This document shows, in pieces, positions 1 to 64,000 of a stretch of DNA of 64,000 nucleotides (positions are counted from its first letter, which is position 1; each line of letters starts with the position of its first letter). A program made the position numbers and the translations under genes. The notes below the pieces were generated by a model, which saw only the letters and a list, made by a program, of their open reading frames with translations, was not told the origin of the DNA and made no database searches. Origin of the DNA: Reyranella sp. (GTDB lineage Bacteria > Pseudomonadota > Alphaproteobacteria > Reyranellales > Reyranellaceae); assembly GCF_004297405.1 (NCBI RefSeq), contig NZ_SCVC01000042.1, forward strand, positions 124,001 through 188,000. The letters run 5' to 3'.

Positions 1-918
1 TTCGTCGACCGCTGGCTCGCGCTGCCGCCCAACCTGCGTGGCATTCTCTGGGTCGGACTGTCGGGCATCCTGTTTGCCCTCCTCAACGTCTTCACGCTGA
101 TTCCCGCACAGCATCTCAATCCCTACGTGATGGCGTTTCTGCGCTATCTCTTCGGTGCGATGTTCCTGCTGCCGATCGTGTTCCGGCTGGGTCTTCACCG
201 TGCGTTGCATACCAATCGCCTGGGCCTGCACATCTCGCGCGGCGCCATCCACACCATCGGCATGTTCCTGTGGTTCATTGCGCTGCCGCTCACCACCCTG
301 GCGGAGATTACGGCGCTGGGCTTCACTGGGCCGATCTTCGTCACCATCGGTGCGGCGTTGTTCCTCCGTGAAGATGTGCGGATGCGGCGCTGGATGGCCG
401 TCTTCGTCGGCTTCATCGGTGCCATGATCATTATCCGGCCGGGTTTCAGCGCACTGCATCTCGGCGTGCTCTGCATCCTGATTTCGACGCCGATCTTCTC
501 GGCCTCGAACCTGATCTCCAAGGCGTTGGCGCGCACGGATTCGGCCAACACGATCGTCATCTGGCAGAATATCGTGATCGTGGTCTGTGCCCTGCCGGTG
601 GCGCTCTGGTTCTGGCAGACGCCGGAGTGGAGCGACATCGCCTGGTTCCTGGCGGCGGGCCTTGCGGGTACCCTAGGCCATCTCTGCCAGCAGCGCGGCT
701 ATCAGCTCGCCGACATCACCCTGTTGCAGCCCATCGGCTTCCTGTCCCTGATCTGGAACACAATGCTGGGTTACTTCCTGTTCTTTCAGCAGCCCGACGT
801 CTGGACCTTCGTCGGTGCGGCGGTGATCTTCGCCAGCGCCATGTACATCTCCCACCGTGAAGCGGTGCGGCGGGCGCAGATAAAGACAGCGAGTTCGCAG
901 GCCAATCCGGAGGCCTGA
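1..918 (+). CDS. DMT/EamA-family exporter, 5'-truncated by window edge
   Basis: Integral inner-membrane transporter of the drug/metabolite (EamA) superfamily; substrate unknown. The reading frame is open from base 1 without a start, so the true start lies outside the window; an internal Met at 127 is not the start because the upstream residues continue a typical membrane segment. About nine hydrophobic helices are visible in two EamA-type repeats, with the usual repeat-end signature (REDVRMRRWMAVFVGFIGAM region) near the middle and a short charged tail. Convergent with moaA, 10 bases apart. Family assignment is safe, function is not. Confidence 0.85.
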   Translation, partial: FVDRWLALPPNLRGILWVGLSGILFALLNVFTLIPAQHLNPYVMAFLRYLFGAMFLLPIVFRLGLHRALHTNRLGLHISRGAIHTIGMFLWFIALPLTTLAEITALGFTGPIFVTIGAALFLREDVRMRRWMAVFVGFIGAMIIIRPGFSALHLGVLCILISTPIFSASNLISKALARTDSANTIVIWQNIVIVVCALPVALWFWQTPEWSDIAWFLAAGLAGTLGHLCQQRGYQLADITLLQPIGFLSLIWNTMLGYFLFFQQPDVWTFVGAAVIFASAMYISHREAVRRAQIKTASSQANPEA

Positions 919-928
919 AGGCGAAACC

Positions 929-1921
929 TCAGCCGCCGGTCACGCTCATGTGGCGGGGGACGGCGGGGCCGGTGTGGCGGCGATCGATGATGAAATCGTG
1001 GCCCTTGGGCTTGCGCGCGATCGCCTCGGTAATGGCGCGGTCGAGAAGTTCGTCGCTCTCGGAAGCACGCAACGGCCCGCGCAGGTCGGCGGCGTCCTCC
1101 TGGCCCAGGCACATATAGAGCGTGCCGGTGCAGGTGAGTCTCACGCGATTGCAGCTTTCGCAGAAATTGTGGGTGAGGGGCGTGATGAAACCCAGCCGGC
1201 CTCCGGTCTCCTCGACGCGGAAATAGCGCGCAGGTCCACCGGTCCGGTAATCGGTCTCGGTAAGGGTGAAGTGCTTGGCAATGCTGGCGCGCGCCAGCGA
1301 CAGCGGTAGATACTGATCGAGCCGCGCCTCACTGCCGATCTCGCCCATGGGCATGACCTCGATCAGGACCAGGTCCATGCCACGGCCGTGGCTCCAGCGG
1401 ATCAGCTCCTCGAATTCCATGTCGTTGACGCCGCGCAACGCCACGGCATTGATCTTGATGGCGAGACCGGCGCGCTGGGCCGCATCGAGGCCGCGCATCA
1501 CCTGGTCGAGATCGCCCCAGCGGGTGAGCTGGCGGAACTTGTCCGGATCGAGCGTATCCATCGAGACGTTGACGCGGCGGACACCAATGTCGGCCAGCTC
1601 CTGAGCGTACTTGGAGAGCTGGCTGCCGTTGGTCGTGAGCGTCAGCTCCTCCAGCGCCCCGCTTTCGAGATGCCGGCCGAGTCCGCGGAACAGCGACATC
1701 ACGTTCTTGCGGACCAGCGGCTCACCGCCGGTCATACGCAGCTTCTTCACGCCGCGGCGGACGAAGGCCGTGCAGAGCCGTTCCAGCTCCTCCAGCGACA
1801 GGACTTCCGCCTTGGGCAGGAAGGTCATGTCCTCGGCCATGCAATAGACGCAGCGGAAATCGCAGCGGTCTGTCACAGAGACGCGTAGGTAGGAAATATG
1901 CCGGCCGAACGGGTCGATCAT
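929..1921 (-). CDS. moaA: GTP 3',8-cyclase MoaA (molybdenum cofactor biosynthesis)
   Basis: Radical-SAM enzyme that, with MoaC, makes cyclic pyranopterin monophosphate from GTP. Start set at the ATG at 1921, giving 330 aa beginning MIDPFGR, the family's usual opening; a longer frame to 1975 is possible but unlikely. The radical-SAM cluster is Cys20-X3-Cys24-X2-Cys27 (CDFRCVYC). The second cluster is the CESC pair near residue 258 plus a later Cys. The C-terminal Gly-Gly needed for activity is present (SVTGG). No other moa/moe genes are in the window, although a likely Moco user, the sulfite dehydrogenase at 23.6-24.9 kb, is. Confidence 0.95.
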
Positions 1922-2116
1922 GGGACTTCTATTACAGGACGCCCCGATAATGGGCACGCCACAGACCCCCTGCAAGGGCGAAAGACCCTAGGAATCTTGG
2001 GCTGCGGCCGGCAGGCGGCCGTCCCCTATGGCTTCGTCGAAAGCCATGCTTTTGCCCAGGTAAGCAGCATCGGCCGTGCGAGAATGGGCCAGCACCAGCA
2101 TCTCGCCGCAACATCG
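1922..2116. other. Intergenic region between ligase and moaA
   Basis: 195 bases between the ligase stop and the moaA start, both on the minus strand. It contains a small GC hairpin (CGGCCG-GCAGG-CGGCCG at 2005-2021) without a T-tract. A 62-codon minus-strand frame crosses it but has no recognisable product. The moaA promoter probably lies here; no clear molybdenum-cofactor riboswitch fold was recognised by eye. Confidence 0.35.
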
Positions 2117-3697
2117 TCATGGCACGAGCTTGAGGAGGGTGGCGACGGTATCGGCTTCGTCTGCCGGCTTGTCAGTGCGTATGCGATTTATGCGGGGAAA
2201 GCGCATCGACACGCCCGACTTGTGACGCGTCGAGCGGGCGATGCCATCGAAGGCGATCTCCAGCACCAGACCGTGTGAAACTTCGCGGACGGGCCCGAAC
2301 CGATTTGTCGTGTGGTCGCGCACCCACTTGTCGAGCCAGCGCAGTTCTTCGTCGGTGAAACCGAAATAGGCTTTGCCGACCGGCGCGAGTTCGCGCTTGC
2401 CGTCGGCCCCGTCACGCCAGCATCCGAAGGTGAAATCCGAATAGAAGGAGCTGCGCTTGCCGTGGCCGCGCTGGGCGTACATCAGCACGCAATCTGCCAG
2501 CATCGGATCGCGCTTCCACTTGAACCACGGGCCCTTCGGCCGGCCGGCGAGATAGGCGCTGTCGGCGCGCTTCAGCATCAACCCCTCGATGCCGTCGGCG
2601 CGCATCGCCTCGCGCTGTTCGGCGAGATGGGCCCAGTCGCGGAAAGTTACCAGCGGCGAGAGGTCGAACCGCGGTCGTTCCTTCACGGCGATCCAGGCTT
2701 CGAGGCGAGCGCGGCGCTCGTCGAAGCTCAGCACCCGCAAATCCTGGCCTTCGAGCCACAGCACGTCATAGAGCCTGACGTGAGCGGGATGCTCCTTCAG
2801 CATCTTGGGCGTTACGGTCTTGCGGTTCAGCCGTTGCTGCAGGTCGTTGAACGGCGCAACGGCAGTCTCGCGTCGCACCAGCAGCTCGCCATCGAACACG
2901 CCCTCAAAGTCGATGGCGTCGACTATGTCCGGAAAAGCGCCGGACACATCCTCGCCAGCACGGCTGTAGAGCCGCTTCACGCCACCGGAAGAAGCGACCT
3001 GGACACGGATGCCATCCCATTTCCACTCGGCGCGGAAGTGTGCGGGATCGAGCGTGTCGAGTTCGGTTCGGTCGATCGGATTGGCAAGCATTGGCGGCAG
3101 AAACGCGCCACCGGCATTGCTGCTGGGCCGTGGTGCGTCGTGCAGCAACCAGTCGAAGAGAGGCCGATAGGGCGCACTCAGCCGGTGCCAGATCTCTTCG
3201 ACGGCATCGACGGGTTGATGCCCGATATTGGCGACTGCCTGCTTGGCCAGGCGGGCTGAGACGCCAACTCGCAGCGCGCCGGTCAGCAGCTTCAGCAAGG
3301 CCCAGCGTCCGGTCGAGTCGAGGGCATCGAGCCAACGCTTCAGGATGGCAGGCGTTTCGCTACGGCTCGCGCGCTGCAAGGTTTCGACGACCTCCCCGAG
3401 CGTCGGCGGAGGGCCTGCGTCGGGATCGGTTTCCCAGATCAGCGCCAAGGTCTCGGCCAGGTCGCCGACATAGTCGTAGGACATGGTGAAAAGTTCTTCG
3501 CCGATCTTCTCCTGGCCGAAGCCGCGCAGCAGCGCCGGTTTGGCGGCGGGGAAGTCGAGCCCACCTGTCAGCGCGGCCAATGCCCAGCCACGATCCGGAT
3601 CGGGCGTCTCGCCGAGATAGGTTTCGATCAGGCGCAGCTTGGCGTTGCGGGCAGGCTGGAAGGAGAGCGCATCGAGGAGGCGGGCGAAGGCCTGCAC
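2117..3697 (-). CDS. ATP-dependent DNA ligase of the ligase-Lhr-exonuclease repair module
   Basis: 526-aa ATP-dependent DNA ligase of the group linked to cisplatin/crosslink damage response. The adenylation motif I is EWKWDGIR with nucleophile Lys226. An N-terminal all-helical domain fills roughly residues 1-200. Nucleotidyltransferase motifs (DGELLVR; EGLMLKR; WFKWKRD) follow, then an OB-fold ending near LEIAFDGIARS. Opening MQAFARLLDAL is typical of the family, supporting the start at 3697. It follows the exonuclease gene by 3 bases, so translation is probably coupled. Expected to seal nicks during repair with its partner exonuclease and the Lhr helicase next door; this is distinct from essential NAD-dependent LigA. 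Confidence 0.93.
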   Translation of the reverse strand: MQAFARLLDALSFQPARNAKLRLIETYLGETPDPDRGWALAALTGGLDFPAAKPALLRGFGQEKIGEELFTMSYDYVGDLAETLALIWETDPDAGPPPTLGEVVETLQRASRSETPAILKRWLDALDSTGRWALLKLLTGALRVGVSARLAKQAVANIGHQPVDAVEEIWHRLSAPYRPLFDWLLHDAPRPSSNAGGAFLPPMLANPIDRTELDTLDPAHFRAEWKWDGIRVQVASSGGVKRLYSRAGEDVSGAFPDIVDAIDFEGVFDGELLVRRETAVAPFNDLQQRLNRKTVTPKMLKEHPAHVRLYDVLWLEGQDLRVLSFDERRARLEAWIAVKERPRFDLSPLVTFRDWAHLAEQREAMRADGIEGLMLKRADSAYLAGRPKGPWFKWKRDPMLADCVLMYAQRGHGKRSSFYSDFTFGCWRDGADGKRELAPVGKAYFGFTDEELRWLDKWVRDHTTNRFGPVREVSHGLVLEIAFDGIARSTRHKSGVSMRFPRINRIRTDKPADEADTVATLLKLVP

Positions 3698-3700
3698 CGA

Positions 3701-4735
3701 TCAGGACTCCTCTTCCTCGCGACCGGCGAGATGCAGCGCCTCGGCATCGATTCCGATCGAGCGGGCATAGTGGACCAGGGCCTCTTCGCGGCCATGTGTT
3801 ACCCAGACTTTGGGAGCGCCGACATCCTTCAGAGTCTGGGTCAACTCGGCCCAATCGGCATGGTCGGAGATGATCAACGGCAGCTCTGCCCCGCGTTGGC
3901 GTGCTCGCGCCCGCACGCCCATCCAGCCGGAGCAGACGGCGGCGATGGGATCGGCGAAGCGGCGCGTCCAGCGATCGGCGAGGGCCGACGGTGGACAGAG
4001 CACGATCGCTCCCTTGAAGGTTTCGAGGATCGCCTCGGAAACCGGCGCCACGTCGCCCAGGTCGATGCCGTGATCCTGGTAGAGTTTGCAAAGCGCGAGC
4101 AGGCTGCCGTGCAGCCAGATGCGCTTGTCGTAGCCTGCCTGCCGCAGCAGCCGGATGACCCTCTGGCACTTGCCCAGCGCGTAGACGCCCACCAGATGAG
4201 TACGCTCGGGAAACGTCGCAACCGAGCGCAGGAGTTTGCCGATCTCGCCAGCGTCGGAGGGATGGTGGAATACGGGCAGGGCGAAGGTCGCCTCGGTGAT
4301 GAAGACGTCGCAGGGCACCGGTTCGAAGGGCGGACAGGTGGGGTCGGGCCGGCGCTTGAAGTCGCCCGAGACGACGATGCGCTGGCCGCGATATGCAAGC
4401 ACTGCTTGCGCCGAGCCGAGGATGTGGCCGGCTGGCGCAAAACCGACCTCGACCTCGCCCATCCGTACGCTCTCGCCGTATTTCAGCGGCTGTTGGTCGG
4501 TATCGGGCATATCCTGAAAGCGGGTCCGCATGATCGCCAGCGTCTCGGGCGTGGCGAGGGCGGCGCGATGGCCCGGCCGTGCATGGTCGCCATGACCGTG
4601 TGTGATCACGGCACGTGCGACAGCGAAGGCCGGGTCGACGTAGAAATCGCCAGGTTCGCAGTAGAGGCCGCGTGGCGTCGGGTAGAGCCAGGACCTCGGA
4701 TTCAAGGGAGTGGGAGCGAGAGTGTCGGTTGTCAT
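3701..4735 (-). CDS. Ligase-associated MBL-fold DNA exonuclease
   Basis: 344-aa metallo-beta-lactamase/beta-CASP protein of the ligase-associated exonuclease family (SNM1/CPSF-like). The metal-binding signature HGHGDH is at residues 46-51. A later SGDFKRRPDPTCPPFEP segment and a beta-CASP portion with ITEATFALPVFHHP follow, then ISDHADWAEL and VTHGREE near the C-terminus. It is the first gene of a two-gene unit with the ATP-dependent ligase, 3 bases apart, and is divergent from the Lhr helicase with only about 28 bases between predicted starts. Together the three form a conserved proteobacterial repair module. Confidence 0.92.
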   Translation of the reverse strand: MTTDTLAPTPLNPRSWLYPTPRGLYCEPGDFYVDPAFAVARAVITHGHGDHARPGHRAALATPETLAIMRTRFQDMPDTDQQPLKYGESVRMGEVEVGFAPAGHILGSAQAVLAYRGQRIVVSGDFKRRPDPTCPPFEPVPCDVFITEATFALPVFHHPSDAGEIGKLLRSVATFPERTHLVGVYALGKCQRVIRLLRQAGYDKRIWLHGSLLALCKLYQDHGIDLGDVAPVSEAILETFKGAIVLCPPSALADRWTRRFADPIAAVCSGWMGVRARARQRGAELPLIISDHADWAELTQTLKDVGAPKVWVTHGREEALVHYARSIGIDAEALHLAGREEEES

Positions 4736-4763
4736 TGAGCTTGATGCATCCTACCCGGCAGAT

Positions 4764-7205
4764 ATGGGGCTTCCCGACCTGTTTTCACGCTGGTTCGAAA
4801 GCCGTGGCTGGGCGCCGCGGCCGCATCAGCTCGCATTGGTCGATCTGGCGCGCCAGGGCCGGAGCGCTTTGCTGATCGCGCCGACCGGTGGTGGCAAGAC
4901 CCTGGCGGGCTTCCTGCCGTCATTGATCGAACTGACGGAGCGGCGGCAGTCCGGCCAGGACCTGGCATACAAGAAGGGGCAGGGCGAACTCCATACGCTC
5001 TACATCTCGCCTCTGAAGGCGCTGGCGACCGATATCCGGCGCAACCTCGAACTGCCGATTGCCGAGATGAAGCTGCCGGTGCGCGCCGAGAGCCGCACAG
5101 GTGACACGCCACAGAGTCGTCGCCTGCGCCAGCGCGAACGGCCGCCCGATCTGTTGATGACCACGCCGGAGTCGCTGGCACTGCTGCTGAGCTATCTCGA
5201 TGCCGCACGCTTCTTCGCCTCGCTGAAGTGCGTGATCATCGACGAGCTGCACGCCTTCGCCACGACCAAGCGCGGCCACCACCTGGCCCTCTGCCTGTCG
5301 CGGTTGGCCACGCTTGCGCCACAAGCGAGGTTCGTCGGTCTTTCGGCTACCGTTGCCGATCCGCCAGCGCTCGCCGACTTTCTCAAGCTGCGCGAGGAAC
5401 CGGTCGAGATCGTGCTCGGCGAACCCGGCGCCCCGCCGGTCGTGACCATCATCGATGCCCAGGAGCGCATTCCCTGGGGTGGCCATATGGGACGCCACGC
5501 TGTGCCGGAGATCTACAACATCATCCGCCAGCACAAGACGTCGATCATCTTCGTGAACACGCGCGCCCAGGCCGAGCTGGCCTTCGATGCACTGTGGCGC
5601 ATCAACGAAGAGAATCTGGCGATTGGCCTGCATCACGGCTCGCTGGCGGTGGAGCAGCGCCGCAAGGTCGAGGCGGCGATGTCGGCAGGGAGATTGCGTG
5701 CCGTCGTGGCGACCTCGTCGCTCGATCTCGGTATCGACTGGGGCGACGTCGACCTTGTGATTCAGATGGGCGCGCCCAAGGGCGTGAGCCGCCTGATGCA
5801 ACGGATCGGCCGCGCCAACCATCGGCTCGACGAGCCGAGCCGCGCCATGATCGCGCCAGCCAACCGCTTCGAGGTGCTGGAGTCGCTGGCCGCTCTCGAA
5901 GCCGTCGAAGCCCGCGAACTCGACGGCGATCCGCCGCGGCCGCCCTGTCTCGACGTGCTGGCGCAACACATCGTCGGCACCGCCTGTGCCCAGCCGATCG
6001 ACCGCGAGGCTTTCTTCGCCGAGGTCCGGCGCACCCAGCCCTATCGCGACCTGCCACGCCAGGATTTCGACGACACATTCGACTTCGTGGCGACCGGCGG
6101 CTACGCGCTCGCCGCCTACGACCGCTGGCACCGGCTGAAGAAGCTGCCGGATGGACGATGGATGCTGGCCTCTCCGTTGGTGGCGCGGCAGTTCCGCATG
6201 AATGTCGGCACCATCGTCGAGCTGCCGCTGATCAAGGTGAAGATGCGGCGCGGGCCGGTGCTGGGGGAGGTCGAGGAGAGCTTCATCCAGGGGCTGGTGC
6301 CGGGTGACACGTTCGTCTTCGCCGGCCGGCTGTTGCGCTTCGAGGGCGTGAAGGAACTCATAGCGCAATGCTCGGTGGCCACAGGTGGCGATCCCAAGGT
6401 GCCGGCCTATGGCGGTGGCCGTCTGCCGCTCTCGACCTTTTTGGCCGATCGTGTGCGCGGCATCCTGCAGGACCCGGCACGACATCCCAAGCTGCCGGCC
6501 GAAGTGCGCGAGTGGCTGCGTATCCAGCGCATCCGTTCGACCCTGCCCAGCGGCGACAAGCTTCTGATCGAAGGATTCCCGCGCGGCGGCAAGCAGTTCA
6601 TCGTGGCCTACTGCTTCGAGGGCCGGAACGCGCACCAGACGCTCGGCATGCTGCTGACGCGCCGCATGGAGCGCATGGGGCTGCGGCCATTGGGCTTTGT
6701 CGCGACGGATTATGTGCTGGGCCTCTGGGGTCTCCGGCCACCGACCAAAGCGCAGCTCGACCAGCTCTTCGACGAAGACATGCTGGGCGACGATCTCGAG
6801 GCCTGGATGGACGAGTCGACGATGCTCCGGCGCTCGTTCCGTAACGTTGCGGTGATCGCCGGCCTGATCGAGCGGCGCTTTCCCGGCGAGGAGAAGTCGC
6901 GCCGTCAGGTGACGTTCAGCTCGGACCTGATTTACGACACGCTGCGTCAGCACGAGCCCGGCCACATCCTGCTGCGCGCCACCCGCCAGGACGCCGCCTG
7001 GCAGCTTGCCGACCTGAAGCGGCTGGGCGATCTCCTGAAGCGCGCCAAGGGCCGCATCGAATACCGCCGGCTCGATCGTATCTCTCCGCTCGCCGTGCCG
7101 GTCCTGCTGGAGATCGGTCGCGAAAGCGTGCTGGGCGGCACGGCCGAGGACGAGTTGCTAGACATCGCCGCCCAGGAGCTGATCGACGAGGCGACGCGGC
7201 TCTGA
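4764..7205 (+). CDS. lhr: Ligase-associated Lhr-family DEXH helicase
   Basis: Large superfamily-2 3'-5' DNA helicase of the Lhr-core type. Start placed at the ATG at 4764 (MGLPDLFSRWFESRGWAPRP), where family homology begins; an upstream ATG at 4710 would overlap the divergent exonuclease start. Walker A is APTGGGKT, the DEXH box is IDELHAF, motif III is LSATVAD, and motif VI is QRIGRANHR. Winged-helix and Lhr-core domains follow, for about 813 aa in total, normal for the ligase-associated subgroup rather than the ~1500-aa long Lhr. The phosphoesterase PdeM often found downstream is absent: the next gene is convergent dnaE2, 11 bases away. Confidence 0.93.
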   Translation: MGLPDLFSRWFESRGWAPRPHQLALVDLARQGRSALLIAPTGGGKTLAGFLPSLIELTERRQSGQDLAYKKGQGELHTLYISPLKALATDIRRNLELPIAEMKLPVRAESRTGDTPQSRRLRQRERPPDLLMTTPESLALLLSYLDAARFFASLKCVIIDELHAFATTKRGHHLALCLSRLATLAPQARFVGLSATVADPPALADFLKLREEPVEIVLGEPGAPPVVTIIDAQERIPWGGHMGRHAVPEIYNIIRQHKTSIIFVNTRAQAELAFDALWRINEENLAIGLHHGSLAVEQRRKVEAAMSAGRLRAVVATSSLDLGIDWGDVDLVIQMGAPKGVSRLMQRIGRANHRLDEPSRAMIAPANRFEVLESLAALEAVEARELDGDPPRPPCLDVLAQHIVGTACAQPIDREAFFAEVRRTQPYRDLPRQDFDDTFDFVATGGYALAAYDRWHRLKKLPDGRWMLASPLVARQFRMNVGTIVELPLIKVKMRRGPVLGEVEESFIQGLVPGDTFVFAGRLLRFEGVKELIAQCSVATGGDPKVPAYGGGRLPLSTFLADRVRGILQDPARHPKLPAEVREWLRIQRIRSTLPSGDKLLIEGFPRGGKQFIVAYCFEGRNAHQTLGMLLTRRMERMGLRPLGFVATDYVLGLWGLRPPTKAQLDQLFDEDMLGDDLEAWMDESTMLRRSFRNVAVIAGLIERRFPGEEKSRRQVTFSSDLIYDTLRQHEPGHILLRATRQDAAWQLADLKRLGDLLKRAKGRIEYRRLDRISPLAVPVLLEIGRESVLGGTAEDELLDIAAQELIDEATRL

Positions 7206-7216
7206 GCTTCCGGCCC

Positions 7217-10200
7217 TCAATGGAAATCGCGCGAGGCGATCTTGATCTTGGGCCGGTCGAGAATGATCCGGCTGGGATCATAGCCAGGTTTGGTGGGCGG
7301 GCTCTTGCTCGAGCGATGGCGTGTGGCATTAGCTTCCGCGATCTTCATCGCCCGGCGGTCGCCCGGATCGGTGCGGACTTCGTCGCCGCGGCCATTCGTA
7401 AGATGGAAAGTGTCGAGCTCGGAGATCGAGTCGAGCTCGGCCGAAAGATCCCAGAGCTCTTCGGCAACGAGATGGATCACGATGCCTTCGCGCTGGATGC
7501 GACCGCGCACGGCGAGAAGGCGTGCGCCCATGACGATGCGGCGGTGCGCTTCGAAGATCTTGGGCCAGACCACGAGGTTGGCGATGCCCTTTTCGTCCTC
7601 GAGAGTGACGAAGACCACGCCCGAAGCAGTACCCGGCCGCTGGCGTACCAGGACGAGGCCCGCCAGGGTGAAGATGTCATCGTTTCTGGAATTCTCCAGA
7701 ACCTCCGTGCTGGAGATTCCCCTTTGCGCGAAGGTCGACCGCAGCAACGCCAACGGATGCGAGCGCAAGGACATGGAAAAACTGCTGTAGTCGTCTACAA
7801 CGGCTTCGCCGAGGGTCAGTGCCGGCAAGATCACGGCAGGTTCGGGATCGTGCGCCCGGGATTCGTCGAACAACGGCAAGTGCACGTCGGAAAATCCACG
7901 CACGGCCCACAGCACGTCGCGGCGCGATAGCCCCAATGAAGCGAAAGCATCGGCACGGGCCAGCGCCACGATCTGGCGTTTGGTGAGCCCCGAGCGCCGC
8001 CACAGGTCGGCTGGATCGCGATAAGGCGTCGTGCGCTGCGCGACCATGCGTTTGACATCGCCTTCGGACAGCCTCGCGACCTGCCGCAAACCGAGGCGCA
8101 AGGCGCAGCGATTGTTCTGGCTCGGTTCCAGGATGCAATCCCAGTCACTGGCATTGATGTCGGGCGGCCGCACCTCGACGCCGTTCTTGCGTGCATCGCC
8201 GACGAGCTGCGCCGGCGCATAGAAACCCATGGGTTGGGAATTGAGCAGGGCAGCGGCGAAGACCTCGGGATAGTAGTGCTTCACATAGGAAGAGTCGTAG
8301 ACCAGGAGCGCGAAGCTCGCGGCATGGCTTTCGGGGAAGCCGTAATCGCCGAACCCTTCGATCTGCTTGAAGCAGCGTTCGGCAAAGGCGCGTTCATAAT
8401 CATTGTTCACCATGCCCTCGATGAAATCTTCCTTGAGGGTATGGATAGTGCCGTTCCGGCGGAACGTCGCCATGGCGCGACGCAACTCGTCGGCTTTGGC
8501 GGGGCTGAACTTTGCCGCGACCATGGCGATCTGCATCGCCTGTTCCTGGAACAACGGCACACCTAGAGTCCGGTTCAAGACTTCTTCGAGTTCCTGCTTG
8601 GGATACTCCACCTTTTCCAGCTTATCGCGTCGTCGCAGATAGGGATGCACCATGCCACCCTGGATCGGTCCCGGCCGCACGATCGCGACTTCGATAACGA
8701 GGTCGTAATAGCTTCTGGGCTTTAGTCTCGGCAGCATCGACATCTGCGCCCGGCTTTCGACCTGGAACACGCCGATCGACTCACCCCTGCACAGCATGTC
8801 GTAAACGGCCTGGTCCTCGTCATCCATACCGATCGCCAGTGTTTCGCCATAGTGCTTCTCGATCAGCGCGAAACTTTTGCGCAAGGCCGTCAACATGCCG
8901 AGGGCCAGCACATCGACTTTGTAGATGCCGAGGACGTCGAGATCGTCCTTGTCCCATTCGATGACGGTGCGATCCTCCATCGCTGCATTCTGGATCGGCA
9001 CCAGCTCATCGAGCCGATCCTCGGTCAGGACAAAGCCGCCGACATGCTGTGACAGATGGCGTGGGAAGTTGCACAAGGCCGAAGACAGTTCGAGGGCCAG
9101 CGTGAGGCGCGGGTCCGTGGGATCGAGGCCAGCATCCCGCACGTGATCGACTTTGACGCCCCTCGATCCCATTCCCCACACCGTGTCGGCCATCACGCCC
9201 ACCGTATCGGGTGAGAGGCCAAGTGCCTTGCCGACGTCGCGAATGGCGCTGCGGCTCCTGTAGGCGATCACCGTGGCAGCCAGAGCGGCGCGCGTGCGGC
9301 CTTTTTCTTCGTAGATCCATTGGATCACTTCTTCCCGTCGCTCGTGTTCGAAATCGACGTCGATATCGGGAGGTTCGTCCCGGGCGTTGGACAGGAAGCG
9401 CTCGAACAGGAGTTTGGTTTTCCGGGGGTTTACCGAAGTGATGCCGAGACTGTAGCAGACGGCGGAATTGGCGGCGGAGCCGCGACCCTGGCACAGGATC
9501 TCCTGGCTGCGGGCATATTCGACGATCTCGTGCACGGTCAGGAAGTAAGGCGCGATCTTCTTCTGTTCGATCAGGTCGAATTCGTGCCGGATCGTGTCGG
9601 CGATGTCCTGAGGAACCCCACTGGGATAGCGCTTCCGAGCGCCTTCCCAGGTCAAGCGCATGAGCTTGTTCATCGGCGTCTCACCGCCTTCGTACAGAAC
9701 CGGATATTGATAGGTGAGCTGCTTGAGCGAGAAGTTGCAGCGTTTCACGATCTCCTGCGTATGCGCGATGGCATGAGGGTGGCGGTGGAACAGGCGCGCC
9801 ATCTCCTGGCCGTCCTTGAGGTGCCGCTCGGCGCTGGCGAAGCGGCGGAACCCCAGCTCGTCGACGGTGCAGCCCAGCCGGATGGCGGTCACCACATCCT
9901 GCAACGCTCGTCGTTCGGGGATGTGATAGTGCACGTCATTGGTGACGACGAAGCGAACGCCGAATTCGGCGGCGAGATTGTCGAGCCGGGCGACGCGGCG
10001 GGCGTCGTCACCACGAAACAGCATGGAACCGGCGAGATAGCAGCGATCGCCAAACAGATGGGCGAGGGCGCGCAGCCGTTCATGGAAAGCCGGATCGTCG
10101 AGGTGACGCGGCGGCAGGACGATCGCCAGGATGCCTTCGGCATGTGCCGCCAGATCGTCAAAGGTGAGGTCGCACTTTCCCTTCGCCGCCCGTCGGTTGC

Positions 10201-10501
10201 CTTGGGTCAGCAGACGGGAAAGGCGCTTGTAGGCATCGAGATCGGTGGGATAGGCGAGCAGCGAATAGCCGTCGCGCGTTTCGATCCGGCTGCCGACCAG
10301 AAGCTTGATCTTGTCGGGATCGCTTTTGGTTTCGCCGCGTGACGCCGCGTAGGCCCGCACGACGCCGGCCAGCGTGTTGCGGTCGGTGATGCCAATGGCG
10401 GTATGGCCGAGCTCGATCGCGCGCTTTACCAGCTCAGCCGGATGCGAGCCGCTGCGCAGGAAGCTGTAGTTGGTCGTGACCTGAAGTTCGGCATAGTCCA
10501 T
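7217..10501 (-). CDS. dnaE2: Error-prone DNA polymerase DnaE2
   Basis: 1094-aa C-family polymerase. The N-terminal PHP domain starts at residue 1 (ELQVTTNYSFLRSGSHP). The polymerase palm Asp triad is in PDIDVDF at residues 378-384, with QGRGSAANSAVCY just before, followed by fingers, a tandem helix-hairpin-helix region and an OB-fold (DIFTLAGLVLVRQRPGTASG). Length and opening fit DnaE2 rather than replicative DnaE1 (~1150 aa or more). It performs translesion synthesis and damage-induced mutagenesis with ImuA and ImuB. It is the last gene of a same-strand cluster with imuA, imuB and an intervening vapBC pair; its start is 18 bases after the vapC stop and its own ribosome site is weak. Confidence 0.96.
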   Translation of the reverse strand: MDYAELQVTTNYSFLRSGSHPAELVKRAIELGHTAIGITDRNTLAGVVRAYAASRGETKSDPDKIKLLVGSRIETRDGYSLLAYPTDLDAYKRLSRLLTQGNRRAAKGKCDLTFDDLAAHAEGILAIVLPPRHLDDPAFHERLRALAHLFGDRCYLAGSMLFRGDDARRVARLDNLAAEFGVRFVVTNDVHYHIPERRALQDVVTAIRLGCTVDELGFRRFASAERHLKDGQEMARLFHRHPHAIAHTQEIVKRCNFSLKQLTYQYPVLYEGGETPMNKLMRLTWEGARKRYPSGVPQDIADTIRHEFDLIEQKKIAPYFLTVHEIVEYARSQEILCQGRGSAANSAVCYSLGITSVNPRKTKLLFERFLSNARDEPPDIDVDFEHERREEVIQWIYEEKGRTRAALAATVIAYRSRSAIRDVGKALGLSPDTVGVMADTVWGMGSRGVKVDHVRDAGLDPTDPRLTLALELSSALCNFPRHLSQHVGGFVLTEDRLDELVPIQNAAMEDRTVIEWDKDDLDVLGIYKVDVLALGMLTALRKSFALIEKHYGETLAIGMDDEDQAVYDMLCRGESIGVFQVESRAQMSMLPRLKPRSYYDLVIEVAIVRPGPIQGGMVHPYLRRRDKLEKVEYPKQELEEVLNRTLGVPLFQEQAMQIAMVAAKFSPAKADELRRAMATFRRNGTIHTLKEDFIEGMVNNDYERAFAERCFKQIEGFGDYGFPESHAASFALLVYDSSYVKHYYPEVFAAALLNSQPMGFYAPAQLVGDARKNGVEVRPPDINASDWDCILEPSQNNRCALRLGLRQVARLSEGDVKRMVAQRTTPYRDPADLWRRSGLTKRQIVALARADAFASLGLSRRDVLWAVRGFSDVHLPLFDESRAHDPEPAVILPALTLGEAVVDDYSSFSMSLRSHPLALLRSTFAQRGISSTEVLENSRNDDIFTLAGLVLVRQRPGTASGVVFVTLEDEKGIANLVVWPKIFEAHRRIVMGARLLAVRGRIQREGIVIHLVAEELWDLSAELDSISELDTFHLTNGRGDEVRTDPGDRRAMKIAEANATRHRSSKSPPTKPGYDPSRIILDRPKIKIASRDFH

Positions 10502-10519
10502 GGCATCACGTATGGAGCT

Positions 10520-10960
10520 CTATGCGCCGGTGAGTTCGTGCACCCGCGCCAGTGGCACACTGCGCAGATCGATGCCTTCGAGCCTGAGCGCCTGCAGGAA
10601 GGTCTCGTCGGTGCTGACCAGTGGTGCTGCGGCGGCTTCAGCGCAGGCGGCGTAGAAGCAATCATGCACCGGCCGGCCGCATTGCAGGGCGATGGTGAAG
10701 GCGCGACTGCGCAGCCGGGGCGACTCGACGAAGGCCGAGATGAAGGCGGGCAGGGCGATGTTGCGCACGATGGGCTCGGCTTGTTCGGCCGAGATCTCGC
10801 CGCGCGTCACCTTCTTCCAGGCGAGTTCGGCCACGCCTGCGATCAGGATGTCGGGCGCGATCAGTTCGTGCCGGTCGGCCAGCAGGGAGCGCGCCTGTGG
10901 TCGCAAAGGTTCCTCGACGAACCATTTGATGGCGACGCTAGGGTCGACGACGATGATCAT
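10520..10960 (-). CDS. vapC: VapC-type PIN-domain ribonuclease toxin
   Basis: 146-aa PIN-domain protein. The acidic metal-binding residues of a PIN nuclease are visible: Asp6 (IIVVDPS), Glu45 (VAELAW), Asp100 (GRPVHDC) and Asp118 (VSTDETF). VapC toxins cleave tRNA or rRNA when released from their antitoxin. The gene overlaps the upstream antitoxin gene by 4 bases, the usual VapBC arrangement. Its setting is not usual: it lies between imuB and dnaE2, on the same strand, with 18-21 bases on either side, so it is probably co-transcribed with the SOS mutasome. Confidence 0.9.
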   Translation of the reverse strand: MIIVVDPSVAIKWFVEEPLRPQARSLLADRHELIAPDILIAGVAELAWKKVTRGEISAEQAEPIVRNIALPAFISAFVESPRLRSRAFTIALQCGRPVHDCFYAACAEAAAAPLVSTDETFLQALRLEGIDLRSVPLARVHELTGA

Positions 10961-11193
10961 GGCTCGCTTCCCGCACAGGCGAGCAGGCCACTGTCGGTCT
11001 GCGGCACACCAGCCGGCGTCATGGCGGCGACGCGGTCAGCCTCGGCCAGCGGGTCGAGGATCAACGGTTGGCGCGCCGTGTGGGTGAGCAGGTCGCGCAA
11101 CTCGGCTTCGAGCGAACGACCCTTCGCCTGTGCCCGCTCTTTCAGTCGATCGATGACGGCATCGTCGAGCCGGCGGATGGTGAGATTCCCCAT
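10957..11193 (-). CDS. vapB: VapB/FitA-type ribbon-helix-helix antitoxin
   Basis: 78-aa antitoxin. The N-terminal ribbon-helix-helix segment NLTIRRLDDAVIDRLKERA is typical of FitA-like VapB proteins. The remainder, from residue 40 on, is a flexible C-terminal tail expected to wrap the VapC active site. It starts 21 bases after the imuB stop and overlaps vapC by 4 bases. Such antitoxins normally autoregulate their own promoter, but no separate promoter is obvious in the 21-base gap, which argues for read-through from the LexA-controlled promoter. Confidence 0.88.
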   Translation of the reverse strand: MGNLTIRRLDDAVIDRLKERAQAKGRSLEAELRDLLTHTARQPLILDPLAEADRVAAMTPAGVPQTDSGLLACAGSEP

Positions 11194-11214
11194 GGCTTTC
11201 CCCTCTGTCAGGTC

Positions 11215-12891
11215 CTAGGCGCAGAAACCATGGAGGAACCAGCGGGCGGTCGGCTGGCCGTTGGCGGCGACCTTGTAGGCGCCATCGCGGAACAGCCAGA
11301 ACCGGCCACCGTCATCGTCCTCGACACGGTAGTAATCACGCACCAGCGGCACTTCGCCGGCCGGTGGACGGCTGCCATCGGGCCGTGGCCGCCACCATTC
11401 GTCGGCAATCCGCTCCGGTCCTTCGGCGCGCACGATGCGATGCTTGTGCTGGCGCCAGGAGAAGTGACGCGGCGGATCGTCGGGCACGGGCGCCATGACA
11501 TCGACCGGCTCGGGTCGCTGCAGCAGCCGCGTCGGTCGCGCGCCCTTCAAGCTGGCCACGCGCCGCCACGCACCTGCTGCGGCTGGCTTTGCCTCGATGG
11601 GCGCGGTGACCTGCACGCGCTCGGGCAGGTGACTGTCGCGCGGCAGCAGCCGCACGACATTCTCCGTTCCCAATCGCAGCGCCAGGCGGTCGGCGAGATC
11701 GATCGTGCCGTCGACGCCGACGGGAACGGCGGGTGCGTTCTGGTCGGGCAGCGCATCCTGCGTGCCGCTCCAGACTTCGACCTCGGGCGCACCCAGGATC
11801 ATCAGCTCGACACCAAAGCCGGCATCGAGTTCGCCGAGCTTCTCCTCGAAGAGTTTCATCAGCTTCGGATTGTCGCGATTGGGACGGCTGGTGCCGATCG
11901 ACGTGCGATCGACCGACCCATCGACGCGATAGAGCGCGATCTCGAGTTTGCGGGCGCCGACACCCGCCTGCTCGAACTGCCGGCAAAGCGCGGCCAGGAG
12001 CCGGCTGGTGGCGGCAGCGATATCTTCCGGCCGGCCAATCGGTTCGGCGAAGGCGAGACGCGTGCGGAAGGCGGGCGGTGGGCGGCGCGGCTCGATCGGT
12101 TCGGCGAGCGTGCCCAGCGCCTGATCGAGGCGGGTGAGCGGCTGGTCGCCGAAGCGTCGGGCGAGTGGCGCTCGTGGCATCGGGTAGAGATCGCCGATAC
12201 GACGCAGGCCGAGCTTGAGGAAGGTCTCGAGGATCGGCGCGTCGAGCCGCAGCCCTTCGACCGGTAGCGTCGCGAGCGCGGCGCGCTGGCCGTGGCGAGG
12301 ACAGAAGAGGTCAGCCTGACGTTCGGCGAAGCGGGCCAGGGCCCAGGCCGCCCCTGCGGTGTCGGCCATTGCAGCCCGGCAGGAAAAATCGTGACGCGAG
12401 AGCCGTTGGGTCAGATCGGCGAGCAGGGCGCGTTCGCCTGCTTCGCCCGTGCCGAAGAGATGGGTGCAGCCCGTGACGTCGAGCAGCAAGCCGGCATCGC
12501 CACCGAAACCGCCAGCACTGCAGGTTTCCGTGCCTTCCTCGGCGATGGCGCTGCCCAGAGGATCGATCGCCACCCAGGGCGTATAGCGATCGCACCAGTT
12601 TGCGATCGTCTCGATCAGGCGCCGGTCGGCTTGCGGCTCACCTGCCGTGGTAACGAGGTCGGGCAGCAGGGCACGCGCATCGGCCAGCCGCATGTGCGGA
12701 CGCAGGCCGGCAGCACGGGCATGGCCGTTGACCGCGGCGAGCCGTGGGCAGCCCTCCTGCCATACGACAGTGGCGGCTGATTTAGCCGACCAATCGCGTG
12801 GCGTCGGATTCTGGCCAGTCGAGTTCTGACTGATACGGGCCAGACGATCTGCCGAGAGCTTGGGGAACCACAGAGAGACAATGCGTTTCAT
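11215..12891 (-). CDS. imuB: ImuB, catalytically inactive Y-family polymerase homologue
   Basis: 558-aa ImuB; start set at the ATG at 12891 (MKRIVSLWFPKLSADRL), since the longer upstream frame runs through imuA and is Arg/Pro-rich. The first acidic metal-binding site of true Y-family polymerases is missing (LWFPKLS), as expected for ImuB, which acts as a scaffold linking ImuA, DnaE2 and the beta clamp. The conserved ImuB C-terminus is intact (RDYYRVEDDDGGRFWLFRDG). QADLF at residues 192-196 resembles a clamp-binding pentapeptide but sits in the palm region, so it is only a weak candidate. It overlaps the end of imuA by 110 bases. Confidence 0.93.
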   Translation of the reverse strand: MKRIVSLWFPKLSADRLARISQNSTGQNPTPRDWSAKSAATVVWQEGCPRLAAVNGHARAAGLRPHMRLADARALLPDLVTTAGEPQADRRLIETIANWCDRYTPWVAIDPLGSAIAEEGTETCSAGGFGGDAGLLLDVTGCTHLFGTGEAGERALLADLTQRLSRHDFSCRAAMADTAGAAWALARFAERQADLFCPRHGQRAALATLPVEGLRLDAPILETFLKLGLRRIGDLYPMPRAPLARRFGDQPLTRLDQALGTLAEPIEPRRPPPAFRTRLAFAEPIGRPEDIAAATSRLLAALCRQFEQAGVGARKLEIALYRVDGSVDRTSIGTSRPNRDNPKLMKLFEEKLGELDAGFGVELMILGAPEVEVWSGTQDALPDQNAPAVPVGVDGTIDLADRLALRLGTENVVRLLPRDSHLPERVQVTAPIEAKPAAAGAWRRVASLKGARPTRLLQRPEPVDVMAPVPDDPPRHFSWRQHKHRIVRAEGPERIADEWWRPRPDGSRPPAGEVPLVRDYYRVEDDDGGRFWLFRDGAYKVAANGQPTARWFLHGFCA

Positions 12892-13660
12892 CGTTCCACT
12901 CCACGAGCCATGACGGGATTTCAGCAGCCGACGGTGTGCCAAAGCGGTTGCGTCGCAGTTCGAGGCGCCAGCGTGCGGCGCCGACATCGTTGAGGCCGGG
13001 TGTCGAATGTGAGGGGGCCGAGGCGATTCGCCAGCGTGTCGCGCACACGCTTTGCGGCGGCGCAGGCTGTGCCCGCAGGAGCAAAGCGGGAGTGCCGCTC
13101 TTCTCGGCGGCCAGCGACAGACGACGGCCGGCAGTGGGATCGGCGGCGCGCGTCTCGCCCAAGACCACGGCGATGCCGGGACAGCGCAGCCCTTCCTCCA
13201 TCGCCCAGAAGAGATCCTCATCGCGCCGTGCCGTGACCATCAGCACGCGTGCCGGATCGAACCAGGCGGAGAGCGTCGGGGCGTAAGGCGGAGCATCGAA
13301 GGTGCCCGTAGGGCGCCGGCACCACAGGATCGTTCCACCAGCCTGTTGGGCGAAGCGTCCAACGATATGTCCGGCAAACCCCAGCGCCGCCCCGTCATGT
13401 GAGGCGACACGGCCGGAGGGCGCAGGGCCTGCCTCGATCTCGTGCAGCGCGCCGGTCAGCAGCCCGCCTTCGGGCAACAGGGCATCGATGGCCGGCATTC
13501 CCAGGGGCACGCTGGCGGCGCGGCCGCTTCTCTGGGCGCTGTGGGCGCGCTCCAGGCGACGCACCTTTTCCCGCAGACCGAGCGGGACCGCAGCCGCCAG
13601 ATCGTTGGCCGCCACGGAAGCAACGGGAGGAGCAAAGGCATTTGGGGAAATGACAGGCAT
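12782..13660 (-). CDS. imuA: ImuA, RecA/SulA-like mutasome protein
   Basis: 292-aa ImuA, first gene of the SOS mutasome operon. Start set at the ATG at 13660 (MPVISPNAF), preceded by a GAGGGGG ribosome site. A longer frame from 13750 would place the LexA box inside the coding sequence. The RecA-like portion includes VPLGMPAIDALLPEGGLLTGALHEI and a degenerate nucleotide-binding region; ImuA binds RecA and ImuB. The C-terminal 36 codons overlap imuB in another frame, giving tight translational coupling. Confidence 0.9.
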   Translation of the reverse strand: MPVISPNAFAPPVASVAANDLAAAVPLGLREKVRRLERAHSAQRSGRAASVPLGMPAIDALLPEGGLLTGALHEIEAGPAPSGRVASHDGAALGFAGHIVGRFAQQAGGTILWCRRPTGTFDAPPYAPTLSAWFDPARVLMVTARRDEDLFWAMEEGLRCPGIAVVLGETRAADPTAGRRLSLAAEKSGTPALLLRAQPAPPQSVCATRWRIASAPSHSTPGLNDVGAARWRLELRRNRFGTPSAAEIPSWLVEWNDETHCLSVVPQALGRSSGPYQSELDWPESDATRLVG

Positions 13661-13710
13661 CGCCCCCTCGAAGGTCGATGAAACGCGTTGGGGATATTTA
13701 GAGATACTAT

Positions 13711-13725
13711 GTTCTTGTTTTGTTC
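13711..13725 (-). promoter_or_regulatory. LexA (SOS) operator of the imuA operon
   Basis: Exact match to the alphaproteobacterial LexA box GTTC-N7-GTTC (on the minus strand GAAC-N7-GAAC). It lies about 51 bases upstream of the imuA start, with an AT-rich segment resembling a -10 element between box and gene. It explains damage induction of imuA-imuB and, by read-through, vapBC and dnaE2. Confidence 0.85.
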
Positions 13726-13842
13726 TAGTTCTCGTGACGCCAAGAGTCAACGGGAGTCCGAGGGGGATTTAAGGGGCTGGCATACCGCCTGCATTTTGCT
13801 GAAGCTGGGGGACTTTCTCGCGACGTTCGCGCCGGAGATCCG

Positions 13843-14685
13843 ATGACTGCACGCCTCTCTGTCGCCGCCCTGCTGGCGGCCCTGTTTGCCCTGCTGGCAG
13901 GGCCAGCCTTGGCGCGATGTTCCAAGAACCTGGCTGAACTAAGTCCCAGCCTGCTGGGCCGCAGCGTTCAGGTCGCTTCGCTCGATGGCATGCAGATGGC
14001 CGCCGACAGCGCCAGCCGCGCCATCGTCACCTTCCTCGGCCACGCCAGTTTCGAAATCAACACGCCGCAGGGCGTGCGGGCCATCACCGACTACAACGGG
14101 CTGAACGGCTTTGGCCGCAAGCCCGACATCGTGACGATGAACAACGCGCACTCCACGCACTACACGGATCATCCCGAGGAGGGCATCACGTACGTGCTGC
14201 CGGGATGGCCGACCAAGCCTGGTGAGAGCGAGGCCAAGCACGACGTCACCTTGAAGGATCTCAAGGTGTCGAACGTGCCGACCAACGCGCGCGACTGGGG
14301 CGGCGGTTCGGCGCGCATCAACGGCAACTCGATCTTCACGTTCACCATCGTCGACCTCTGCATCGCCCATCTCGGCCACCTGCATCATCGGCTCACCAAG
14401 GAACATCTCGACGAGCTCGGTCGCATCGATGTGCTGATGGTGCCGATCGACGGCGCCTACACGGTGGGCTTGCCCGTGATGGTCGAGGTTATCCGTCAGA
14501 TCCAGCCGCGCATCGTCTTGCCCATGCACTATTGGGGCCGAGGCCAGGTCGCGCGTTTTGAAGAGTTGATGCAGGATCAGGATGCCGTCTTTATCTGGCC
14601 TGACCGGCGCACCATCGAGGTCGCGCATGATACATTGCCGGATAAACTCACCGTCTATGTTGTCGGTGGCAATGGCGGCGATTGA
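13843..14685 (+). CDS. Exported metallo-beta-lactamase-fold hydrolase
   Basis: 280-aa protein with a cleavable signal peptide (residues ~1-25, ending GPALA-RC). Its MBL fold resembles UlaG/YcbL-type hydrolases: TFLGHASF near the start of the fold, NAHSTHYTD as a degenerate HxHxDH motif, IAHLGHLHH, and LPMHYWGRG at the C-terminal metal site. The second His of the canonical motif is replaced by Thr, a divergent signature common in this subfamily. Substrate unknown. The start has a GGAG site 6 bases upstream. It is divergent from imuA across a 182-base region that carries the LexA box, so it might share regulatory DNA with the SOS operon. Confidence 0.75.
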   Translation: MTARLSVAALLAALFALLAGPALARCSKNLAELSPSLLGRSVQVASLDGMQMAADSASRAIVTFLGHASFEINTPQGVRAITDYNGLNGFGRKPDIVTMNNAHSTHYTDHPEEGITYVLPGWPTKPGESEAKHDVTLKDLKVSNVPTNARDWGGGSARINGNSIFTFTIVDLCIAHLGHLHHRLTKEHLDELGRIDVLMVPIDGAYTVGLPVMVEVIRQIQPRIVLPMHYWGRGQVARFEELMQDQDAVFIWPDRRTIEVAHDTLPDKLTVYVVGGNGGD

Positions 14686-14712
14686 GTACGAGATCCTGCG
14701 GGGGAGAGAACG

Positions 14713-14910
14713 ATGCTGAGTTGGGTGGTCCGCTTGATCCTGATTGCTGCGAATTTCGTGGCCGGATTCTTCGTCGCCGAAGACGCCCTCAACTTCGAGA
14801 TCATCCAGGGTGTGATTTCGCTGTTTCTCGTCGCGCTGCTGGTGTTCGTCCTGGCCTTCTGGCCCTCGAGCTGGACGCATTTCTTCAACAACCTCGGTAA
14901 GAAAGCCTAG
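14713..14910 (+). CDS. Small two-helix membrane protein, unknown function
   Basis: 65-aa protein consisting of two hydrophobic helices (residues ~3-22 and ~30-50), a short WPSSWTHFFNNLG stretch and a basic tail. No family recognised. It starts 27 bases after the MBL gene. Its TAG stop (14908-14910) is in the same frame as the downstream kinase, whose frame stays open right back to this stop. It may be an independent small protein or the N-terminal part of an interrupted fusion. Confidence 0.6.
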   Translation: MLSWVVRLILIAANFVAGFFVAEDALNFEIIQGVISLFLVALLVFVLAFWPSSWTHFFNNLGKKA

Positions 14911-14922
14911 GCAGGTTCCACA

Positions 14923-15723
14923 ATCGCGACCGACCCCGATCACTATCTTGCGCGCTGGAATCTCGAGCCTGACGGCGACCTGCTGAAGACCCACAGCAGC
15001 ATCCTGCTGCCAGTGCGCTTCGAAGGCGCGCCGGCGATGCTGAAGATCGCTCTCGAGAAGGAAGAACAGCGAGGCTGCCGCTTGATGACCTGGTGGCAGG
15101 GCGAGGGCGCGGCACGTGTGCTGGCCGAGGATGATGGCGTGCTCCTGCTGGAGCGCGCCACGGGGCCGCGGTCGCTGGCGGCGATGGCACGCTCCGGCCA
15201 GGACGACGAAGCGACGCGCATTCTTTGCGAGGCGACCAGCCGATTGCACCGACATCGCGCGCCTTTGCCTCCCGATCTCGTGCCGCTCACGGACTGGTTC
15301 GAGCCGCTGCTGCAGGCTCAGGACCAGGGTGGCGTCATCGCCGAGGGCCGAAGCGTTGCGCGAGAGCTTCTAGAGCACCAGCGGGAGATCGTCGTGCTGC
15401 ACGGCGACATCCATCACGAGAACGTCCTCGATGCCGGCTCACGCGGCTGGATCGTCATCGATCCCAAGGGACTCCTGGGCGACCGCGCCTTCGATTTCGT
15501 GAACATCCTGCGCGACCCTGACGAGCCAACCGCCCTGGCGCCGGGCCGCTTTGCACGCCAAGTCGAGGTCATCACCGACGCGGCCACCCTCGACCGCTCG
15601 CATCTGCTGCGCTGGACGCTCGCCTTCGCCAGCCTTTCGGCCGTGTGGATCCTGGGCGATGGCGATCACCCAGGCCTCGATCTTGCCGTCGCCGAGCTGG
15701 CGGCATCGGCCCTCAGAGTCTGA
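14923..15723 (+). CDS. APH(6)/streptomycin-6-kinase-like phosphotransferase with no canonical start codon
   Basis: Aminoglycoside/hydroxyurea phosphotransferase-like kinase. Visible motifs: the catalytic loop [10 protein letters not shown], the metal-binding [14 protein letters not shown], and the family N-terminal pattern [13 protein letters not shown] with THSS and LLPVR. That N-terminal homology lies upstream of the first ATG/GTG/TTG, a GTG at 15013, so initiation there would remove about 30 conserved residues. The frame is open back to the TAG at 14908. The only plausible site is a noncanonical ATC at 14923, 7 bases after an AGG. Possible explanations: rare-codon initiation, TAG read-through from the small gene upstream, or a start-codon mutation. 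Convergent with and overlapping the poxB-like stop by 11 bases. Confidence 0.6.
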
Positions 15724-17434
15724 GGTTCGTCCGTGCCAGGTCGATGATCTGCGTGGCCCGGCCGTCCATCACCGCCTTCATCAGGAACAGGCTGAAGCCG
15801 TAGGCCTGCTCCAATGTCGCCTTGGGCGGCATGGCGAGTTCCTGGCGGGCGCTCACGACGTCGACCAAGGCAGGGCCCTTATGCGCGAAGGCATCGCGCA
15901 ACGCGCCTTCGAGATTGGCAGGGTCCTCGACCCTGACGCCTTTGATGCCCATGGCCACCGCCATTGCCGCGAAGTCAGGGTTTTTCAGCGTGACGGCGGT
16001 GTCGACGAAGCCCGCTGCTTTCATCTCCATCTCGACGAAACCAAGCGTGCCGTTGTTCAGCACCACCACCTTCACCGGCAGGCCGAGCTGGGCGAGGCTG
16101 ATGAAGTCACCCATCATCATCGCGAAGCCGCCGTCGCCCGACATCGAGATCACCTGCCGGTCCTTGTGCGAGGCTTGCGCGCCGATCGCCTGCGGCATGG
16201 CATTGGCCATCGAGGCATGGTTGAACGAGCCGATCAGGCGCCGCTTGCCATTCATCTTCAGATAGCGCGCGGCCCACACCGACTGCGTGCCGACATCGCA
16301 GGTGAAGACCGCGTCGTCGTCGGCCAGCTCGCTGATCAAGCGCGCAACATATTGCGGATGGATCATCTTGCCGCCGGGCTTGCTCTCGGCGAGCTTGTCG
16401 AGATCGGCGCGCGCCTTGGCATAGTGCGCGAGGGCGGCGTCGAGGAACGTCCGGTCCGTCTTGGGTTTCAGCCGGGGCAGCAGGGCCGCCACCGTGTCGG
16501 CGACGGTGCCGACCACGCCGATATCGAGGCGGCAGCGATTGCCGAGGCTTTCGGCCCTGATGTCGATCTGCGCCACCTTGGCCTGCTCGGGATAGAACTG
16601 CCGGTAAGGGAAGTCGGTGCCGAGCAGCAACAGCGTGTCGCACTCCTTCATGGCGGCATAGCCCGAGGCGAAGCCGATCAGGCCGGTCATGCCCACATCG
16701 AAGGGATTGTCGTACTCGACATGCTCCTTGCCGCGCAGCGAATGCACGATCGGCGCATTCAGGGTGCGCGCCAGCTCAACCACTGCGCCGTGTGCGCCGG
16801 CGCAACCCGCACCGCACATCATGGTGACCTTCTTGCCGTTGTTCAGAAGCTCGGCCAGAGCATCGAGATCTGCATCGGACGGCCGCACGACCGGTGGCTT
16901 GGGCGCCAGCCAGGTCGCGACCTTGGCGTCGGTTTTCAGCAGCGCCACGTCGCCCGGGATCACGACCACCGACACGCCGCGCTCGGCGACGGCGACACGG
17001 ATCGCCTTGTCGAGGACCCGCGGCATCTGGTCGGGATTGGAGACCAGCTCGACATAGTGCGAACACTCGGCGAAGAGCTGCTCGGGGTGCGTCTCCTGGA
17101 AATAGTGACCGCCGATCTCCGCGCTCGGGATGTGTGCGGCGATCGCCAGTACGGGCACGCGGCTGCGGTAGCAGTCGAACAGGCCGTTGATGAGGTGCAT
17201 GTTGCCCGGACCGCAACTCCCGGCACAGACCGCAAGCTCGCCGGTGAGATGGGCCTCGGCACCGGCGGCGAAGGCACCGGCTTCCTCGTGGCGCATGTGG
17301 ACCCAGTCGATCTCCTTCATGCGGCGCAGCGAATCGGTGAAGCCGTTCAGGGAGTCTCCAGCAACGCCGTAGATACGCTTCACGCCGGCGGCGCGCAGGG
17401 TTTCGGCCATCAGGTCGGCGATCGTCCGTGCCAT
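15713..17434 (-). CDS. Thiamine-pyrophosphate enzyme, pyruvate dehydrogenase (quinone)/PoxB-like
   Basis: 573-aa ThDP-dependent enzyme of the pyruvate oxidase/acetolactate synthase superfamily. Start at the ATG at 17434 ([32 protein letters not shown]). The N-terminal Pyr domain carries the activating Glu in [10 protein letters not shown]. The central FAD/DHS-like domain contains [10 protein letters not shown]. The C-terminal PP domain carries the ThDP motif [13 protein letters not shown]...NN. The closest well-known relatives are PoxB enzymes that decarboxylate pyruvate to acetate and pass electrons to quinone; the exact substrate is not proven. A longer frame reaching 18043 runs through the deacetylase gene and is rejected. 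Confidence 0.82.
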
Positions 17435-17466
17435 GCTGAACTCCGTGATGTAGGGGGAAAGGTCTC

Positions 17467-18495
17467 CTAGGCGCGACCCTTCTCGAAGCCGGCCAGGAAG
17501 TGAACCAGGTTGCGGCCGAGGTCGTCGCCGAGATAGCCGCCTTCCTGGACGAGGACCGTGGGCAAGCCGAGACGCGCGATCTTCTCGGCCATGGCATGGA
17601 AGCCGGCGCCGGTCACTTTCAGCCCCTGCAGGGGGTCGCTTTCGCTGGCATCGAGTCCCAGCGCCACGACCAAGGCGGTCGGCTGGAATTCCTTGATGCG
17701 AGCTAGTGCCTTGTCTCCGGCGTCGAGCCACGGCGCGTCGGCGGAGCCCAAGGGCAGCGGCAGGTTGAAATTGAACCCCTGGCCTTTGCCGGCGCCGTGC
17801 TCGTGAGCGTAGCCCCAGAAGAAAGGATAGTAGTTCGCGGGATCGGCGTGGATCGAAACGGTAAGGACGTCGTCGCGCTCGTAGAAGATGCCCTGCGTGC
17901 CGTTGCCGTGATGCACGTCGACATCCAGCACCGCAACGCGGGCATGCTTGCTCCGCAGGCGTTGTGCGGCGACGGCGGTGTTGTTCAGGAAGCAGAAGCC
18001 ACCTGCCATGTCGGCATAGGCGTGATGGCCGGGCGGACGGCAAAGCGCATAGGCCTGTCGCTCGCCGTCCAGCACCATGTCAGCCACAGTGGTCGCCACT
18101 TCGGTGGCGGCAAGGGCTGCCTCCCAAGTGTGCGGCCCGATCGGACAGGCCATGTCGACCTGATGCCAACCGGCGCGGCCGGACAGTGCCTGCGGATAGG
18201 ACGCATGGGCGCGCGCCGGATGGACGTTGGGCACGACCTCCGGCCCGGCGCCGGGCAGCTTGGCCCATTCGCGCGCGGCGATCTGCAGGAAGTCGAGATA
18301 CTCCGGCGTATGCACCGTGGCGGCAGGTTCGCTGCCGAATGTCCGGGGCGGCAGGATCTCGTGGCCGGCGTCGCGGGCGGCCGCCAGCAAACGCGTGGCT
18401 CGTTCCGGCTGTTCGGCGCTACGTTGCTTTACACCGCGGACGATGAAGGTCTGGGGATCGTGGCCGGCGTGCTTGTCCGAATAGACGATCTTCAT
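17467..18495 (-). CDS. HDAC-family deacetylase (acetylpolyamine amidohydrolase-like)
   Basis: 342-aa zinc hydrolase of the histone deacetylase superfamily. The catalytic core shows CRPPGHHA (His-His charge relay), [12 protein letters not shown] (Zn ligands Asp and His) and [11 protein letters not shown] (third ligand Asp), plus QEGGYLG. The N-terminus [21 protein letters not shown] matches acetylpolyamine amidohydrolases. Members of this superfamily either deacetylate acetylpolyamines or act as protein lysine deacetylases (for example LdaA on benzoate-CoA ligase in Rhodopseudomonas). Same strand as poxB and the CaiB gene, with gaps of 32 and 10 bases. Confidence 0.88.
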
Positions 18496-18505
18496 GGCGT
18501 TGGCT

Positions 18506-19678
18506 TCATGATGTCGCGATGGCCTTTGCGTCTCGGAGGGAGGCGATGTCGTTATCGCTATAACCCACTTCGCGCATGATCTCGACCGTGTGCTCGCCCA
18601 CTTTGGGCGATTTGCGCCGCGTCTCGACGGGTGCGTCGGAGAGTTTGATGGGATTGGCTGCCGACTTCACCGGGCCGATGCCGGGATAGTCGATTTCGAG
18701 CACGCTGCCGCGCGCCTCGGCGTGCGCACTCACCATCACGTCGCTCACCTTGTAGGCGGCGCCACAGGCCATGCCGGCCGGAATGAGCTTGTCGAGCAAC
18801 TCGTCCGCCGTGTGCTCCATGAAATGGGCTTCGATCATCGGCTCCAGGATCGCGCGGTTGGCGACGCGGTCGGCATTGGTGGCGAAGCGCTTGTCGGCCA
18901 GCCAATCCTGCTTGCCGAGCGCCGTACAGAGTAACCGCCAGAAGGCATCGTTGGTTCCCGCGACGAAGATCGGCCGCGTCTTGGTCGGGAAGACGCGCAG
19001 CGGCGACAGGATCGAGTTGGAGGTGCCCATGCGGATCGGGTCCTCGCCGGTGCGGCCATGATTGGTGATCCAGTGGCTCATCATGTGCATACCGACGTCG
19101 AACAGCGACAGGTCGAGCCGCTGGCCCTTGCCGGTCTTGTGACGGCCGAGCAGCGCGAAGGCGATGCCCGCCGAGCAGAACGAGCCAGTGCAATAGTCGA
19201 TCGCTGCCGTGCCGACGCGGCACATCTCGCCACCGTCCGGGCCGGTCGCGTCCATCAGGCCGATCTCGGCCTGGATGCAGGGATCGTAACCGGCGCGGCC
19301 GGCATAGGGGCCGGTCTGGCCGTAGCCCGAGACCGAGGCATAGATCAGCCGCGGGTTCTCCTTCGAGACGACATCCCAGCCGAAGCCCAGCTTGTCGATC
19401 ACGCCCGGCGTGAAGGCTTCCATGAAGACGTCGGCCTTGCGCACCAACCGCATCAGCACGTCGCGGCCACCTTCGGTGCGCAGGTCGAGGGCGAGTCCGC
19501 GCTTGTTGCGATTCATCGAAGGCACCCAGGCGCCGTCGAAATGCGGGCGGAAATGCTCACCGTTCAGCGGCTCCACCTTGATCACATCGGCGCCCATGTC
19601 GCCCAGGATCTGGCCGGCGGTCGGCCCGGCAATGACTTGTGTGAGGTCGAGAACGAGCGTGTCGGAAAGCGGAAGCAT
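18506..19678 (-). CDS. CaiB/BaiF-family CoA-transferase
   Basis: 390-aa family III CoA-transferase that moves CoA between acyl groups via an aspartyl-CoA anhydride. Start at the ATG at 19678 (MLPLSDTLVLDLTQVIAGPTAG), with AGGAGG 12 bases upstream; an in-frame GTG at 19705 is less likely because the ribosome site would lie inside the gene. N-terminal Rossmann-like segment with GDMGADVIKVEPL; the catalytic Asp is expected in the AGYDPCIQAE segment. Substrate unknown. Ten bases separate it from the HDAC gene, suggesting one operon. Divergent from the ureide hydrolase across about 117 bases. Confidence 0.88.
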   Translation of the reverse strand: MLPLSDTLVLDLTQVIAGPTAGQILGDMGADVIKVEPLNGEHFRPHFDGAWVPSMNRNKRGLALDLRTEGGRDVLMRLVRKADVFMEAFTPGVIDKLGFGWDVVSKENPRLIYASVSGYGQTGPYAGRAGYDPCIQAEIGLMDATGPDGGEMCRVGTAAIDYCTGSFCSAGIAFALLGRHKTGKGQRLDLSLFDVGMHMMSHWITNHGRTGEDPIRMGTSNSILSPLRVFPTKTRPIFVAGTNDAFWRLLCTALGKQDWLADKRFATNADRVANRAILEPMIEAHFMEHTADELLDKLIPAGMACGAAYKVSDVMVSAHAEARGSVLEIDYPGIGPVKSAANPIKLSDAPVETRRKSPKVGEHTVEIMREVGYSDNDIASLRDAKAIATS

Positions 19679-19795
19679 GGGCGTGAAAATCCTCCTGGAC
19701 CTCACCCTTGCAAGACCCTGACCTGCTGCTCAAGCACTTCGTTTCGCTGGCTGGCATTTGCTATGGTCGCGCGTTTCGTCTTGCCTGGAGTTGCC

Positions 19796-21049
19796 ATGAA
19801 GCCCGCTACCCCCTCCGATATCAGGCCCAATCTCCGCGTCGATTTCGACCGCCTGTGGTCGAGCCTGATGGAACTGGGCCAGATCGGCGGCACCGAGAAG
19901 GGCGGTGTCTGCCGTATCGCGTTGACCGACCTCGACCGGCAAGGCCGCGATCTCTTCGTGCGCTGGGCCAAGGAGGCGGGCTGCACCATCAAGGTCGATC
20001 AACTCGGCAACATCTTCGCCCGTCGTGAAGGCCGCGATCCCACCAAGGCGCCCATCATGACCGGCAGTCATCTCGACACCCAGCCGACCGGCGGCAAGTT
20101 CGACGGCGCTTATGGTGTGATGGCGGGGCTGGAAGTGCTTCGCGTGCTGCACGACTCCAACTACGTCACCGAGGCACCGATCGAGGTCGCGGTCTGGACC
20201 AACGAGGAGGGCTGCCGCTTCGCGCCGGCCATGGTGGCCTCGGGCGTGTTCGGCGGTGCCTTCGAGCTCGACTATGCATTGGCCATCAAGGATCGCGAGG
20301 GCGTCACCTTCGGTGAGGCGCTGAAGAAGATCGGCTACGACGGCAAGGAGCCAGTCGGCGGCCGCAAGGTCGGCGCCTTCTTCGAGGCGCATATCGAGCA
20401 GGGCCCGATCCTCGAGCGCGAGAAGAAGACCATTGGCGTCGTCACCGGTGCGCAGGGGCAGCGCTGGTACGAGATCAATTGGACGGGCATGGAAAGCCAT
20501 GCCGGCACGACCCCCATGGAAGGCCGTCGCGATGCGCTGGTCGGCGCCGCCGAACTGATCGTCGAGGCCCGTCGCATCGGCAATCGGCCGAACGGACGCT
20601 CGACGGTGGGCGTGATCGACAGCCTGCCACAGGCCCGCAACACCATTCCCGGTCGTCTGTTCATGACGCTCGATTTTCGCCATCCCGACAATGACGAACT
20701 CACCAGGATGGACGCCGAGATGCGGGTGGCAGCGGCAGATATTGCCAAGCGCCATCGCCTCGACGTGAAGATCGAACAGATCTGGCACTTCCCGGCATCG
20801 CCCTTCGCGAAGGAGCTGGTCGATTCCGTGCGTCGCGGTGCAGAGCAGGCAGGTTACGCCCACATGGATATCGTGAGCGGCGCCGGTCACGACGCCTGCT
20901 ATGTCAGTCGCGTCGCACCGACCGCCATGGTCTTCGTGCCGTGCAAGGACGGCATCAGCCACAACGAGATCGAAGACGCGACCCGCGACGATGTCGGCGC
21001 CGGTGCTCAGATCCTCCTGCAGGCGATGGTCGATACCGCCAACAAGTAG
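19796..21049 (+). CDS. Zn-dependent N-carbamoyl-amino acid hydrolase / allantoate amidohydrolase family (M20)
   Basis: 417-aa M20-family amidase/hydantoinase. Metal ligands visible: TGSHLDTQP (His, Asp), NEEGCRF (Glu pair), HIEQGPILE (His) and the C-terminal SHNE. Lid-domain motifs GMESHAGTTPM and SGAGHDACY are intact. Such enzymes hydrolyse N-carbamoyl-beta-alanine, N-carbamoyl-L-amino acids or allantoate; the exact substrate cannot be chosen from sequence alone. Start at 19796 has TGGAG 5 bases upstream; an in-frame ATG 33 bases earlier lacks one. A BenE-type permease follows by 9 bases, forming an uptake-plus-hydrolysis pair. Confidence 0.85.
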   Translation: MKPATPSDIRPNLRVDFDRLWSSLMELGQIGGTEKGGVCRIALTDLDRQGRDLFVRWAKEAGCTIKVDQLGNIFARREGRDPTKAPIMTGSHLDTQPTGGKFDGAYGVMAGLEVLRVLHDSNYVTEAPIEVAVWTNEEGCRFAPAMVASGVFGGAFELDYALAIKDREGVTFGEALKKIGYDGKEPVGGRKVGAFFEAHIEQGPILEREKKTIGVVTGAQGQRWYEINWTGMESHAGTTPMEGRRDALVGAAELIVEARRIGNRPNGRSTVGVIDSLPQARNTIPGRLFMTLDFRHPDNDELTRMDAEMRVAAADIAKRHRLDVKIEQIWHFPASPFAKELVDSVRRGAEQAGYAHMDIVSGAGHDACYVSRVAPTAMVFVPCKDGISHNEIEDATRDDVGAGAQILLQAMVDTANK

Positions 21050-21058
21050 AGGCCAGTC

Positions 21059-22216
21059 GTGAAATCGGGGGGATTTGTTTCGGTCGCGACCGCTGCCTTG
21101 GTCGCGACCATCGCCGGCGCGGGCGGCACGCTGCCCATCATCCTGGCTGCGGCCCAGGCGGTCGGCGCCGCGCCGGAGCAGGCGAGTTCGTGGGTCTCGG
21201 GCCTATCGCTTGCCACCGCATTCAGCGCCCTGGTGCTGAGCGTTCGCTATCGCATGCCCATCATTGCCGCATGGTCGACGCCTGGTGCGGCGCTGATCGC
21301 TTCGACCACGGGTGTGCCGAGCTTCGGGGCCGCTGTGGGGGCGTTCGTGCTGGCAGCCGTGCTGATCCTGCTCACTGCTGCGGTGCGGCCGCTCGGCCGC
21401 CTGATCGAGAGGATTCCGGCCAGCATCGCCGCCGCCATGCTGGCGGGCATTCTGCTGCGCCTCGTGATGGCAATGGTCGAGCATGTGCCGACCTCGCCGT
21501 TGCTGGTGCTGCCGCTGATCGCGCTGTTCCTCGTTGCCCGCGCCTTCATGCCAGCATTGGCGTCGCTGGTTGTCCTCGTGGCCGGCGGCCTGCTCGCCTG
21601 GTCGCTCGGCCTCGTGAAGCCGCTGCCGCCAATCGGGCTCACCTCTGTCGTCTTCACGGGGCCAGTCTGGGATCTCGCGACCTTGATCGGGCTCGGCGTG
21701 CCACTCTATCTCGTGACGATGGCATCGCAGAACCTGCCGGGCTTCGCCGTGCTGCGCGCCTCGGGCTATCAGCCGCCGACGCAGCCGATCTTGGCTGTCA
21801 CCGGCGCCGCATCGCTTGGCACAGCGTTCATGGGCGCCCACACCTCCAACCTGGCGGCGATCTCGGCGGCACTCTGCACCGGTCCCGACGCCCATCCCGA
21901 TCCGGCGAAGCGCTGGATGACCGGACCGTTCTACGCCCTCTTCTGGGGGCTGATTGCCGTATTCGGCGCCTCACTGGTCGGCCTGTTTGGCGCGCTGCCG
22001 CCGGCGCTGCTGGCGACGGTCGCAGGTACGGCGCTGCTGGGTTCGATGGCCGGTGCGATGGGCAGCGCCCTGGCCGGCGATCAGGACCGGTTGGCGGCGG
22101 CCGGCACGCTCGCGGTTACCGTATCAGGCGTCACCTTGATGGGAGTGGGTTCGGCCTTCTGGGGGTTGGTCTTCGGTCTCCTGATCCTGGGTATCGACAG
22201 GGCCGTGAAGCGCTGA
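21059..22216 (+). CDS. benE: BenE-family benzoate/proton symporter-like permease
   Basis: 385-aa polytopic permease with about 12 hydrophobic segments, starting at a GTG at 21059. Family markers: RYRMPIIAAWSTPGAAL, VTMASQNLPGFAVLRASGYQPP, GAHTSNLAAISAALCTGPDAHPDP. BenE transporters belong to the same fold as purine/uracil (NCS2) and SulP carriers; characterised ones import benzoate. Benzoate import would suit the box genes 15 kb away, but direct linkage to the carbamoyl/allantoate hydrolase suggests a different or additional substrate. The symbol reflects family only. Confidence 0.83.
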   Translation: MKSGGFVSVATAALVATIAGAGGTLPIILAAAQAVGAAPEQASSWVSGLSLATAFSALVLSVRYRMPIIAAWSTPGAALIASTTGVPSFGAAVGAFVLAAVLILLTAAVRPLGRLIERIPASIAAAMLAGILLRLVMAMVEHVPTSPLLVLPLIALFLVARAFMPALASLVVLVAGGLLAWSLGLVKPLPPIGLTSVVFTGPVWDLATLIGLGVPLYLVTMASQNLPGFAVLRASGYQPPTQPILAVTGAASLGTAFMGAHTSNLAAISAALCTGPDAHPDPAKRWMTGPFYALFWGLIAVFGASLVGLFGALPPALLATVAGTALLGSMAGAMGSALAGDQDRLAAAGTLAVTVSGVTLMGVGSAFWGLVFGLLILGIDRAVKR

Positions 22217-22233
22217 TTGCACCCTGATCTGCA

Positions 22234-22794
22234 TCATGGGGCGGATTGCGGGGCGAGCGGGAAGCGCGCGGCATAGGCTTCGAGCGGCAGCTCCAGTCCG
22301 CGACACAGGAAGCTGATCGTGTGGTAGTAGCCGACCAGAGCGATCGCCTCGAGTATCTGCGTCTCATCGAAGTGCGCGGCAAGGCCGGTCCAGGTCGCAG
22401 CCGCAATTGTGCGATGATCGACCAGGTCGTCGACGGCGGCGAGCAGGGCCTGTTCGTCTCGTGCCCAGCAGGTCGCGTCGGCTGATCCGTGGACGAGGGC
22501 CGCGATCTGGTCGGTATCCAAGGCCACGCGGTCCGCGAACACGGCGACATGGACGCCCCATTCGTATTCACAGCCCAGCCGCGCCGTCGTGCGGTCGATG
22601 ACGATCTCGCGCTGACGCAGCGAAAGGGGGCCTTTGTCGAGCAGACCGCCGGCGAACATCTTGTCGAACACGCGAGGACTCCTCGCCATCGTGCGGAACA
22701 GGACCAGCGGCTCCATGCCCTTGGGCATGATGCGTTCGAGCTCGGTGGCGATGGCGGGCGGATAGGGGGCTTCAGCCGGGACGATGCGGGGCAT
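22234..22794 (-). CDS. Carboxymuconolactone decarboxylase/AhpD-like protein
   Basis: 186-aa all-helical CMD-family protein. The core motif LSLRQREIVIDRTTARLGCEYEWGVH retains the first Cys and the His of the AhpD CxxC-xxx-H site, but the second Cys is Glu, so it is probably not a peroxiredoxin-type disulfide enzyme. Ends YYHTISFLCRGLELPLE. Divergent from an HxlR-type regulator across an 83-base region holding two matching dyads, so likely the regulator's target. Substrate unknown. Confidence 0.8.
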   Translation of the reverse strand: MPRIVPAEAPYPPAIATELERIMPKGMEPLVLFRTMARSPRVFDKMFAGGLLDKGPLSLRQREIVIDRTTARLGCEYEWGVHVAVFADRVALDTDQIAALVHGSADATCWARDEQALLAAVDDLVDHRTIAAATWTGLAAHFDETQILEAIALVGYYHTISFLCRGLELPLEAYAARFPLAPQSAP

Positions 22795-22812
22795 GGCGGG
22801 TCTCCGTTTGTG

Positions 22813-22861
22813 CTACAAATTAAGTAGCAACGGCTATTCGTCGTTGCTACAGAAATTGTAG
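22813..22861. promoter_or_regulatory. Twin operators between the AhpD-like gene and the HxlR regulator
   Basis: Two CTAC-N7-GTAG dyads: CTACAAATTAAGTAG at 22813-22827 and CTACAGAAATTGTAG at 22847-22861. They are embedded in a larger inverted repeat whose 9-base inner arms are perfect: GTAGCAACG (22824-22832) and CGTTGCTAC (22842-22850). The outer 20-base arms match at 17 positions. Placement in the divergent promoter region suggests binding by the adjacent HxlR-type regulator and autoregulation. Confidence 0.7.
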
Positions 22862-22877
22862 TAATGGAGTGAAATAG

Positions 22878-23189
22878 ATGGTGAAGCGCGTTCGTGGTTC
22901 GCGGACAGGTCGGCCGATCATGCGGCTGCTCGACCTGCTGGGCCGGCGCTGGACCCTGCGCATCGTCTGGGAGCTGCGCGAGGAACCGAAGCGCTTCCGC
23001 GATCTGCAGGACCTGATCGGCGCCAGCCCAACCATCGTGAACACACGACTGGCCGAACTGCGCGAGGCGAAGTTGGTCGAGCTCGACGACTCGGTGGGCT
23101 ATCGCCTCACGGCGTTGGGCCGCGAGCTGCTACAGCTCTTCCTGCCCTTGCACACCTGGTCGGAGAAGTGGGCGAAAGCGGTTGGGTAA
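22878..23189 (+). CDS. HxlR-type winged helix-turn-helix regulator
   Basis: 103-aa DNA-binding protein. The segment LLGRRWTLRIVWELREEPKRFRDLQ, the recognition-helix region GASPTIVNTRLAELREAKLVE and the wing GYRLTALGRELLQ define the HxlR/MarR-like winged helix. The family's frequent N-terminal sensor Cys is absent. Start at the ATG at 22878, right after the downstream operator (22861), so binding would block its own expression. Convergent with the cytochrome gene, 1 base apart. Confidence 0.88.
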   Translation: MVKRVRGSRTGRPIMRLLDLLGRRWTLRIVWELREEPKRFRDLQDLIGASPTIVNTRLAELREAKLVELDDSVGYRLTALGRELLQLFLPLHTWSEKWAKAVG

Positions 23190-23190
23190 A

Positions 23191-23625
23191 CTACTTCAGG
23201 AATGGATTGTCGCTTCCACGACCCTTGCGGCGCGGTGGGAACTGCTCGGCGAGATAGTCGAGGATCTCGGCGCGGTCCTCGGCCTTCACCGGCGGCATGC
23301 GATGCTTTTCGAGCATCAGGTCGAAGGTCGAATCCCAGAGGTCGCGAGTCAGCCCCTGCGCCTTGATCAATGCCACCCCATGGCAGGCGGTGCAGGTATA
23401 GAAGGCGATCTCGCGGCCCTTGCCGTCGGGAAAATCGTCGACCGTGTCGTTGTGCGGCGGCGGCTTGCCCTTGTCGGGATCAGCTGGCGGCGCTGCGACC
23501 TTCGGCGCCGGTGGCACGTAGACATTCTGGTTGTCGCGCAGCCCGCCCGCGCGATCGAGGGCAAGGAGCAGGAACGTCGTCGTCAACGTGATGACGACGA
23601 CGTGTGTCATGGTGAGCCGGCTCAA
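23191..23625 (-). CDS. sorB: c-type cytochrome subunit of sulfite dehydrogenase
   Basis: 144-aa monoheme cytochrome c. One CxxCH site (CTACH, residues 78-82) and a likely axial Met in KHRMPPV near residue 109. The N-terminal hydrophobic helix (residues ~7-24) has no clear cleavage site, so the protein is probably membrane-anchored facing the periplasm. A Pro-rich linker precedes the heme domain. It overlaps the upstream molybdopterin subunit gene by 4 bases, the usual SorA-SorB-type pairing, and should accept electrons from sulfite oxidation. Confidence 0.82.
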   Translation of the reverse strand: MSRLTMTHVVVITLTTTFLLLALDRAGGLRDNQNVYVPPAPKVAAPPADPDKGKPPPHNDTVDDFPDGKGREIAFYTCTACHGVALIKAQGLTRDLWDSTFDLMLEKHRMPPVKAEDRAEILDYLAEQFPPRRKGRGSDNPFLK

Positions 23626-24857
23626 GATTCGACGAGCACCCGGATGCGGTTGATCGGATTGGCCCCGTAGCCTTGCGGGTTCCAGTTGGCGGCGGCGAAG
23701 GGCTGCGTCACGCCCTTGCTGTCCGTCGCCTTGGCCCAGACTTCGTAATAGCCCGCGGTCGGCAGGTCGATTGACGCGGTGAAACGCTGCCAGGCGAACT
23801 TGTTGGCAGGCGGATTGACCTTGGCGCTCTTCCAGGTGACGCCATAGTCGGTCGAGATGTCGACCGTCTTGATGTCGTAGTCGCCGGCCCAGGCCTGGCC
23901 GCGCAGGTCGAGCTTGCGCGTGCCGGCGGCGAGCTTGGTACCGTCGGCCGGGAAGGTGATGACCGACCGCACCGGCATCGATTCGAGGATCGCCATGTCC
24001 TTCTCGTTGCCCTTGCTGCCGGGCACGATCGGCGTCTTCGGCACGCGGTAGGAGAAGCCGCCCATGCCGGGGCCGTCATGCTCCTTGTCGCGCACCCAGA
24101 TGCGCTTCAGCCACTTGGTCGACGCCGAGGCCGGCCAGCCCGGCACGACGAGGCGCACGGGGGCGCCGTGGATCAGCGGGATGTCCTGGCCGTTCAGCTT
24201 GAAGGCGATGAGCGTGTGCTCCTCCATTGCCTTCGCCATCGGCACGCCGCGCGAGATGGTGGGCTTGTCGGTCTCGCCGGCGAGCGTCGGATCGGCACCA
24301 TAGTGGCCGGTGTAAACGGCCGAAGATTTTACGCCCGCGGCTTTCAACACATCGGCGAGGCGCACGCCCGTCCACTGTGGACAACCCGCGCCACCATTGG
24401 TCCACTGATTGCCGCGCGCTTCGGGCGAGAAGAAGGAGCGGCCATTGCCACCGCACTCCAGCATCAGATTGTAGGTGACGTTGGGGAAGCGGCTCGCCAG
24501 TTCACCGACACTGATTTCGAGTGGCGTGTTCACTTCGCCATCGATCTTGATCTTCCAGGCCTTCGGATCGCCCGTCACATCGGGCACCTGGCCGTTGTTA
24601 CGGATGAAGAGCTTGGCCGTCGGTGTGACGTCGTCGTCCATCAGCTCGGCCTGCGTTTCGGCGACGAGTGGCTTGTCGCCGAGGATCGCCAGCTTGGCCT
24701 TGCCATCCATTTCGAGGAGCTTGGGTCCTTTGGCGGCGGCAGGTGCGCCTTGCGCAAACGCAGCGCCGACGGGCGGCAATGAAGCACCGACTGTGGCCAT
24801 CCCGACCCCCTTCAGCACGTTACGTCGCGACGCTTTGATTGTTCCGGTTCTCGGCAT
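23622..24857 (-). CDS. sorA: Molybdopterin sulfite dehydrogenase/oxidase catalytic subunit
   Basis: 411-aa sulfite-oxidase-family enzyme exported by Tat: SRRNVLKGVG with a hydrophobic stretch follows the N-terminus. The Mo-coordinating Cys is Cys135 in LECGGNGR. The Moco domain continues through GVRLADVLKAAGV and GAPVRLVVPGW, and the dimerisation domain includes GQAWAGDYDIKTVDISTDYG. No heme domain is fused; the cytochrome is the separate downstream gene. Likely oxidises periplasmic sulfite (from organosulfonates) to sulfate. Moco synthesis by MoaA at 0.9-1.9 kb could serve it. Confidence 0.85.
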   Translation of the reverse strand: MPRTGTIKASRRNVLKGVGMATVGASLPPVGAAFAQGAPAAAKGPKLLEMDGKAKLAILGDKPLVAETQAELMDDDVTPTAKLFIRNNGQVPDVTGDPKAWKIKIDGEVNTPLEISVGELASRFPNVTYNLMLECGGNGRSFFSPEARGNQWTNGGAGCPQWTGVRLADVLKAAGVKSSAVYTGHYGADPTLAGETDKPTISRGVPMAKAMEEHTLIAFKLNGQDIPLIHGAPVRLVVPGWPASASTKWLKRIWVRDKEHDGPGMGGFSYRVPKTPIVPGSKGNEKDMAILESMPVRSVITFPADGTKLAAGTRKLDLRGQAWAGDYDIKTVDISTDYGVTWKSAKVNPPANKFAWQRFTASIDLPTAGYYEVWAKATDSKGVTQPFAAANWNPQGYGANPINRIRVLVES

Positions 24858-24886
24858 TTTTTCCTCCCAGGACGCCGATTCTTAGC

Positions 24887-25678
24887 TCAAACTTTCCGTC
24901 GCGTCAGCCAGCCCGACAGGATCAATGCACAGGCCGCCACGCAGACGATGATGGTGGCCAGCACATTGATCTGCGGGTCGACGCCGAGGCGCACGCTGGA
25001 ATAGACGCGCATCGGCAGCGTTTGCGACTGCGCACCGGCGACGAACTGCGTCAGGATCAAGTCATCCAGCGACAAGGTGAAGGCGAGTAGCCAGCCGGAA
25101 CCGACGGCCGGCGCGATCAGCGGCAGGGTGACGGTACGGAAGGTCACCCATGGCGTCGCGCCGAGATCCATCGCGGCCTCTTCGAGCGAACGATCGAAGT
25201 CGGCGAGCCGCGCCTGCACGACGATGGCCACGAAGGCGATGGAAAAGGTCGTGTGGGCGAGGGCGATGGTGAGGAAGCCGCGGTCGGGTCCGCCAAAAAC
25301 CTGCTCGGAGCCCACGAAGAGCAACAGCATTGAAATGCCCATCACGACCTCGGGCATCACCATGGGTGCGATGACCAGACTGCCGAACAGGGTGCGGCCA
25401 AAGAAGAACGGCGCGCGTGCGAGAGCGTAGCCGGCGGCGAGGCCGATTGCGGCCGCCGCCGTAGCGCTGACCAGCGCGATGCGGAGCGACAGCCAGGCCG
25501 CGTCCAGCATCGCCTCGTTGGCGAACAGTGCCTGCCACCATTTGGTGGAGAAGCCTGCCCAGACCGTGACAAGACGCGATTCGTTGAACGAATAGACGAT
25601 CACCAGGACGATTGGCAGGTAGAGAAAAGCGTAGCCGAAGGCGAGCGCCGTGAAGGCAAAGCGGGCGCGGCCGTTCAT
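24887..25678 (-). CDS. potI: Polyamine-type ABC transporter permease (PotI-like)
   Basis: 263-aa inner-membrane permease with about six helices; start at the ATG at 25678, overlapping the PotH gene by 4 bases. The EAA loop EEAAMDLGATPWVTFRTVTLP, which docks on the ATPase, is intact. Order in this set is binding protein, ATPase, PotH, PotI, as in putrescine importers. The last pot gene is 29 bases upstream of sorA on the same strand, so read-through into sorAB is possible. Confidence 0.88.
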   Translation of the reverse strand: MNGRARFAFTALAFGYAFLYLPIVLVIVYSFNESRLVTVWAGFSTKWWQALFANEAMLDAAWLSLRIALVSATAAAAIGLAAGYALARAPFFFGRTLFGSLVIAPMVMPEVVMGISMLLLFVGSEQVFGGPDRGFLTIALAHTTFSIAFVAIVVQARLADFDRSLEEAAMDLGATPWVTFRTVTLPLIAPAVGSGWLLAFTLSLDDLILTQFVAGAQSQTLPMRVYSSVRLGVDPQINVLATIIVCVAACALILSGWLTRRKV

Positions 25679-26514
25679 GTGCGGCGCTCCAGGCTGCGTG
25701 CCTGCTGGCGCTGGAACAGGGCGATGGGAGCGACCAGCAGCACCAACAGGCAGATCGCCACAGCCGAGGCCAGGGGCCAGTCGGCATTGGTGAAGAACTC
25801 GTCCCACAGGACCTTGCCGATCATCAGCGTCTCGGTGCCGCCCAGCAGGTCGGGAATGACGAATTCGCCAATCGAGGGGATGAAGACCAGCAGGCAGCCG
25901 GCGACGATGCCGGGCAGCGACAGCGGCAGGGTGATGGTGAGGAAGGCGGTCAACGGCCTGGCGCCGAGATCGGCTGCGGCTTCCAGCAGACTGGTGTCGA
26001 GCTTCTCCAGGGTCGCGTAGAGCGGCAACACCATGAAGGGCAGGTAGGCGTAGACGATGCCGAGATGCACTGCCCATTCCGTGCCGAGGATGCTGCCGGG
26101 ATTCTCAGCGATGCCGCTCCAGCGCAGGAACTGGTCGATCAGACCGTTCTTCGCCAGCAGACCCATCCAGGCATAGATGCGGATCAGGAACGACGTCCAG
26201 AAAGGCAGCACGACCAGCATCAGCAGCAAGGGCCGCCGCTCGGGCCGCGCGCGCGCGATGGCGTAGGCCATGGGATAGCCGAGGAGCAGCGCGATCAGGG
26301 TCGACGTCGCCGCGATGCGCAGCGACGACAGCCAGGCCGCGACATAGAGATCGTCGGAGAACAACAGGGCGAAGTTCTTGAGGCTGAAGCCCAGCTCGAC
26401 CGGCGGCGCGACGTCGGGTGCATTGGTGCCGAGCGCGATTGCCAGCACCAACGCGAACGGCAGCAGGAAGAAGACTGCGAGCCAGAGGAAGGGAAGCGCG
26501 ATGGCGTAGCGCAT
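25675..26514 (-). CDS. potH: Polyamine-type ABC transporter permease (PotH-like)
   Basis: 279-aa permease with about six membrane helices and an EAA loop (EAAADLGARPLTAFLTITLP). The FWTSFLIRIYAWMGLL segment is characteristic of PotB/PotH. It lies between the ATPase gene (11-base gap) and potI (4-base overlap), and forms the heterodimeric membrane channel with PotI. Confidence 0.88.
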   Translation of the reverse strand: MRYAIALPFLWLAVFFLLPFALVLAIALGTNAPDVAPPVELGFSLKNFALLFSDDLYVAAWLSSLRIAATSTLIALLLGYPMAYAIARARPERRPLLLMLVVLPFWTSFLIRIYAWMGLLAKNGLIDQFLRWSGIAENPGSILGTEWAVHLGIVYAYLPFMVLPLYATLEKLDTSLLEAAADLGARPLTAFLTITLPLSLPGIVAGCLLVFIPSIGEFVIPDLLGGTETLMIGKVLWDEFFTNADWPLASAVAICLLVLLVAPIALFQRQQARSLERRT

Positions 26515-26525
26515 GGTCTAGGCGC

Positions 26526-27578
26526 TCATTCGCTCACGCGATGCCCGGCGTCGGCCGACCAGCCGAGCCACACTCTCTGGCCGCGGGCGAAGGAGGCTGG
26601 CTGCGTGCGGTCGATATTGGTGGTGGAGACCACCATCGTGCCGTTGCCCTCGGTGACGATGCGATAGAGCGAGCGGTCGCCTTCATAGGCGATATCGAGG
26701 ATCTTGCCGGCGACCGTGTTCGCGGCGTCGGGCCGGTTGGCAGACAGGGTGATCTTCTCTGGCCGCAACGCCAGCCATCCGCCGTCGGCTTCGAGGATGT
26801 TGGCGATGCCGATGAAATCGGCGACGAAGCGCGAGGCCGGCCGCTCGTAGATCTCGTGGGGCGTGCCGACCTGGGCGACGCGGCCGGTGTTCATGACGGC
26901 GAGCCGCGTCGCCATGGACATCGCTTCTTCCTGGTCGTGCGTCACCATCACGAAGGTGAGGCCAAGCTGTTCCTGCAGGCGCACCAGTTCGAAGCGCGTG
27001 CCCTCGCGCAGCTTGCGGTCGAGGGCGGCCAGCGGTTCGTCGAGCAGCAGCAGCTTGGGGCGCTTCACCAGCGCGCGGGCGAGCGCCACGCGCTGGCGCT
27101 GACCGCCGGAGAGCTGGGCCGGCCGCCGTCCGGCATGGTCGGCGAGTTTCACCTGCTCCAATGCCTCGGCGACGCGCGTGGCGATTTCCGGCGCACGCAC
27201 ACCCTCGCGGCGCAGCCCGTAGCCCACGTTCGTCGCCACATCCATGTGCGGGAAGAGGGCATAGGACTGGAACATCATGTTGACCGGCCGCAGGTGCGGC
27301 GGGACGCCGGTCATGTCCTGGCCATCGATGACGATGCGGCCGCCGTCCGGCACCTCGAAGCCCGCCAGCATGCGCAGCAGGGTGGTCTTGCCGCAGCCCG
27401 AGCCGCCCAGCAGGGCGAAGAGTTCGCCGCGCCGGATCTCGAGATCGACACCGTCGACGGCGGTGATGGCGCCGAAGCGCTTGGTCAGTCCTTCGATACG
27501 AACGATGGAGTCAGCAATAGGCCCAGCGTGCAATTCATCGACCTGTCTTGATGGCAGTCCACAAACGCGTGCGCTCAC
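26526..27578 (-). CDS. potG: Polyamine-type ABC transporter ATPase (PotA/PotG-like)
   Basis: ABC ATPase with Walker A GGSGCGKTT, Q-loop MMFQSYALFPHM, signature LSGGQRQRVALARAL, Walker B LLLLDEPLAALD and H-loop VTHDQ. A C-terminal TOBE domain contains LRPEKITLS. The full frame starts at a GTG at 27578 and overlaps the binding-protein gene by 44 bases with no obvious ribosome site. A TTG at 27533 with AGG 8 bases upstream would avoid the overlap, so the start is uncertain. Energises putrescine/spermidine-type uptake with the neighbouring permeases. Confidence 0.88.
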   Translation of the reverse strand: MSARVCGLPSRQVDELHAGPIADSIVRIEGLTKRFGAITAVDGVDLEIRRGELFALLGGSGCGKTTLLRMLAGFEVPDGGRIVIDGQDMTGVPPHLRPVNMMFQSYALFPHMDVATNVGYGLRREGVRAPEIATRVAEALEQVKLADHAGRRPAQLSGGQRQRVALARALVKRPKLLLLDEPLAALDRKLREGTRFELVRLQEQLGLTFVMVTHDQEEAMSMATRLAVMNTGRVAQVGTPHEIYERPASRFVADFIGIANILEADGGWLALRPEKITLSANRPDAANTVAGKILDIAYEGDRSLYRIVTEGNGTMVVSTTNIDRTQPASFARGQRVWLGWSADAGHRVSE

Positions 27579-28632
27579 GCAACTGATCGGCAGTACCGGC
27601 CGTGATCGTATAGAATTTCGCCCGAACGTCAGCCGGCGGATAGATCAGCGGATTGCCCGAGACATCCTTGGGCAGCAGCGTGAAGGCCGCCTTGTTGGCA
27701 TTGGCAAAGCCCGTGACCTCGCTCGACGCGGCCGCGACCTTGGGCTCCAGCATGAAATCGAGGAAGGCGTAGGCGTTGGCGAGGTTCGGCGCATCCTTCG
27801 GAATGCCAGCGACATCGATCCAGAGCAGCGAGCCTTCCTTGGGAATGGCATAGGCGATCTCGCGCTTGTCGGCCGCCTTGGCGGCGCGATCGCGCGCCTG
27901 GAAGATGTCGCCGGAAAAGCCGAAAGCCAGGCAGATATTCCCGCCCGCGAGCGCGTTGATGTACTCCGACGAATGGAACTTGGAGATGAAGGGGCGCACT
28001 GCCTTCACCACGTCGGCGGCCTTGGCGAGGTCCTCCGGCTTCTTGGAGTCTGGATCAAGGCCGAGATACTTCAGGGCGGCCGGCAACACATCGGTGGCGC
28101 TATCGAGCAGCATCACGCCGCAATCCTTGAATTTCGACACGACCGCTGGATCGAAGATCATTCGGAGCGAATCGACCGGCGCATCCGGCATGCGCTTCTT
28201 GATCTCGGCGACGTTGTAGCCGATGCCCGTCGTGCCCCACATCCAGGGGATGCCATGGGCATTGCCGGGATCGTATTTGGCGAGTGCCGCCATGATCTCG
28301 GGATCGAGATTGTTCCAGTTCTTGAGCTTGGAGCGATCTAGCGTGGTGAACAGGTTGGCCTGGAGCTGGCGCACGAAGAAGGGCGAGGCCGTCGGCACGA
28401 CGACGTCGTAGCCCGACTTGCCGGTCTTGAGCTTGGCGTCGAGAATTTCATTGGAGTCGTAGGTCGTGTAATTGACCTTGATGCCCGTGTTCTTGGCGAA
28501 GTCCTTCAGCTGGTCTTCGGCGATATAGTCCGACCAGTTGTACACGTTGACCGAGCCCTGCGCGGACGCCGGCGCGGCGCTAAACGCGAGTAGCGAGGGA
28601 ACGAACAACGAGGCGAGAGCGAGCAGACGCAT
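27535..28632 (-). CDS. potF: Periplasmic polyamine-binding protein (PotF/PotD-like)
   Basis: 365-aa solute-binding protein with signal peptide (residues ~1-24, APASA-Q). The mature start GSVNVYNWSDYIAEDQLKDF and PWMWGTTGIGYN are diagnostic of the PotD/PotF family. Start at the ATG at 28632 with TGGAG 8 bases upstream, rather than the in-frame TTG at 28638. It directly follows livF (17 bases), so pot genes may be co-transcribed with the liv cluster. Putrescine preference is inferred from PotF resemblance. Confidence 0.88.
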   Translation of the reverse strand: MRLLALASLFVPSLLAFSAAPASAQGSVNVYNWSDYIAEDQLKDFAKNTGIKVNYTTYDSNEILDAKLKTGKSGYDVVVPTASPFFVRQLQANLFTTLDRSKLKNWNNLDPEIMAALAKYDPGNAHGIPWMWGTTGIGYNVAEIKKRMPDAPVDSLRMIFDPAVVSKFKDCGVMLLDSATDVLPAALKYLGLDPDSKKPEDLAKAADVVKAVRPFISKFHSSEYINALAGGNICLAFGFSGDIFQARDRAAKAADKREIAYAIPKEGSLLWIDVAGIPKDAPNLANAYAFLDFMLEPKVAAASSEVTGFANANKAAFTLLPKDVSGNPLIYPPADVRAKFYTITAGTADQLRERTRLWTAIKTGR

Positions 28633-28649
28633 CGGCAACTCCAGAAGAA

Positions 28650-29351
28650 TCAGACGCCTAAATACCTATGCTGCAAGTCCCTGTCGCCGGCCAGCGCCTG
28701 CGACGTTCCGCTCCAAACGACGCGGCCTTTTTCCACGATGTGATGGCGGTCGGCGAGAGCGATCAGGGCGCCGACATTCTTGTCGATCACCAGGATCGCC
28801 TGACCTTCGCCCTTCAGCCGGCCGAGGCAGGACCAGATTTCCTGCCGGATCAGCGGTGCCAACCCTTCGGTCGCTTCGTCCAGGATCAACAGCTTGGGGT
28901 TGGTCATTAGTGCACGGCCGATTGCCAGCATCTGCTGTTCGCCGCCCGAGAGCTGGTTGCCCATGTTGCGCTGGCGCTCACCAAGCCGCGGGAAGAATTC
29001 GTAGACGCGCTCGATCGTCCACGGGCTCGGCCGGCCGGTGCGGTTGGCGCTGGCTGCGATCAGGTTCTCGCGGACCGAAAGGTTGGGGAAGATCTGCCGG
29101 CCCTCCGGCACCAGGCCGAAACCCAGGCGGGCAATACGGAACGACGGGAACTGGTCGACGCGCTGGCCTTCGAACTCGACGACACCGCGCCGCGCCGGCA
29201 TCAGGCCCATGATGGCGTGCACGGTGGTGGTCTTGCCCATGCCGTTGCGGCCCATCAGGGTCACAACCTCACCTGCATCGATGCCGAGCTCCATTCCGAA
29301 CAGGGCCTGGCTGGGGCCGTAGAAGGCTTCGAGGTCGCGGACCCGGAGCAT
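28650..29351 (-). CDS. livF: Branched-chain amino acid-type ABC ATPase LivF (cluster 1)
   Basis: 233-aa ABC ATPase. Walker A GRNGMGKTT, signature LSGGEQQMLAIGRAL, Walker B LLILDEATEGLAP. The short form without extra helices fits LivF/UrtE. It abuts livG (the livG stop and livF start touch at 29351). Substrate of this HAAT-family system is unknown; in these bacteria it can be amino acids, amides or aromatic acids. Confidence 0.9.
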   Translation of the reverse strand: MLRVRDLEAFYGPSQALFGMELGIDAGEVVTLMGRNGMGKTTTVHAIMGLMPARRGVVEFEGQRVDQFPSFRIARLGFGLVPEGRQIFPNLSVRENLIAASANRTGRPSPWTIERVYEFFPRLGERQRNMGNQLSGGEQQMLAIGRALMTNPKLLILDEATEGLAPLIRQEIWSCLGRLKGEGQAILVIDKNVGALIALADRHHIVEKGRVVWSGTSQALAGDRDLQHRYLGV

Positions 29352-30121
29352 CAGGCGACCATCCCATCGTCGCCGAGATAGGCCTGGCGCACATCCTTGT
29401 TGGCGCGGATCTCGGCCGGCGTGCCGCTGGCGATGGCGCGGCCATAGACCAGCACGGTGATGCGGTCGGCGAGCTGGAAGACGGCGTCCATGTCGTGCTC
29501 AATCAGCAGCATCGCACGCTTGCTCTTCAGCGCCCGCAGGAAGCCGATCATGCGCTGGCTTTCTTCGACGCCCATGCCGGCCATTGGCTCGTCGAGCAAC
29601 AGCAGCGACGGATCGCCCGCCAAGGCCATGGCGATTTCGAGCTGGCGCTGCTCGCCGTGGCTCAGGGCCGCGGCCAGCGTGTTCGCACGGTCCCCGAGGC
29701 CTACTTCTTCAAGCCCGCGGCGGGCAGGACCGCGCAGGCTTTCGTCGTTCCGTGCATCCGCCAGGAAGCGGAAGGAGTGACCGACATGGGCCTGCACGGC
29801 CAGCGCCACGTTCTCCAGCGCGGTGAACTCCCGCAGCACCGAAGTGATCTGGAAGGAGCGCGCCAGACCGAGATGCACGCGCTTGTGCGTCGGCAGGCGC
29901 GTGATGTCCTGGCCCGCGAACCGGATCGTGCCCGAGTCGGGCGTGACGTTGCCGGTGAGTTGACCGACCAAGGTTGTCTTGCCGGCACCGTTGGGGCCGA
30001 TCAGGGCATGGATTTCGCCGGGCACGACGTCGATCGAAACATTGTCGGTGGCGAGCAGGCCGCCGAAGCGCTTCACGAGGCGGTCGGTGCTGAGCAACGG
30101 TTGGGTCGCGAGGGTGGTCAT
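29351..30121 (-). CDS. livG: Branched-chain amino acid-type ABC ATPase LivG (cluster 1)
   Basis: 256-aa ABC ATPase starting at the ATG at 30121, overlapping livM by 4 bases. Walker A GPNGAGKTTL, signature LSHGEQRQLEIAMAL, Walker B LLLLDEPMAGMG. The LSHGEQ-type signature, with His in place of Gly, is frequent in LivG/UrtD proteins. A longer upstream frame reads through livM and is rejected. Confidence 0.9.
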   Translation of the reverse strand: MTTLATQPLLSTDRLVKRFGGLLATDNVSIDVVPGEIHALIGPNGAGKTTLVGQLTGNVTPDSGTIRFAGQDITRLPTHKRVHLGLARSFQITSVLREFTALENVALAVQAHVGHSFRFLADARNDESLRGPARRGLEEVGLGDRANTLAAALSHGEQRQLEIAMALAGDPSLLLLDEPMAGMGVEESQRMIGFLRALKSKRAMLLIEHDMDAVFQLADRITVLVYGRAIASGTPAEIRANKDVRQAYLGDDGMVA

Positions 30122-31083
30122 GAGCGCTGCCCGAACAGCGAATCGATGCCGCCGCGTGCATAGAGCGCAATCAGGATCAGCATGGGGCCGAATACGATCT
30201 GCCAGTACTCGCCCCAGCCCTTGGCGAAGAGATTGAGCAGCGGCGGCAGCGACTCTTCGAGGACGAAGAAGGCAATGGTGCCGAACAGTGGGCCGAACAG
30301 CGTGCCCATGCCGCCGAGTACGACGATGACGATGAGGTCGCCCGACTTCACCCACGACATCATCGCGGGCGAGATGTAGGCGCCTTCGTTGGCCAGCAGG
30401 ATGCCGGCCAGCCCGCCAAATGTGCCGGAGAGGGTGAAGGCTACGAGCCGATAACGGAACACTGGAAAGCCCAGCGCCGTCATGCGCAGGTCGTTCGACT
30501 TGGCGCCGCGGATCACGTGGCCAAACCGCGAGTTGGCGAAGCGGCTGCAGAACCACAAGGTGCCGCAGAGAGCCGCGAAGCAGAGCCAATAGAAGGTCGC
30601 CTTGTCGCGCAGATCGATCAGGCCGGGAAAGCGGCTGCGGCTGATGTTGAGCCCGTCGTCGGCGCCGTAGGCTTCGAGGCCGCCGCCGACATAGTAGACG
30701 AGCTGCGCAAAGGCCAAGGTGATCATGATGAAGTAGAGGCCGCGTGTCCTCAGCGACAGGGCGCCGATCAGGGCGGCCCATAGCGTGGCCGCGATCAGCG
30801 CCACGGGCCACTGGATCCAGCCGCTCGATACGCCATGCGCCGACAGGATGCCGACGGCATAGCCGCCGATGCCGAAGAAGACGGCATGGCCGAAGCTCAC
30901 CAGGCCGCCGTATCCCAAGATCATGTTGAGGCTGACGGCGGCGATCGACCAGATGACGATGCGCGTGCCGATCGACAACAGGTAGCGCTGGTCGAAAGCC
31001 TGGGTCAGCAGCGGCAGCACCGCCAGCACCAGCAGGACGAGCGCGGTGATGAGCCCACGCGGTGTACGCAAGGCGGCGATCAC
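30118..31083 (-). CDS. livM: Branched-chain amino acid-type ABC permease LivM (cluster 1)
   Basis: 321-aa membrane protein with about ten hydrophobic segments and the LivM hallmark GYGGLVSFGHAVFFGIGGYA. The late segment VVLGGMGTLFGPLFGTIAFF is also typical. Overlaps livG by 4 bases and follows livH by 10. Confidence 0.9.
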   Translation of the reverse strand: MIAALRTPRGLITALVLLVLAVLPLLTQAFDQRYLLSIGTRIVIWSIAAVSLNMILGYGGLVSFGHAVFFGIGGYAVGILSAHGVSSGWIQWPVALIAATLWAALIGALSLRTRGLYFIMITLAFAQLVYYVGGGLEAYGADDGLNISRSRFPGLIDLRDKATFYWLCFAALCGTLWFCSRFANSRFGHVIRGAKSNDLRMTALGFPVFRYRLVAFTLSGTFGGLAGILLANEGAYISPAMMSWVKSGDLIVIVVLGGMGTLFGPLFGTIAFFVLEESLPPLLNLFAKGWGEYWQIVFGPMLILIALYARGGIDSLFGQRS

Positions 31084-31093
31084 GAGGCGGGGC

Positions 31094-32008
31094 TCACGTC
31101 CGCTGCCCGAACAGGCCAGTCGGCCGCCAGACCAGCACGCCCGCCATCACGACGTAGACCAGCACCTGCGAGATCGCCGGGGCGGCGCTCGAGGCGGCGC
31201 TGGCGCTCAGGAAGGTCTTCAGAAGATCGGGCAGGAAGGCGCGGCCGACGATGTCGATCTGTCCCACCACCATTGCGGCGATGAAGGCGCCCTTGATCGA
31301 TCCGATGCCGCCAATGACGATGATGACGAAGGCGAGGATCAGGATGTCGTCGCCCATGCCGATCTTCACCGAGGTGATGGGGGCAGCCATCAGCCCCGCC
31401 AGACCAGCGAACACCGCACCCAGGCCGAACACCAGGCTGAACAGTAGTTCGATGTTCACGCCTAGGGCGCCGATCATGCGCCGGTTGGAGGCGCCGGCAC
31501 GGATCAGCATGCCGAGTCGCGTGCGTGCGACTAGCCAGGCCAGCAGGACGGCGACCGCCGCCCCCACGACGATGATGGCGAAGCGATAAGCGGGGTAGGG
31601 CACGCCGGGAAGGATCTCGACCGTGCGGTTCAGGAAGGCGGGTACGGCGATGCTCTTGCCGGCCGGTCCCCAGATCACGCGCACCAGTTCGTTGAAGAAG
31701 AGGATCAGACCGAAGGTCGCCAGCACCTGGTCGAGGTGGCTGCGAACATAGAGCCGCCGTGCCACGACTGCTTCGACGACGAGTCCCAGGACGAAGATGA
31801 CCGGCAGTGCCAGCAGCGCCCCCAGGACGAAGGAATCGGTCCAGCTGATCATCGTCCAGGCGATGTAGGCGCCCATCATGTAGAGCGAGCCGTGCGCCAG
31901 ATTGACGAGATCCATGATGCCAAAGGTCAAGGTCAGCCCGGCGGCGAGCAGGAACATCAGCAAGCCGAGCTGCACGCCGTTCAGCATCTGGAGCAGCAGA
32001 TAGTCCAT
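31094..32008 (-). CDS. livH: Branched-chain amino acid-type ABC permease LivH (cluster 1)
   Basis: 304-aa permease beginning MDYLLLQMLNGVQLGLLMFLLAAGLTLTFGIMDLVNLAHG, the LivH signature. VIIVIGGIGSIKGAFIAAMVVGQ closes the core. It is separated from the binding-protein gene by 75 bases carrying a terminator-like hairpin, which should reduce permease expression relative to the binding protein. Confidence 0.9.
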   Translation of the reverse strand: MDYLLLQMLNGVQLGLLMFLLAAGLTLTFGIMDLVNLAHGSLYMMGAYIAWTMISWTDSFVLGALLALPVIFVLGLVVEAVVARRLYVRSHLDQVLATFGLILFFNELVRVIWGPAGKSIAVPAFLNRTVEILPGVPYPAYRFAIIVVGAAVAVLLAWLVARTRLGMLIRAGASNRRMIGALGVNIELLFSLVFGLGAVFAGLAGLMAAPITSVKIGMGDDILILAFVIIVIGGIGSIKGAFIAAMVVGQIDIVGRAFLPDLLKTFLSASAASSAAPAISQVLVYVVMAGVLVWRPTGLFGQRT

Positions 32009-32037
32009 GTCCCCTAATTCATCCCCTGAAAACGAAA

Positions 32038-32062
32038 CGGGAGCGCGGCGTGCGCGCTCCCG
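32038..32062 (-). terminator. Attenuator-like hairpin between binding protein and livH
   Basis: Perfect 9-base inverted repeat CGGGAGCGC / GCGCTCCCG with a 7-base loop, about 21 bases after the binding-protein stop. On the minus strand it is followed by a T-rich GTTTCGTTTTC. Probably a partial terminator or 3' stabiliser producing excess binding-protein mRNA. Confidence 0.65.
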
Positions 32063-32083
32063 TCCGCAACCGTCCCGCCGGCT

Positions 32084-33271
32084 CTACTTCATCGGGCACT
32101 TTTCGTAGAAGGGATCCTTGGCGTCCTTCATCGCGGTGGCGATGGTCTTCACCGTCATCATGCCTTCCGGATCCTTGACCGCTTCCTGGATGTAGAAATT
32201 CTGAATCGGGAACTGGTTGGTGTTGTACTTGAAGTCGCCGCGCAGCGACTTGAAGTTCGCCTTCTTCATCTCGGCGCGGACCTTGTCCTTGTTCGACAGG
32301 TCACCCTTCAGGGCCTCGGCAGCAGAAGCGATCAGCATGATCGCGTCGTAGCTCTGCGCACCGTAGTAGGACGGGTAGACGCCGTGCTTCTTCTTGAAGT
32401 CGGCGACGTACTTCTTGTTGGCGTCGTTCGGCAGGTCGTTCACCCACTCCTGCGCACCCAGGGTGCCGAGCGCCAGCTCCTTCTGCAGCGGCAGCGTGAT
32501 CGCGTCGATCGAGAACACCTGATAGAGCGGGATCTGGCCTTTGAGGCCTGCCTGCGCATACTGCGTCAGGAACTGCACGCCATGCGCGCCGGGGTAGAAG
32601 ATGAAGATGCCATCCGGCTTGGCGGCGCGGATCTTGGCGAGCTCGGCGGAGAAGTCGAGCTGGTCCGGCCACTTGGTGAGGTCCTCACCAATGATCTGCC
32701 CCTTGAAGGTGCGCTTCACGCCCGCGAGCATGTCCTTGCCCGCCGCGTAGTTGCCCGCCATCAGGTAGAGGCTCTTCACGCCCTTGCTCTGCAGGTATTC
32801 GCCCATCGCCATCGGCGTCTGGTCGTTCTGCCACGAGGTCGAGAAGAAGTTCTTGTTGCAGAGGTCGCCCGCGATCTGCGACGGCCCGGCATTGGCCGAG
32901 ATCAGGATCGTGTCGCCCTCGTCGGTCACCGTCTTGAGCGAGGCCAGCAGCACGTTCGACCAGATGTAACCCGTGACGAAGTTCACCTTGTCCTGCTGGA
33001 CGAGCTTCTCGGACTTCTGCTTGCCCACGTCGGGCTTGAACTGGTCGTCCTCGTAGACGATCTCGAAGGGCTTGCCGCCCATCTTGCCGCCGAGATGCTC
33101 CTTGGCGAGTTCGACCGAGCGGCGCATGTCTTCGCCGATCGCGGCCTGAGGGCCGGAGAAGGTGCTGACGAACCCGATCTTGATCGGGCTCTGGGCCATC
33201 GCCGGCAGGGTGCCGGCGGCAACGGTCGCCAGCGCCGCAATTGTTGCGGTGCCAAACAATTTGCTTTTCAC
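32084..33271 (-). CDS. Periplasmic binding protein of Liv/HAAT ABC transporter (cluster 1)
   Basis: 395-aa type I periplasmic binding protein (peripla_BP_6). Signal peptide about residues 1-26 (LPAMA-Q), then PIKIGFVSTFSGPQAAIGEDM, the family opening. First gene of the liv cluster; its mRNA leader has a short CCCAA/TTGGG hairpin at 33292-33306. The ligand is not predictable with confidence: relatives bind branched-chain amino acids, amides or aromatic acids. Confidence 0.88.
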   Translation of the reverse strand: MKSKLFGTATIAALATVAAGTLPAMAQSPIKIGFVSTFSGPQAAIGEDMRRSVELAKEHLGGKMGGKPFEIVYEDDQFKPDVGKQKSEKLVQQDKVNFVTGYIWSNVLLASLKTVTDEGDTILISANAGPSQIAGDLCNKNFFSTSWQNDQTPMAMGEYLQSKGVKSLYLMAGNYAAGKDMLAGVKRTFKGQIIGEDLTKWPDQLDFSAELAKIRAAKPDGIFIFYPGAHGVQFLTQYAQAGLKGQIPLYQVFSIDAITLPLQKELALGTLGAQEWVNDLPNDANKKYVADFKKKHGVYPSYYGAQSYDAIMLIASAAEALKGDLSNKDKVRAEMKKANFKSLRGDFKYNTNQFPIQNFYIQEAVKDPEGMMTVKTIATAMKDAKDPFYEKCPMK

Positions 33272-33343
33272 GCTAGTTCTCCCTGTGGAACCCCAATTTC
33301 CTTGGGCGCTATAGAAGCGGAAAACCCTGCTAGCAACAACGGC

Positions 33344-35173
33344 TTATTGAACCGCTGCGGGACCTCGCAGCAGGGAAAGGGGCAGGGCGTCTTCGGTGGC
33401 GACGCCGACGGGGCCGCCATCGAGCGGCATCCAGTCAAATCCGGTCTGCGCGGCCTGTCGGCAGCTCGCGCTCACCACGATCCGCACCTCGTCCGGCTCC
33501 GGAACGTTCCGGCCGAACTGTTCCAGGCGGAAGGCGACATTCACGGCCTCCCCGATCGCGGTGTAGTCGACCCGACCGGCAAAGCCGATATTGCCGACCA
33601 GTACCGTGCCAGTGTGAAGGCCGATCCGCATGCGGCAGGCATGTAATCCGAGCTTCCGGCGCTCGGCATTGAACGCCTCGACTTCGCGCGCGACCATGAG
33701 GGCGCCATGGCAAGCGGCCCGACCATGGTCCAACCGCTGCTCCGGTGCTCCCCAGAACGCCATCAGCCCGTCGCCAATGTATTTGTCGATCGTGCCGCCA
33801 TGGGCCTCGATGGCAGGGCCGACGCAGGCCAGCAGGTCGTTCAGGTAGGATGCCGCCTCCGTCGCCGGACGGCCATTGGAGTAGGCGGAGTAGCCTTCGA
33901 GATCGCAGAACATCACGGTGATGACGCGATCCTCGCTCACCGGCAAAGCACCGGTCTGTGCCGTGAGGTGGGCCACCAGGGCACGCGGCAGGTACGTGGC
34001 CGAGAGCCGGAGCCCTCGCGCCATGCGCTCGAAAGCGCGATTGGCGAGGCTGAGTTCGCGCACACGGCTGCTGCCAAGCTCCGGCATCTTGTCGAATTCC
34101 AGCCGTTCGACGGAGCGGGCCGCATCGGCCAGGGCGAGGATGGGACGGGCCAGCCGTCGACCCAGCAGCACTGCGACGATAGCGGTGAGCAGCATGAGCA
34201 ACGCGCCGGCGATCAGGATGCCGCGTACGATCCAGCGTGCCCAGGCTGACTCCCGGCCAGGCGCGTAATAGCCGACGGTCAGATCAGCGGGCACGTAGTC
34301 GCCGACCTGGCGATAAAACCAGCCGAAGCTGTTGTCGTTGACCCAGTTCCAGTGCGCCTTGAAAGGTATCCGGTCGTTGGTCCAGTCGATTTCCCGTTGG
34401 TCGGGTGCCCATATCGACGCCAGCACCGGGTCCCCGACCTCCGCCAAGGTGGAGGCCCGTCCGCGGGCACGTTGCAGGGCAATGCCCTCGGGCTGCGCAA
34501 GGAAGGGGTGCGCCAGGACCTTGTCGTGGTCGAACAGGATGAACGGCGTGCGCTCGTCGGGAAGCTGGAGATTGACCAGGAAGCGAGAGAGATCGGTAGC
34601 CCTGATCGCTGCACCCACGAGGCCGCGAAATTCACCGTGCAGGCGGATCGGCACGATGATCGGCAGAATTGTTTCTCCCAGCACATCGGACCAGATGGGC
34701 TTGCCCCAACCCGGCCCCTCCATCGTCCGGGCGCGCTCCAGGAGCTGATCGGCCCCGGGGATGTTCTCGCGACGCTCCGGAAGCATGCGTCGATCGGCTC
34801 GCGCGAAGGTCGACGGTTGCCCGTCGACGGGCAGGACGACGAAGGTGACGGCCTGAGGTGCCGCTGCCAGTGTACCTACCGCGAAGGCTGACCATTGTTC
34901 GCGATTGTCGAAATCGATCTCGCCCCGGCTGATGGCGTCACCGATATAGGTGAGCTGGGATTTGATCGCGTCGAGATGGGCGTGGAGGCGGCGCGTGACG
35001 AGATTGACCATGACCTCGTTACGCTCCCGCGCTGACGCCTCGTAGTTGCTCTGCGCCGCATAGTAGGCAACGCCGATGATCGGCATCATCGCCAGAAAGA
35101 CGAGGCCGACGAGCAGAACCGGCAGCAGCCGGGCAATCGGCCAACCCGCCGATCTGATCCCTTCAATGCTCAT
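33344..35173 (-). CDS. Membrane-bound class III adenylate cyclase with extracytoplasmic sensor
   Basis: 609 aa: helix at ~16-38, a periplasmic Cache-like sensor (~40-310), second helix (~315-337), HAMP-like linker (~338-395), and a C-terminal class III cyclase domain (~413-600). All catalytic positions are canonical: metal Asp424 (FCDLEGYS) and Asp468 (IGDG), adenine-specifying Lys464 (DKYIGDG) and Asp536 (DYTAIG), and transition-state Asn545 and Arg549. It should make cAMP in response to an external ligand. Flanked by the liv binding protein and a GNAT gene, all on the minus strand. Confidence 0.9.
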   Translation of the reverse strand: MSIEGIRSAGWPIARLLPVLLVGLVFLAMMPIIGVAYYAAQSNYEASARERNEVMVNLVTRRLHAHLDAIKSQLTYIGDAISRGEIDFDNREQWSAFAVGTLAAAPQAVTFVVLPVDGQPSTFARADRRMLPERRENIPGADQLLERARTMEGPGWGKPIWSDVLGETILPIIVPIRLHGEFRGLVGAAIRATDLSRFLVNLQLPDERTPFILFDHDKVLAHPFLAQPEGIALQRARGRASTLAEVGDPVLASIWAPDQREIDWTNDRIPFKAHWNWVNDNSFGWFYRQVGDYVPADLTVGYYAPGRESAWARWIVRGILIAGALLMLLTAIVAVLLGRRLARPILALADAARSVERLEFDKMPELGSSRVRELSLANRAFERMARGLRLSATYLPRALVAHLTAQTGALPVSEDRVITVMFCDLEGYSAYSNGRPATEAASYLNDLLACVGPAIEAHGGTIDKYIGDGLMAFWGAPEQRLDHGRAACHGALMVAREVEAFNAERRKLGLHACRMRIGLHTGTVLVGNIGFAGRVDYTAIGEAVNVAFRLEQFGRNVPEPDEVRIVVSASCRQAAQTGFDWMPLDGGPVGVATEDALPLSLLRGPAAVQ

Positions 35174-35253
35174 GCGCGGCCGACACTTACGTCAGAGCTC
35201 GTCAAAAAAGTGGCGCGCTACTGCCGATGACGTTTTGTTGATCTCGGAGCAGC

Positions 35254-35868
35254 TCAACTGTCACGACCCATCCAGAGCGTGCGGCCTTCTGGCACGTCGT
35301 CGAGAGTAAGTTCTTCGAAAGCGAGCGACCGCCAGAACGGAATCGCTCGCGTGTTCTCTTTGTTCACGCCGACATGGAATGCAGTCATGCGGCGCGCCGT
35401 GGCGGCAGCGCGCCAAGTCTCGAACAGTTTGGAGCCAATGCCGCGGCGATGCAGGCGCGGCAGAAGATTCATATGAAGATGCGCCGGATACCTTGCGACC
35501 ACGGTCGAGGGGGTTCGCGTTGGATGGTGGATCATGTACGCCCGTCGTTGATCCGGCGTTCGAGAAGACGGTGGCACATCCGAGGTGTCGGCATAGGTCT
35601 TGCGTAGAGACGGCCACCAGTCTTGTTCCAGCCTGTCCTCCCAGGTGGCGGTGTCTTCGGTGCCGGCAACGAAGCCCGCGACTCCTTCGTGGTCTTCGAC
35701 GACGAAAGTCAGGGCGGGCTCCAGCAGCGCATAGGGCGCAATGTAGATGTGCCCCATCAGGCGCGGATCGCGATAAAGGTGCGAGGCATCGCCCCCTGCA
35801 AAGCCCGTCGCCAGCGAGATCGCATAGCAAGCATCGAGGTCTTTCGCCTCGAACCTGCGGATCACCAT
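35254..35868 (-). CDS. GNAT-family N-acetyltransferase next to benzoate-CoA ligase
   Basis: 204-aa GNAT protein. N-terminal IRRFEAKDLDACYAI and the acetyl-CoA loop PRLHRRGIGSKLF (R-R-G-I-G) are visible, followed by FHVGVNKENTRAIPFWRSLAF, the C-terminal beta-bulge region. It follows the benzoate-CoA ligase gene by 10 bases on the same strand, so they are probably one transcript. The acceptor is unknown; a protein-lysine target is one possibility because acyl-CoA synthetases are classic GNAT substrates. Confidence 0.82.
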   Translation of the reverse strand: MVIRRFEAKDLDACYAISLATGFAGGDASHLYRDPRLMGHIYIAPYALLEPALTFVVEDHEGVAGFVAGTEDTATWEDRLEQDWWPSLRKTYADTSDVPPSSRTPDQRRAYMIHHPTRTPSTVVARYPAHLHMNLLPRLHRRGIGSKLFETWRAAATARRMTAFHVGVNKENTRAIPFWRSLAFEELTLDDVPEGRTLWMGRDS

Positions 35869-35878
35869 CGAGGATGTC

Positions 35879-37438
35879 CTACGACCTGAGCTTGAAGCGC
35901 TGGATCTTGCCGGTCGCCGTCTTGGGCAGCTCCGGAACGTACTCGACCCAGCGCGGATATTTGTAGGGCGCCAATGTCTTCTTGCAATGGGCCATCAGCG
36001 CGTCGGTCAACGCCGCGTCACCAGATCCTAGCTGCTTCAGGACCACGATGGCCTTGGGCTTGATCAGCGCTTCGTCGTCGGCGTGGCCCACTACCGCGGC
36101 TTCGAGCACTGCCGGATGTCCGACCAGGCAGTTCTCGATCTCGACCGGCGAACACCAGATGCCGCCCACCTTCAGCATGTCGTCGCTGCGGCCTTCGTAG
36201 ATGAAGAAACCGGCATCGTCCTGCCGGTAGGTGTCGCCGGTGTTCAGCCAGCCGTCGACCATGGTCTCGGCAGTCTTCTCCGGCTTGTTCCAGTAGTACT
36301 TCGCGGTCGATTCGGAGCGGATCCACAGCCGGCCGCTTTCACCCTGTGCGACGGCGGCGCCGTTCTCGTCGAGGATGCGCACCTCGTAGCCTGGCACCGG
36401 CTTGCCGCTGGTGCCCGGCCGATAATCGCCCAGCCGGTTGCCGACGAAGATATGCAGTGCCTCGGTCGAGCCGATCCCGTCGAGGATCACCGTGCCGGTC
36501 TTCTCCTGCCAGCGACGGAACATGTCGGCCGGCAGCGCCTCGCCCGCCGACACGCAGGCGCGCACCGAGGAAAGATCGCGCGACTTGTTTTCCAGCGCTG
36601 CGAGTTGGGCAGCATAGAGCGTAGGGACGCCATAGTAGATGGTCGGCTTGAAGGTCTCGATCATCTCGAAGGTCGTGTCCGGCGTCGGGCGCCGGTCGTC
36701 GAGCACGGCCGTGCCGCCAACCCAGAGCGGGAAGGTCATGGCATTGCCCTGACCGTAGGCAAAGAAGAGCTTGGCGGCGGAATAGCAGATGTCCTGGTCG
36801 GTCACACCCAGTACGCGCACACCATAGAGTTCGCTGGTCACGACCATGTCGCGCTGCGCATGCACGGCGCCCTTCGGCCGGCCGGTAGACCCGGAGGAGT
36901 AGAGCCAGAAGCAATCGTCGGTCGGCGCCGCAGGACGCGCGTCGAGCGCCGGCGATGCCTTGGCCATCTCCGCGATGAAGGCATCGACGGTCATCGCACG
37001 AGGCGCCTTCGCGCCGAGCTGCTTCAGCGCCGGCTCGATCTCGCCCGCGAACTCGCTCGAATAGACGACGAGCCGGCAGCCAGAATCCTCGACCATGTAG
37101 GCATAGTCGTCGGCGCGCAGCAGCGTGTTGGGAGGCACCGGCACGATGCCGGCCTTGATGGCTCCCCAGAACAGATAGAAGAACGCCGGACAGTCCTTCA
37201 CCACCATCAGCAGCCGGTCGCTCGGCCCGAGTCCTGCCGCCAGCAGCGCATTGCCGGCGCGGTTCACCCGCTCGGCCAGCTCGGCATAGGTCACGGTTTC
37301 CTGGCGCGTCCGAATCGCGGCTTTGGCGCCACGGCCCTCGCCGAGATGCCGGTCGATGAACGGCACGGCGACGTTGAACCTCGAGGGCAGGGAGACCTTG
37401 TGGTCGGGCGAAAAGGCGATGCCAGGAGGGAGAGCCAT
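35879..37438 (-). CDS. bclA: Benzoate-CoA ligase
   Basis: 519-aa AMP-forming acyl-CoA synthetase of the benzoate-CoA ligase family. P-loop YSSGSTGRPKGAVH, SAAKLFFAYGQGN and YYGVPTLYAAQL segments match benzoate/aryl-CoA ligases. The acyl-adenylate motif WLNTGDTYRQDDAG is followed by the hinge and the catalytic Lys511 in PKTATGKIQR. It activates benzoate for the box pathway (BoxB and BoxC at 40-43 kb). The PX4GK motif around Lys511 is the one known to be acetylated by Pat-type GNATs. Divergent from a SulP gene across 62 bases. Confidence 0.92.
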   Translation of the reverse strand: MALPPGIAFSPDHKVSLPSRFNVAVPFIDRHLGEGRGAKAAIRTRQETVTYAELAERVNRAGNALLAAGLGPSDRLLMVVKDCPAFFYLFWGAIKAGIVPVPPNTLLRADDYAYMVEDSGCRLVVYSSEFAGEIEPALKQLGAKAPRAMTVDAFIAEMAKASPALDARPAAPTDDCFWLYSSGSTGRPKGAVHAQRDMVVTSELYGVRVLGVTDQDICYSAAKLFFAYGQGNAMTFPLWVGGTAVLDDRRPTPDTTFEMIETFKPTIYYGVPTLYAAQLAALENKSRDLSSVRACVSAGEALPADMFRRWQEKTGTVILDGIGSTEALHIFVGNRLGDYRPGTSGKPVPGYEVRILDENGAAVAQGESGRLWIRSESTAKYYWNKPEKTAETMVDGWLNTGDTYRQDDAGFFIYEGRSDDMLKVGGIWCSPVEIENCLVGHPAVLEAAVVGHADDEALIKPKAIVVLKQLGSGDAALTDALMAHCKKTLAPYKYPRWVEYVPELPKTATGKIQRFKLRS

Positions 37439-37500
37439 GGCTTCCTGTAGCCCAACTGGCGGCCCGATGTCATACGGTACCGCCGGGGGGAGAAACCGAC

Positions 37501-39180
37501 ATGTCGATCATGCGCTGGATGCCCGGACTGGCAGCGCTCCGGGCCTATCAGCCGTCGTTCCTGCCGCATGATCTGGCGGCCGGCCTGACGTTGGGGGCCG
37601 TGCTGGTCCCGGTGGGCCTGGCCTATGGCGAAATGGCCGGCATGCCGCTCGCCGGGCTCTACGGCAGCATGCTGCCGTTGCTGGCCTATGCCCTGTTTGG
37701 CAGTTCCCGCCAGCTCGTTGTCGGGCCGGATACCGCAATGTCGGCCATCGTTGCCGTTACTCTGGTGCCATTGGCCCTGGGAGATGGCGGCCGGCTGGCA
37801 CTGCTCGCCGCCTGGCTCGGCGTGTTGGTGGGGCTGCTCTGCATTCTGGGTGGCGTGTTGCGCCTGGGCTTCGTGGCCGACTTCCTTTCCAAGCCAGTGA
37901 TCGTGGGCTTCATGCACGGATTGGCGCTGGTCATTGCAATCGCGCAGTTGCCCAAGGTGCTGGGCGTGAAGTCGGAAGGCGAGACGACGCTCGATCAGGC
38001 CGTCTCGCTGGTACAGCGCCTCGGCGACACAAATCCCGTCTCACTGGCGATCGGTGGCGGCTGTTTCGCCGTCATCCTGCTCTGCCGCCGCTATCTGCGG
38101 CGTGTACCGGGGGCTGTCGTGGCGCTCCTCGTTTCGGGCCTGATCGTTGGTCTCGTCGGCGCCGATCGGTTGGGCGTTGCCGTGGTCGGACACATTCCGA
38201 CCGGATTGCCGGCTCTCTCGCTGCCGGTACTGACGCTCGCCGATTTCGAAGACCTGCTGCCGATCGCGCTTGTGACGGCAATGCTCTCCTTCTCCGACAC
38301 GATGGTCACGGCCCGCGCCTTCGCAACGCGCAATGGCTACCGGATCGATGCCAACCAGGAACTGATCGGCATCGGCGTGGCCAATCTCGCCTCGGGCGTG
38401 ACTCAGGGCTTGCCGATCAGCGCCAGCGACTCGCGTACGGCAGTCGCCGAAGCCTCCGGCGGTCGCACGCAGGTCACTTGCATCGTCGCCGGAGCCGTCG
38501 TGGTTGGCGTAATGCTGTGGCTGGCGGGCCTGCTTCGCTATCTGCCCTCGGCGGCATTGGGTGGTGTGCTAATGGCCTCGGCCTGGACACTCTGCGACTT
38601 CGGCGAATTCAGACGGCTCTGGCGTTTCCGCGGCATCAGCCTCGCCGCCGCGCTGGTGACACTCGTCGGTGTGATCGTGCTGGGGATCATGGAAGGCATT
38701 CTGATCGGTGTCGTGTTCGCGCTTGTCCTGCTGCTGCGCGCCCTGGCCTTTCCGCCCGACGCCGTACTCGGGCGTACGACAAGCGGAAGCTGGCACGATA
38801 TCGCGCACCGCCCTGACGCCACGACTCAACCTGGATTGCTGGTCTATCGCTTCTCCGCGCCGCTTTTCTTCGCCAACTGCAACCTCTTTCGTGAACGCAT
38901 CGAGTCGTTGGTCGAAGCAACACCTGGGGTGAAGGCTGTCGTCGTCGACTCCAGCGCCATTCACGATATCGAACTGACGGCCATCGACATGTTGATCGAG
39001 CTGGAACGCGACTTGCGCGAACGCAGCATCCGTTTGGCATTCGGAAACCTGCGGGATCGGGTGAGACGCGATATCGAACGTGGCTTGCCACCGCTCCCGG
39101 ATGGCGATGAGCTGGTCTACGCCACCGTCGCGGACGCCGCCCACGCGATGACGGCGTCCGGTATTTTAGCTAGCAACTAG
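37501..39180 (+). CDS. SulP-family anion transporter with STAS domain
   Basis: 559-aa SLC26/SulP carrier. The transmembrane core (residues ~15-415) shows LTLGAVLVPVGLAYGEMAGMPLAGLYGS and DTMVTARAFATRNGY, typical of the family. A cytoplasmic STAS domain follows (~430-550) with VDSSAIHDIELTAIDMLIEL. The substrate could be sulfate, bicarbonate or a dicarboxylate; sulfate export or uptake is one guess given sulfite dehydrogenase elsewhere in the window. A GGGGGGAG ribosome site precedes the ATG. Its stop shares the CTAG tetranucleotide with the convergent OmpA-like gene. Confidence 0.88.
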   Translation: MSIMRWMPGLAALRAYQPSFLPHDLAAGLTLGAVLVPVGLAYGEMAGMPLAGLYGSMLPLLAYALFGSSRQLVVGPDTAMSAIVAVTLVPLALGDGGRLALLAAWLGVLVGLLCILGGVLRLGFVADFLSKPVIVGFMHGLALVIAIAQLPKVLGVKSEGETTLDQAVSLVQRLGDTNPVSLAIGGGCFAVILLCRRYLRRVPGAVVALLVSGLIVGLVGADRLGVAVVGHIPTGLPALSLPVLTLADFEDLLPIALVTAMLSFSDTMVTARAFATRNGYRIDANQELIGIGVANLASGVTQGLPISASDSRTAVAEASGGRTQVTCIVAGAVVVGVMLWLAGLLRYLPSAALGGVLMASAWTLCDFGEFRRLWRFRGISLAAALVTLVGVIVLGIMEGILIGVVFALVLLLRALAFPPDAVLGRTTSGSWHDIAHRPDATTQPGLLVYRFSAPLFFANCNLFRERIESLVEATPGVKAVVVDSSAIHDIELTAIDMLIELERDLRERSIRLAFGNLRDRVRRDIERGLPPLPDGDELVYATVADAAHAMTASGILASN

Positions 39181-39533
39181 AAGCTGATGACGACCTTGCG
39201 GTCGGTCGGATCGCTCATGCCATCGCCCGCCTTCTGGAGTGGCTTGGCCACGACCGGGCGAACGCTGATTCGGTCAGGCGACACGCCCTGAAGCACCAGT
39301 TCGTTCTTCACGGCTTCGGCATAATCGGCGCGGCCCTGGATCTGAATGGCCCGCGACTTCGACGCCGTAATGGCCTTGCGAACCGTATCCTTCGCACTGG
39401 CGGTCAACGGCTTGTTGCCGCTGCGGTCGACGAACACCGCATACTCGGGATTGTTACTCTGGCTCATCGCTGCAGAAAACGGCGCCGCCACGAGGACGCT
39501 GCCGAGCACGATGGCAATGCTGAGCTTGCGCAT
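39177..39533 (-). CDS. Small periplasmic OmpA-like protein
   Basis: 118-aa secreted protein; start at the ATG at 39533 with AAAGGAG upstream. Signal peptide ~1-25. The remainder resembles a minimal OmpA-like C-terminal domain: FVDRSGNKPLTASAKDTVRKAI, IQIQGRADYAEAVKNELVLQGVSPDRISVRPV and the terminal DRKVVISF. It lacks the canonical peptidoglycan-binding Asp/Arg pair in obvious form, so binding is uncertain. The leader contains repeated CACAGGAAA elements. Confidence 0.65.
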   Translation of the reverse strand: MRKLSIAIVLGSVLVAAPFSAAMSQSNNPEYAVFVDRSGNKPLTASAKDTVRKAITASKSRAIQIQGRADYAEAVKNELVLQGVSPDRISVRPVVAKPLQKAGDGMSDPTDRKVVISF

Positions 39534-39544
39534 TACCTGTCTCC

Positions 39545-39591
39545 TTTCCTGTGACCCAGATAACGCCGGGGCCACAGGGAAGTTTCCTGTG
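39545..39591 (-). promoter_or_regulatory. Leader with alternative pairing near the ribosome site
   Basis: On the minus strand CACAGGAAA occurs twice (39583-39591 and 39545-39553), separated by TTCCCTGTG (39573-39581), which can pair with either copy (six contiguous pairs, one mismatch, two more). The second copy runs directly into the GGAG of the OmpA-like gene. Switch-like behaviour is inference. Confidence 0.4.
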
Positions 39592-39643
39592 CAAAAACGG
39601 CGGATTCCGGCGGAAATGGGGCGCTTCCCACTCCGCTGGACTA

Positions 39644-40072
39644 TTAGTCGGCCGACCGCATCATCTGCACGCGATAGGTGCCTTCGGCGGTTTCCATGCC
39701 GAGCGGTTCCAGTCGAACGGCAATCGCCCGCACGCTCACGCTGTTGCCACTGGCGACCGTGTAGGTCTTGCCCTTCGGAGCATCTTCACTCTCTTCGTCT
39801 TCGTCTTCTTCCTCATCCTCTTCTTCTTCTTCTTCTTCGGACTCGTCAGAAGCCTCGTCTGCGTCCTCTTCCTCTTCGGTTTCTTCTTCCTCGAGGTGTT
39901 CCAAGGACGTGAGGCAATGCAGGACGACGGCGCCGCTGCGGACCTCGACGGTGGTGAGGGTGGTGTACGTCTCGTCGTGCACGTCGACGATGACGCTGTC
40001 GGTCATGTGCGGGTCATCCTTCCGCAGTCGGAAGATACCGGCGGCCGTATCCGAGAGAGCCTTGTTTTCCAT
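39644..40072 (-). CDS. Acidic protein with poly-glutamate tract, unknown function
   Basis: 142 aa; start at the ATG at 40072 with AAGGGG 8 bases upstream. Residues 1-58 form a compact N-terminal part (DSVIVDVHDETYTTLTTVEVRSG), 61-97 are almost entirely Glu/Asp (with a few Ser/Ala/Thr), and 98-142 return to a mixed beta-type sequence (GKTYTVASGNSVSVRAIAVRLEP). No signal peptide or helix. No family recognised. Codons in the acidic tract are mainly GAA/GAG/GAC. It might bind cations or basic proteins, but this is only a composition-based guess. Confidence 0.6.
   Translation of the reverse strand: MENKALSDTAAGIFRLRKDDPHMTDSVIVDVHDETYTTLTTVEVRSGAVVLHCLTSLEHLEEEETEEEEDADEASDESEEEEEEEDEEEDEDEESEDAPKGKTYTVASGNSVSVRAIAVRLEPLGMETAEGTYRVQMMRSAD
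39782..39892 (-). repeat. Trinucleotide (GAA/GAG) low-complexity tract
   Basis: 111 bases encoding residues 61-97 of the acidic protein. It includes six consecutive TTC triplets on the plus strand (39821-39838) within a 23-base pyrimidine run. Length changes by whole triplets would preserve the frame. Confidence 0.8.
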
Positions 40073-40085
40073 GCTGCTACCCCTT

Positions 40086-40118
40086 CGCTCGGGCGGCGAC
40101 ATGCCGCCGCCTCGAGCG
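40086..40118. promoter_or_regulatory. Strong hairpin between boxB and the acidic-protein gene
   Basis: Arms CGCTCG+GGCGGC and GCCGCC+CGAGCG with a GACAT loop and a small GCCT bulge, located just upstream of the AAGGGG site of the acidic-protein gene and 72 bases past the boxB stop. It could be a terminator for boxCB without a T-tract or a leader structure. Confidence 0.45.
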
Positions 40119-40190
40119 AGTCGTAGCAACCGGAGTCTTGAGGAACGTTGACCGGAAGATGAACCTTGAGCGTCGTCTGGAAGACAGTCC

Positions 40191-41609
<1,419 letters not shown>

Positions 41610-41632
41610 GGTGTCCTCCTTGCGCGCGTCGT

Positions 41633-43297
41633 TCAGGCGCGCTTGCGGTCGTACTTGCTCTGCTTGCCCGTGCCGTAAAGCTTCAGCGCGCCCTCGGGGC
41701 CGGTGGCGTTGGGCCGCTGGAATATCCAGTTCTGCCAGGCCGAGAGGCGGGCGAAGATCTTGGTCTCCATCGTCTCGGGGCCGGGGAAGCGCAGGTTCGC
41801 TTCCATGCCGATCAAGCCGTCGGGCGAGAAGCCGGCACGTTCCTCGACGGCCAGCCGCACCTCGTCCTCCCAGTCGATATCGTCGGGCGTGAAGGTGACG
41901 AGGCCAGCCTCGTCGGCAGCTTCGGCGTCCAACGCCTCGCCGATCGCCTCCTCGAGTTCGTCGACGTGGGCTGGCTCGGCCAGGAAGCGCGTCGCGAGCC
42001 GCGTCAGGCCGTTGCCCATCGGATAAGGACCGAAATTCATCGAGGTGAGCCGGATCGTGGCGGCAGGCAGGTTCGAGCCGTCGAACACGCCGTCCAGCAT
42101 GTAGGAGCGGTCGGCCGCCAGCACGAGTTCGAACAGCGTACCGGTGAAGCAGGAGCCGGGCTCGACCAGCGCGATCAGGCTGCGCGAACTGACATCCAAC
42201 CGCTTCAGGGTGCGCTTCCAGTAGAGCACGATCTCGCGCACAAGCCAGTTCGACGCCTCCTTGGCCAGCAGCGCGTCGTAGGCTTCGACCAGTGCGGCAT
42301 CGCCCTGGCTCTGCAGCACCCAGGTGCCGATCTCGGTCTCGTTGAGGCGCAGATGCATCATCGCGTCGTCGAGGTCGCGGGCCAGCGCCAGCGGCCAGAA
42401 GGCAGCGCCCTGGGCGTGGATTGCGGCAGCATCGGCCGGTGGTGCAGTGGCGGGGCCGTTGACGCGCAGCTTGGCCGACCGGCCTTCGCGATCGATCTCG
42501 ACCGTAAGATGGCCGTAGCGAATCGTATCGCCTTCGATGCTGCGTTCGACGGCGGGCAGGGCGATGCCCTTGGCGTCCTTCGGGCGAGACGATTTGGCCG
42601 CGACGTCTTCGGCCGTCTTCTTCGTCTCGTCGACCAGCTTGGAGGGCGGCACCAGTCGGTCGACCAGTCGCCATTCCTTGGCGCGCTTGCCGCGCAGGCC
42701 TTCCGCCGTGGTGCAGAAGAAGTCGGCGTGATCGCGGCGCACCAGACGCTTGTCGACCAGGCGGGTCAGGCCGCCGGTGCCCGGCAACACCGCGAGCAGC
42801 GGTAACTCGGGCAGCGACACCGCACTCGAACCATCGTCGGCCAGCAGAATCTGCTCGCAGGCCAGTGCCAGCTCGTAGCCACCGCCGGCGGCGATGCCGT
42901 TGATGGAGCAGATGTAGGTCTGGCCGGAGTGGATGCTGGCGTCCTCGATGGCGAGCCGTGTCTCGTTGGTGAACTTGCAGAAGTTCACTTTGTGGTCGTG
43001 GGTGGACAGGCCAAGCATGTTGATGTTGGCGCCGGAGCAGAAGATGCGGTCGCGCTGGGAGCGGATGACGACGGCGCCGATCTCGGGATGCTCGAAGCGC
43101 AGCCGCTGCACCGCGTCGGCCAACTCGATGTCAACGCCGAGGTCGTAGGAGTTGAGCTTCAGCTTGTAGCCGGGCTTCAGCCCACCATCCTCGTTCACGT
43201 CCATGGTGAGGTAGGCGACGCCGTTTTCGAGGGCGAGCTTCCAGTGGCGATAGCGGCTGGGCTCGGTCCGGAAATCGATGGGCGCTGTGTCGGCCAT
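41633..43297 (-). CDS. boxC: BoxC, 2,3-epoxybenzoyl-CoA dihydrolase
   Basis: 554-aa crotonase-fold ring-cleaving enzyme that hydrolyses 2,3-epoxybenzoyl-CoA to 3,4-dehydroadipyl-CoA semialdehyde plus formate. The N-terminal crotonase half has the oxyanion-hole segments FCSGANINML and NGIAAGGGYELALA. The C-terminal half (~290-554) is a second crotonase-like domain with WQNWIFQRPNATGPEGALKLYGTGKQSKYDRKRA, diagnostic of BoxC. Full length for the family. First gene of a boxC-boxB pair; a dyad operator candidate lies 9-35 bases upstream of its start. Confidence 0.95.
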   Translation of the reverse strand: MADTAPIDFRTEPSRYRHWKLALENGVAYLTMDVNEDGGLKPGYKLKLNSYDLGVDIELADAVQRLRFEHPEIGAVVIRSQRDRIFCSGANINMLGLSTHDHKVNFCKFTNETRLAIEDASIHSGQTYICSINGIAAGGGYELALACEQILLADDGSSAVSLPELPLLAVLPGTGGLTRLVDKRLVRRDHADFFCTTAEGLRGKRAKEWRLVDRLVPPSKLVDETKKTAEDVAAKSSRPKDAKGIALPAVERSIEGDTIRYGHLTVEIDREGRSAKLRVNGPATAPPADAAAIHAQGAAFWPLALARDLDDAMMHLRLNETEIGTWVLQSQGDAALVEAYDALLAKEASNWLVREIVLYWKRTLKRLDVSSRSLIALVEPGSCFTGTLFELVLAADRSYMLDGVFDGSNLPAATIRLTSMNFGPYPMGNGLTRLATRFLAEPAHVDELEEAIGEALDAEAADEAGLVTFTPDDIDWEDEVRLAVEERAGFSPDGLIGMEANLRFPGPETMETKIFARLSAWQNWIFQRPNATGPEGALKLYGTGKQSKYDRKRA

Positions 43298-43306
43298 GGC
43301 GTTCCC

Positions 43307-43332
43307 TATTTCTGTAATTCGGTACTGAAATA
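43307..43332. promoter_or_regulatory. Dyad operator candidate upstream of boxC
   Basis: Near-perfect inverted repeat TATTTCTGTA-N6-TACTGAAATA (arms match 9 of 10), centred between boxC (minus) and a GNAT gene (plus). The near edge is 9 bases from the boxC ATG, a position expected for a repressor. AT-rich surroundings suggest the promoter is here too. The cognate regulator is unknown. Confidence 0.6.
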
Positions 43333-43376
43333 CCTATTTACTTTCCTCGCCGCAAGAGCATTCTTCTCCCCCAGAT

Positions 43377-43796
43377 ATGGTTGCGATCCGCCCCGCTCAA
43401 GCCTCTGATTTGTCGGCAATTTCCGCTCTGGACGAGCGGCTGACCGGCTTTTCCAAGCCGGCCTACTGGCAGGATATGCTGGCCCCGGAGCGCCATTTCC
43501 TGGTGGCGGAGAGCGATCGCGGAGCCTTGGCTGGGTTTATCGCCGGCGAGGTCCGGGCCTGGGAGTTCGGCCAGCCGGCGGCGGGCTGGGTGTTCGCAAT
43601 CCAGGTCGATCCCAAGACCCGGCTGAAGGGCGTGGGTACCGCGTTGTTCGAGGCGCTGGCGGCGCGCTTCCGGCAGGCCGGCGTAACGCGGCTGCGCACC
43701 CTGGTCGACCGCAAGGACCATCTGATCCTCTCCTTCTTCCGTGCACAGGGCATGGTCGCCGGACCGTCGCTGCAGCTCGATATGGAATTGCCGTGA
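43377..43796 (+). CDS. GNAT-family N-acetyltransferase
   Basis: 139-aa single-domain GNAT. VAIRPAQASDLSAISALDERL opens the fold; the acetyl-CoA loop is PKTRLKGVGTALF (basic residue-x-x-G-x-G/A), and FFRAQGM closes it. Divergent from boxC and overlapping the Rrf2-type gene by 4 bases. Target unknown; could be a protein or a small molecule. Confidence 0.83.
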   Translation: MVAIRPAQASDLSAISALDERLTGFSKPAYWQDMLAPERHFLVAESDRGALAGFIAGEVRAWEFGQPAAGWVFAIQVDPKTRLKGVGTALFEALAARFRQAGVTRLRTLVDRKDHLILSFFRAQGMVAGPSLQLDMELP

Positions 43797-44188
43797 AGCT
43801 GCAGACGGCGACGCGGCTTGGTCTCTACGCGACGCTCGAACTGGCTCGCGATCCCGAACGCACGCTTTCGGCCGCCGACCTTGCCGAACGGTTCGGTGTT
43901 TCGTCGCATCACCTGGCCAAAGTCCTGCGCACGCTTGCGACCGCGGGCCTGGTGCAGGGCGGGCGCGGTGCGGCCGGCGGCTACCGCTTCATCGGCAATC
44001 GCCGCCGCACGACCCTGATGGACATCGTGGCGCTGTTCGAGCCAGCCCCCGGCAGCCGCGCCAAGGAGCCAGGTGAAGACACCGAGATCGGCGGTGCCCT
44101 GCAGCGCGTGCTGACGGAGATCGACGAGATTGCCGAAGCGACGCTGCGTTCGGTGAGCCTCGAGACTATGCTGAAGCACCCGATGTAA
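43793..44188 (+). CDS. Rrf2-family regulator lacking cluster cysteines
   Basis: 131-aa winged-helix protein starting at a GTG at 43793. The N-terminal MKLQTATRLGLYATLELARD, the recognition helix VSSHHLAKVLRTLATAGLV and the GGYRF wing are Rrf2 hallmarks. There is no Cys anywhere, so it cannot coordinate an Fe-S cluster as IscR, NsrR or RsrR do, and must sense by another route or act constitutively. Translationally coupled to the GNAT gene; the next gene follows by 10 bases. Confidence 0.85.
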   Translation: MKLQTATRLGLYATLELARDPERTLSAADLAERFGVSSHHLAKVLRTLATAGLVQGGRGAAGGYRFIGNRRRTTLMDIVALFEPAPGSRAKEPGEDTEIGGALQRVLTEIDEIAEATLRSVSLETMLKHPM

Positions 44189-44198
44189 GAGGGTGGGA

Positions 44199-44903
44199 AT
44201 GTTGATCCGCTGGATTTGTCTTTTCGCCGTCGCGATGCTATCGCCCGCCCTCGCGCTGGCCGACGATACGGGCAAACTTCCGCCCACCTGCGTGCCCAAG
44301 AATTGGAATGAGGTCGAGACGTGGCGCGACTGGGCCAGCCATACACCGCCCGCTAACCAGAAGAACTGGGCCGAGGAGAAGACGCGCTGGGTGAACAACC
44401 GCGACGTCTGGCGGAATCTGGACAAGCTCTACATAGCCGTCACCGGCGGCAAGGTGGTGACGCTCACCGACTGTCCGTTCGGCGACGAGATGTATTTCTA
44501 CGTCTATGAGCACTACGACGAGAATGGTGCGTTCCACCTCGTGCGCACCGTGTTCTATGAAGATCACCTCTTCACGCTGGTGATGCGCAAGACCGGCAAG
44601 CTGATCGATCTTCCCGGTCCGCCGGTCTGGTCACCGGACAAGGCGCGCTTCGCCTATGGCGTCTGCGATCTGCTGAACGGCAAGGACAATCTCGCCATCC
44701 TGCGACCCACAGGAGATGGCGTGAAGGCCGAGATCGAGACCACGATTCCCTGCGGCCTGGGCGAGTGCCAGCTGGCCTGGGAGAGCGCCTCGGCGCTCAC
44801 GGCTACCTGTTTGAAGTCCGGCGATCAGGGCAACGAACGCAAGCGCGTGCGCTATGCCAAACAGGGTGACAAGTGGGTGGCCACGACGACGACGTTGAAA
44901 TGA
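44199..44903 (+). CDS. Secreted Cys-rich protein, unknown function
   Basis: 234 aa; start at the ATG at 44199 with AGAGGG upstream. Signal peptide ~1-23 (SPALALA-DD). The mature part contains six Cys, enough for three disulfides (PPTC, TDCPFG, YGVCDLL, IPCGLGEC, TATC), and a repeated beta-type pattern (VWSPDKARFAYGVCDLLNGKDNLAIL) that suggests a periplasmic beta-propeller-like or WD-type fold, unconfirmed. No family name assigned. Last gene of the GNAT-Rrf2 unit, convergent with the acyl-CoA dehydrogenase gene. Confidence 0.65.
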   Translation: MLIRWICLFAVAMLSPALALADDTGKLPPTCVPKNWNEVETWRDWASHTPPANQKNWAEEKTRWVNNRDVWRNLDKLYIAVTGGKVVTLTDCPFGDEMYFYVYEHYDENGAFHLVRTVFYEDHLFTLVMRKTGKLIDLPGPPVWSPDKARFAYGVCDLLNGKDNLAILRPTGDGVKAEIETTIPCGLGECQLAWESASALTATCLKSGDQGNERKRVRYAKQGDKWVATTTTLK

Positions 44904-44919
44904 CGCGCCGCCGGAAGGC

Positions 44920-46113
44920 TTACTCCTTGCCCCAGCCGTCCCGCGTCTGCGGCAGCTTCTTCTTGAGCAGCGCGCCCGCCACGACATTGCGCAGCACCTC
45001 GGCGGTGCCGCCGCCAATGGTGAACATGCGCACGTCGCGGGCCATGCGTTCTAGCGGCAACTCACGCGAATAGCCTCGGGCGCCGAAGAACTGCAGCGCC
45101 TCGTTCACGACCTGGATGGCGCTTTCCGAGGTGAAGACCTTGGCCTGGGCTGCCATCAGCATGTCGGGAAAGCCCCCTTCGCCCGAGCGGGCGGCGTTGT
45201 AGACCAGCGCCTGTGCTGCCGAGAGCTTGATCGACATGTCGGCGAGCTTCCACTGCAGGCCCTGGAACTCGTTGATCGGCCGGCCGAACTGCTGGCGCTT
45301 TTCCGACCAGTCGAGCGCGAGCTGATAGGCCCCTTGGGCGATGCCCAACGCCACGGTCGCCGCGCCAACGCGCTGGCTGTTGTAGGCGTTCATCAGGTCG
45401 GCGAAGCCCTTCTTGAGGCCGCGCGGCGGGATCACCAGCGAGGAGGGCGGGACATCCATGTCCTCGAAGTCGATGACCGCTTCGGGGATGCCACGCAGAC
45501 CCATGGTCGGCTCGCGCTTGGTGATCTTGAGTCCCTTGGTCTCGTCGCGGATGGCGAGAAAGCCGCCGATGCCCTCGAACGTGCCTTTCTCGTCGTAGAC
45601 CTTGGCGAAGATCAGATGAAGGCGCGAGACGCCGCCGCCGGTGATCCAGTGCTTGCGGCCGTTCAGGACGTAGCGATTGCCCTTCTTGTCGGCGCGCGTG
45701 GTCATGCCGTTGGCGTCGGAGCCGGCCTCCGGCTCGGTGATGCAGATCGCCGGCTTGTCGCCCGACAGCACCATGTCGGCTGCCATCTTCTTCTGCTCTT
45801 CCGAGCCATAGGCCATCACCGCGCTGATCGCGCCCATGTTGGTCTCGACAGCAATGCGGCCGGTGACGGCGCAGGAAGCGGACAGTGCCTCGATCGCCAG
45901 TACCGCGTCGAGCCAACCTTTGCCCTGGCCGCCATATTGCTGCGGAATGGTCATGCCGATCAGCTTGGCGTCTTTCAGCAGATCGACATTATCCCAGGGA
46001 TACTGCTCGGTACGATCGACCTCCGCCGCTCGCTTCGAGACGGGACCTGATGCCAGCTCGCGGGCACGAGCCTGCAGTTTCACCTGATCGGGCGACAGTC
46101 CGGACGCGTTCAT
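44920..46113 (-). CDS. Acyl-CoA dehydrogenase
   Basis: 397-aa FAD-dependent acyl-CoA dehydrogenase. CITEPEAGSDANGMTTRA (FAD/substrate site 1), QFGRPINEFQGLQWKLADM (signature 2) and FGARGYSRELPLERMARDVRMFTIGGGTAEVLRN are visible; the last segment carries the likely catalytic Glu region of the GGTAE type seen in aliphatic and cyclohexane-carboxyl-CoA dehydrogenases. Substrate unknown. The peroxidase-related gene lies 24 bases upstream on the same strand, and the cyclases further upstream. Confidence 0.9.
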   Translation of the reverse strand: MNASGLSPDQVKLQARARELASGPVSKRAAEVDRTEQYPWDNVDLLKDAKLIGMTIPQQYGGQGKGWLDAVLAIEALSASCAVTGRIAVETNMGAISAVMAYGSEEQKKMAADMVLSGDKPAICITEPEAGSDANGMTTRADKKGNRYVLNGRKHWITGGGVSRLHLIFAKVYDEKGTFEGIGGFLAIRDETKGLKITKREPTMGLRGIPEAVIDFEDMDVPPSSLVIPPRGLKKGFADLMNAYNSQRVGAATVALGIAQGAYQLALDWSEKRQQFGRPINEFQGLQWKLADMSIKLSAAQALVYNAARSGEGGFPDMLMAAQAKVFTSESAIQVVNEALQFFGARGYSRELPLERMARDVRMFTIGGGTAEVLRNVVAGALLKKKLPQTRDGWGKE

Positions 46114-46137
46114 CGCAGCAGCCTTTGCAAGAAGTGA

Positions 46138-46716
46138 CTAGCGGCCCAGCGTATAGAACTCGTCGTTCGGACGCATCCGGGTGACGTTCGCCATACGATT
46201 GGACAGCGCGAAGAACGAAGCAATCGCCGCAATGTCCCACACGTCATCGTCGTTGAAGCCGTGCTTGGCCAGGGTGGCGAAATCGTCGTCGCCCACGGCA
46301 TAGGCCTCGAACGACACCTTCATGGCGAAGTCTAGCATGGCGGTCTGGCGCGGCGTGATGTCGGCCTTGCGATAGTTGATGGCGACCTGATCGGCGATCA
46401 ATGGGTTCTTCGCCCGGATACGCAGGATGGCGCCGTGCGCGATGACGCAATACTGGCACTGGTTGGCGTTGCTCGTCGCCACGACGATCATCTCGCGCTC
46501 GGCCTTGGTCAGGTTGCCGGGCTTGTCCATCAGCGCGTCGTGATAGGCAAAGAAGGCCCGGAACTCGTCCGGCCGGTGCGCCAGGGCGAGGAACACGTTG
46601 GGAATGAAGCCGGACTTCTCCTGAACGGCGACGATCCGCTCTCGAATGTCGGCAGGCAGGTCGGCCAGAGCAGGAAGGGGGAAACGGCTGGCGGGCAGCG
46701 AAGCAGGGGAAGACAT
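46138..46716 (-). CDS. AhpD-type peroxidase-related carboxymuconolactone decarboxylase family enzyme
   Basis: 192-aa all-helical enzyme; start at the ATG at 46716. The redox centre NQCQYCVIAHG has both Cys and the proton-relay His of AhpD (CxxC-xxx-H), so it can be an alkylhydroperoxidase. VQEKSGFIPNVFLALAHRPDEFRAFF is the conserved first part. Nineteen bases after the cyclase gene, 24 before the acyl-CoA dehydrogenase gene. Confidence 0.86.
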   Translation of the reverse strand: MSSPASLPASRFPLPALADLPADIRERIVAVQEKSGFIPNVFLALAHRPDEFRAFFAYHDALMDKPGNLTKAEREMIVVATSNANQCQYCVIAHGAILRIRAKNPLIADQVAINYRKADITPRQTAMLDFAMKVSFEAYAVGDDDFATLAKHGFNDDDVWDIAAIASFFALSNRMANVTRMRPNDEFYTLGR

Positions 46717-46735
46717 AAATCGATCTCCAGCGAGG

Positions 46736-48307
46736 TCAGGCATTTGCAAGGCGCGGTGAGGAATAGCCTCTCGTGCCGCTGGGATCGATGCTGAAGATCG
46801 CCACAGGTTCGCTGCGACCGCGAACGACCACACTGCCCAAGGGGCTGAAAGAAAATTCCCCGTTGCAGTTCGAGCGGGTGCTTTCGGAAACCAGGATCCG
46901 CGTGCCGTGTTGCTTGTTCAGTTCCTCGAGCCGTGCGGCAAGGTTCACCGTATCGCCCAGCAAAGTGAAGCTCATACGCTGGCCGGCGCCGACCGAACCG
47001 CCGATCACGCCGCCGGTGCTGATGCCGATGCGCGTTGCGAACGACATGCCGACGTCGCCGAAGGTGCGGCTGCCGACCGCGCGCTGGATATCGAGGGCAG
47101 CCCGCACGGCCGCCGAGGCGTGGCCATCGCAGGCCAACGGCATGTTGAAGGACGCGAACAAGCCGTCACCAATGAAGGTATTGACCACGCCGCCGTGAGC
47201 GCGGATGGGCGCCAGTACCGTCTGGAGATATTCGTTCAGGGCGATCACGAGCTGGTCTGGCGGCAGGTGCTCAGCAATCGTCGTGAAGCCTTCGATGTCG
47301 CTGAACAGGATCGTCGCATCGCGCGTCTCGCCAGCCAGGACACCAGCGCCTTCGCGCCGCAGGATGGTGGCGGCGACACTTTCATCAACGTAGCGGCCGA
47401 AGGTCTCGCGAATGCGCTCCCGCTCCCGCAAGCCTTCGATCATGTTGTTGAATTGACCGGTGAGCTCGCCCACCTCGTCGTTCGAGGTGACAGGGATGCG
47501 CTGGCTGAGGTCGCCCTTGCTTACCTTGGTCATGGCTTGAGAGAGGGTGCGCAGCGGCCGTAGCAGCGAGCGGCTGATGTAGAAGGCTGATATCGAGACA
47601 CCGACGACGGCCGAAGCGACGTCGACAAGGATCTCCATTTGCTGGCGATCGCCCTGGTAGGAAAAGAGATCGACCAGAATAGCCGCCAAGGGGCCGATCG
47701 AGATGACGACCAGCGCGACTACCAACTTGTTCCTGTAGCGGCCAAAGAACAGGCCGAGATTGCGGCCCTGATGCCGGAAGATGAAGGTGCAGAGCTGCGA
47801 GAGATAATCGCTGACGACGAAGTAGGTGAAGGTGAAGTAGAGCACCATCAGCACGGCACAGGTCGCGATGAAGTCGGCAATCGCCGGCACCGGAATGTTC
47901 GAGGCCGTGGGGCCGGCCCACAACGGCGAGGAGAGGCGGACGGCCCAGGTGATGAAGGTGAGTGCGAACACCCGCTGCGCCGTCAGCAGAGGGAGCTGCG
48001 TCAGCCGTCGCTGCACTTCGTCGAAGGGAATCTCGCCGTTGAGATAACGCCGAACCGGCTGAAAGAGCCGGGAGATGGCGAGGAAGTTGATGCCGACCAG
48101 CATGAGGGCGCCGAATCCCACGACGATCGGATAGTTGCGCCAGGTGTTGGCGATGACGGCGTAGATCGTGACGATTGACAGGTCGAGGAAGAACACCGAC
48201 GTCGCCATCCAGAAATAGCGGCGGCTGATCGCGGCTACCTGTGCAGGCGTGGCCGGAATGATGCCGGAAGAAGACGCCGAAGAAGATGCGGTCGAGGTGT
48301 CGCTCAT
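46736..48307 (-). CDS. Membrane class III nucleotide cyclase, noncanonical purine residues (copy 1)
   Basis: 523 aa. About six membrane helices (~35-248), HAMP (~245-300), cyclase domain (~330-515). Metal ligands Asp337 (FSDIEGFT) and Asp381 (GDG), Asn455 and Arg459 are intact, so catalysis is plausible. The two base-specifying residues are changed: Thr377 at the Lys position (VNTFIGDG) and Ser446 at the Asp position (MSFTLLG). Substrate preference is thus unclear. Overlaps the upstream paralogue by 4 bases; both derive from a tandem duplication. Confidence 0.85.
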   Translation of the reverse strand: MSDTSTASSSASSSGIIPATPAQVAAISRRYFWMATSVFFLDLSIVTIYAVIANTWRNYPIVVGFGALMLVGINFLAISRLFQPVRRYLNGEIPFDEVQRRLTQLPLLTAQRVFALTFITWAVRLSSPLWAGPTASNIPVPAIADFIATCAVLMVLYFTFTYFVVSDYLSQLCTFIFRHQGRNLGLFFGRYRNKLVVALVVISIGPLAAILVDLFSYQGDRQQMEILVDVASAVVGVSISAFYISRSLLRPLRTLSQAMTKVSKGDLSQRIPVTSNDEVGELTGQFNNMIEGLRERERIRETFGRYVDESVAATILRREGAGVLAGETRDATILFSDIEGFTTIAEHLPPDQLVIALNEYLQTVLAPIRAHGGVVNTFIGDGLFASFNMPLACDGHASAAVRAALDIQRAVGSRTFGDVGMSFATRIGISTGGVIGGSVGAGQRMSFTLLGDTVNLAARLEELNKQHGTRILVSESTRSNCNGEFSFSPLGSVVVRGRSEPVAIFSIDPSGTRGYSSPRLANA

Positions 48308-49806
48308 GCCGGAGGCCCCACACGATAGACAACGACGTCGCCACGATGGCCGCGCACGTCCGTGACACCCAGCCGCTCGCAGCCTTCGACGGCGCCGGCC
48401 GCGAGCACCGTACTCTCGGCCGCCAGGATCGTCGTGCCGAACTTCTTGTTGAGCTGTTCGATGCGTGAGGCGACGTTCACCGCATCGCCCAGCAACGTGT
48501 AATTCAGTCGGTTTTCAGTGCCGATCGTGACGCCGATCACCGGTCCAGTATTGATGCCGATGCGGGTCCGCAGTCCGGCCTTGCCGGCGAAGGGGGCGGC
48601 CGCAAGGGCTTGCTGGATCTCGATAGCCGCGTTCACGGCGGCAGCGGCATGATTGGCGATCGGCAGGGGCAAGTTGAAGCTCGCGAACAACCCGTCGCCG
48701 ATGAAATTGTTCACAACGCCGCCATGACGCTGGATCACCGGTACGACGGTGCCGAGATAGGTGTTGAGCAGCGCCGCGATCTCTGTCGGCGTGGCCCCCT
48801 CCGAGAGACCGGTAAAGCCTTCGATGTCGGTGAACATCAGCGTGGCTTCGGCGGTCGTATCCACGGTGCGGCCGCTGCGTCCGCTGTTGCCGAGGATCGC
48901 GGTCGCCACGCTCTCACTCACGTATTTGCCAAAGGTATCGCGCAGATACTCCCGCTCGGCGAGGCCTTCGACCATCTGATTGAAGCGGCTGGCGGCATGG
49001 CCGAGCTCGTCATTGGTCGTGACGGGCAGGCGCACGGTGTAGTCGTCCTCGGCGACCCGCCGCAGGCCGCCATCGAGGCGATCGATCGGCCGGGTCAGCG
49101 CCTGGGAAATCCAATAATAGACGAAGGCGGCACCGGTCAGGGTGAGGGCGATGTCGGACGTGGCCTCGCGTATCAACCGCGCGCCCGAATAGCTGGCAAT
49201 GTCGGCGGCCAGCAGGATCAGGCCGGAAAACGACAAGAACACCATGGCCAGCGCGACCTTGTTGCGAAACCGGCCGTGAAATGTCGCCATGTTGACGCCG
49301 TGTATCCGAAACAGGTGTTCGCACAAACGGTCGAAGTAGGCACTGACGACGAAATAGGTCAGCACGACATTGAATAGGGCACCGACCACGATTGTGGCGA
49401 TGGCGTCTGTCAGCTGTGCCGGCTCCAACGTGGCGCCGAAGGAGATGCCGAGCTGATGAGAGAGCACGCGCATTGCCAGCATGGGAGTGTAGAGCACCCC
49501 CACGACGATGGCTGAATTGTAGGGCAAGCGGGCGAGTTGCGATTCGATCTGTCCGAACCTGGTCTCGCCCGAGACGAACCGCATGACCGGACGGATCAGC
49601 CACCAGGCACCCAAGCCGACGCCCACCAGCAAAAAGCAGGAGGCGATCACCAGAGTCGGGAACAGGATTTCAGGAGCCTGGTGAATCAGCGCGTAGATCG
49701 CGTCTGAAATCACATCGACCGCAAACGGCACCGCCATCGCCGCATAGTATCGGCGCTCGATGCTGGCCGACGCCGCAAGCGGCGCCGCATCGGTCGTGGC
49801 GGTCAT
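48304..49806 (-). CDS. Membrane class III nucleotide cyclase, noncanonical purine residues (copy 2)
   Basis: 500 aa with the same architecture as its downstream neighbour: membrane region (~25-235), HAMP (~232-290), cyclase domain (~320-495). Metal Asp327 (FTDIEGFT) and Asp371, Asn444 and Arg448 are present. Asn367 replaces the canonical Lys (VNNFIGDG) and Asn435 replaces the Asp (LNYTLLG). The matching changes at identical positions in both copies argue against random decay. Confidence 0.85.
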   Translation of the reverse strand: MTATTDAAPLAASASIERRYYAAMAVPFAVDVISDAIYALIHQAPEILFPTLVIASCFLLVGVGLGAWWLIRPVMRFVSGETRFGQIESQLARLPYNSAIVVGVLYTPMLAMRVLSHQLGISFGATLEPAQLTDAIATIVVGALFNVVLTYFVVSAYFDRLCEHLFRIHGVNMATFHGRFRNKVALAMVFLSFSGLILLAADIASYSGARLIREATSDIALTLTGAAFVYYWISQALTRPIDRLDGGLRRVAEDDYTVRLPVTTNDELGHAASRFNQMVEGLAEREYLRDTFGKYVSESVATAILGNSGRSGRTVDTTAEATLMFTDIEGFTGLSEGATPTEIAALLNTYLGTVVPVIQRHGGVVNNFIGDGLFASFNLPLPIANHAAAAVNAAIEIQQALAAAPFAGKAGLRTRIGINTGPVIGVTIGTENRLNYTLLGDAVNVASRIEQLNKKFGTTILAAESTVLAAGAVEGCERLGVTDVRGHRGDVVVYRVGPPA

Positions 49807-49882
49807 CCCGCCGATATAGTGTGGAAAGCGGTCGAGCGGAATGGCTCCACCGCTTTCCTCCCCATTTGAACCGGAAAAGACT

Positions 49883-50974
49883 TTACGCTGTCAGTTCGCG
49901 TGCAGTGATGCGGTAGCGGAACTTGTCGGGATCGAGCGAATCGAGGAATCCCGACCGGTTCTCGGCCTGCGGGTACATCAGGAAGGCGATGGGTGGCTCC
50001 TTGGAGCCCGGCAGCTTCAGATCGTGCGCGACATTGTAGGCAAGCCAGTTGCCTTCCCAGGAACCGAACAGGGCACGACGGGCAGCAACGACCTTCGGAT
50101 CGGTCATGGCGAGGTTGGCCGGTGGTTCCTCGAGGACCACCTTGCGCACGTCGGCCGGATCGACAGGGGTCCAGCCGGAGCCTGCGAGCCAGACCTCGGC
50201 GCGGCAATGCTGGGCCTTGGAAACGACCTCGGAGCCGGCGCCCAGCGCCTTGAAGCCGAACTCCGACGGCATCACGCGGATGCCATAGACATCGCGCGCC
50301 GGCAGACCGGCTGACCGGGCGAGACCGACATAGAGCGCATTCAGGTCTGCACACTTGCCGTTCAGGTTGCCGGTCTTGATCATGGTCGTAATGTCGCCGA
50401 CGCCGCAGCCCAAGGTCTTGGCATTGCGGAAGGTATTTTCGACCACCCAGTCGTAGATCGCGCGTGCCTTGGCGACGTCGCCCTGCTTGCCACGCACGAT
50501 CTCGTCGGCCGTCTCCTTCACGATGCCATCGGTTGGCAGGAAGGTGGTCGGCATCAGGTTCAGCTTGCGCTCGGCATCGCTCAGCGCAGGCGCGTTGCCC
50601 TTGCCCGGCACGACCGAGCGATTCTGGGCCTGGACCTGTGCGGTAACTTCGATCACGGGCGACGACTGATCGGCGGCCCATTCGACCCGCAGCATCTCGG
50701 TGCCATACTTGGGATCGCGCACGCGTTCGGCAACGCGCGCATTGCCTGTCCAGGTGACATTGCCCGGCCGCTGCCAGTCGGAGGCTTCAAAGGTCGGCAG
50801 CGGTATCCATGCCTTGGTGGCGCCTGCCGTCGGCTCGACCTTGGTGGTGAGCACGTAGCTGCGCCAGCCTTTGGGAACAGGGGCATAGGTGACGGCCTGC
50901 GCCGAGGCCAGGCGTGGTGCCAAGCCCAGCGCGCCGGCGGCAACGCCAGCCTTCAAAAGGTCGCGACGATTCAT
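49883..50974 (-). CDS. Tat-exported transglutaminase-like cysteine protease-fold protein
   Basis: 363 aa. Tat signal MNRRDLLKAGVAAGALGLAPRLASA at the N-terminus. The catalytic triad of a transglutaminase fold is visible: Cys in LNGKCADLNALYVGLARSAGLPAR, His in AQHCRAEVWL and Asp in WTPVDPADVR. An N-terminal beta-domain (~30-135) precedes it. Periplasmic peptidase, amidase or crosslinking roles are all possible. Its Shine-Dalgarno GGGGAGGA (50982-50989) is fully complementary to TCCTCCCC further upstream. Confidence 0.85.
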   Translation of the reverse strand: MNRRDLLKAGVAAGALGLAPRLASAQAVTYAPVPKGWRSYVLTTKVEPTAGATKAWIPLPTFEASDWQRPGNVTWTGNARVAERVRDPKYGTEMLRVEWAADQSSPVIEVTAQVQAQNRSVVPGKGNAPALSDAERKLNLMPTTFLPTDGIVKETADEIVRGKQGDVAKARAIYDWVVENTFRNAKTLGCGVGDITTMIKTGNLNGKCADLNALYVGLARSAGLPARDVYGIRVMPSEFGFKALGAGSEVVSKAQHCRAEVWLAGSGWTPVDPADVRKVVLEEPPANLAMTDPKVVAARRALFGSWEGNWLAYNVAHDLKLPGSKEPPIAFLMYPQAENRSGFLDSLDPDKFRYRITARELTA

Positions 50975-50981
50975 CTTTCAA

Positions 50982-51013
50982 TCCTCCCCAATGGCGATCA
51001 TTGCCGGGGAGGA
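50982..51013 (-). promoter_or_regulatory. Hairpin sequestering the Shine-Dalgarno of the transglutaminase gene
   Basis: On the mRNA strand, TCCTCCCC (51006-51013) pairs perfectly over 8 bases with GGGGAGGA (50982-50989), the ribosome-binding site 7 bases before the ATG. An inner AATG/CATT stem and a 5-base loop (ATCGC) extend it, with a 3-base GGC bulge. This would hide the site from ribosomes unless melted or bound. Confidence 0.7.
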
Positions 51014-51134
51014 TGGTCTTTCCCGTCGTCAGGAAGGATCAGGGCCGTCCCGGATCAAGCCCGCGTCGCACGCGACAGCGGCAAGTACCGGAAGGGCGAG
51101 GATTGCAGCGCCGCGGCGGCGCCGTCAATGTTTC

Positions 51135-51851
51135 CTAGAGGCCGAGATAGGCTTGGCGCACGCGATCGTTGGTCAACAGCTCGGCGCCCGGCCCGTCGAG
51201 CTCGATGCGGCCGTTCTCCAGCACATAGCCACGATGGGCGATCTTGAGCGACGCCATGACATTCTGCTCGACCAGCAGAATGGTGAGACCTTCCTCGTTG
51301 AGACGACGGACGATGCGGAACACTTCCTGCACGATCGTGGGGGCGAGGCCGAGCGAGGGTTCGTCGAACATGATGAGCCGTGGTTGACCCATCAGGCAGC
51401 GCCCGATCGCCAGCATCTGCTGCTCGCCGCCAGAGAGCGTGCCGGCGGCCTGCTTGCGTCGCTCGGCAAGCCGCGGGAACAGGGTGAACACCCGTTCCAG
51501 TGTCTGTTTCTCGGCGGCGCGCGCATGCCGGGGCGTCGCGCCCATCTCGAGATTTTCTAGTACCGAAAGATTGGGGAAGACCTGCCGCCCTTCGGCGACA
51601 TGACCGATGCCGACTTCGCAGACACGATAGGAAGGCCAGCCGGTGATGTCCTGACCATCGAAACGGATCTTGCCCTGCGCCGGCTTTTCGATGCCGTGGA
51701 TCGCGCGAATGAGGGAACTCTTGCCCGCACCGTTGGCGCCGACGATCGCCACGATCTCGCCGGTCGCGATGGTGAGCGAGACGCCGGCCAAAGCCTGGGC
51801 GTCACCATAGTAGAGGTCGATACCATCGACCTGCAGGAGGGGGCCGCTCAC
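51135..51851 (-). CDS. livF: Branched-chain amino acid-type ABC ATPase LivF (cluster 2)
   Basis: 238-aa ATPase: Walker A GANGAGKSS, signature LSGGEQQMLAIGRCL, Walker B LIMFDEPSLGLAP. Last gene of a complete five-gene HAAT cluster on the minus strand; overlaps livG by 4 bases. The 160-base region downstream contains the leader of the transglutaminase gene. Confidence 0.9.
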   Translation of the reverse strand: MSGPLLQVDGIDLYYGDAQALAGVSLTIATGEIVAIVGANGAGKSSLIRAIHGIEKPAQGKIRFDGQDITGWPSYRVCEVGIGHVAEGRQVFPNLSVLENLEMGATPRHARAAEKQTLERVFTLFPRLAERRKQAAGTLSGGEQQMLAIGRCLMGQPRLIMFDEPSLGLAPTIVQEVFRIVRRLNEEGLTILLVEQNVMASLKIAHRGYVLENGRIELDGPGAELLTNDRVRQAYLGL

Positions 51852-52576
51852 GCTTCTTCCTCGCCGAGATAGACGTCGAGGACGGCCTGATGGCGCGCGA
51901 TCTCCGCCGGCGTGCCTTGCGCGATCTTCTCGCCGTAGCTCACGACAACGACTTCTGCCGCCAATGCCATCACGGCGCGCATCACATGCTCGATCAGCAG
52001 GACGGTGAGACCGGTGCGTGCGTTGAGGTCGCGCAGAAAGGCGACCATCACATCGACCTCGGTCGGGCGCAGGCCCGCCATGACCTCGTCGAGCAGCAGC
52101 AACTTGGGCTCGGTCGCCAGAGCCCGCGCCACTTCGAGGCGCTTGCGATCGGGCAGGGTGAGGCTTTCCGCGGCCTGGTTGCGCCGGTCATGGAGGCCAA
52201 GCCCCTGCAGAATATCGGCGGCGGCAGCACGGGCGTCGGTAAGGTTCGGCCGCCGATGCAGGGCGCCAACCGTCACGTTCTCCAGCACGCTCAGCCCCTT
52301 GAAGGGCTTCACGATCTGGAAGGTGCGGCCCACGCCGGCATCGCACACGAGGTCGGGGCGCAGGCCGGAGATCTTCTTGCCGTCAAGGTTCACCTGGCCG
52401 GCATCCGGCCGGTAAACCCCGGCAATCATGTTGAAGATCGTGGTCTTGCCTGCACCGTTCGGACCGATCAGCGCGTGGATCGCTCCGGCCGGCACGGCGA
52501 AGGAGACATCGTGCACCGCACGCAATCCACGGAAGTTCTTGCCGACGCCGGCAAGTTCGAGGTGCGCGCCGCTCAC
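51848..52576 (-). CDS. livG: Branched-chain amino acid-type ABC ATPase LivG (cluster 2)
   Basis: 242-aa ATPase, start at a GTG at 52576 inside the livM stop (GTGA overlap). Walker A GPNGAGKTTIFN, signature region LTLPDRKRLEVARAL, Walker B LLLLDEVMAGL. An upstream extension to 52615 is out of place because it overlaps livM and is Arg-rich. Confidence 0.88.
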   Translation of the reverse strand: MSGAHLELAGVGKNFRGLRAVHDVSFAVPAGAIHALIGPNGAGKTTIFNMIAGVYRPDAGQVNLDGKKISGLRPDLVCDAGVGRTFQIVKPFKGLSVLENVTVGALHRRPNLTDARAAAADILQGLGLHDRRNQAAESLTLPDRKRLEVARALATEPKLLLLDEVMAGLRPTEVDVMVAFLRDLNARTGLTVLLIEHVMRAVMALAAEVVVVSYGEKIAQGTPAEIARHQAVLDVYLGEEEA

Positions 52577-53571
52577 CGCCGCTTCTCCCCGAAGCCGAAA
52601 CGGTCGGCGAGCCATGGCCAGACACCAGCGGGGCGGTACATGACGATGATCAGCAGGGCGAGGCCGTAAAAGATCTGCTTGATGCCCGAGATATGGAAGA
52701 CTTCGCTGAGGTCGGTGAAGATCTCACCGAGGCCGGTCAGCACGACGGCGCCGACGATCGGGCCGAACAGCGTACCGAGTCCGCCGATGATGGGCGCCAG
52801 GGTGAATTCGATGGATCGGCCCATGGCGAAGGCCGTCTCGGGGAAGAGGTTGTTGTAGTAGAAGGCGTTCCAGACACCGGCCAGCGCCGTCATCGCGGCC
52901 GAGATCACCACGGCGATCATCTTGCAGCGAAGCACCGGCACGCCGACAGCCTGGGCCGCCTCCGCATCCTCGCGAATCGCGAGCCAGTAGCGGCCGAGCC
53001 GGCTTTCCAACAGGAGACGGCACAGGATGAATGCGCCGACCGCGAGCGCCAGGATCACGTAGTAGAAAAGGATCGGCCCGCCACGCAGGTTCAGCAGGTT
53101 GACGGTGGCGTCGACCTTGAGGAACAAGCCGCCCGAACCACCGACCCAGCCCCAGTGATCGAAGGCGATACGGGTGAATTCACTGAAGGCGATGGTGAGC
53201 AGCGCGAAGTAGACGCCGGCCAGGGAGAAACGGAAGCCGAGATAGCCGACAACTGCACCGGCTGCGGACGCCGCCGCAACGGCGACGAACAGCCCAGCCC
53301 ACGGGCCGATGCCATAGTGGAAGAAGAGGCCGGCCGCGATATAGCCACCGAGCCCGGCATAGAGAGCATGGCCCAGCGAAAGCTGGCCGGCGAAGCCCAT
53401 CATGATGTTCCAGGCCTGACCGACATAGGCGAAGTAGAGGATCAGGATCAGGACGGAGAGGCCGTATTTGCCGAGAACGGCCGGCGCGACCAGCAAGCCC
53501 ACGAGCAGCAGGCCAAGACACCAGAGCGCACGCGAGGGCACGCCATCGGTCAGGCGGCGTAGCAGGTTCAT
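52573..53571 (-). CDS. livM: Branched-chain amino acid-type ABC permease LivM (cluster 2)
   Basis: 332-aa permease with GFAGQLSLGHALYAGLGGYIAA, the LivM signature, and GLGTLFGPIVGAVVLTGLGE near the end. Overlaps livH by 4 bases and livG by 4 bases. Confidence 0.9.
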   Translation of the reverse strand: MNLLRRLTDGVPSRALWCLGLLLVGLLVAPAVLGKYGLSVLILILYFAYVGQAWNIMMGFAGQLSLGHALYAGLGGYIAAGLFFHYGIGPWAGLFVAVAAASAAGAVVGYLGFRFSLAGVYFALLTIAFSEFTRIAFDHWGWVGGSGGLFLKVDATVNLLNLRGGPILFYYVILALAVGAFILCRLLLESRLGRYWLAIREDAEAAQAVGVPVLRCKMIAVVISAAMTALAGVWNAFYYNNLFPETAFAMGRSIEFTLAPIIGGLGTLFGPIVGAVVLTGLGEIFTDLSEVFHISGIKQIFYGLALLIIVMYRPAGVWPWLADRFGFGEKRR

Positions 53572-54449
53572 TGGCTGTTCTTGCCGAGCAGGCCCTGCGG
53601 CCGGAGCAGCAGCACCAGGATCAGGATGCCGAAGCTCACCATGCTCTTGAGGGAGGGCTGCAGCAGGAGGCCGGCCACGGCCTCGCTGACGCCGATCAGC
53701 AGGCCGCCCAGCAGCGCGCCGGTCATGCTGCCGAGTCCGCCCACGATCACGATCACGAAGGCGAGCAACGTGTACTCAGCGGCGAGGAAGGGCGTCACCG
53801 GGATGATGGTGATCATCAGTGCGCCGGCGGCACCCACGCAGGCGGCGCCGACACCGAACGTGAAGGCGTAGAGACGCTTCACGTCCAGGCCGACGACGAG
53901 GGCGCCCATGTGATTGTCAGCGGCGGCGCGGATCGATTTACCGATGCGCGTGCGGGTGAAGAAGAGCCAGAGAAGGCCAGCAATCGCGACCGCAACCAGC
54001 GCCGCATGCAGGCGCACGGCGTCGAACACCAGGGGGCCGAGTTCGTAAGAATCGAACTGCGACTCCATCTGCACGCCCCGCGAATCGGGGCCAGCGATGG
54101 CAAGGCAGGCGTTGACCAGAAGGATGGCGATCGCCAGCAGCAGCAGGAACTGCTGATGCTCGGGCCGGCCGATGAAGGGCGAGATGACGCCGCGCTGCAG
54201 GGCATACCCTGCAACGAAGAAGACGGCGGCGATCAGCGGCAGGCTCAGCATCGGCGAGACCTGCAGATATTCGAAGCCCATCCAGGCGAGGTACATGCCG
54301 ACGACCATCAGCTCGCCATGCGCGAAGTTGACCACGCGCATGACGCCGAAGATCACCGACAGGCCAAGCGCCATCAGCCCGTAGACCATACCGGTCAACA
54401 GGCCCTTGGTGATCGCCTGGGCGAGCGAGAGAAGAAAGTCGGACGTCAA
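53568..54449 (-). CDS. livH: Branched-chain amino acid-type ABC permease LivH (cluster 2)
   Basis: 293-aa permease with GMVYGLMALGLSVIFGVMRVVNFAHG, the LivH signature. The start appears to be a TTG at 54449, 4 bases after the binding-protein stop, so translation probably depends on coupling to that gene. No ATG is available before the first helix. Confidence 0.88.
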   Translation of the reverse strand: MTSDFLLSLAQAITKGLLTGMVYGLMALGLSVIFGVMRVVNFAHGELMVVGMYLAWMGFEYLQVSPMLSLPLIAAVFFVAGYALQRGVISPFIGRPEHQQFLLLLAIAILLVNACLAIAGPDSRGVQMESQFDSYELGPLVFDAVRLHAALVAVAIAGLLWLFFTRTRIGKSIRAAADNHMGALVVGLDVKRLYAFTFGVGAACVGAAGALMITIIPVTPFLAAEYTLLAFVIVIVGGLGSMTGALLGGLLIGVSEAVAGLLLQPSLKSMVSFGILILVLLLRPQGLLGKNSQ

Positions 54450-54453
54450 AGTG

Positions 54454-55707
54454 CTAGGTGCGCCGCTTGTCGTTCCAGCTGGGCATCGGGAAGACCAGCG
54501 GGGCAGCCGCGGACTCGAGCGGCAGGACGACGGTGGGCTTGCGCTTCAGGTTCTCGACCGCCGAGGCCTTGATGTTGACGTTCTGGCCCTTGGCGTCGAA
54601 CTGGATCGGCCCTCCGATCATGACGTGCTGGTCGATCTTGCTCTTGCGCAGGGCTTCCATCAGGTCACCCGGCTTGGTCGACTTGGCGGTGAGCCAGGCG
54701 TGGGCGGCGATCAGGATGCCTTCGAAGGTGAAGCCGCCGTTCAGGTCGAGCTGGTCGTTGGGATATTTGGCGGCGTGGCGCTTCTCCAGCGACTGGGTCA
54801 TGGCCGACTTCGGGTCAAGCCACGGCACGTTCGAGATCATGAACTCGCCGTACTTGCCCATCGTCTTCAGGAAGTCCTGCTCGTAGAGGCCAGGCGCGCC
54901 CGGGTTCAGGACACCCATCGGCTCCCAGCGCTGCTTCACCATCTCCTGCACGAGGAGCTTGGCGTCGTTGAGGCGGCTCACCGGCAGCAGCAGCTCGGCC
55001 TTGGTCGCCTTGGCCTTGCCGACTTCGACGGCGAGGTCCTTGGCCGCTGGATCGTAGCTGATCGTGTCGACCAGCTCGTAGGGCATGTCGAGCTTGGGGA
55101 AGAGCGCCTTGATGCCGTTGATCATCGACGTGCCGAACGTGTCGTTCACGCTCATCAGCACCGCCGTCTTCGGCGTCTTGCCCGAGACCTTGAAGATCTC
55201 CTTGTGCAGCGCCAGCGCGCCGGTGATCAGCATCGGCGCCGTCGGGAAGTTACGCACAACGAACTTGTAGCCCTGCTCCGTGATCTGCGGCGCTGCCGCG
55301 ATGTTCACGATCAGCGGCACGCCGCGCTGTTCGCAGACCTGGGCGATGGCGATGGTCTGGCCGGAGTCGAAGGCACCGACCAGCATGTGGCAGCCGGCAT
55401 CGATCGCCTTCTCGGCCTGCGTGCGCGCCACGTCGGGCTTGGTCTCGGTGTCGTAATTCACGATGTCGATCTTCACCGGCATCTTCATGTCGGCGAACAC
55501 CTCGTTGGCGACGTCGGCGCCACGGCGGCAAGCCTGGCCGATCTGCGCCTGAAGGCCCGACGTCGGCAGCAGCAATCCAACCTTGAGGTTGGCCGGTCCG
55601 CCCTGTGCCAACGCCTGACGGATCGGCAGCGGCGCCCCAAGGAGCGCGGTACCGGCCAAGGTCGCCTGTCCGAAGCGACGGCGGGTGAATGTGTTGCGGC
55701 CGGTCAT
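54454..55707 (-). CDS. Periplasmic binding protein of Liv/HAAT ABC transporter (cluster 2), Tat-type
   Basis: 417-aa type I periplasmic binding protein. The N-terminus FTRRRFGQATLAGTALLGAP with three Arg is Tat-like, then NLKVGLLLPTSGLQAQIGQACRRG opens the mature fold. First gene of the cluster with livH, livM, livG, livF. The ligand is unknown. Divergent from the uraD-uraH fusion across 71 bases. Confidence 0.88.
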   Translation of the reverse strand: MTGRNTFTRRRFGQATLAGTALLGAPLPIRQALAQGGPANLKVGLLLPTSGLQAQIGQACRRGADVANEVFADMKMPVKIDIVNYDTETKPDVARTQAEKAIDAGCHMLVGAFDSGQTIAIAQVCEQRGVPLIVNIAAAPQITEQGYKFVVRNFPTAPMLITGALALHKEIFKVSGKTPKTAVLMSVNDTFGTSMINGIKALFPKLDMPYELVDTISYDPAAKDLAVEVGKAKATKAELLLPVSRLNDAKLLVQEMVKQRWEPMGVLNPGAPGLYEQDFLKTMGKYGEFMISNVPWLDPKSAMTQSLEKRHAAKYPNDQLDLNGGFTFEGILIAAHAWLTAKSTKPGDLMEALRKSKIDQHVMIGGPIQFDAKGQNVNIKASAVENLKRKPTVVLPLESAAAPLVFPMPSWNDKRRT

Positions 55708-55778
55708 TGCGGCTCCTCCCTTTGAATTTGCTGGCCGGACTATAGAGACGGACCGGCCGCCGTGCTAGGTCGGCCGGC

Positions 55779-56660
55779 ATGATGCATACGCTCGCCGACC
55801 TCAACCATGCGGCTTCCGCAGATTTTTGCGCGGCCGTTGGCGAGACGTTCGAGTTGGCACCCTGGGTGGCGGAGACGGTGGCCTCGAAGCGACCCTTCGC
55901 CAGCGTGACGGCCTTGCATGAAGCCATGATGGGCGTCGTGCGTGCCGCGCCGCGTGAGCGTCAGCTCAAGTTCCTGCGCGGACATCCCGATCTGGCCGGC
56001 AAGGCGGCCCGCGCCGGTACGCTCACAGATGATTCGCGGCGCGAGCAGGCAAGCGTTGGCCTCGATTCCTTGTCGGAGATGGATTTTCAGCGGTTCCATC
56101 GCCTGAATGATGCCTATAAGGCGAAGTTCGGCTTTCCCTTCATCGTCTGCGTGCGTCGACACACACGCGATTCGACCCTCGACCAGTTCGAGCGCCGGCT
56201 GCGCCACGACGCAGCCGGCGAATTCGCCACGGCCCTGCAGGAGATCTTCTTCATCACGCGGTTGCGTATGGCGGCCAAGGTGACGGGCGAGGGTATGCCC
56301 AGGGTCAATGGACGCCTCAGCACGCATGTTCTCGACACACATGCAGGTCGGCCAGCGGTCGGCATCGCCGTCGAGCTCTACGAATTTGCCGGCAAGCAGG
56401 CACATCTGATCGCGACCGCAGTGACCAACGCGGATGGCCGCACCGATGCGCCGCTGATCGGCAATCGGCCGCTGCCGATCGGCCGATATGAACTGCAGTT
56501 TGCGGTTGGTGACCACTTCCGCAGCAGGGGCATTGAGCAAAGCGACCCGCCGTTTCTCGATATCGTGCCTTTGCGCTTTTCCATTGCCGAGCCGGAGGGG
56601 CATTATCACGTGCCGCTGCTCTGCACGCCCTGGAGCTATTCGACCTATCGCGGAAGTTAG
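55779..56660 (+). CDS. uraDH: Bifunctional OHCU decarboxylase / 5-hydroxyisourate hydrolase (UraD-UraH fusion)
   Basis: 293 aa with two domains that are normally separate. Residues 1-165: OHCU decarboxylase (UraD), with the catalytic His69 in RGHPDL, and SLSEMDFQRFHRLNDAYKAKFGFPFIV. Residues 175-293: 5-hydroxyisourate hydrolase (transthyretin-like), with STHVLDTHAGRPA (His183), DGRTDAP (Arg221), HVPLLCTPWSYSTYRGS (His277 and the YRGS C-terminal tetrapeptide). UraH acts first, then UraD, giving S-allantoin. Fusing both would hand on the unstable OHCU. A uricase gene is not in the window. The aldehyde dehydrogenase gene follows by 18 bases. Confidence 0.93.
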   Translation: MMHTLADLNHAASADFCAAVGETFELAPWVAETVASKRPFASVTALHEAMMGVVRAAPRERQLKFLRGHPDLAGKAARAGTLTDDSRREQASVGLDSLSEMDFQRFHRLNDAYKAKFGFPFIVCVRRHTRDSTLDQFERRLRHDAAGEFATALQEIFFITRLRMAAKVTGEGMPRVNGRLSTHVLDTHAGRPAVGIAVELYEFAGKQAHLIATAVTNADGRTDAPLIGNRPLPIGRYELQFAVGDHFRSRGIEQSDPPFLDIVPLRFSIAEPEGHYHVPLLCTPWSYSTYRGS

Positions 56661-56678
56661 AGAGACGGAGGAGAAACA

Positions 56679-58118
56679 ATGACGAGCTATAGCGACGTAT
56701 CCTTGATGATCGACGGCGCCTGGACCAAAGGCGCTAACGGCCGGACGATTCCGGTCATCAACCCGGCGACGGAAGAAGTGATCGGCCAGGTCGCGCATGC
56801 CGAGAAGAGCGATCTCGATCGCGCGCTCGCCGCCGCCGAGAAGGGCTTCCAGCAGTGGCGCAAGGTCTCGCCGTTCGACCGCTACAAGATCATGCGCAAG
56901 GCCGCCGAGCTGATGCGCCAGCGCGCCGACGAGATCGCGCCGATCATGACCTTGGAGCAGGGCAAGCCGGTGATCGAGGCCAAGGGTGAGACCATGCTCG
57001 CCGCCGACATCATCGAGTGGATGGCCGAGGAAGGTCGCCGCACCTATGGCCGCATCGTTCCGGCGCGCTTCGAGAATGTGTACCAGCTCGTGACGAAGGA
57101 GCCGGTCGGTCCGGTCGCCGCCTTCACGCCGTGGAACTTCCCGATCAACCAGGTGGTGCGCAAGGCCTCGGCCGCGCTGGCCACGGGCTGCTCGATCATC
57201 GTCAAGGGTCCGGAAGACACGCCCGGCTCGTGCGCCCAACTCATCAAGGCCTTCGTCGATGCCGGCGTGCCGGCGGGCGTCATCCAGCTCGTCTACGGCG
57301 TGCCGTCGGAGATCAGCGAGTATCTGATCCCGCATCCGATCATCAAGAAGGTGACCTTCACGGGCTCGACGCCGGTCGGAAAGCAGCTCGCGGCCCTGGC
57401 CGGCGCGCACATGAAGCGCGTCACCATGGAACTGGGCGGCCATTCGCCGGCCATCGTGTTCGAGGACGCCGATGTCGATCAAGCAGTGAACATCCTGGGC
57501 GCCAACAAGTTCCGTAATGCCGGGCAGGTCTGCGTCGCGCCGACCCGCTTCCTGGTGCACGAGAAGGTCTATCCGGAGTTCGTCGAGAAGTTTACGGCCT
57601 ACGCCAAGAACCTGAAGGTCGGTAACGGCCTCGACGCCGACACCCGCATGGGTCCGCTCGTTGCCGAGCGCCGCCTCCATGCCATCGACGGCTTCGTGAG
57701 CGACGCCATCGCGAAGGGCGCCAAGGTCCAGACCGGCGGCCAGCGTAAGGGCAACAAGGGCTACTTCTACGAGCCGACCGTCCTGACCGACGTGCCGCTC
57801 GACGCCAAGATCATGAACGACGAGCCGTTCGGCCCGCTGGCGCCGATCTCGCCGTTCAAGGATTTCGACGGCGTGATGAAGGAAGCCAACCGTCTGCCAT
57901 GGGGCCTCGCGGCCTACGCCTACACCACGAACAGCAAGACCATGACCAAGGTCGGCGCTGCTTTCGAAAGCGGCATGGTTTCGATCAACCACCATGGCCT
58001 GGCGCTGCCGGAAGTGCCGTTCGGCGGCATGAAGGACTCGGGCTATGGCTCCGAGGGCGGCATCGAGGCGCTCGAGGCCTACCTCAACACCAAGTTCATC
58101 AGCCAGCTCGGCATGTAG
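56679..58118 (+). CDS. NAD(P)-dependent aldehyde dehydrogenase, succinate-semialdehyde type
   Basis: 479-aa ALDH. The catalytic Cys is in [10 protein letters not shown] (~285), the general-base Glu in [12 protein letters not shown] (~251), and the cofactor loop is FTGSTPVGK. Closest to SSADH/GabD-type enzymes; BoxD-like semialdehyde oxidation or glutarate-semialdehyde use cannot be excluded. A GGAGG ribosome site precedes the ATG. It is followed by a textbook terminator. Confidence 0.88.
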
Positions 58119-58141
58119 GCCCGACCGACTTCGACGAAACG

Positions 58142-58179
58142 AAGCCCTTCTCCGAGCGATCGGAGGAGGGCTTTCTTTT
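58142..58179 (+). terminator. Rho-independent terminator after the aldehyde dehydrogenase
   Basis: Stem AAGCCCTTCTCCGA / TCGGAGGAGGGCTT (14 pairs including one G-T), loop GCGA, tail TTTCTTTT. Twenty-three bases downstream of the stop. Confidence 0.92.
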
Positions 58180-58278
58180 GCGAAACTCCTCGCCCTTCGG
58201 AACGACGGACAATCGGCCGCTCGCCTTTTGCTCGCCACGACCTATATCGGTGCCGTCTTTCCTTGGGGGTGCAGACTG

Positions 58279-59253
58279 ATGAAGCGCAGAGATCTCCTCG
58301 CAGGCCTTGCCGGCGTTCCACTCGTGGCCGGTCTCGGCGCAACGGCGGCAGCGCAGGAAGCCTATCCCAACCGGCTGGTGAAGATTTTGGTGCCCTTCGG
58401 GCCGGGCGGTTCGACCGATATCATCTCACGCCTGATCGGCAAGCAGCTCGAGACCATGACGGGCAAGCCTTTCGTCGTCGAGAACAAGCCCGGCGCCACC
58501 GGCATGATCGGGACCACGCAGGTCAAGAATGCACCGGCCGACGGCTATACGATCCTGCTCGGCTCGACCAGCACGCTGGGCGCCAATCCCAGCCTCTACA
58601 AGACGATGACCTACGATCCGTCGGACTTCACGACGGTCGCCGTCAACGGGGCTACCGGCAACTTCATGCTGGTGAAGCCAGACGCGCCGTACAAGACGGT
58701 GAAGGAGTTCGTCGAATACGCCAAGAAGCAGCCCAAGCCGCTCTTCTCCGGCTATGGCAACGCCTCATCGCGCGTTCCCGCGGCGCTGTTCGAGGTCACG
58801 ACCGGCGTGAAGTTCGAGGAAGTCGCCTATCGCGACGCCGTTGCTTCGATCCAGGATCTCAACGCGGGCCGTGTCGACTGCGTGTTCCCTGACCAGGTGG
58901 TGGGCGAGAGCTATGTCCGCTCGGGTTATGTGCGCGCGTTGGCCGTCACTTCGAAGGAGCGCTCGCCGCTCTTCCCCGATGTTCCCGCGATCGCCGAAAC
59001 CTATCCGAGCTATGTGATCATTGCCTACTCGTGCTTTTCCGTGCGCAAGGAGACGCCCGATGACATCAAGAAGAAGCTGAACCGCCTGATCATGGATGCG
59101 ATCTACGAGCCGGCGATTCTGGAGCGTGTGAAGCAACTCGGCTTCATCCCGCCGCCGAAGGATTGGACCATCGAGCAATGCGATGCCTTCGTGGCCAAAG
59201 AACGCGAGGATTGGACCAAATACATCAAGCTCGCGAAGATCGAACCGCAGTGA
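58279..59253 (+). CDS. Bug-family (TctC) periplasmic binding protein 1
   Basis: 324-aa tripartite tricarboxylate receptor. Tat-like N-terminus MKRRDLLAGLAGVP with a cleaved hydrophobic stretch (ending AAAQ). YPNRLVKILVPFGPGGSTDIISRLIG and VVENKPGATGMIGTTQVKNAPADGYTILLG are the Bug hallmarks. No TctA or TctB permease gene is adjacent, so it may serve a distant transporter or act in sensing. Own promoter expected after the terminator. Confidence 0.88.
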   Translation: MKRRDLLAGLAGVPLVAGLGATAAAQEAYPNRLVKILVPFGPGGSTDIISRLIGKQLETMTGKPFVVENKPGATGMIGTTQVKNAPADGYTILLGSTSTLGANPSLYKTMTYDPSDFTTVAVNGATGNFMLVKPDAPYKTVKEFVEYAKKQPKPLFSGYGNASSRVPAALFEVTTGVKFEEVAYRDAVASIQDLNAGRVDCVFPDQVVGESYVRSGYVRALAVTSKERSPLFPDVPAIAETYPSYVIIAYSCFSVRKETPDDIKKKLNRLIMDAIYEPAILERVKQLGFIPPPKDWTIEQCDAFVAKEREDWTKYIKLAKIEPQ

Positions 59254-59314
59254 ACTTTCTCGCGCTTACCGTGCGGATTGAACGAAAACCCGGGGCGGAC
59301 TAGCCTCTACCCAT

Positions 59315-59354
59315 GCCTGCAGCACTGACGACCCGAATACGGGCGGCTGCAGGC
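59315..59354 (+). promoter_or_regulatory. Leader hairpin upstream of the TRAP operon
   Basis: Perfect 9-base outer arms GCCTGCAGC (59315-59323) / GCTGCAGGC (59346-59354) enclose a second hairpin CCCG-AATA-CGGG (59332-59343). It ends immediately before the GGGGGAGGAG ribosome site of dctQ. Lacks a T-tract, so a leader or mRNA-stability element is more likely than a terminator. Confidence 0.6.
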
Positions 59355-59367
59355 GGGGGAGGAGAGC

Positions 59368-59991
59368 ATGCCGGGAGACGGGACGACCGCCTTGGCGGTA
59401 GCGCACCGCTATTGGTCGCGGCTCGAAGATGGGATGAACCTGATCGCGGCCGCGGCGATCTTCTTCCTGATGTTTGTCGGTGTCTTCCAGATCATCGGGC
59501 GCACCGCCTTCAACACCGCCATCTACGGCTATATCGACTACATGGAGCAGGCGAGCGCGTTGTTCGCCTTCCTGGGCATCTCCTATGCCCAGCGGGTCGG
59601 CGCCCATATCCGCATGGACCTGCTGCTGCGTGGCTTCTCGCTGCGCTTCCTCTGGTCGATGGAGCTGTTCGCGGTCCTGGTGGCCATGCTTGCCATCACC
59701 ACCCTGATCGACTCGACCTGGCAGAACTTCCTGCGCGCCTACCAGCTCGGTGACTCGACGATCGACATCAAGTTGCCGGTCTGGCCGACCAAGCTGCTGG
59801 TGCCCTTCGTGCTGGCGGTCCTGTGGGTGCGGCTTGCCCTGCAGGCGGCCGACTATGCACGGCTGATCCGCTTTCCCAATGCTGCGCCGATCGCGGTCCC
59901 GGTGATCGAGACCATCGAGGTGCAGGCGCAGAACGAGATCCAGGAAGCGCTGGGTCGAGAAGAGAAAACGGCAGGGGAGAAGCGGCCATGA
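59368..59991 (+). CDS. dctQ: TRAP transporter small permease (DctQ-like)
   Basis: 207-aa four-helix membrane protein. The family-typical segments MEQASALFAFLGISYAQRVGAHIRMDLL and KLPVWPTKLLVPFVLAVLW are present; a charged, hydrophilic C-terminal tail of about 40 residues is longer than usual. GGGGGAGGAG precedes the ATG. Overlaps dctM by 4 bases. With DctM it forms the membrane part of a sodium-coupled organic-acid importer. Confidence 0.88.
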   Translation: MPGDGTTALAVAHRYWSRLEDGMNLIAAAAIFFLMFVGVFQIIGRTAFNTAIYGYIDYMEQASALFAFLGISYAQRVGAHIRMDLLLRGFSLRFLWSMELFAVLVAMLAITTLIDSTWQNFLRAYQLGDSTIDIKLPVWPTKLLVPFVLAVLWVRLALQAADYARLIRFPNAAPIAVPVIETIEVQAQNEIQEALGREEKTAGEKRP

Positions 59992-61292
59992 GCGTCGAAC
60001 CGCTGACCCTGGGCATCCTGGGCTGTGCTCTGCTGATCGCTCTCTGCGTGATAGGCGTGCGCATTGCCTTCGCCGCCGCCGTCGTCGGCGCCTTCGGGCT
60101 CGCCGTCCTGACAGGCTTCGGTCCCGGCCTGCAGACCGCCGGCGTCGTGCCGCATGCCTCGGTCGTGAACTACACGCTGAGCGTCCTGCCGATGTTCATC
60201 CTGATCGGCTACCTCGCCTACTACGCCGGCATCACGCAGGCTGCTTTCGAGGCGGCGCGACGCTGGCTGGGTTGGCTGCCGGGCGGTCTGGCAATCGCTA
60301 CGGTCTATGCCGTCGCGGGCTTCTCTGCCGTCTCGGGCGCCAACACCGCGGCCGCGGCCGTCTTCGCCAAGGTGGCGATCCCCGAGATGCTGAAAGCCGG
60401 TTACAACAAGCGGCTGGCGGCCGGTGTCGTCGCGGCCGGCGCCACGCTCGATTCACTGATCCCACCCAGCGCGCTCCTGGTGGTCTACGGCATCATTACC
60501 GAACAGTCGGTCGGTAAGCTGCTGGTCGCAGGCTTCGCGCCCGGGATCTTTTCGGCCTTCGTCTATACCGCGATCATCCTGGTGATGTGCTGGCGCAACC
60601 CGAGCTATGGCCAGCCGATCCGCGGTTATACCTGGCCGCAACGCTTCAAGTCGCTGCCCGGCACGCTGCCCATCGTGCTGGTGATCGCCATCATCTTCTA
60701 TTCGATGCTGTTCGGCTGGGCGACGCCGACTGAAGCGGGAGCGTTGGGCGCACTCTGCGTCTTTGTCATCGCGCTGATGAATGGCATGAAATGGCCCGAG
60801 CTGCGCGGTGCGTTACTCGAGACGGCGCGGCTCACGGCCGTGATCTTCACGGTCATATGGGGCGTGTTGATCTTCGTGCGCTTCCTGGGCTTCGCAGGCC
60901 TGCCTGAGCAGCTTGCGACCTGGGTCACCAGCCTCAACGTGCCGCCACTGGCGATCCTGCTCGCGATTTATGCGATCTATTTAATCCTCGGCACGATCCT
61001 GGAGGGCGTCGGCATGTTCCTGCTGACGCTCCCGGTCGTTTTCCCCGTTGTCGAGGCGCTGGGCTACGATCCGATCTGGTTCGGCATCATCCTGGTGAAG
61101 CTGAACGGAATCGCCACTCTGTCACCGCCTGTCGGGCTGGTCGTCTTCGTGGTAAACGGCGTGCGGCCAGACATCTCGGTCGCTGATATCTTCCGAGGTA
61201 TCTGGCCTTTCATCATTGCCGATATCATCACCATCGCCTGCCTGACGGCCTTTCCCGAGATCGTTACCTTCATTCTGGAAGCGGCAGGCTGA
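59988..61292 (+). CDS. dctM: TRAP transporter large permease (DctM-like)
   Basis: 434-aa protein with about 12 membrane segments; start at the ATG at 59988. VSGANTAAAAVFAKVAIPEMLKAGYNKRLAAG and ATLDSLIPPSALLVVYGIITEQSVGKLLVAG are diagnostic. PTEAGALGALCVF and NGIATLSPPVGLVVFVVNG complete the DctM pattern. Convergent with the binding-protein gene, 4 bases apart. Confidence 0.9.
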   Translation: MSVEPLTLGILGCALLIALCVIGVRIAFAAAVVGAFGLAVLTGFGPGLQTAGVVPHASVVNYTLSVLPMFILIGYLAYYAGITQAAFEAARRWLGWLPGGLAIATVYAVAGFSAVSGANTAAAAVFAKVAIPEMLKAGYNKRLAAGVVAAGATLDSLIPPSALLVVYGIITEQSVGKLLVAGFAPGIFSAFVYTAIILVMCWRNPSYGQPIRGYTWPQRFKSLPGTLPIVLVIAIIFYSMLFGWATPTEAGALGALCVFVIALMNGMKWPELRGALLETARLTAVIFTVIWGVLIFVRFLGFAGLPEQLATWVTSLNVPPLAILLAIYAIYLILGTILEGVGMFLLTLPVVFPVVEALGYDPIWFGIILVKLNGIATLSPPVGLVVFVVNGVRPDISVADIFRGIWPFIIADIITIACLTAFPEIVTFILEAAG

Positions 61293-61296
61293 TCGC

Positions 61297-62346
61297 CTAC
61301 GACTTCGGTTCAACTCCGGCCTGCTTCAACAGGAAGTTGAGCAGCTCGCGCCCGGGGATGCCTTGGGCTTCGCGCTTCACGACCCACTCCTCCCAGACCG
61401 GATCAGCGCCGGCCTTTCGGAAGGCAGCCAACTCGTCTGGTGTGAACTTGAGGAAGGTGAGTTTCTTCTTGAACAGCGGGATGTTCTTGTCGTCGGCCTC
61501 GGCATAGGCCTTCTTGACTGCCGCATGGCCCAGTTCACGGGCCTCCTCGAGAAGTGCCTTGTATTGCGGTGGCAGCTCGGCGTAGCGGTCGACATGGATC
61601 AGGGTCGGGCAGCCAACCGAACCCAGCATCATGTTCTCGGTGAACCACTTGCCGACCTCATAGGTCCGGTACGACTGGTGCGCGTAGGTCGAGGGAAAGG
61701 CAGCGGCGTCAACCGTGCCGCGTTCGAGCGAGGTATAGACCTCCGTTGCGTCGACCGAGGTCGGCACGGCGCCGAGTTTGCGCATGGCTTCGCCGATGCC
61801 GGCGAGCGCACGCACGCGCATCCCCTTGAAGTCCTCGACCGTCTTCGGCGCCTTGCCGCGGCCGACGAACTCGTTGTTGGGCAGCAAGGCCGACATGTAG
61901 GGGATCGCATTCCAGCCAGCGAACTCCTTCAGCACCAGCGGGTGCTTGTGGAAGGCATTGTGAACCTTTTCCTGCACCGTCGTGTCCGGGATCGGCAGGA
62001 AAGGAAGATCGAGCGCCGAATAGACCGGCAGTTTTTCCGGATGGTAGGAGGCGCAGATGTTGGTGGCGTCCAGGCTGCCGATCTTCAGGAGGTCGAGCAG
62101 TTCCTTCGGATTGCCGAAACTCTCATAGCCGATCTGGATCTTGAACTTGCCGCCGGTGCGTTCGTCGAGGAACTTGCGCAGCGTCTCGACATTCTGGGTG
62201 GCAGCGCGCGGCTTGCCCCAGGCGCCCAGCTTCCATCTCACTTCCGGCCCATCGACGATCTTCGCCTGGGCGAACGCACTACCCGACCACGCAACTACGC
62301 TGGCTACCACGACGGCAGCGATGGCCATGCCCTTGAGACGGTGCAT
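61297..62346 (-). CDS. dctP: TRAP transporter substrate-binding protein (DctP-like)
   Basis: 349-aa periplasmic protein; start at the ATG at 62346 with GGGAGG upstream. Signal peptide ~1-27 (GSAFA-Q). EDFKGMRVRALAGIGEAMRKLGAVPTSVDATEVYTSLERGTVDAAAF is the DctP core with the ligand-contacting Arg. It is on the opposite strand from dctQM and converges on them, so the binding protein is expressed from its own promoter. Ligand unknown, probably an organic acid. Confidence 0.88.
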   Translation of the reverse strand: MHRLKGMAIAAVVVASVVAWSGSAFAQAKIVDGPEVRWKLGAWGKPRAATQNVETLRKFLDERTGGKFKIQIGYESFGNPKELLDLLKIGSLDATNICASYHPEKLPVYSALDLPFLPIPDTTVQEKVHNAFHKHPLVLKEFAGWNAIPYMSALLPNNEFVGRGKAPKTVEDFKGMRVRALAGIGEAMRKLGAVPTSVDATEVYTSLERGTVDAAAFPSTYAHQSYRTYEVGKWFTENMMLGSVGCPTLIHVDRYAELPPQYKALLEEARELGHAAVKKAYAEADDKNIPLFKKKLTFLKFTPDELAAFRKAGADPVWEEWVVKREAQGIPGRELLNFLLKQAGVEPKS

Positions 62347-62387
62347 TGATGCCTCCCGATGTTTCCTCCAAAACTTCTTCTTTGGTC

Positions 62388-62405
62388 TGGCCGCCGTAGC
62401 GGCCA
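62388..62405. promoter_or_regulatory. Perfect hairpin in the dctP / Bug divergent region
   Basis: TGGCCGC-CGTA-GCGGCCA, 7 perfect pairs, in the 146-base region between the dctP start and the second Bug gene. On the dctP mRNA it would be near the 5' end, followed by a CCAAA/TTTGG pairing possibility. Could be an operator dyad or a leader hairpin. Confidence 0.4.
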
Positions 62406-62492
62406 ACCTGGAAAGCCTACCTCATCGGCAGACGGGACGGTAGCGACGGCTCGACCGTGCCGTTAAGCTCCCGGCCGCATGGGTGGGACGAC

Positions 62493-63476
62493 ATGAACCG
62501 GATCTCGCGGCGCACCGCGCTGATGGCGTTGGCGGCAGCCGGCATTGGAGCAGCGGCAGGGGGAGCGCGTGGCGCAGGCTGGCCGACGCGGCCTGTCTCG
62601 TGGATTGTGCCCTTTCCGGCTGGCGGCGGTTCAGACATGTTCGCCCGTCCCATCGCCGTGCGGGTGAGTGATCGCCTCGGCCAGTCGATGGTGATCGAGA
62701 ACAGGCCTGGCGCCGGTGGCACGATCGGCACGGCCGTGGCAGCGCGAGCGGCGCCAGACGGATACACGTTGCTGGTCGGCGATACCGGCCTCATCTACGC
62801 GCCAGCCGTTTATCCGAAGGCCGGCTTCGACTTCACACGCGATTTCGCGCCGGTCGCTGCCTTCGGGCGGGTGCCCTATGTGCTGGTGGTCAATCCCGCG
62901 CACCTCGATGTCCGCGATCTCGCAAGCTTCATCTCGGCGGCCAAGGCGAAGCCGGGCTCGATCGATATTGGTTCGGCAGGCCTAGGCACCGTCACTCACC
63001 TGGCCATCGGTCTGTTCGAGGATCGAGCCGGGATCGAACTCAACCACGTGCCCTATCGCGGCGGCGCGCCGATGCTCCAGGATCTGCTGGCCGGCCAGAT
63101 CGCAGCTGCCTTCGTGTTGCTCAGTCCGGTCGCAAGCTACGTAAACTCCGGCAAGCTGCGCGCGCTTGCGATCGCTAATCGTCGCCGCGATGCCTTGCTG
63201 CCAGGGGTGCCCACCATGCACGAGGCGGGCCTTGCCGAGTTCCGGATGACGACCTGGTTTGGTCTGTTCGCGCCACGGCGAACGCCTGACGAGATTCTCG
63301 ATCGGCTGCACGGTGCCGTGCAAGCCGCACTCGTCAGTGACGACGTCCGGCGCCTGTGGCTCAGCCAGGGCGCGCGCGTCGAACTGGAAAGCCGGGCCGC
63401 GTTCACTGATTTCATTCAGCGCGAGAGCGTGCGGTGGAACCGCATCGCCAAGGCCGCCAACATCGAGATGGAGTAG
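62493..63476 (+). CDS. Bug-family (TctC) periplasmic binding protein 2
   Basis: 327 aa, start at the ATG at 62493 (MNRISRRTALMALAAAG, Tat-like). WPTRPVSWIVPFPAGGGSDMFARPIAVRVSDRLGQSMVIENRPGAGGTIGT is the Bug core. Same strand as a third copy starting 3 bases after its stop. No TctAB partner nearby. Confidence 0.88.
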   Translation: MNRISRRTALMALAAAGIGAAAGGARGAGWPTRPVSWIVPFPAGGGSDMFARPIAVRVSDRLGQSMVIENRPGAGGTIGTAVAARAAPDGYTLLVGDTGLIYAPAVYPKAGFDFTRDFAPVAAFGRVPYVLVVNPAHLDVRDLASFISAAKAKPGSIDIGSAGLGTVTHLAIGLFEDRAGIELNHVPYRGGAPMLQDLLAGQIAAAFVLLSPVASYVNSGKLRALAIANRRRDALLPGVPTMHEAGLAEFRMTTWFGLFAPRRTPDEILDRLHGAVQAALVSDDVRRLWLSQGARVELESRAAFTDFIQRESVRWNRIAKAANIEME

Positions 63477-63479
63477 CCG

Positions 63480-64000
63480 ATGAACGTTTCACGTCGCGTC
63501 GCGCTCGGCGGCCTCCTGGCGATGAGTACCGGCACGCCGTTGCTTGCCGCCGACTGGCGGCCGACGCGGACCATGAACTGGATCGTGCCATTCCCGCCCG
63601 GCGGCTCGAACGACACCTTTGCCCGGCCGATTGCAGCCCATGTCGGCGAGCAGTTCGGCCAGCCGGTCGTGGTCGACAATCGTAGTGGGGCCGGCGGCAC
63701 CCTGGGTGGCATGATCGTGGCCCGGTCGCGACCCGACGGCTGCACACTCCTCGTCGCCAATTCGGCACAGACTTTTGCGCCGGTGGTCTACGCCGAATCG
63801 GGCTTCGATTTGGCGCGCCTTTTTGCGCCGGTCAGCCTCCTGGCCAAAGTGCCCGTCAGCCTCGTCGTCAATCCAGCCAAGCTCGACGTAAAAGATTTCG
63901 CAGGTTTTCTCGCGGCGGCGAAGAAATCGCCCGGCGCCATCAACATCGGCTCATCGGGACTCGGCACCATGCCGCATCTCGCCATCGAACTCCTGCAGCA
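63480..64000 (+). CDS. Bug-family (TctC) periplasmic binding protein 3, 3'-truncated by window edge
   Basis: Open to the end of the window (173 codons seen). MNVSRRVALGGLLAMSTG is a Tat-like signal; WIVPFPPGGSNDTFARPIA and VVVDNRSGAGGTLGGMIVA match the Bug core and are closely related to the preceding copy, pointing to tandem duplication. Only 3 bases separate the two genes. The remaining ~150 residues lie outside. Confidence 0.88.
   Translation, partial: MNVSRRVALGGLLAMSTGTPLLAADWRPTRTMNWIVPFPPGGSNDTFARPIAAHVGEQFGQPVVVDNRSGAGGTLGGMIVARSRPDGCTLLVANSAQTFAPVVYAESGFDLARLFAPVSLLAKVPVSLVVNPAKLDVKDFAGFLAAAKKSPGAINIGSSGLGTMPHLAIELLQ

Follow-up and report, generated by a model that had tools for sequence, protein, structure and literature searches.

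A genus-restricted structured leader that very likely controls translation of a transglutaminase-fold gene in Reyranella

Genomic context and leader anatomy

The window analysed here is a stretch of 64,000 nucleotides from a Reyranella genome. It contains a minus-strand gene whose product has a transglutaminase core domain, in agreement with the original prediction, which had placed a transglutaminase gene downstream of a hairpin. The start codon is found at 50974–50972 (minus strand). The Tat signal is only probable, as the score for PF10518 (21.6 bits) lies just under the cut-off of 22.7. The closest protein homologues come from Reyranella (R. massiliensis 521, 96% identity) and from MAGs of Rhodospirillales/Alphaproteobacteria. 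More distant homologues of the same group are titled Enhydrobacter. For the coordinates of all features see Table 1.

Table 1. Features of the transglutaminase-fold gene and its leader (window coordinates)
Feature	Position	Strand	Evidence
Controlled gene, 363 aa, Transglut_core with probable Tat signal	49883..50974	-	PF01841, E 1.5e-21
P4 3' arm GGGGAGGAU, contains the Shine-Dalgarno sequence (SD)	50981..50989	-	sequence read, fold, pair counts
P4 5' arm, anti-Shine-Dalgarno AUCCUCCCC	51006..51014	-	sequence read, fold, pair counts
P3 hairpin, inner stem with NCGA-type loop, variable outer stem	51015..51041	-	pair counts
P1 3' strand CCGGG	51049..51053	-	last four bases CGGG invariant, 52/52 leaders
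P2 hairpin CCGC-U-GUCG(CGUG)CGAC-GCGG, conserved bulged U and loop	51061..51081	-	98.5% of cells paired
P1 5' strand UCCGG	51088..51092	-	consensus fold, pair counts; not in the window's minimum-energy fold at 37 °C
-10-like CAATCC within conserved GCAATNCT, 17 nt after -35	51100..51105	-	alignment, spacing
-35-like TTGACG, conserved promoter-like block	51123..51128	-	regular expression, 43/49 loci
livF, upstream neighbour, last gene of a branched-chain amino acid-type ABC transporter operon	51135..51851	-	domain annotation

The liv-type ABC transporter operon upstream extends from 51135 to 55707. Divergent from it lies a fused OHCU decarboxylase-HIUase gene (55779–56660), a gene of uric acid breakdown; in 10 relatives without liv genes upstream, this fused gene is directly divergent from the leader and the transglutaminase gene. 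Downstream of the transglutaminase gene, the window has a tandem pair of HAMP-adenylate/guanylate cyclase genes (46736–49806). At 46 of 49 loci one or more HAMP-cyclase genes come next, and the sequence of the remaining three loci stops about 200 nt or less beyond the gene. The gene order suggests that the transglutaminase and HAMP-cyclase genes may form a functional unit.

The hairpin over the ribosome binding site, P4, is the 3' end of a leader of about 110 nt. Its elements are, in order, a promoter-like block, P1 enclosing P2, P3 and P4. An alignment of the window with 47 orthologue upstream regions (L053–L100 and L111, minus L088 and L090) showed one conserved block that spans from the TTGACG/GCAATNCT pair to the start codon. 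A regular expression found TTGACG/A at a near-fixed distance from the leader at 43 of 49 loci. Among the six loci missed by the expression, TTGACG is visible in L082, L098 and L088, and none is seen in L087, L090 and L093. Since only five bases separate the -10-like element from the first leader base, the transcript probably begins at or beside UUCCGG, near position 51093. A transcription start inside the hairpin, which the original prediction had named as a refutation because it would remove the anti-SD arm, was not seen. With the conserved promoter-like block some 100 nt upstream of P4, the anti-SD arm is expected to be part of the transcript.

Several unpaired bases of the leader are near-invariant (columns of alignment A4, see below): the bulged U27 in 51 of 52 leaders, and C32 and G38 of the P2 loop and C81 of the P3 loop in all 52. 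The P3 loop reads ACGA in the window and UCGA, CCGA, ACGG or otherwise in relatives.

The P4 hairpin and the Shine-Dalgarno sequence

Before the ATG, the minus strand reads 5'-ATCCTCCCC GGCAATGATCGCCATT GGGGAGGAT-3'. The perfect 8-base stem described earlier, with the complement 16 bases upstream of the ribosome site, was confirmed; the exact arms (51014–51006 with 50989–50981, spacing 16 nt) even form 9 bp. The proposed inner AATG/CATT stem did not hold up. In the minimum-energy fold the inner part of P4 pairs as GGC/GCC with AUU (ATT in the DNA) bulged, and the pairing mostly kept in relatives is GGCA/UGCC.

The window has 66 exact inverted repeats with 8-base arms and short loops (43.0 ± 6.9 in Markov shuffles) and 23 with 9-base arms (10.2 ± 5.5). 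On both strands together there are 573 8-mers with GGAGG or GGGAG, four of which have an exact complement just upstream. Folding of the 195-nt region gave z = -1.90. Taken alone, the P4 stem is ordinary by chance in 64 kb; it is notable through its conservation.

In the fold model the window's P4 has a stability of -19.8 kcal/mol at 37 °C and -18.1 kcal/mol at 42 °C. The mean unpaired probability of the SD (GGGGAGGA) is 0.0047 at 37 °C and 0.0063 at 42 °C, and with 0.0155 the SD is still closed at 60 °C. The SD is thus predicted to be closed by default, and the claim that it is locked when the hairpin is folded was borne out as a prediction. Over the 52 leaders described below the stability of P4 at 37 °C averages -14.6 kcal/mol (range -22.0 to -3.1 kcal/mol), and opening of the SD costs between 1.8 and 16.2 kcal/mol. 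As expected for a cis-regulatory leader with the SD inside a helix, the pairing probability of the SD reaches at least 0.8 in 37 of 52 leaders, compared with 31 of 118 control gene starts from the same loci; strongly paired SDs also occur among these controls, namely for livH (13 of 30) and livG (5 of 8). A function of P4 as an intrinsic terminator was rejected, as its 3' arm is followed by UGAAAGAUG, without a U run.

Consensus structure and covariation

RNAalifold predicted for 48 leaders a consensus structure with P1 (UCCGG/CCGGG) enclosing P2 (CCGC-U-GUCG/CGAC-GCGG), a P3 core and P4. From ten well-aligned leaders and this structure, with the P3 and P4 stems lengthened by hand, the covariance model R1 was built. 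Applied to 54 sources, R1 retrieved 52 distinct leaders, among them the ten seeds, which match by construction; L172 and L173 gave no match. L088 and L090 are not among the 54 sources, and L073 was omitted because its leader is that of L072. Of 56 earlier model matches, 47 were leaders, and nine weak matches, which lay elsewhere or on the opposite strand, were removed by the E-value threshold of 0.005.

In the alignment A4 of the 52 leaders, 86.4% of the cells are standard pairs; the fit of A4 to the structure works in favour of the pair counts and may depress the identity of P4. Pairing-keeping changes on both sides were observed at 21 of 36 pairs. Such two-sided cells number 100, compared with 43.1 in shuffles, and none of 500 shuffles matched any of five measures. 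When the partner columns were slid by 1–3 positions, pairing fell to 33–50%. A tree-aware null gave 48.0 ± 10.9 two-sided cells and reached the observed 100 in none of 500 runs. The tree-aware nulls and the single-pair test below were custom scripts modelled on R-scape, not R-scape itself.

Resolved by helix, the percentage of paired cells was matched by the tree-aware null in 0 of 500 runs for P1, P2 and the inner stem of P3, in 27 for the outer stem of P3, in 2 for the outer stem of P4 (76.7% paired against 59.7 ± 7.7) and in 19 for the inner stem of P4. For two-sided cells the corresponding numbers were 28 (P1), 1 (P2), 34 (P3 outer), 37 (P3 inner), 51 (P4 outer) and 328 (P4 inner). The two-sided signal of P4 is weak at the level of single helices, with 24 cells against 15.1 for the outer and 3 against 4.4 for the inner stem. 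At least one two-sided change was found in relatives at eight of the nine outer P4 pairs. P3 is paired in 96.1% of the cells of its inner stem and 62.0% of those of its outer stem, with two-sided changes in both. P2 shows exchanges between C-G and U-A in both directions, and the P1 pair of A4 columns 7 and 55 also occurs as A-U, G-U and U-G. The R-scape-like test of single pairs was significant for one of 36 pairs (A4 columns 29–41, in P2); against all column pairs, none was significant.

Arms were also swapped between leaders, with the borders of the A4 columns. The native combinations of P1, P2 and P3 beat all 5000 permutations, and the native P4 was better than all but 11 of 5000 (77 for the outer arm alone). 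The SD itself changes together with its partner: CCCUUCCC/GGGAAGGG in L072, UCCUCCCGA/UCGGGAGGA in L087 and CUUCCC/GGGAAG in L083. By pair counts, arm swaps and the tree-aware null, both arms co-vary in relatives, which is the check that had been proposed together with the hairpin; a lack of covariation, named there as the other refutation, was thus not seen either.

At least half of the pairs of a helix were present in the single-sequence minimum-energy folds of 44 (P2), 41 (P3 inner), 36 (P4 outer) and 26 (P1) of the 52 leaders. The window's own minimum-energy fold contains P2, the inner stem of P3 and P4, and P1 is absent from it. At 68–76% protein identity, the sequence identity was 0.75 for the P1/P2 region, 0.61 for fourfold sites, 0.56 for P3 and 0.49 for P4. 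At 88–94% protein identity, it was 0.90, 0.69, 0.76 and 0.75, respectively. The 5' domain was above fourfold sites in every identity class. A conserved 5' domain together with a fast-changing, still paired SD helix is a riboswitch-type layout. Conserved nucleotides, covarying structure and a platform at the ribosome binding site, the features of riboswitches given in PMC7266159, are all found in the leader, with weak single-pair significance and with P1 often missing from single folds.

Distribution, linkage and loss

In its own genome the leader has one convincing copy; the runner-up of the covariance search scored 19.2 bits (E 1.05). In 48 of 61 sampled genomes of the genus, the leader lies directly upstream of and in line with the transglutaminase gene, as judged by comparing coordinates by eye, and the 52 distinct leaders precede this same gene. 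None of the nine genomes without the gene, several of which are incomplete drafts, carries the leader. Of the 52 genomes with the gene, four lack the leader: G005 and G024 (read directly), G070, and G010 (gene cut by the contig end). Four weak hits that lie apart from the gene (G004:C61, G011:C13, G076:C68 and G005:C23) are left out of the leader count. A tblastn search of 41 fetched loci detected the gene in 35; the six without it are the weak hits L134–L136 and L169–L171. The leader stays beside the gene where another gene replaces livF upstream, and at 10 loci the gene in livF's place is that of the OHCU decarboxylase-HIUase.

The leader is dispensable: L084 has lost P4, L088 has lost the leader, and L090, L172 and L173 have neither leader nor promoter block. 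L088 represents a natural deletion: it retains the promoter block, and in place of the leader it has a short segment carrying an ordinary SD. On the gene tree the losses of the leader appear nested among lineages that carry it. At L148 (1617–2284) the transglutaminase gene was matched in two pieces in different frames, so the gene is broken or mis-assembled; the leader at this locus is intact.

Outside the genus, a search of 11 other genomes of the order with R1 yielded two weak hits (30.0 and 24.7 bits), both in one sister genus and not before the gene. R2, run on 289 genomes of the class, produced two hits beyond the genus, both weak (about 27 bits) and within what chance would give at E 0.01 per genome. 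Homologues of the gene from other genera (L101–L110, L112–L132) showed no leader match below E 0.77. The sister-genus hits (L169:1915–2043 and L171:1637–1764) fall in a shared intergenic stretch starting with CACCCGGUAC or CAUCCGGUAC, with no such gene downstream and no Rfam match. This stretch is possibly a distant relative of the leader or a chance match.

Proposed mechanism and alternative explanations

Sequence comparison establishes the parts of the leader, their conservation, the retained pairing and the linkage to one gene. It is very likely that this genus-restricted leader controls the translation of that gene. The explanation that we favour, and consider somewhat more likely than not, goes further: P4 would act as the expression platform of a genus-specific structured leader that is driven by a signal. 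Of the original interpretation, the predicted locking of the SD and the lack of a matching RNA family stood, the thermometer option did not, and the conserved multi-helix leader that ends in the hairpin had been overlooked.

Based on these results we propose the following mechanism. Transcription would begin at the conserved promoter near 51093. The 5' domain, consisting of P1 enclosing P2 with its conserved unpaired bases, and P3 would precede P4, whose 5' arm would pair with the SD and keep ribosomes off. Closing of P4 would presumably stop translation, and a signal presumably exists. This signal would be sensed by the 5' domain, most likely as a small molecule and otherwise through an RNA-binding protein. 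By favouring either the closed or the open form of P4, it would set the level of translation.

A more specific version is possible, though we advance it tentatively: the leader may represent a new riboswitch class of Reyranella and its immediate relatives, in which P1/P2 (together with P3) would bind, as an aptamer, a metabolite connected with the transglutaminase-fold protein or with the neighbouring Liv-type transporter, and P4 would be the translational platform. With a single target gene in a single genus, the occurrence of the leader does not point to any ligand.

For the open state, a switch through an anti-anti-SD helix of the P1 3' strand and the anti-SD arm was considered; it is energetically possible but not supported, as 679 of 2000 column shuffles were as good. 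This combination was weakly favoured in the arm swaps (233 of 5000). Among the stretches tried, the P1 3' strand is the strongest competitor of the SD arm for the anti-SD arm (-11.0 against -12.8 kcal/mol). When the SD was kept open in the model, four or more bases of the P4 5' arm found partners in the P1-3' region; this holds for 28 of 52 leaders but not for the window. The P3 strands were discarded as alternative partners because swapped arms outdid the native ones: 4927 of 5000 for P3-3' with the P4 arm, and 5000 of 5000 for P1-3' with P3-5'.

The same lack of a supported alternative fold would suit a constitutive device, in which the leader only protects the mRNA or fixes a low translation rate and does not switch. 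Such a device would also be in line with the energy needed to open the SD in every one of the 52 leaders and with the losses of the leader without loss of the gene. However, more than 110 nt with a 5' domain above fourfold-site conservation exceed the needs of a fixed weak ribosome site, and we regard this explanation as rather unlikely.

We also judge it unlikely that a protein regulator binds P1/P2 and the loop bases and stabilises or opens P4. The conserved unpaired bases would be as suitable for a protein as for a ligand, and a single target gene fits a dedicated regulator. On the other hand, no candidate binding protein emerged, and the product of the gene, being probably exported, is unlikely to bind its own mRNA.

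An RNA thermometer, one of the options of the original prediction, seems very improbable. Here heat would melt P4 and free the SD, and P1–P3 would be spacer hairpins as in ROSE-type leaders. The general layout is shared: in ROSE elements, too, the SD lies in the final one of several leader hairpins. The wide range of P4 stabilities would also allow a few weak hairpins to melt. The window's stem, however, is perfect and too stable, with a fold-model SD that remains nearly fully paired at 60 °C. The SD is perfectly paired with UCCUCCCC, not with U(U/C)GCU, CUGCU or four U as in the definitions given in PMC12857270. Furthermore, a thermometer would leave the conserved 5' domain unexplained, and Rfam gave no match.

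We give very little credence to an upstream reading frame, in which a conserved AUGG after P1 would begin a small upstream peptide, and its translation would either open P4 or be coupled to the gene. A start codon is found at A4 columns 60–62 in 36 of 52 leaders, and 14 of these 36 frames stop at the start codon of the gene, but frames in that phase stop there at the latest because the gene begins with ATGA. In the remaining 16 leaders, the window included (51046–51048 reads ACG), there is no start codon at this position, and with the gene in phase 0, 1 and 2 in 9, 12 and 15 leaders no frame is conserved. Inside P4, the window's only leader AUG opens a 7-codon frame that L053 and L111, its nearest relatives, do not have.

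Equally hard to credit is a dispersed palindromic repeat or a DNA operator that overlaps the SD by chance: TCCTCCCC(N)GGGGAGGA occurs 7 times in the genome (reversed control 0) and CCTCCCC(N)GGGGAGG 63 times (control 17), but palindromes of 22–24 nt on contig C42 make up most copies among the matches listed, the full leader is one convincing copy with conserved position, flanks and pairing in relatives, and an operator is at odds with the varying loop length, unlike fixed half-site spacing, and with the frequent G-U pairs on the mRNA strand. The single convincing genomic copy, the linkage within the genus and the pair counts largely refute the repeat.

Contig C42 (367 kb; L004, L005, L019–L022) contains REP-like palindromes such as CCTCCCCATTCAAATGGGGAGG and CCTCCCCCGTCATCGGGGGAGG, often paired about 80–100 nt apart. 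Because the palindromes are concentrated there, with most copies among the matches listed, this contig is suggested to be foreign or wrongly binned.

Comparison with known systems

As stated in the original prediction, no known RNA family was recognised. Rfam 15 gave no match for the window at the gathering cut-off; a search of 20 loci with E up to 1 gave four matches, none of them inside the leader. In the parts of the literature covered by our search, nothing joined Reyranella with a riboswitch, and nothing on this leader came up. Absent from both Rfam 15 and the literature searched, the leader looks undescribed. The analysis extends a single hairpin to a defined RNA family that comparison supports, that has a promoter-like block and one target gene, and of which natural deletion variants exist. 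It is also an example of a single-genus, single-gene leader outside Rfam 15. If a ligand is sensed, it would hint at the role of the transglutaminase-fold protein and at the cargo of the adjacent transporter.

The best sub-threshold Rfam hit was the Guanidine-II riboswitch (mini-ykkC, RF01068), with which the window shares a P3 loop ACGA. The score of 14.7 bits (E 0.62) is far from the cut-off of 32, however, the model aligns across different segments, and the P3 loop varies in relatives. The leader is thus not assigned to this family.

Thermometers are similar in having a 3'-terminal hairpin on the SD after upstream hairpins. According to PMC12857270, ROSE and ROSE-G elements contain U(U/C)GCU or CUGCU imperfectly paired to the SD, and fourU elements at least four consecutive U paired to it. 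The leader differs from both by its perfect, G-C-rich stem; opposite the SD the window shows neither U(U/C)GCU or CUGCU nor UUUU, and its stem is far too stable.

The leader differs from riboswitches in having no Rfam match, no ligand and no supported anti-anti-SD helix, and in its restriction to one genus and one gene. It resembles the translational OFF riboswitches and orphan candidates, exemplified by the xanthine-sensing NMT1 motif (PMC7373994) and judged by the features given in PMC7266159, in its conserved 5' domain, its covarying helices and its SD-sequestering platform. As with orphan riboswitch candidates, in the genomes searched it always precedes one and the same gene, in line with it. 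Its anatomy is like that of a translational riboswitch or a protein-controlled leader.
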